Assembly (NCBI RefSeq): GCF_019649055.1
Contig: NW_026570653.1
Location: 1 to 22,852, forward strand
Source of the DNA: Paramacrobiotus metropolitanus
Lineage: Eukaryota; Tardigrada; Eutardigrada; Parachela; Macrobiotidae
Direction of reading: 5' to 3'
DNA length: 22,852 nt
Under the pieces are notes generated by a model. The model was not told the origin of the DNA, made no database searches, and saw nothing but the letters and a program-made list of their open reading frames with translations. The translations under genes and the position numbers were made by a program. The first letter of the stretch is position 1. Each line of letters opens with the position of its first letter. Positions 1 to 22,852 of the stretch are shown here, in pieces.

Positions 1-135
1 CATGCACGAAAACTTACACTTTCGCGCACTCCCAAACGCATATTTGATTCGGTTTATAATATTCTGTAGCCAGAAGATTTGTATACGCTGGCGTGGAAAC
101 CGTTTGTGCGCGCAACATCCGGCGTGGCCATAACA
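1..135 (+). repeat. Partial copy of a foldback repeat, cut by the window edge
   Basis: This stretch closely matches one arm of the inverted-repeat element at 16378-17035. Shared words include ATGCACGAAAACTT, GCCAGAAGATTTGTATAC and CCGTTTGTGCGCGCAACATC. It runs in the same direction as that element's left arm. The match fades after about position 135, so only part of an arm is present here; the outer end lies beyond the window. Confidence 0.75.
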
Positions 136-1345
136 CTGTCGCCTCCTTTGCAGAGGATGTTTTTTTGTGATTTTCCATGTATCTGTCCAATTAACAAACA
201 GCATAATTTGCGCAAAAAAAGATTTCAGAATACGAACTAAAAAGAATTGAAAATACGAAATGCATATTACGAGTATCTAGTTAGGTAAATTAGTGTTTAT
301 TGCTTGATAATTATGAAGTAGCTGACTTCTTAACAGTAGAAAATTAGTACACCGACAACCATAATTTACGTTTTTCGGTAACTACGTATTTACTGTGAGT
401 CTGTGATTACTGTACATAACTGCGGTCAGTTTTAAACTCATGAGTGTTTGGAAAAATTATCGGAAATATGAAATTTCTGTACGCTATTATAGTATTATCA
501 AAGGCATTCAAAGTGGACCTATTTAATATGAGGCAGCATTGATGCCTAACAATAAAATTTGTTGCATGGATAACATTTATAATAAGGATACAATTTAAAT
601 ATACAATTTGCTAGAAGATGGGATGGATGCTGTTGCCAGCAGTGCAACTGAAGGCACCGGGCAGCATTTAGATCAGAATCACCAGATGTATAGAACAATA
701 TTATGATACTGTATTGTGCACAATTTACAGTGAACTGCACATATATTGGCTGTAAACATATAGTTCGGACAGTACAAATTTAATACGAATTAAAATGTCG
801 CATTAATTGTAAGAATAAGGCATATTCTAGAATTTGGTTGTTAATTCGCTCAGAAATAGCCTATAAAAGATTTTCCATAAATCACGTAAGCAAGGTAAGT
901 AATTTACTGTACTTAGTTAATTTCTTTCGTGCAGTTTGCGCGGGGTTTACTAGTCAGAAAACAATACTAGAAGAGCACGTGTCACTTCGCTGCAGAACTT
1001 ACATGGGTTACTGTTAACGGTAAGTAACGGTTATTTTGCCACTTTCTTAAAAGGCGTTTCCTAGCCTCCTGTGCTTGTACATCCAGCCACTGCTCCAGTC
1101 AATATCGCGCGATGCGCTGTTACATATTTCAGAGTTCATGCAGTTTTTGAATTATTGTTTTTTTTATGGACAAGACCAGGGAGAGACCAGGGCTTGTGTG
1201 TTGTAAAATTTTATTATTAAAAATTTTGTTGTGTAAACTTTTATTGACGACAACCATTAATGCATTAAAGGTGCAAAACTTTAAAAAAAACTTCAGTTTA
1301 AATCTGGCCGGAAGTGCGCTTTCGGTCGATTTGGCGTCAAGTTGC
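136..1345. other. AT-rich DNA without a recognisable gene
   Basis: I see no credible coding region here. Possible signals are a TATA-like TATAAAA at about 863 and two strong 5' splice-site matches, CAAG|GTAAGTAA near 896 and AACG|GTAAGTAA near 1020. They could belong to short untranslated leader exons of the LRR gene downstream, but no joined reading frame supports this. Confidence 0.4.
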
Positions 1346-1492
1346 GCACACTAGTCCCAGTCCCAAATGGTCACAGTCCCGATCGCTCCCAGGCCCAGTC
1401 CGGCACAGTCACAGACGGTCACAGTCACAGAAGGTCCCAGTCACATAAACTCCCACTCCCACCCAGTCCCACCCAGTCACAGTCACAGTCTT
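1346..1492. repeat. Low-complexity CAGTC(C/A)CA tract
   Basis: The tract is built from imperfect short units such as CAGTCCCA, CAGTCACA and GGTCACAGT. It is strongly C-rich on this strand, unlike the AT-rich DNA on both sides. It looks like a degenerate microsatellite or minisatellite. Open frames across it are likely by-products of the repeat. Confidence 0.7.
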
Positions 1493-1863
1493 TAGCAATA
1501 CCCAGGGCAAAGTCGCTCGGACTGGTCAAAACGCATACGGTCTGAGTGTAGAGCGTGTGTAAGTGTATCTGAATCTGAATGTGAGTGGAAGAGCAGTCCA
1601 CATGTACTCCGTTTCCCTATTGTTATTGTATGCGATGGCGCACGTTTTGTTTCGCAAGTCTTTTTCAAGCAGCAGACCAACGACGTCTTTCTGTGCCAGA
1701 CGGCAGCGGCATTTGGAATGCAAACCTTGGCTGCTCTGCAGCGATTGAGAGCCGCCGCAATCCAGTTAATATCTGCCAACAGATTCCTTAGACGACTCGC
1801 ATTATACCGCCACCGTAACTCCGTTTCCTCCTTTCTTCCGCGGAGCCAATGACGCGCGATCAA
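1492..1863 (-). other. Unassigned open frame of 123 codons, probably not a gene
   Basis: The reverse strand is open for 123 codons from a TTG. The first half is arginine- and alanine-rich and could be helical (key residues WRYNASRLRNLLADINW). The second half runs into the low-complexity tract. A frame this long can arise by chance in a window of this size. I do not recognise a family and see no start Met or flanking splice sites that settle it. Confidence 0.15.
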
Positions 1864-2057
1864 TGTACTCGGCAGTTCACTAAAAATTGTCGTCCATTTT
1901 CCATGAACTCCTATTCCTACCTTTACCGGATAAACGGTTAGCCAAAAAAACGAAACCTTTGTGAAATCTTACTTACCAACTTTTCGCAATCTTAATTCAC
2001 CGTTTCATCCGCGTAGGGGAAGGCTGGACGAGCCACCACGATATCAACCCTACCTTA

Positions 2058-2849
2058 GTGATCGATCAAGTTACCCCAGTTGACTGCAGTTTGAACCATG
2101 GTCTACATCTGAACTGCAATGACAAGGTCACTGCCCAAGAGATCCGCCAATTGGCCGCTTCGCTATCGCTGCCACCGCCGCGGGCGGTTTTTGTAAACTT
2201 GACCGATGGCCCACTGGTGACCTTGGACAACCTATCACCCGTCCGCCAACACACTATCATCTTGAACCTATACTTTTGCGCATCGGCTCGCACCACGGGC
2301 AAATTGGTCGCGCTAGGCTTCCCGAACCTGTTGAATTTCGAACTGCACCATTGTCGCGCTATGGTTGTAAAGAAAACCGATTTCTGGTCATCCATCAAAC
2401 TCCGCATGATCCTTTTCGCTAATACAACTCTGCGCTCACTGGAGGAGAACACCTTCGCGGACTTGCCAGCTTTACGTCTCGTCTCCTTGGAAAAGGGCTT
2501 CAGCGAAATGGAAGTGTTTAGCAAAGATATCAGAAATTATCTACAAAAGCTACATTGCGGATGTGAATACGAGTGGTTCCGGCAGTGTTGGAGCAGAAAT
2601 CAGCTCCTGCGCAGTGCCGACCGGAAGCAGATATTCAACATTCCGACCAACTCATGGCACAACGATAACGTCACGAAAAGAGATATGTATTTACCAATTG
2701 ATTGTGCAGCGAATCCGTTTCCTGATGGTTCAGAGTTCATTGACTTCGCACAGGACGCTTTTTCCATTAACGAGAAATCGTGTAAGCATTTTTTTGCTCT
2801 TGAGAACTACGTTGTTAGTGAGGAGACATTAGGATATTATTCAACTTAA
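2058..2849 (+). CDS. LRR-domain extracellular protein, copy P1 (5' incomplete)
   Basis: The frame encodes a leucine-rich-repeat protein likely to be secreted or membrane-exposed. It begins with a Cys pair (residues 10 and 20) resembling an LRR N-terminal cap. At 114-147 there is an LRR-like stretch with L..L.......TFADLP.L. From 167 a C-terminal cap carries Cys167-x-Cys169, Cys216 and Cys242, the usual four-Cys LRRCT pattern. No in-frame Met exists up to the stop near 1962, and the frame is open from 1965, so the given start (GTG) is nominal and an upstream exon with a signal peptide is expected. Candidate acceptors end at 2016 (CGTAG) and 2058 (CCTTAG). The protein is collinear with the ORF at 10816-11406 from about residue 65 to the end. 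A good donor, CGT|GTAAGC at 2782, offers an alternative ending through the exon at 2910. Domain call is firm; function and partner are unknown. Confidence 0.75.
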   Translation: MIDQVTPVDCSLNHGLHLNCNDKVTAQEIRQLAASLSLPPPRAVFVNLTDGPLVTLDNLSPVRQHTIILNLYFCASARTTGKLVALGFPNLLNFELHHCRAMVVKKTDFWSSIKLRMILFANTTLRSLEENTFADLPALRLVSLEKGFSEMEVFSKDIRNYLQKLHCGCEYEWFRQCWSRNQLLRSADRKQIFNIPTNSWHNDNVTKRDMYLPIDCAANPFPDGSEFIDFAQDAFSINEKSCKHFFALENYVVSEETLGYYST

Positions 2850-2909
2850 AAATTTTCGAAAGGCAGACCTTCGCTCTAAATATTTCGCTGGGCAGATTTG
2901 GTTTTACAG

Positions 2910-3256
2910 ACGCAGAAAATGGGTGCCCGAGCGAAATGGACGATAAGCCATTTCCGGTATTCTCCACTGAACCAGCGACTGCCGTTGAATGTGGTTATCA
3001 GCAGATGGATTGGCGGTGCATCTCCTTGGTTACGTCTAAACAAATCGAGTGTCCGGAAGCTAACTCCACTGGCAAGCTTTTCGACGCATCCTACTGCCTC
3101 TCCGAACTGCGCAGTCAGTCGGTGGCTCTCGCCCGATTCCCGCCGCGTCCTCTGAGACTGTTCTCTCGCCCGATTCCCGCCGCGTCCTCTGAGACTGTTC
3201 TGGATGGACAACATCACGGCTGTTTCGAGCGATTTGGGTTTCGAGCGCGCGCGTAA
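2910..3256 (+). CDS. Probable alternative last exon of the LRR gene P1
   Basis: The frame is open from 2822 to the TAA at 3256. An acceptor, TTGGTTTTACAG, ends at 2909, and a donor, T|GTAAGC, lies at 2782. Joining them removes 128 nt and keeps this frame (codon TAC across the junction). The peptide has four spaced cysteines in its first 60 residues (NGCPSE, VECGYQ, DWRCIS, IECPE) plus SYC, like an extracellular domain. After that it crosses a 37-bp tandem duplication that shifts the frame and gives an arginine- and proline-rich tail, so the true 3' end may be different or damaged. It could also be a separate gene fragment. AATAAA signals follow at 3318 and 3349. Confidence 0.45.
3126..3199 (+). 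repeat. 37-bp perfect tandem duplication
   Basis: The 37 bases at 3126-3162 (CTCTCGCCCGATTCC to CTGAGACTGTT) are repeated exactly at 3163-3199. Thirty-seven is not a multiple of three, so within a coding exon the duplication shifts the downstream frame. The identity of the copies points to a recent event. Confidence 0.95.
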
Positions 3257-3317
3257 TCAGCTTGATTTAGAAAGGATTGTAAATTGTCATCCACTCCGTA
3301 GTCGCTATTCCAGATAA

Positions 3318-3354
3318 AATAAAAGTCCGTACGCTCTTATAGAATTGTAATAAA
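3318..3354 (+). promoter_or_regulatory. Two AATAAA polyadenylation-type signals
   Basis: AATAAA occurs at 3318-3323 and 3349-3354, about 60 and 95 bases after the stop at 3256. They are well placed to end the P1 transcript. The rest of 3257-3557 holds nothing else I can name. Confidence 0.4.
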
Positions 3355-3620
3355 GGCTGCGTACGTAACAGCCGCCTTGGGGATGCGATGCTTTCGAATT
3401 TCGATAATCCCAAGGCAGAGTGCAGACTACGAGTCTACGTCGTGTTTTTCCAATTTTGAATTTCTTCCCATTTTCTAATTCCTGGCTGCTTGCTTCTTCG
3501 TTCTAATTTTAAATAAGACTAAGATATCCGGATCGAAATCTGTACAATTTATCGAAGATGAATACGATGAATGTGGATGTGGTGTATCATCCGTGTGTGA
3601 CTGTGCTGGAGGATTTCCCT

Positions 3621-4262
3621 TTACGAAGCACGTGTAACGGTGAGGAGATGGCGGAGGACGCGCCAGTAGGTGTCGCGCGTGCGCCAGTACGCGTACATGT
3701 CCGTGGCCACCCGGCGCATCTCCGCCGGCGGCTCCGGCAGCGCGGCCTCCATGGCCGTCCGCATGGCGGTCAGAGTCGCGACAATGTCCTGGCCGCAGTC
3801 CAGACGCAGGAAGGGCACGGCCACCCGCAGCGGCGGCGCCGGGTCGCGGCTCTGGTAGGGCTCATCGGTCAAGGGGGTGAAGTCGGAGTGCCAGGAGGGC
3901 CGGCAGTGGTGGAAGGCTTGGACGGCGTCGTTCTGGACGTAATCAACCAGGATCAGCTGGCCGCTGCACATGTCCATCAGCGGTGACAGGTGGTGCAGGG
4001 GAAAGTAGAGCGGCGCATGGGCACTGGCCTTCCATTCACTGACCACCGCCCAGACGGTGGGCAGGTCGCCGGTTACGACGCAGCGGTGGCAGATGATACG
4101 CTGCAGTGCCGCGGCCGGTGCCGGTCGGAGCATTCTGACCAGCTGCCGAATGAGGGTCACGTCGCTGCTGCCCACACGCAGGCTGCGCTCGGCCAGACGG
4201 TGCTCGCCGGGCCGCCACCGGCTCAGCACCAGCGTCCGCACGTCACGGCTCAGCCCGTACAA
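3621..4262 (-). CDS. Unrecognised GC-rich gene, 5' end cut by an inverted-repeat element
   Basis: The reverse strand is open for 213 codons and is far richer in G+C than its surroundings, with strong preference for G or C at third positions. The product is rich in Leu, Arg and Ala. It has no membrane segment I can see. Notable parts are a Leu/Arg-rich first third with segments such as LVLSRW and LIRQLVRML, the ICHRCVV pair of cysteines, the phrase VPFLRLDCGQDI, and a C-terminal aromatic run YAYWRTRDTYWRVLRHLL. The nominal start is TTG at 4262, and the frame reaches a stop a few codons further inside the terminal repeat of the 4260-6081 element. The gene is therefore 5'-truncated there, or its acceptor lies in the repeat. 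No matching 5' part is visible on the far side of the element. I do not recognise the family; an F-box/LRR-like protein is only a guess. Confidence 0.55.
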   Translation of the reverse strand: MYGLSRDVRTLVLSRWRPGEHRLAERSLRVGSSDVTLIRQLVRMLRPAPAAALQRIICHRCVVTGDLPTVWAVVSEWKASAHAPLYFPLHHLSPLMDMCSGQLILVDYVQNDAVQAFHHCRPSWHSDFTPLTDEPYQSRDPAPPLRVAVPFLRLDCGQDIVATLTAMRTAMEAALPEPPAEMRRVATDMYAYWRTRDTYWRVLRHLLTVTRAS

Positions 4263-4377
4263 CGTTCTATGGGCACACCGGGCAACCTATCAGAAACTCT
4301 TACTGAATCAAACTGCTATATTTCTTATTAAGGTATACAGATAGTATACATAAGTGGGTATTGCTGAAACAATTATT

Positions 4378-4392
4378 GGTAGGCGGCCTACC
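4378..4392. repeat. Palindromic motif copy 1 (27-bp extended palindrome)
   Basis: GGTAGGCGGCCTACC has a six-base stem around the centre CGG. Here the flanks ATTATT and AATAAT extend the palindrome to 4372-4398. Confidence 0.9.
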
Positions 4393-4486
4393 AATAATGA
4401 TTCTCTAGACCGAGTGATTTTATTATTAACAACAACAAACGTGATTACTATTAGTAGTAGTATACACTTTTACTGGAACAATTTCC

Positions 4487-4501
4487 GGTAGGCGGCCTAC
4501 C
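4487..4501. repeat. Palindromic motif copy 2
   Basis: An exact GGTAGGCGGCCTACC core lies within the left terminal repeat. The flanks (TTTCC before, TTTCC after) do not pair with each other. Confidence 0.9.
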
Positions 4502-4626
4502 TTTCCTTTACTTATTACATAGACCGGTTGACGGCGTTGAGTTAAACAGTTTCATTTGTCGAGGAGGCCCGGAGATTCGATAAAAAAATCAGGTGTAATT
4601 TCATTATATAAAATCTACAAAGTACT

Positions 4627-4641
4627 GGTAGGCGGCCTACC
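4627..4641. repeat. Palindromic motif copy 3
   Basis: An exact core sits just inside the left terminal repeat. Flanks TACT and AGTA extend the pairing, giving TACTGG...CCAGTA. Confidence 0.9.
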
Positions 4642-4743
4642 AGTAACGCTGGATCTGTGACAACCACCAGCTCTGTCGCCCTGGCTCGGGATCACGGGAT
4701 CATACAACACATGTATGTCCGTTTCGCACTTTGATGAATATGA

Positions 4744-5010
4744 TTGGATGAAGATGTTTGGGAAGAGATGCAGAAGTTCCGTTCAGCTGTCTGCCGTATG
4801 TTCGCAGAGAACGAAATGGATTGTGTATTCATGGAAACCGCTACGCGTCTTAAGTCGCATCCGCATATGCAGATTGAATGCATTCCGCTGGATAAGGACA
4901 ACGGCAGCTTGGCTCCAATGTATTTCAAAAAGGCTATTCTCGAAGCGGAAGGAGAATGGACACAGAATAAGAAGCTGGTCGATCGGAACCGGATGCACCG
5001 ACCGGTCTAA
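4744..5010 (+). pseudogene. CWF19-like protein 2 fragment (CwfJ C-terminal domain 1)
   Basis: The frame is open for 88 codons and matches the middle of the first C-terminal CwfJ domain of CWF19L2-type proteins. Those proteins act with the spliceosome and in lariat turnover. Diagnostic stretches are LDEDVWEE at the start, the HMQIECIPL histidine/Glu-Cys motif near residue 50, MYFKKAILEAEGEW and NKKLVD. Family members continue after NKKLVD for a long conserved second domain. Here similarity stops at about 4983 and the frame ends with an unrelated RNRMHRPV. The 5' side also stops sharply: codons before TTG at 4744 include TGA. The piece thus lacks the rest of the domain and lies inside an inverted-repeat element. 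No stop or frameshift interrupts the matched part, so capture seems fairly recent. The symbol is left blank because only a fragment is present. Confidence 0.75.
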
Positions 5011-5250
5011 TCCGGCATCGTGAACGTGATGGAACGCCGCACTGCGCTCGGGAAGAATGTAAATCGGGATGGATCCCGTGGCGGTGAACTGAACATGTGT
5101 GTTGCTGCCAACAGGAGTGCCACTGGATGCAGACGATGTCCCGGTGCGTTTGTTGCAGTACTTGCAGAAAAACAATGCCGCAAACAATCCTAACAGGAGT
5201 GCTATGGCCATGACCAGCAAAGTTATATCTACCACGTTTACTGATGTCAT
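4783..5250 (-). CDS. Small single-pass membrane protein, fused to antisense CWF19-like sequence
   Basis: The reverse-strand ORF starts at an ATG (5248-5250). After nine polar residues comes a clear membrane helix at about 9-29 (LLVMAIALLLGLFAALFF). A basic, Cys-bearing border follows (CKYCNKR), then a Ser/Thr/Gly-rich tail. That arrangement suggests a type III membrane protein with a short outside end and a cytosolic tail; the border cysteines could be lipid-modified. From about residue 90 (PVPID, near 4981) the frame becomes the mere antisense of the CWF19-like fragment, so the genuine protein probably covers 4981-5250 and its original C-terminus is lost. I do not recognise the family. Its presence inside the inverted-repeat element suggests a second captured gene fragment. 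Expression is unproven. Confidence 0.45.
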   Translation of the reverse strand: MTSVNVVDITLLVMAIALLLGLFAALFFCKYCNKRTGTSSASSGTPVGSNTHVQFTATGSIPIYILPERSAAFHHVHDAGLDRSVHPVPIDQLLILCPFSFRFENSLFEIHWSQAAVVLIQRNAFNLHMRMRLKTRSGFHEYTIHFVLCEHTADS

Positions 5251-5841
5251 GTTATATGTTAATTACAACCGTAGCAAGACAGTCGAGGTGTCCTTCGTCG
5301 CTTAGCTTGAAAATTAAAATACCAATGGAACTATACACTGTATACGTCGTAGAAGTCGTTACACAGTTTTCATTATTTACCGATATGACCATAATTATAT
5401 AAAGCATCTTCAAGTATTTTAGCCAGTACGTTGAACTAATTTTGATAAGATATTTTTGTTCCAGAATTCCAGATTAGCTGCTGAACGCCTGAGCGAAATG
5501 ATTCAGTCATTTTACACCGCTGAATTAAGTCGAGCTAGACGGGTTTTCCCCGTGAGTCACTAACCACCTCGTCATCATTCACTGTTTAAATCCTCAAATA
5601 ATTTACTTCTTTCTTTACACACTAATTTAATCTAAATTGGAAACATACAGATACAGGTAGAGCGCACTTGTCAGAATACGCAAGAGATGTTCACATTTAA
5701 AAATATCTTCACCGTAATAATATCGCATTGGAAGTCAAAGCGTTTTATATAATTAAATTACACCTCATTTTTTATCGAATCTCCGGGCCTCCTCGACAGA
5801 TGAAACTGCCGTCAACTGGTCTATGTAATAAGTAAAGAAAA

Positions 5842-5856
5842 GGTTGGCCGCCTACC
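5842..5856. repeat. Palindromic motif copy 4, variant
   Basis: GGTTGGCCGCCTACC is the reverse complement of GGTAGGCGGCCAACC, one base off the core. It is the right-arm partner of copy 2. The same variant occurs at 8042 and 8082. Confidence 0.85.
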
Positions 5857-5948
5857 GGAAATTGTTCCAGTAAAAGTGTACTACTACTAATAGTAATCAC
5901 GTTTGTGGTTGTTAATAATAAAATCACTCGGTCTAGAGAATCATTATT

Positions 5949-5963
5949 GGTAGGCCGCCTACC
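5949..5963. repeat. Palindromic motif copy 5
   Basis: This is the reverse complement of copy 1 with the same ATTATT/AATAAT flanks, as expected for the right arm of the element. Confidence 0.9.
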
Positions 5964-6140
5964 AATAATTGTTTCAGCAATACCCACTTATGTATACTAT
6001 CTGTATACCTTAATAAGAAATATAGCAGTTTGATTCAGTAAGAGTTTCTGATAGGTTGCCCGGTGTGCCCATAGAACGTTTTAATAATTTAAAGGATGAA
6101 CTGCATCAACACTGAGCGCTACCGTAGGAAATGTACGGCA

Positions 6141-6144
<4 letters not shown>

Positions 6145-6171
<27 letters not shown>
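6145..6171. repeat. (TA)n microsatellite
   Basis: Thirteen TA units stand in an uninterrupted run, about 65 bases beyond the right end of the TIR element. Confidence 0.95.
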
Positions 6172-6182
6172 CAGTCGGAACG

Positions 6183-6699
6183 ATGAATTTGTGCTGTATT
6201 GTAAATAATAATGGCTTTTTTGTACATGTAGAACTACTTGTTACAGATGCTGTTTACTGCATTGCAGACACGAATCATGCACACTTTATAGTCGGCGTTG
6301 GCACAATTGGGACCGGAGACTCGTTTTTTCACGGCCATCAGTCATTTGAACTGATTTCAGCGGCAAATGCATGCAGTATAGTGCTCATCTTGTGTTCGAC
6401 AGATCCTCCGACATAAGTGATCCTGTTCCGGGTTGAAGTGTGTTTGGGGCAAATTCGCAGATGATTTTGTGTCTCCTCTGAGTATAAGCGATTTTTATTT
6501 TCACTTTGACATTGGTGAAAGATTTGGCGGTTGCATGATGATGTGGAGTGACAACGGAGTACTGCGTACGATTTTATATTATTTGGAAGAAAAAAATGTG
6601 GTAAAATTGAAATTAATCTTCCGTCTATGTACTGGCGGCATTCTATTATGTGATACTGAATTTACGATATTTTTTTCGCGATCAATAAAGGTCTCATAA
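6183..6699 (+). other. Two weak adjoining open frames, unassigned
   Basis: An ATG frame at 6183-6416 (77 residues) and a frame at 6433-6699 (88 residues, nominal TTG start) lie next to each other in different phases. The second has a hydrophobic, aromatic composition (SDFYFHFDIGERFGG) and ends beside an AATAAA at about 6684. I recognise no domain. They could be parts of one gene with a short intron, or chance frames in AT-rich DNA. Confidence 0.2.
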
Positions 6700-6929
6700 C
6701 GTCTGCATACACTTTTTCATCACCTTACAAAATCAGGGTTTGATTTCACGCAATACAAGGTTTGCTTGAATTAAAGTGTGCACTGTCCATTAATAATTAA
6801 AATGTTCATCAAGTAAAAGCAATAAAGGCGCTTAATCAAAGCAGGAAAAATTAACTAATGAATCGCGCTTGGCCCTTCGCGCCTTTACTCATTCTACGCA
6901 TAGAAAACCCCTGATGGGGCTGTCCGAAT

Positions 6930-7073
6930 TCACATAATATCACTTCCGGCCTGTACAAACTGGAACCGATAATACCTAACCGGAGCTGGATAATCCTGCC
7001 GTTCCGGTAGCCAACTAATGGAAAGCGCTTTTGGATTGGACACGGACATCGGATGCTCGCTGTATTTGCGCTT
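6930..7073 (-). pseudogene. Possible fibronectin type III domain fragment
   Basis: A 47-codon reverse-strand frame between two stops reads KRKYSEHP and then PKALSISWLPERQ, followed by PAPVRYYRFQF. The spacing of the Pro, the buried Trp (ISWLP) and the Tyr-Tyr-Arg strand is typical of strands B to C in FN3 domains of cell-surface proteins. Only about half a domain is present and no splice sites clearly frame it. The other two reverse frames are also partly open here, which weakens the case. If real, it is a decayed exon of an adhesion or receptor gene. Confidence 0.3.
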
Positions 7074-7303
7074 TCACCGGCAATTCAATGCTGGCCTCCA
7101 TCCCACCGATGTATTAGCCGCTAATGTGACCATGTAAGAACTCCGTGGTAGCAGTTTATGTACAGTGAAAGAATTTAATCCCGGAGACAAGAATACTGGT
7201 GCACTGTCGACAACTAATTCCTCTCGCCGGTATGAATCTCGATATACGTCTGTATATCACATGCATAAATTTACTGTTAATACACTTTGCTGATAATACT
7301 TGT

Positions 7304-7318
7304 GGTAGGCGGCCTACC
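7304..7318. repeat. Palindromic motif copy 6, outside the element
   Basis: An exact core with flanks TTGT and ACAA gives a 23-bp palindrome at 7300-7322. The flank sequence differs from the other copies but is again self-complementary. Confidence 0.9.
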
Positions 7319-7923
7319 ACAAAATTAATAAGACACTGCATGCGCTCTGTCATTATGATTACGGTCATGAAACGTATAGTCATTATGTACGGACTATACA
7401 TCGCCAGTTCTTAGACGGTTGTCGTTGATTATTCTACTGACGTCCTTTAGTGAGCCAACGGTATCTGTTCGTGCAGTGAATACTTATCATCGATTTACAT
7501 TGTTTAATTGGCAGAATTGTCTGGTGTTCTCTGCAATTTGAGTTACTATTTTATTTTGGCGTCAATGGTCAATATAGTATTCACGATTTCATGTACTCGT
7601 ATACGACGGACGATACGTAATCTGGCGGACCCGACTCTGTTCATTTACTAATAATTAGAATATTTGTTTTATTTGTAAAATTAAAATTTGCTACATCCTG
7701 CAATTTTTTTAGCAGGCCAGCTCCCAATAATGATCGGTGATTTGATGAGAATACATGTGTTGCACGTATCCAATAACAGTAAACCGTAAACAGTTATAAC
7801 ACCAAGATTAAACCATAATCAGTTATAATACCTTAGAACCTAAGAAACTACGAAAAAAATATTGTAATGGCAATGGCCGTCGATATGCAGCCGATCATTG
7901 ATAGTTGGGCAATGAATAAATCC

Positions 7924-7938
7924 AGTAGGCCGCCTACC
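7924..7938. repeat. Palindromic motif copy 7, variant
   Basis: AGTAGGCCGCCTACC is one base off the core, with pairing flanks TCC and GGA outside the changed base. It lies in AT-rich DNA between the TIR element and the 111-bp array. Confidence 0.8.
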
Positions 7939-8030
7939 GGAAACGATAAAAATATTCTGATTTGGGATCAATTTTTGTTGCATTATATATACAATATTAC
8001 AAGTTATATGACAACTTTATTATACATCAC

Positions 8031-8110
8031 AGAATGGAAATGGTAGGCGGCCAACCTAAAAAGGAAATGAAGAATGGAAATGGTAGGCGGCCAACCTAAA
8101 AAGGAAATGA
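8031..8110 (+). repeat. 40-bp exact tandem duplication with the palindromic motif variant
   Basis: Positions 8031-8070 and 8071-8110 are identical. Each holds GGTAGGCGGCCAACC (8042-8056 and 8082-8096) followed by TAAAAAGGAAATGA. The second copy supplies an ATG (8107) that leads into the 111-bp array. Confidence 0.95.
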
Positions 8111-8244
8111 ATGCATTTATTCGGCATTCAAATTCAGTTGCACCCATTCCAATTCAGTTGCGCCCATTCCCACACAGCTACTCAATTCCAACTCAATTTC
8201 AGTATTTCACTGAAACGCGAAATACTACAATTGAGCCAGGGTAA
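8107..8244 (+). CDS. Possible 45-residue proline-rich peptide at the array start
   Basis: An ATG at 8107 opens a 45-codon frame ending at TAA 8242-8244. The peptide begins MNAFIRHSNSV and continues through the first array unit as IPIQLRPFPHSYSIPTQF and FTETRNTTIEPG. The same frame in every later unit reads ETTIPP to TIEPG and then meets the same TAA. After the last unit it continues as ETTIPPPPPYRPP to a stop. The Pro/Thr/Gln/Tyr composition is more protein-like than the competing long frame, and the non-repetitive tail fits it in style. I cannot tell whether it is translated. Confidence 0.3.
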   Translation: MNAFIRHSNSVAPIPIQLRPFPHSYSIPTQFQYFTETRNTTIEPG

Positions 8245-9355
8245 GAAACCACTATTCCTCCAATTCAGTTGCGCCCATTCCCACACAGCTACTCAATTCC
8301 AACTCAGTTTCAGTATTTCACTGAAACGCGAAATACTACAATTGAGCCAGGGTAAGAAACCACTATTCCTCCAATTCAGTTGCGCCCATTCCCACACAGC
8401 TACTCAATTCCAACTCAGTTTCAGTATTTCACTGAAACGCGAAATACTACAATTGAGCCAGGGTAAGAAACCACTATTCCTCCAATTCAGTTGCGCCCAT
8501 TCCCACACAGCTACTCAATTCCAACTCAATTTCAGTATTTCACTGAAACGCGAAATACTACAATTGAGCCAGGGTAAGAAACCACTATTCCTCCAATTCA
8601 GTTGCGCCCATTCCCACACAGCTACTCAATTCCAACTCAATTTCAGTATTTCACTGAAACGCGAAATACTACAATTGAGCCAGGGTAAGAAACCACTATT
8701 CCTCCAATTCAGTTGCGCCCATTCCCACACAGCTACTCAATTCCAACTCAGTTTCAGTATTTCACTGAAACGCGAAATACTACAATTGAGCCAGGGTAAG
8801 AAACCACTATTCCTCCAATTCAGTTGCGCCCATTCCCACACAGCTACTCAATTCCAACTCAATTTCAGTATTTCACTGAAACGCGAAATACTACAATTGA
8901 GCCAGGGTAAGAAACCACTATTCCTCCAATTCAGTTGCGCCCATTCCCACACAGCTACTCAATTCCAACTCAGTTTCAGTATTTCACTGAAACGCGAAAT
9001 ACTACAATTGAGCCAGGGTAAGAAACCACTATTCCTCCAATTCAGTTGCGCCCATTCCCACACAGCTACTCAATTCCAACTCAGTTTCAGTATTTCACTG
9101 AAACGCGAAATACTACAATTGAGCCAGGGTAAGAAACCACTATTCCTCCAATTCAGTTGCGCCCATTCCCACACAGCTACTCAATTCCAACTCAATTTCA
9201 GTATTTCACTGAAACGCGAAATACTACAATTGAGCCAGGGTAAGAAACCACTATTCCTCCAATTCAGTTGCGCCCATTCCCACACAGCTACTCAATTCCA
9301 ACTCAATTTCAGTATTTCACTGAAACGCGAAATACTACAATTGGAGCCAGGGTAA
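8111..9355 (+). other. Long open frame through array units 1-11 (414 codons)
   Basis: Because the unit length (111) is divisible by three and this frame has no stop in the unit, it stays open for 11 copies of a 37-residue repeat containing SQGKKPLFLQFSCAHSH and SISLKREILQL. It is broken by an extra G at about 9343 and resumes in other phases at 9453-9989 and 10227-10775. There is no signal peptide or known domain. Openness is a simple consequence of the period, so this may not be a gene. Confidence 0.2.
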
Positions 9356-10701
9356 GAAACCACTATTCCTCCAATTCAGTTGCGCCCATTCCCACACAGC
9401 TACTCAATTCCAACTCAATTTCAGTATTTCACTGAAACGCGAAATACTACAATTGAGCCAGGGTAAGAAACCACTATTCCTCCAATTCAGTTGCGCCCAT
9501 TCCCACACAGCTACTCAATTCCAACTCAATTTCAGTATTTCACTGAAACGCGAAATACTACAATTGAGCCAGGGTAAGAAACCACTATTCCTCCAATTCA
9601 GTTGCGCCCATTCCCACACAGCTACTCAATTCCAACTCAATTTCAGTATTTCACTGAAACGCGAAATACTACAATTGAGCCAGGGTAAGAAACCACTATT
9701 CCTCCAATTCAGTTGCGCCCATTCCCACACAGCTACTCAATTCCAACTCAGTTTCAGTATTTCACTGAAACGCGAAATACTACAATTGAGCCAGGGTAAG
9801 AAACCACTATTCCTCCAATTCAGTTGCGCCCATTCCCACACAGCTACTCAATTCCAACTCAATTTCAGTATTTCACTGAAACGCGAAATACTACAATTGA
9901 GCCAGGGTAAGAAACCACTATTCCTCCAATTCAGTTGCGCCCATTCCCACACAGCTACTAATTCCAACTCAATTTCAGTATTTCACTGAAACGCGAAATA
10001 CTACAATTGAGCCAGGGTAAGAAACCACTATTCCTCCAATTCAGTTGCGCCCATTCCCACACAGCTACTAATTCCAACTCAATTTCAGTATTTCACTGAA
10101 ACGCGAAATACTACAATTGAGCCAGGTAAGAAACCACTATTCCTCCAATTCAGTTGCGCCCATTCCAACACAGCTACTCAATTCCAACTCAATTTCAGTA
10201 TTTCACTGAAACGCGAAATACTACAATTGAGCCAGGGTAAGAAACCACTATTCCTCCAATTCAGTTGCGCCCATTCCCACACAGCTACTCAATTCCAACT
10301 CAATTTCAGTATTTCACTGAAACGCGAAATACTACAATTGAGCCAGGGTAAGAAACCACTATTCCTCCAATTCAGTTGCGCCCATTCCCACACAGCTACT
10401 AATTCCAATCTCAATTTCAGTATTTCACTGAAACGCGAAATACTACAATTGAGCCAGGGTAAGAAACCACTATTCCTCCAATTCAGTTGCGCCCATTCCA
10501 ACACAGCTACTCAATTCCAACTCAATTTCAGTATTTCACTGAAACGCGAAATACTACAATTGAGCCAGGGTAAGAAACCACTATTCCTCCAATTCAGTTG
10601 CGCCCATTCCAACACAGCTACTCAATTCCAACTCAATTTCAGTATTTCACTGAAACGCGAAATACTACAATTGAGCCAGGGTAAGAAACCACTATTCCTC
10701 C
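8151..10701 (+). repeat. Tandem array of 23 units of 111 bp
   Basis: Units start with AATTCAGTTGCGCCCATT at 8151, 8262, 8373 and so on to 10591. Copies are almost identical. One variable site (CAACTCA[A/G]TTTCAG) is G in units 2, 3, 6, 8, 9 and 15 and A elsewhere. Indels (+1 near 9343; -1 near 9959, 10069, 10125; a shift near 10400) and a C-to-A change (units 19, 22, 23) gather in the second half. Each unit has two overlapping hairpins, TTTCAGT/ACTGAAA and AGTATTTC/GAAATACT, and looks like an acceptor (CAATTTCAG) followed 38 nt later by a donor (CAGG|GTAAG). It is a minisatellite or satellite, not a CRISPR array. The flank before is the 40-bp duplication and after is a proline-rich coding-like tail. 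Confidence 0.97.
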
Positions 10702-10759
10702 GCCTCCGCCGTATCGGCCGCCGGAATCCCTGCCGTCTATACCCGCTGATCCCTCCTGA
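10685..10759 (+). pseudogene. Proline-rich coding-like tail after the array
   Basis: After the TAA of the last array unit the frame reads ETTIPPPPPYRPPESLPSI and ends at TGA 10757-10759. The PPPPPY run includes a PPxY-type motif. The first four residues come from the array unit itself. It may be the remaining C-terminal end of the gene in which the array expanded. Confidence 0.3.
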
Positions 10760-10815
10760 CGCATGTCAACAGTAATCTCATGGATTTGTAAATAATATTA
10801 TGTGCGGATAACCTT

Positions 10816-11406
10816 TTGGAGGGATGTTACGCGCGCTCGTATGTGGTCTATTACGAGTCACTGTTGTGCAGTCAACCTCGCACCACGGCTTTTCTGTACC
10901 AACTTAGACTGACCAGTTTACTAGCGTACCAGCTGTTCCACTGCTCCAAATTAGATATCAGAAAAGCCGATTTTCACTATTCAAATCGACTACGCGAATT
11001 CCGCCTGTACAATTCCACGATCCGGAATCTAGAGAAGGATGTTTTCTCGGGTCTTCCATCACTGCGCTTGCTGTTACTGGAGAGCGGTTTGCGAAGTGGA
11101 CCGGAAATAGAGGGCCATACTTGGCTGATCCCAGCGTATGACGACCGGCTACGTAATTATCTGTTCCAGCTGCACTGCGGCTGTGCGTTTGCATGGTTCC
11201 GAGACTGGCGCCGGAGCAATTCGGCTTTGCTGAAGGCGGCTGACCTGGGAGAAGTATGGTTTGCCGCGCATTATCTGCTTAATGAAGTGTACGATCCCTC
11301 TGATATGTTTGTGCCGATCAATTGCGCCCAGCCCATTCCTTATGGACCCGACGAAGTGGATGCTAACCAGACAGCCTTTTCCCAGAATGAACCGAACTGC
11401 TGGTGA
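10816..11406 (+). CDS. LRR-domain extracellular protein, copy P2 (5' truncated)
   Basis: The product is a paralogue of the protein at 2058-2849. Shared blocks, in order, are HHC/FHC with K.DF, LR..LYNSTIRNLE..VFSGLPSLRL, RNYL..LHCGC...WFR, LL.AAD, DMF.PI.CA..P.P.G and AFS.NE..C. Cysteines 121, 123, 170 and 195 form the LRRCT pattern. It ends at TGA 11404-11406 directly after the last Cys and Trp. The start is a nominal TTG; the frame is open only from 10792. The N-terminal cap present in P1 (about 65 residues) is missing, and the 111-bp array ends 115 bases upstream. So P2 is either a 3' exon whose upstream part is elsewhere, or a gene beheaded by the array. A donor-like G|GTAACT follows at about 11409. 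Confidence 0.65.
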   Translation: MEGCYARSYVVYYESLLCSQPRTTAFLYQLRLTSLLAYQLFHCSKLDIRKADFHYSNRLREFRLYNSTIRNLEKDVFSGLPSLRLLLLESGLRSGPEIEGHTWLIPAYDDRLRNYLFQLHCGCAFAWFRDWRRSNSALLKAADLGEVWFAAHYLLNEVYDPSDMFVPINCAQPIPYGPDEVDANQTAFSQNEPNCW

Positions 11407-11579
11407 ACGGTAACTAATTAGTTAGTGCAGCTAAATCGACGCAGATATCCACTCGCTATTCTTTACAAACTGGGATAAACAAAAAATACTTTTTCGGGCA
11501 AAAGCCGCCAAAGACAACAATGATTGCAAGCGCCGGTACACTACTTGATAGTCAAAATTTTAACCCTAAAAAGACAACC
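11407..11579. other. Short spacer, nothing recognised
   Basis: No similarity to the DNA after P1 is seen, so the duplication boundary on this side is close to the P2 stop. Two AACCCTAA words near 11560 are isolated and are not a telomeric array. Confidence 0.5.
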
Positions 11580-11774
11580 CTAATCTCTATCTTCTCTTGG
11601 ATTAAAAGGTAACGTGCTTAAAACAACCGTGGCATTTCCTTTAACAACGGCTAGACTAAAGCGCTGCTTAACGAAAGCAGTAGAACGCGCTTCTCCAGTT
11701 AAGTCTCCAGTCAAAGCGGGGCCAATTACTCCCATGCAACGACAACTCGATAACCGACAGTTGCAGAACGACAA
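11580..11774 (-). pseudogene. Second retrotransposon C-terminal fragment
   Basis: The reverse-strand frame contains MGVIGPAL, then GEARSTAFVKQRFSLAVVKGN and a short tail to a stop. This resembles the end of the same protein type as the fragment at 12307-13342, whose matching part reads HEFLRQGLFSDIQRGNAAS. The piece is short; upstream of MGVIGP the frame does not continue in a related way, so it is frameshifted or deleted. It appears to come from a different copy of the family, since the residues differ throughout. Confidence 0.5.
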
Positions 11775-11779
11775 TCGGT

Positions 11780-12060
11780 TAACATAATTAAATAAACATA
11801 AGAAAATATAAGAAATAATCGAACATAAGAAAACATTTAATCATAATAAAAACATAAGAAAGCGAACGAATAACATACTGAAACAAACAAAAAATAAGAA
11901 AATATATGAAAACGTACATCGCCCCGACGTCCAGGCTGCCGGGAAGTAGAGCGGAGATACGTGAAAACCAGAAGTTAGGAAAGTATAGCGGGCTGGCAGA
12001 CCGATTTATGACATGGTAGAAAAGGAAGATGTGTACTTTGCCTTTCATTTAGCCGAACAG
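11780..12060. other. AT-rich ATAAGAAAA-type tract
   Basis: The stretch 11785-11910 is an imperfect repetition of words like ACATAAGAAAA and AATAAGAAAATAT. It has strong strand bias (A-rich on +). I see no gene. Confidence 0.6.
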
Positions 12061-12306
12061 AAATGATGTTATGGTTTTTGTTGTTAACTGATACTCTTGT
12101 ATTAAGTTTTTCAATAGGAACCGTGATACCCGGCACCGGCAAACGGCCAGTGACCATGTAACCGACAACCGGATATCTTAGCAGAGTCGTACAGTGGCCG
12201 CATGCTTTCGAATGCTGTGTTTTGGGTTAAGCGTCTTTTTAGTCCTAGATGAATTATTTTATATTTCACAAAACACGGATACAGTTGAGAATAAACACGG
12301 AAGTTA

Positions 12307-13342
12307 TCACAACAAAAACAGTTCATTTAACGCTGCCGCTCCTTCCATGGTACCGAGTACGGAAGCGGCGTTACCCCGTTGGATATCCGAGAACAAGCCT
12401 TGACGAAGAAACTCGTGCGAGCGATGTTCGCCCGTCTGTTGTGCGAGCCGCTTACCGATTTCTTTTACTATGCTGATGGATGACTTTCCCCGTGTTCCGT
12501 GCGTTTCAAAAGCTGATGCTGCGAAGTCATACCGTCCTTCCAGGTACGAGTACAGCTGCCGTTTCTTGTTCTTCGCCAGCTCGGCTGCAGATCCCGCGGT
12601 TACCGACGTAGACTTCAGATGGGATTTAGCTCACGTATTGCGCAGATTATGTCGCATGGTAAGCACATGCCGCGCTTCCATGCGAACGTGGTGCACTCAT
12701 CAGGGCGACGCTCTGACGTGTGGGATGTTCCTCGAGGTTTCAGCTTGGCAGGTATGCCGGCAGACACTATAGATCTGCAACCGATACTATTAAAACCGCC
12801 ATGACGTGGGTGTTTCCCGGAGGAAAACGGGCACGATATGCCGTGGTGGCCATATACGTCGACAGGCATGTGGCACTTCGCACAGAAGTGGGGCTCGCAA
12901 ATAGTTACCCCCGGCCGCAGTCCAACTGATATGTTAACTGTACCGTCGCACAGAAGATTACCGATGTGCGCCGAGAGCAATGCGTTTAACCATAAGCCGA
13001 CTTCTGGCATTGATTGAGCCAAGAGTCGAGCCCTGTTTACTTAGTCGTCACGATAAACATCCAGAAACGTAGACAGCAATGCGTTACAGAGCGGTAAATC
13101 GTAGGTCCGTTGTGTCTTCGAAAACTGAACTCTGGAAGATCGGTGAGAGGCGCGCCGTCTTTCCACAACTCCAGAGCTTCAGAAACGTTGAGTGAGGGAT
13201 GATCAGGAGGCAGATTCGACATTATGTCGAATGCGGAGTGAATCGATGCCAAAAAGGCAGGGAGTGCTAATTCTTCCGCCCTGTTGCCACTGCTCGGTCC
13301 TAGATTCCTCTTGACGCAACGCCGCTGCTGTAGCACTGACTG
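12307..13342 (-). pseudogene. Decayed C-terminal part of a restriction-like-endonuclease retrotransposon protein
   Basis: Reading down from 13342, the pieces are: LALPAFLASIHSAFDIMSNL and LNVSEALELW; then, in another phase, LLSTFLDVYRDD, a TAA, and NRARLLAQSMPEVGLWLNAL; a Cys/His segment CEPHFCAKCHMPVD...GHHGISC with PRHGGFNSI; RRPDE.TTFAWKRGMCL.CD, which corresponds to the RPDG...PW..G..L.WD nuclease-type motif; after a further frameshift near 12625, SVTAGSAAELAKNKKRQ; and the end IQRGNAASVLGTMEG to TGA at 12307-12309. This order is that of the C-terminal region following reverse transcriptase in RLE-type non-LTR elements, as I recall the family. At least two frameshifts and one stop break it, and a catalytic-type WD is now CD. 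The reverse transcriptase itself is absent: the 785-bp TIR element abuts at 13343. Confidence 0.65.
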
Positions 13343-13344
13343 TA

Positions 13345-14129
13345 ATGCTAGGTCCATACTTCGGTTTTTAAAACGTTGTACAACAAAATCGTAGTCTTAA
13401 AATGGGAACTACGATTTCACCAATCGTAGTTGCAGTTTCCTGGATGTTGTAGTAATGTTGTAAAATTTTTGTAAACTGCAACGATTCCCGGCCATACTTT
13501 GACCACAACTGAAATCTGAGCCAGCCCAGCAAGGTTCGGTTGGCGTACAAATCGCGCTTATTCTTATTATTAATAAGCGGAAGCAGCAGGTTTTTATTTT
13601 GTTTCATTATACGAACAGTTTACAAATCAGTAAATCAGTCATGCTCGCACGCTATACCGAAGACTATCTACAAAAAAAGCTTTCATAATATAAATGGAGT
13701 CATATGCATAGTCACATAAATGGAGTCACATGCTATGTAAATTAAAAACTTGTACACGGTTTAACCGTGGAGTGAGGCAGCATAGTTTGATGCAACTAAC
13801 CAACGCAAAAAAGTCAGCAAATAAAGGTAATCAGTAAATGGCGCATAAAAGGTAGAATAAAGAAAGCTCGCGAAATATTATGGCGATTCTGACAAAGCTG
13901 CTTATTCGCCAGTTTGCTAAAGGAAGAAAAGCCCTTTCCTCCTACAACATCGATGACCACAAATAATTTTTCGAAATACAGCATTTTTCCTACAACTGTT
14001 CGCGTCCATACTTTCGAGAACTACAACAAAAAATGCTACAACAAAACTGACTCCCGTGCATACTTCTTCTACGATTGTTGTATGATTTTTATAATACTCC
14101 GAAATACAACTCAAGTATGGACCTAGCAT
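13345..14129. mobile_element. 785-bp TIR element without a transposase
   Basis: The ends share a 17-bp inverted repeat, ATGCTAGGTCCATACTT, at 13345-13361 and 14113-14129. TA flanks both ends (13343-13344, 14130-14131). Further CATACTT words lie near the ends (13493, 14009, 14060), like subterminal repeats. The interior has no plausible transposase. It is inserted at, or borders, the retrotransposon-like pseudogene. Confidence 0.65.
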
Positions 14130-14280
14130 TATATGCTTACCGGTACCCGCACATACATGTATGCAGAGCAGAGCGTATTCTCTGTGTGCCAGTGATCGTG
14201 TTTTTCATTTTGAAAATATAATAAAATCAAATTCTGATGTTATCCTGACACACACATACCTAGATGGACGTTTGGACCCA

Positions 14281-14341
14281 TTACGAAGAAAAACACGGCA
14301 ATTACAGATAATATCTGTAATTGCCGTGTTTTTCGTCGTAA
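14281..14341. repeat. Palindrome with 30-bp arms
   Basis: Arms 14281-14310 and 14312-14341 pair with one mismatch around a single central base. The core is ACAGATAATATCTGT. Confidence 0.95.
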
Positions 14342-14416
14342 GTGCGTTTTCTGAAATGGCTTTATATTTGATAATATTATTATCAAATATAAAGCCATTT
14401 CAGAAAACGCACTTAC
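14338..14416. repeat. Palindrome with 37-bp perfect arms
   Basis: Arms 14338-14374 and 14380-14416 pair perfectly around the loop TATTA. It starts on the last four bases of the preceding palindrome. Transcribed, it would form a long perfect hairpin. Confidence 0.95.
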
Positions 14417-14428
14417 TATCATAATATT

Positions 14429-14510
14429 ATATAGACACTGATGAAAAGCTCAAGAAGGCATTGAAAATCTCAAGAAGGCTGCTTTCTAGAGCTTTGATCA
14501 GTGTCTATAT
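14429..14510. mobile_element. 82-bp MITE-like element
   Basis: ATATAGACACTGAT at 14429-14442 is the exact reverse complement of 14497-14510. The interior AAAGCTCAAGAAGGC is related to the element at 14530-14640, so the two are tandem relatives. Confidence 0.6.
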
Positions 14511-14529
14511 ACTCTCTGATAAACCACAC

Positions 14530-14640
14530 TATTATCAGACAGTACATAGACACTGATGAAAAGCTCAAGATGGCACTGAAAAGCTGAAGAAGACTGCTTT
14601 CTTGAGCTCTGCATTCGTGTCTATATACTGCCTGATAATA
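14530..14640. mobile_element. 111-bp MITE-like element
   Basis: Terminal inverted repeats of 24 bp, TATTATCAGACAGTACATAG at the left and its counterpart at 14617-14640, pair with two mismatches. The interior resembles the element just upstream. The length of 111 is a coincidence; it is unrelated to the array unit. Confidence 0.6.
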
Positions 14641-14877
14641 ACAGCGCCATCAGAAACTGCCAAAGGCGCACTGGCAGCTGTTGGGCGATTGGTCGTCTGC
14701 AGCAGCTCGGCCGCGTGAGTAAGGTGCTGCAACCCGGCCGCTACATCCTTGTAACGTACAACGGCCCAAAACAACCAACGACCTCTGTCAACGCCTTAAC
14801 TGACGCCAATAAATCTCTAATAATTATTGCTGGGAAACCAGTTCTCCAACACCAACATCTTCTCGGGTTAGCCATGC

Positions 14878-15007
14878 TCACGATCGTGATACAGCGTCCC
14901 TCCAACAATACACCGTCTGAAAGCAGGCGTTGGGGTGTTGCGCCTCAAATTCCTTGACCGGAAACATGCGACATATGGTGCAGCGAATCCCCGTATTGCA
15001 TACAACA
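14878..15007 (-). pseudogene. Possible C2HC (UBZ4-like) zinc-finger exon
   Basis: After an acceptor-like TTGGTTTTAG the reverse strand reads SVVCNTGI and then RCTICRMFPVKEFEAQHPNAC, ending at TGA 14878-14880. Spacing is C-x2-C-x11-H-x3-C, the spacing of UBZ4 ubiquitin-binding fingers, with a hydrophobic residue at the helix position before the His. If it is a UBZ finger it would bind ubiquitin, but the same spacing can occur in other fingers or by chance. Another reverse frame is also open here, and no second exon is identified. Confidence 0.35.
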
Positions 15008-15009
15008 CT

Positions 15010-16374
15010 AAAACCAAGTATTGTACGAGCTCAGAAGTTCGTTTGGCAACAACACATGCCGTGGGGTGGTCGCATATGTGGCGCACACCGTACGAGGTTA
15101 AATAGCTGCAGCAACACGAATGTTGAACAAAGTGAAACATGAACTCTCAAGTGCATGCGTTGTTTGACACTTCCGGCACATCCGGCTAAAAGAATGCTAA
15201 GGTTGACTTATTTACAACCGTACGCCATTAATTAACTGTAGCAATACGAATGCGTCTACGCGACCCGGAATACCCGCTAGGTATTCACAGCTACCTTCAT
15301 CTATCTATACTTCTATTTCTAAACTATGCAAGGTTGTACCTTCTACAGTCATCTGCATGCCATCAACACAAAGATCTCTAGTCATCTGTGCCGGGTAGCT
15401 GAACAAAATATCGGTCAAACGTTTTGGTTTGTTAAGCATTATACAAGTCACAGCACTTTCTGTGATATACAAGCGTGTTCAAGCGTGTGTGAGTCACACA
15501 GTGTGACTGCAGCACGGTTTGCTCGACCACAATAAACAACACGTTTTAAAATTTTCGTGTCCCATGTTTCGAACATGTTATCTCGTGGCATTTCTTTCAC
15601 GTATGGATGCTATGAATATTTCCAACTGTTTTGTTTAGAGAAATGCCTTTTCTTTTGCTAGTTAACAGTTGCTGACATGCTGCTTGCGCTGGGCGAGTTA
15701 TGCACTCTGCGCACTTTGTGACTTTTCCAAAAAATGCCGGTTTTTTATTTAAGTTTTATGGGTAATTTTTGTTGAAATAGTTGGCTGTATGATAAGCTGC
15801 AATACAAAATGCCTATTTTGATGTTTAGGTAAAGCCTTAGAACACATGCGGAGCAATATGTCCTTCATCGAGGTGCATGTAAACATCCGAATGGAGGGGT
15901 GGACAGCGTCCGGACGAAGTTACCGCTGTTCCTTGTAGCGATGAGAAGCCGGTAGTTTTAGAATGCTGCGCTGGCACAGATACCTTCGCTCAAGCTCATA
16001 CTCATACAGCCTGCAAACGTTGTTTTCAGTAACGAAAACACGGTAAATTGCTGTGGCGTCATGTACGATATCTATTGTACAGAATTTGTACTGATTACAC
16101 AGGAAAGCACTGTGTATATATGCGCACAGATGCTTAGTCCTGAATTGTTCATTAAAAAACAGTCCACTAATGATGTAGCATGCAGTATTGCAGGTAAATA
16201 TACGCACTAGTATTTCGTACGTGCAACTATTTCGTACGCATACGTACAAGTGCAAGTACAAGTATAATTATAGTAAATACCTACTGTATTTCTTTTTGAA
16301 ATATTATAAGTAAGCGAATCCTTCGTTTAAGTGTATTCGCTGAGCTTTACCCTTTTCGACAATCGTTATTGATT
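15010..16374. other. Region without a clear gene
   Basis: Only weak open frames occur, the longest a 113-codon reverse frame at 15920-16261, Cys- and Tyr-rich and without recognisable domain. A short palindrome, AGTCACACAGTGTGACT, lies at 15491-15507. I see nothing else. Confidence 0.4.
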
Positions 16375-16377
16375 TTA

Positions 16378-17035
16378 GGGAAGTGGGCCGGTACATAGCA
16401 CCAAATTCGTGCACAGGCACGAAAACTTTCCTTTTTCAAACATTTTGTTTCGGTTTGTGACATTTATAGCCAGAAGATTTATACATGGCGTGAAAACCGT
16501 TTGTGCGCGCAACATCGGTTCGGGAGTTATGGCTGTTAGAAAATTCAAAAGTTTAAATGCGTTCAGGTGTACTAAAAGTCTCATTATGGACGATCTCCTC
16601 AAATTTTGCACGTAAATGCACATAACGATGAAGATCGTTTTTACACCGATCCACTGTTCTAGCATGTTTTTCAAATTTTAAAGTGAATTACAAAAATTTT
16701 AAAATTCATTTTAAAATTTGAAAAAAATCATGGAAGTCTGGATCGGTGTAAAAACGATCTTCAAAGACATGCGCATTTATATGCAAAATTTAAGGGAGAT
16801 CGATCCATAATCAGACTTTTGGTACACCTGAATGCATTTAAACTTTTTGGAATTTTCTAACAGCCATAACTCCCGAACCGGATGTTGCGCGCACAAACGG
16901 TTTTCACGCCAGTGTATACAAACCTTCTGGCTGTAGAATGTCATAAACCGAAACAAAAATGTGTTTGGGAGTGCGCGAAAGTGAAAGTTTTCGTGCATGT
17001 ATACGAATTTGGCACCATGTACCGGCCCACTTCCC
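16378..17035. mobile_element. 658-bp foldback element with TTA target duplication
   Basis: The whole element folds on itself. The left arm from GGGAAGTGGGCCGGTACAT at 16378 pairs with the right arm ending ACCGGCCCACTTCCC at 17035, and similarity continues inward to the centre near 16690 (AAATTTTAAAATTCATTTTAA). TTA flanks both ends (16375-16377 and 17036-17038). No transposase is encoded; ORFs inside are mirror images of the arms. A partial relative lies at 1-135. Confidence 0.9.
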
Positions 17036-17324
17036 TTAAAGGATAAATCGCTGGTTAAAACTGATAAAAGAGGGTACAGCATCACCGGCGGCGAATTTAG
17101 ACGAAATCTTTTCAATTATTCGCCCGCCTGTGTTTGTAGATGTTGCTGTTTAACTCGCTTGTGTTTTTAGCCTGTCATTACGTTATATAGGTAGAATTTG
17201 TGAAAAATTTCGTTGCTCATAACCCGAAAATAAATTATCATCGTATAAAAGTGGTACTTCGTGTATTATATATGATAACTAATCCTAGTTTCCCTACTCC
17301 AGATTAATCCATTACGTGAGTTTG

Positions 17325-17966
17325 TCTTCTACAACAAAGTTACTTGACTTTCCGATGCTCGACTGGCAACCCGTACTCGGAATCAGCTCACAGGTCATCC
17401 AGAACGAATTGAACGCCAAGCAAATACCACCGCTTCTCAGTCAAGGCCGCATACTGCGATGGTAACACTGTACTTAGAGAAGCTGCAGTAGCATCTGCTC
17501 CGCTACGCACAGTGTCCAGATCGTAGGTACGTTGTTCGGGTTACTATTCCAGCGAAGACACGTATGTGTTGTGAGGTGCGTGACCCACTCGCCGCAATGC
17601 ACAGTCCCTGCTGAAACAAATTAGTGCCGTGCGGCCAGTGGATCGGGGAGTGTATGTCCAGATCGTCCAGTATCTCTGTCAACAGTATACGTTGCAAGTT
17701 TTACTAAATTCCCTACAAACGAACTGTGCATAACTTTGACGAACATGCTGTACCAGCTAATCAGCGGTAAAAACAAAACTGCAGTATTTCCTTACGCAAC
17801 CGAAGCAGCTCAATGGGATCCTGAGACTTTTCGCCCGGATCTCTGCTCGTTGCAGTTAAACAGTGCAAAGTACAAGATGCAGTCCGCAGTGAAAGTCGTT
17901 GTTGGTGATATGAAGAATGCTCTTAACATGGCCATTTCGTCGATCCTATGCGGACTCGGATTCTAA
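17325..17966 (+). CDS. Possible two-exon gene, unrecognised
   Basis: Exon A, about 17325-17461, reads KLLDFPMLDWQPVLGISSQV and on to LLSQGRILR, then a donor ATG|GTAACA. Exon B, about 17699-17966, follows an acceptor-like GTTGCAAG and reads TKFPTNELCITLTNMLYQLI to ILCGLGF and TAA. The splice joins the two in phase (codon TGT). Neither end is fixed, and I know no family. A reverse-strand frame at 17503-17697 (LTEILDDLDIHSPIHWPHG) is a rival for part of the region. Chance open frames cannot be excluded. Confidence 0.25.
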
Positions 17967-18165
17967 GGAGTATGATTATCAAACCAGCACTCGACCTCGC
18001 AAGACAATTTTGCTCGACCGTTGTGACCTCGTAGACGCACACGAACATAAGGTTTGGAAGAATAATTTCTCAGCAAGTGAAAACAGGATTTGGAACAGTG
18101 TAAAATTTACTTTGTTATGAAAATTCCAGATTTAGCAGAGAGTTTTATTTAGCAAAACGTGGTGA

Positions 18166-18789
18166 GTGCGCAACGCAACAAGTGGCCGTATGGCAGGCAC
18201 GGCCGGGCATCGAGCACGCATCCATCAAGTTCTCAAGCAGTGTGTGTACATCCGGAATGCCTTTCTGTGTACACACACTCTGCCGTGCAGCTTGTGCACC
18301 CGGATATCCTATTCGTTCTTCAGCTGTATTCAAGGCGAAATTTGTGCTGGAGAACGAGATTTTAATACAAAACTTTCATGTCGACCGTTAGAAAATTCGG
18401 ACAAATGTTGTTACTGTGGTATTCTCGAATCTCTGAGCTTTAAGTTTTCTGTAATATGCAATTATACTTGTGTCTATAAAGCTGCTAAAGTTTGCGTAAT
18501 TATCATCTTTCGCTATACGGTGTCAATTTTGAGCGAAACGTTTTCATGTGTTCGTATGCGTTTGAAAGACCCATTTAAGTTCTTCGTATTTATGATGGCA
18601 GATTTGTTTATCAGTGTTTGCAAATGCGCAGTGTGTAGTTGCCCGATGCGTTGCGTTCCATGGCTGGCGGAGGCACTGAGCGAAACTCCTCGGACAACGG
18701 CGCTGAGCTGTATTAATTTAGTGATGTGCATAAATAATCCGAGCCCGCGGCGAACCCTTTATTGCCTTTCAGCAACAATTTGGACGTAA
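18166..18789 (+). CDS. Unassigned Cys-rich ORF of 207 codons
   Basis: This is the longest non-repetitive forward frame after the LRR gene, clearly longer than most chance frames in this base composition. The nominal start is GTG; the first ATG is codon 9. It has about 25 cysteines in pairs and clusters (LPCSLC, KCCYCG, CKCAVCSC) and hydrophobic stretches such as AAKVCVIIIF and FFVFMMADLF. No zinc-finger or toxin pattern is clear. Codon use changes little from the surrounding DNA, and a second forward frame and a reverse frame are also open in the first 170 bases, so it may be a pseudogene or spurious. Confidence 0.25.
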   Translation: MRNATSGRMAGTAGHRARIHQVLKQCVYIRNAFLCTHTLPCSLCTRISYSFFSCIQGEICAGERDFNTKLSCRPLENSDKCCYCGILESLSFKFSVICNYTCVYKAAKVCVIIIFRYTVSILSETFSCVRMRLKDPFKFFVFMMADLFISVCKCAVCSCPMRCVPWLAEALSETPRTTALSCINLVMCINNPSPRRTLYCLSATIWT

Positions 18790-18839
18790 TTGGACGGAGT
18801 CATACCGCGAATTTTGGACGTAATTATGTACCTTGAAGA

Positions 18840-18971
18840 ACGGACAAGACCGGATTTATCAGTGAAGCAAACGTTTCGGAAAACGCCAGGATATTTTATA
18901 CTTATAGCGAAGAGCTTGTGCTTGAATTTCGTTCGATATATTTTTACGGTTATGCGGACTGCCAAAAAGAG
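18840..18971 (+). CDS. Possible single exon of an extracellular protein
   Basis: The frame reads KTGFISEANVSENARIFYTY and continues as SEELVLEFRSIYFYGYADC, then QKE followed at once by a perfect donor GAG|GTAAGA (18972). An acceptor-like TTTATCAG ends at about 18862. The alternating hydrophobic strand LVLEFRS and late Cys recall a beta-sandwich such as CUB, but this is a weak resemblance. Downstream the frame runs into a SINE-like repeat, so the next exon is not visible. Confidence 0.3.
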
Positions 18972-19095
18972 GTAAGAATGCTGATTTCCGCCCACTTCTC
19001 CGTATTACTAATTTTTAGCAAGGATTTATCCCTATCAAGAAGGACCTTTACTAAAAACTGCAGTATTTATCAACAGCAAGCATCGGAAATGAAAA

Positions 19096-19257
19096 CGTCG
19101 TGTAAGGAGAGAAGCGACACAAGTACAGCGACAAAGTCTTTCAAAGGATTTCAACGTATTGCGCCGTGGTGCAGTGGCACTGCCTACGCGGATCTAACGA
19201 CGTAGCCGGGCTTCGATTCCCCCATCGGCGCCTTTTTCAGCCGTTTCTCGGTTTCCA
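19096..19257 (+). repeat. tRNA-derived SINE-like repeat, copy 1
   Basis: The copy matches 22575-22736 over about 160 bases, including GTCTTTCAAAGGATTTCAAC upstream and TTTTTCAGCCGTTTCTCGGT downstream. The central 73 bases (19160-19232) look like a tRNA: A-box TGGTGCAGTGG, B-box CTTCGATTCCC and acceptor arms GCGCCG/CGGCGC. Mismatches at positions corresponding to 53-61 and the first pair suggest it is not a working tRNA. Confidence 0.65.
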
Positions 19258-19400
19258 GTGGAGGGGGCCCTGGTTTCCGTCGCTTTGAACACAGGCCGCT
19301 GTCGGGAACCGGAAGTGAAAGCGAAAGCCACGCGCTGCTCCCCTGATTGTGACGATACATGGATAGGTGTGAAATTCAAATGGTATTATTGCGGCTCGTA
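19258..19400. other. Region after SINE copy 1
   Basis: Weak similarity to the DNA after copy 2 (ACACAGGCCGC) suggests the repeat extends to about 19305. Nothing else is recognised. Confidence 0.3.
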
Positions 19401-19458
19401 GTTACGTTATTTGTGCAAATGGTATCAAATAAGATACCATTTGCACAAATAACGTAAC
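19401..19458. repeat. Perfect hairpin, 26-bp arms and 6-base loop
   Basis: GTTACGTTATTTGTGCAAAT at the left is mirrored exactly at the right around the loop AAATAA. It has the form of a very small MITE or a hairpin RNA source. Confidence 0.95.
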
Positions 19459-20251
19459 AAATAAGAAGTTACACGCCGTAAACAGCATGCTACTAGAGTT
19501 CAGAATATTCTCTGTAATATGTGGTGTCGCGAAACCTCGTGCATTTCTAACTTTCGCAGCTCGTTCGATCGCTGTCCTTTACTTTGTGTTTCACATGATA
19601 CGATTTTCCTCTTATTTGCTCCCGTCAAGCATGCTGATTTACATGCACACATATGGTTCACAGAGACACTCGCCAGTCGCCAACAAAGTTTCCTGTACCT
19701 TATTCAGTTCTGTTTTCGCTTGTGGTATGGAAATCCATATCTTTAGAATCTCCTCTTGGCGATTTTCTGAGTGCCTCCGCTGATTTAAAAAGACAACACA
19801 ATCGCATAGAAAAGCAGAGTATTTCCTTAGAAACCAATAATTTTGATCCGTGCTCGGTTTGAAGTTTTGTAATATATGTAGCGATAAAGCTAAGCTATCA
19901 TACATAGATACGAAGAAGTGAATCCACAAATCGTGATACGCAATTGTTTTTTTTTCTCATAGGCACAATAAAGGAATACGCACATGGAGCTCGTAAAAGA
20001 ACATTCGGAAAGAGTTTTTCGGTGACATTCAGTAAGCATATTAATAAATTTGGGCAAAGTGACGCTAACGAATCTGAAAAAAACTTTTAATGAACGAAAA
20101 GAATTGGTAACGTCGCTCATGATCAATGAACGTATGCACAACTGAAATAGAGAAGAGCACATAATTGAAACCGGTTAGCTGTACCCTCTTTTTTTTGCGA
20201 CCTTAAGAGGAGCTCGGTAACCTTATTACGGCGTATAGTTGCCGGAGCCGG
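19459..20251. other. Region without a clear gene
   Basis: The best frame is a reverse ORF at 19639-19929 (96 codons; ENRQEEILKIW and AKTELNKVQETLL could be helical), but several frames are open on both strands here and none shows a domain. Confidence 0.35.
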
Positions 20252-20592
20252 TTATTCCGGTAGTTGTACCATAATTTCTTTGTACGCCGGGGAAAAGTCG
20301 TTAATATCTTTCAACAGCATGCTGATGGGAAATACAGTGTCCAGCAGTGAGCCAACGTGCAGCACGCTGGATACCGCGCGGTTTCCAGTCTGCTGTAGGT
20401 TGGGCCAAAGTGAGCTTAATTGCCATCTGGTGCAGTCTGCGAAGGCTCCGAGGTAGATCATCCGATCTTACTGTTATCGCGGAATCTGCTCCTATCGATC
20501 GCTGCTGCATGACAAAGCGGTGGATGCGGCTGCCCAGACGGTATTCCAGCGACCAGGACCTTCTGAATAACGGGCACCCAATTTACGTTTAG
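20252..20592 (-). pseudogene. Possible cadherin-repeat fragment
   Basis: The last reverse-strand frame reads VLHVGSLLDTVFPISMLLKD, then INDFSPAYKEI and ends QLPE at TAA 20252-20254. The string DINDFSPAY fits the DxNDxxPxF calcium-binding linker of cadherin repeats, and LPE fits the start of the next repeat. A preceding reverse frame (SRIHRFVMQQRSIG to MAIKLTLAQ) is offset, so a frameshift near 20400 or an intron separates them. Cadherins are calcium-dependent adhesion proteins; only part of one repeat is here. Confidence rests on one motif. Confidence 0.35.
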
Positions 20593-21135
20593 CCGTTTAG
20601 GCAAGGTTAATATAGAATTTCTTATACAACTGACACAGCATCGGTTTTGGGAACAATGGAAGGAGCAGAAAAGTTTAATGAACTTTTGATGTTATAAAAA
20701 ATCGTGCTGTTCTTTATTAATGTATATTACGTTATACCAAAGGTTAATAAAAACTACTGACACAGACACAGTGTGATACTTGAATTACAGCATTTGTACT
20801 TTTTCAGCAGTGGGATTTTACGCTAGGTGTACACTGTACAGCGCGCATCCAGTCCTCCTTGCCACAACAAAATTTCCTTGGAGCTGGTGGATAATAATAA
20901 TATTACACTGATACAGCAGGAGGATGTTCGCGCTAACAAAGATTCGAGCCATCCAAATACAGCAACTGTCAGAGAAATCAACCGCTTTATTTCCCACAAA
21001 CTGCGGGGGACCCGAATCAACATAATGGGTTTACCAAAAAGTAAGCAAAGGAAGTCTCGATTTCTAATGTAAATGTGGTTTGTGCTTACGATATACGAAA
21101 ATCTGCGGGTTTGAAAGCCGACAAGATCTGGAAAC
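20593..21135. other. Region with one weak ORF
   Basis: A forward frame at 20827-21072 (SLELVDNNNITLIQQEDVRA) is coding-like in composition but has no recognised domain and only a GTG start. Otherwise nothing is seen. Confidence 0.25.
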
Positions 21136-21198
21136 CCACCGACAAAATTTACACCATACTGTATAAGATATACAGTACGATATCCATTTTGTCGGTGG
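21136..21198 (+). ncRNA. Pre-miRNA-like hairpin candidate
   Basis: CCACCGACAAAAT at 21136-21148 pairs exactly with ATTTTGTCGGTGG at 21186-21198. Inside, an internal loop is followed by TACTGTAT/ATACAGTA around the loop AAGAT. The 63-nt imperfect stem has the size and shape of a microRNA precursor, but a small MITE is equally possible. Confidence 0.3.
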
Positions 21199-21276
21199 TG
21201 TATATATACAGTGTTTATATTGCACCGAGTATGGGTTTGTCGTTAGTGATTGGTTGTATGTGATTCATTTTTGTTC

Positions 21277-21444
21277 ATGCGGTTCGCTCGACACAGCAAA
21301 GAGCAGCGGTCCGTCAATCTGAAAAGCTCCCTGCCAGAGCCTTCATCCGATTTTGGAAGCGACAGTAGTGGATCGTTACTGCCACAGTTTCCCAGTTATT
21401 TCGGGGTCAAATGCAGGATTAATTGTGGCAGTATTCTGTCTTGA
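21277..21444 (+). CDS. Possible short coding exon, Ser-rich and acidic
   Basis: An ATG frame reads RHSKEQRSVNLKSSLPEPSS then DFGSDSSGSLLPQFPSYF, composition typical of a disordered tail. It ends at TGA 21442. The same phase reopens at 21475 as ESRSDEDVEGELQQAPQREL and ends at 21552, and an acceptor TTTTATAG (about 21577) is followed by WKWYYERRLMCYTSVVLNR and a stop. These might be exons of one gene, though a clean splice between the first two is not seen. Confidence 0.25.
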   Translation: MRFARHSKEQRSVNLKSSLPEPSSDFGSDSSGSLLPQFPSYFGVKCRINCGSILS

Positions 21445-21783
21445 TACGGGAAAACTTTGTTTCACCTGTAAACTGAAAGCCGTTCAGACGAGGATGTTGA
21501 AGGCGAGCTGCAGCAAGCTCCACAACGAGAGCTTCGCAACCTTTCACTGATGTGACTTTATTTTTCTCGTTTTATAGCTGGAAGTGGTATTATGAGCGCC
21601 GGTTGATGTGCTACACCTCTGTGGTGTTGAACCGCTGAAACCCCGAACAACAACCGGGAACATCGTCGGTCGGCTGCTGTTGTAGGGGATGAGAAGCAAA
21701 CACGACAGTACGCGTCCCTTTCTGGGTTATTTGGACAGATTTGACGCACGCGACGAATTTGGAGCACCTCCTTAATTCCCATA

Positions 21784-21887
21784 ATGTATAAAGCGCGGAC
21801 TGCGTTTTTAGTGCTGTTTACGTTATTTCTTGGAATCACAAACAGGTTATGCTTATGCAGCAGCTGTAACAACGATAACCTCCCAAA
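21784..21887 (+). CDS. Signal-peptide exon of a small secreted protein (exon 1)
   Basis: The ATG at 21784 opens MYKARTAFLVLFTLFLGIT, a basic start and hydrophobic core typical of a signal peptide, followed by a Cys cluster (LCLCSSC) and NNDNLP. A good donor, CCAAA|GTGAGT, follows at 21888; without splicing the frame stops one codon later at TGA. It joins in phase to the exon at 22156-22369. The product would be exported from the cell. I do not recognise the family. Confidence 0.5.
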
Positions 21888-22155
21888 GTGAGTATGTGAA
21901 TAACATAGAGCATCTTACGTATATTATGTCATTCAACTTTGAAACCCGGACGAAATTTTCGGCTTTCCCGTGGAATTAAGTAATTAACACCGAACTGTGT
22001 CTCAAATCCAGGACATCGACACTGACAACGTGGAATTTGGTTTTGATGTCTCCACAACGCCTGCACGCTATGTCCTTGTCTGGCACGTGTGACCGTCAAA
22101 ATTTTTTTCCGGCATACAGTGGCAGATCGCGACACAACCAGGTTTGAAATTCAAG

Positions 22156-22369
22156 CACGGCCGCTGATCCGTGCCAGATCCTAAACCGGATGCCGTTCGA
22201 TGCACCGCCTCGGCTGACGAAAACTAGCGGCATTCTTTACACGAAGCATGGAATCTACTTTGTCAAAAACAGATTATGTCGTGGCAGATGTGCCACGGTG
22301 AAATCGGTTGTTGCCAACGTAACGGACGCTTCACAGTTCGTGGACTGTTTTCGCCAACTGTACACCTAG
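22156..22369 (+). CDS. Second exon of the small secreted Cys-rich protein
   Basis: The frame runs from about 22148 to TAG 22367-22369. With the acceptor ATTCAAG ending at 22155 the junction codon is AAC and the phase matches exon 1 across a 268-nt intron. The peptide reads TAADPCQILNRMPFDAPP, LTKTSGILYTKHGIYFVKN, RLCRGRCATVKSVVANVTD and ASQFVDCFRQLYT. With the cluster in exon 1 it has seven cysteines, and NVT is a possible N-glycosylation site. The full protein would be about 105 residues. Another acceptor could change the first residues. A hairpin, TTCGCCAACT/AGTTGGCGAA, spans the stop. Confidence 0.5.
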
Positions 22370-22574
22370 CTGTAAAGTTGGCGAATACATTCAACGAACT
22401 GTTGACTGTTGCGGGTGCTCGCCGACATCGGTGGATTGGTCGACCACTGCGAGCATGGCAAATTTAATTTACTGCATGGTCCGGGTTGTGTTTGCCGGTA
22501 CAGATCTTCCAGGTTCGCGGTCAACTATTACCCGCAGCCTGCTGCAGCAGTTGGCAAGCTGTCTGCTTGTTTCA

Positions 22575-22736
22575 CATTGTGAAGCGAGAAGCGGCTCACG
22601 TACAGCGATTAAGTCTTTCAAAGGATTTCAACGTATGGCGCCGTGGTGCAGTGGTGCTGCTTACGCGGATCTAACGATGTAGCCGGGATTCGATTCCCCC
22701 ATCGGTGCATTTTTCAGCCGTTTCTCGGTTTCCCTC
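22575..22736 (+). repeat. tRNA-derived SINE-like repeat, copy 2
   Basis: This copy matches 19096-19257. The tRNA-like core at 22637-22709 starts GGCGCCGTGGTGCAGTGG and ends GATTCGATTCCCCCATCGG; A- and B-box promoter words are intact. The acceptor stem pairs with one wobble and one end mismatch, and the T stem is imperfect. Confidence 0.65.
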
Positions 22737-22852
22737 GGACTACGCCCTGCTTAGAACATGTAACCGCGTTTGACTTACACAGGCCGCCGGACAACTTGTA
22801 TGGGCCCCCGTCGGCCTCTCGCCATTACTTGCGAAGAGGAATTCAATTAATA
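22737..22852. other. Window end, nothing recognised
   Basis: The sequence ACACAGGCCGC near 22780 is shared with the DNA after copy 1, so the repeat may run on. No gene is seen. Confidence 0.3.

Follow-up and report, generated by a model that had tools for sequence, protein, structure and literature searches.

The window analysed here, which is the 22.9-kb contig C433 taken in full from an assembly of 169.8 Mb and 533 contigs, contains an exon fragment of CWF19L2 (4745..4984, plus strand) and a short transmembrane-type ORF (4990..5250, minus strand), both lying between a left arm (4258..4612, plus strand) and an inverted right arm (5743..6083, minus strand). The frame at 4747-5007(+) matched CWF19-like protein 2 in the PDB (E 2.8e-26) and the Pfam family CwfJ_C_1 over its family cut-off (E 2.6e-15), which confirms the CWF19L2-like plus-strand fragment reported in the initial annotation, and the matched part of the frame is free of internal stops, as had been read, with stops lying directly upstream of the match. 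A parent gene had been predicted elsewhere and was located on C5 (3338045-3338293), in an exon-intron-exon arrangement whose frame stays open around the matched region, both upstream and, past the intron, downstream. The BLAST match to this parent reaches 4993 and clean identity ends at 4984, after GTCGATC; the tail-to-tail meeting of the two gene pieces, earlier put near 4981, is borne out but lies at 4984-4993. The membrane-protein ORF proposed for the minus strand is also present, as an ORF at 5262-4783 with a hydrophobic stretch, and remains open to 4783 in the antisense of the CWF19L2 piece. A DNA search and a six-frame protein search of the assembly (E up to 1) for the source of this ORF matched family copies only, with five protein-level matches in four loci, all of them family copies (match counts from assembly-wide searches are lower bounds throughout). 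No homologue appeared in the protein collection, and the intact parent of the membrane protein that the initial annotation anticipated was found by neither search of the assembly.

The arms are as long and as similar as had been claimed (near-identical inverted repeats of 340-354 bp around the gene pieces), pairing at 4258-4465/5876-6083 (99% complementary), 4463-4535/5808-5880 (96%) and 4547-4587/5768-5808 (98%), far above chance expectation. Their reading as the terminal inverted repeats of an independent element at 4260-6081 fails, because at all four other loci the arm is single and continues outward into shared family sequence, here called X (6084..7370 in the window, minus strand). A search of the assembly with the left arm gave six matches at five loci, namely the two window arms and one arm each on C10, C2, C231 and C72, and revealed no inverted pair at any locus outside the window. 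At each of these four loci the inner edge of the arm runs into the same cargo, and the outer edge passes unbroken into the reverse complement of window 6084-6537 in C10 and C2, and of window 6084-7361/7370 in C72 and C231, so that the order common to all four is X-arm-cargo. Arm copies with other cargo or with none, which a Pack-type element bounded by the arms should have left, were not recovered: there was no second inverted pair, and C10, C2 and C231 each carry both gene pieces with one arm only. The left arm of the window is internal family sequence rather than a terminus, its single counterparts continuing outward into X, and the supposed repeat end at 4258 arose by truncation, next to a 621-bp piece of a multicopy host gene (3638..4258, minus strand), which is cut on both sides relative to C197 and C276 and is 99.8% identical to C197 over 3638-4248. 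The flanking TA (4258-4259 and 6082-6083) belongs on the right-hand side to shared family sequence, and the flanks are unrelated; the TA is thus no target-site duplication.

Inverted arms that enclose pieces of genes are not necessarily terminal inverted repeats, and it is the related copies that decide. The palindrome GGTAGGCGGCCTACC, present in three copies within 4378..4641 (at 4378, 4487 and 4627, plus strand), is specific to the family, with all 18 of its 18 exact matches in the assembly lying inside the five family loci (backwards-read controls gave 0 and 1), and it identifies both the arm and X as belonging to the family itself. Further diverged partial relatives of X were observed at C67 and C18 (81%) and at C6 (75%). 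Two candidate classes were rejected. A MITE is expected to be short, many-copy and provided with paired terminal inverted repeats, and here only five loci exist, with single arms at four; for a Pack-TIR with the arms as its terminal inverted repeats, the inverted repeats are not outermost, and outside the arms there is no target-site duplication.

The window consists of an arm-cargo segment in plus orientation (4258-5745) joined head to head to an arm-X segment in minus orientation (5743 onward), with three bp, TTT, common to both segments at the junction (5743..5745). The 21-bp tail of the left segment (5725..5745) corresponds to the sequence that in C10 and C2 comes after the right edge of the family, 3' of a beta-mannosidase gene. 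Over 5000-5724 the left segment shows 15/719 differences from C10 and 22/718 from C2, and the left arm belongs to the type seen in C10, C2 and C231. In the alignment of the right arm, columns 1-170 have 0/170 differences from C2 and 4/170 from C72, and columns 171 to the end have 1/171 from C72 and 8/170 from C2. The outer half, together with the adjoining X, is therefore C2-like (C2/C10-like within the arm) and the inner half C72-like, which indicates that the right arm is itself a recombinant of two copies. Seven of the eight informative arm columns place the right arm with C72 and one does not; with its inner part grouping in this way, a simple inverted duplication of one copy was rejected.

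The ends of the family were recognized in the 5.9-kb copy on C2, which terminates in an inverted 22-bp sequence, AGTGGTTTCTTACCCT[G/C]GCTCA, at 2287577(+) and 2293406-2293427(-), the pair spanning 5.85 kb. The left end AGTGGTTTCTTACCCTGGCTCA is common to C2, C10, C72 (with two mismatches) and the window, and in C2 the inverted sequence stands at the point where the homology to C10 gives out. Across the assembly, the 22-mer gave 26 matches with up to two mismatches, distributed over C2 (2), C10 (1), C72 (1) and an array in the window (22), and its control read backwards gave 0. Local alignment of the C2 ends produced an inverted match of 29/33, of which 11 bp belong to the target on the right, so that the firm inverted match is the 22-mer itself (21/22). 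The C2 insertion interrupts the left arm of another repeat. The right arm of that repeat (C2x 13590-12830) contains the uninterrupted site CTACTACCCA, and comparison of the flanks with this paralogous arm revealed a direct target duplication of 10 bp, CTACCACCCA, which 19 bp separate from the left terminal sequence; the right end has no such spacer. Mutator/Foldback elements produce duplications of this kind, and those of plant MULEs measure 9-10 bp. Both ends of the family are present at C2 only, with one end in C10, C72 and the window and none in C231. A scan allowing up to 6/22 mismatches over stretches up to 9 kb detected no right end in C10, C72, C231 or the window, and beyond those stretches in C10, C72 and C231 none was detected by the assembly-wide 22-mer search with up to two mismatches.

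Beyond X, the window continues with a subterminal block (7384..8071, minus strand) that is common to C10 and C2 and, over 7754-8071, also to C72, and with 23 copies of a 111-bp unit (8148..10701, minus strand) that carry the terminal sequence AGTGGTTTCTTACCCTGGCTCA in 22 matches with up to two mismatches. The outermost copy of the terminal sequence (10672..10693, minus strand) is the left end of the family, and the flank outside it (10702..10828), common to C10, is the start of an LRR-type ORF. Judged from these matches, the array appears to be a tandem amplification of the family's left end; it is absent from C10 and C2 and, among the loci examined, occurs in the window only, at one end. Foldback elements proper were rejected as a class, since long inverted repeats of tandem units at both ends are absent and the array stands at one end only. 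A 2.55-kb interior stretch of C10 and C2 was found by assembly search in these two copies only, and three ORFs of the C10/C2 interior compared with Pfam matched no family.

The copies differ in the host gene pieces that they carry. In C72 the match to CWF19L2 extends from the exon through the intron into the next exon (529 bp, 92%), and the retained intron indicates that CWF19L2 was captured from DNA. In C10, C2 and the window, the identity to CWF19L2 breaks off at 4984, beyond which comes the transmembrane ORF, and C231 has the two pieces in the same order, with indels. Six differences from the C5 parent and an identical left joint are common to all five CWF19L2 copies, a pattern that is consistent with a single capture, while the six differences could alternatively have arisen as changes in the parent itself. 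A POLD2 fragment is present in C231 and C72; the C231 piece matched Pfam DNA_pol_D_N (E 1.2e-29), and the PDB match covered residues 84-182 of DNA polymerase delta subunit 2 (E 5.7e-20). A search of the assembly with POLD2 returned only paralogues, at 49-68% protein identity. The C10 copy borders a beta-mannosidase gene, recognized by Pfam domains in two ORFs, in which the frame L007:5399-5602 corresponds to residues 804-868 of the 868 of a solved beta-mannosidase (E 3e-07). C2 carries the 3' end of the beta-mannosidase coding sequence, and its homology stops inside the C10 frame, at L007 5589. Host gene fragments with source genes elsewhere are thus CWF19L2, with its source on C5, and beta-mannosidase, with its source on C10.

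Two further sites bear on insertion. C259 corresponds to C231 but lacks the 3.7-kb insert, with 95-96% identity on either side and a GGG overlap. Such an overlap would also result from a microhomology deletion in C259; insertion at C231 is favored by the POLD2 piece lying at one of the edges and by the right edge, which matches that of C10 within one base. This right edge, AATAATATC(T), read by eye, is common to C231 and C10/C2. C234 aligns across the joined flanks of C72 (76%, query 1-405, junction at 329), and the C72 insert has GGACGC on both sides (6 bp, against the 3-bp overlap at C231). The C72 insertion lies in what we take to be a P-loop GTPase-like gene, so named from the P-loop motif in its translation.

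In keeping with the initial annotation, no transposase was recognized in the frames examined: none of eight window frames compared with Pfam belonged to a transposase family (one of them, 4760-5008, being out of frame). Elsewhere in the assembly at least 39 MULE transposase matches were found, all over the family cut-off, in a search that was also positive in 3/14 control genomes, and these matches make a mobilizing machinery plausible. An association of transposase with the ends of the family was not established at the three of the 39 MULE loci that were examined together with roughly 1.5 kb to either side; two weak matches to the ends, as a 13-mer with three mismatches allowed, occurred in L058, and none in L056 or L057.

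According to the above results, it is reasonable to suggest that the window probably holds a rearranged member of a low-copy, non-autonomous, Mutator/Foldback-like, multi-gene Pack-type family. The mosaic structure, the source genes of CWF19L2 and beta-mannosidase, and the inverted ends with a 10-bp duplication at C2 are direct observations. The earlier proposal of gene capture by a non-autonomous DNA transposon stands in that a dispersed family carries host gene fragments, but not in its choice of ends, which are the short 22-bp sequence instead of the arms. The left end of the window element would be the 111-bp array at 8148-10701, from which the copy would extend leftward, first across 8071-7384 and then across X, into the arm. 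It would change strand at 5743-5745 and pass into a second family segment, followed from 5745 to 4258 through the beta-mannosidase flank of 21 bp, the transmembrane ORF, the CWF19L2 piece and the arm, and at 4258 it would switch again, to the fragment of another host gene. Gap repair, or template switching at stalled forks, between family copies and host genes might have built such a mosaic interior, and a MULE-type transposase supplied in trans could act on the ends and move the element, the footprint of such movement being visible at C2 only.

Two alternatives carry some weight, each of them a good deal less probable than the rearranged Mutator/Foldback-like member. One is an assembly artefact, whereby reads from two copies of the family would have been joined head to head in C433, while the family and its gene fragments would remain real. 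The contig has only 22.9 kb, the inverted pair is found at no other locus, the right arm is in its inner part of the C72 lineage and the left arm of that of C10/C2/C231, and the many single-base indels of C231 suggest that small contigs may be unpolished. Nevertheless, the left and right arms differ at 10/340 positions, which argues against one molecule having simply been read back on itself, the left segment departs over 5000-5724 in its own way from both C10 and C2, and the two segments meet cleanly at the 3 bp that they share, so that we consider this explanation rather doubtful and the join in the window as presumably real.

The other, to which we give the same rather low weight, is a patchwork in which neither a transposase nor a mobile element took part, assembled from segmental duplications and from filler DNA left by the repair of double-strand breaks. 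It would account for the 3 bp in common at 5743 and the three G at C231, for the varied ends at C231, C10 and C72 and for the different gene fragments at several edges, but it does not sit well with the same left terminal sequence at C2, C10, C72 and the window, with an inverted terminal copy placed where C2 homology to C10 stops, or with the 10-bp target duplication at C2 that the uninterrupted paralogous arm reveals. A Helitron-like element, with gene capture by rolling-circle read-through, is very improbable: several copies lack a visible terminal inverted repeat, the right edge AATAATATC is shared by C231 and C10/C2, and C2 has extra host flank past that edge, and yet the C231 target is CAGGG/GGTGAG instead of A/T, no CTRR end is seen by eye at the right edge, and C2 has inverted ends and a 10-bp duplication. 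The least probable reading by far is the original one, a Pack-type transposon at 4258-6083 with the 340-354 bp arms as terminal inverted repeats, for which the near-identical arms around the gene pieces speak and against which stand the single arm, with X continuous on its outer side, at all four other loci, a right-hand flank made of family sequence, and flanks that share no duplication.

If the window does hold a rearranged member of a Mutator/Foldback-like family, our results raise the possibility, which we hold only tentatively, of a recently active animal multi-gene Pack-MULE family whose copies preserve successive stages of capture. The stages might run from C72, with POLD2 and the CWF19L2 exon-intron-exon, to C231 and C10, with a shortened CWF19L2 and the transmembrane ORF, then to C2, which would have gained the beta-mannosidase end and the right end, and finally to the window, where two segments would have recombined head to head, with the terminal repeat amplified 23-fold and one more gene fragment added. 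Captured genes, their source genes, an insertion-free counterpart and staged copies would together allow the succession of capture, template switching and transposition to be followed directly.

A survey of 100 animal reference genomes describes, in the part available to us, 370 Pack-TIRs and no Pack-MULE (PMC8277862), and MULE is among the superfamilies named in the accessible part of an account of tardigrade repeat curation (PMC11071193). The present family was not found reported in the literature, partially covered, on tardigrade transposable elements, gene capture, Pack-MULE and Pack-TIR. Turmoil-1 of C. elegans is, in the portion of its description seen, likewise an animal DNA transposon with two protein-coding gene fragments, which differs from the present family in that its fragments sit within its inverted terminal repeats (PMC2572040). 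The Mutator/Foldback element Tm1 of root-knot nematodes, as far as the available text goes, has variable-length composite ends, 9 bp duplications and the gene Cg-1 in one member, in likeness to the present family; Tm1 also has inverted repeats of composite structure and one member that codes for a putative transposase, features that are not established here (PMC3169594). Plant Pack-MULEs and MULEs with tandem terminal inverted repeats, the latter known in plants, resemble the family in having gene fragments inside MULEs and tandem terminal repeats, according to the text available (PMC3310237). Most plant MULEs, so far as the sources at hand describe them, have long terminal inverted repeats, whereas the inverted ends here are far shorter, the genome is animal-like in its CWF19L2, POLD2 and beta-mannosidase genes, and no autonomous partner was identified in the three of 39 MULE loci inspected. 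Ssk-FB4 of Drosophila melanogaster, a Pack-TIR of the Foldback element from a MULE-like family in fly populations, is comparable, in those parts of the report that could be drawn on, as a captured host gene in a non-autonomous MULE-like element at several loci, with 9-10 bp duplications, rearrangement-prone repetitive ends and 2 bp of microhomology at the capture point (PMC8277862). In contrast to what is available on Ssk-FB4, the present family combines several unrelated gene fragments with a short end sequence, a one-sided array and a clear duplication at one locus only.

The copy of the low-copy family on contig C2 sits inside a repeat with long imperfect inverted arms (C2:2287461-2296589, spanning L054, L008 and L055; arms 68% identical over 754 columns), and it is this host repeat that supplies the uninterrupted target site of the copy. 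To the right of the insertion on contig C72, the sequence stretch L010 carries a 1163-bp direct repeat whose two copies (6528-7688 and 7839-9001 of the reverse complement of L010) are 99.7% identical; the repeat could represent retroelement ends, a tandem duplication or an effect of assembly. An ORF on the minus strand of the same stretch (L010:2852-3214) matched the baculovirus LEF-12 family in Pfam at 17.9 bits, far below the cut-off of 27 bits, and this match is probably due to chance.

The copy on contig C231 (L009) differs from the other family copies by numerous single-base indels, which suggests that the sequence of the small contigs may be unpolished. Open frames resembling the POLD2 fragment of the family, with 49-68% protein identity to it, were found on C45, C49, C4, C318 and C24 (L042, L044-L047), a copy number higher than expected for a replication gene.

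In the window, the element is flanked on both sides by LRR-type ORFs on the plus strand (1965-2849 and 10792-11406; weak Pfam LRR_8 matches under the cut-off), and the start of the second also adjoins the copy on C10. A minisatellite of 23 copies of a 111-bp unit, or 37 codons, occupies 8148-10701 and contains 22 matches to the terminal sequence of the family; in this region one frame is open for 414 codons (8111-9355). The minus-strand ORFs at 12307-13396 had no match in the Pfam search and may resemble the tail of a retroelement protein. Nested inverted repeats are also present at 16373-17040 and 1-122, with arms at 16597-16695 and 16697-16795 spaced by 1 nt and with 1-122 pairing with 16878-16999. 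They have relatives at loci on C340 (L033) and C49 (L044), and probably constitute another fold-back repeat.
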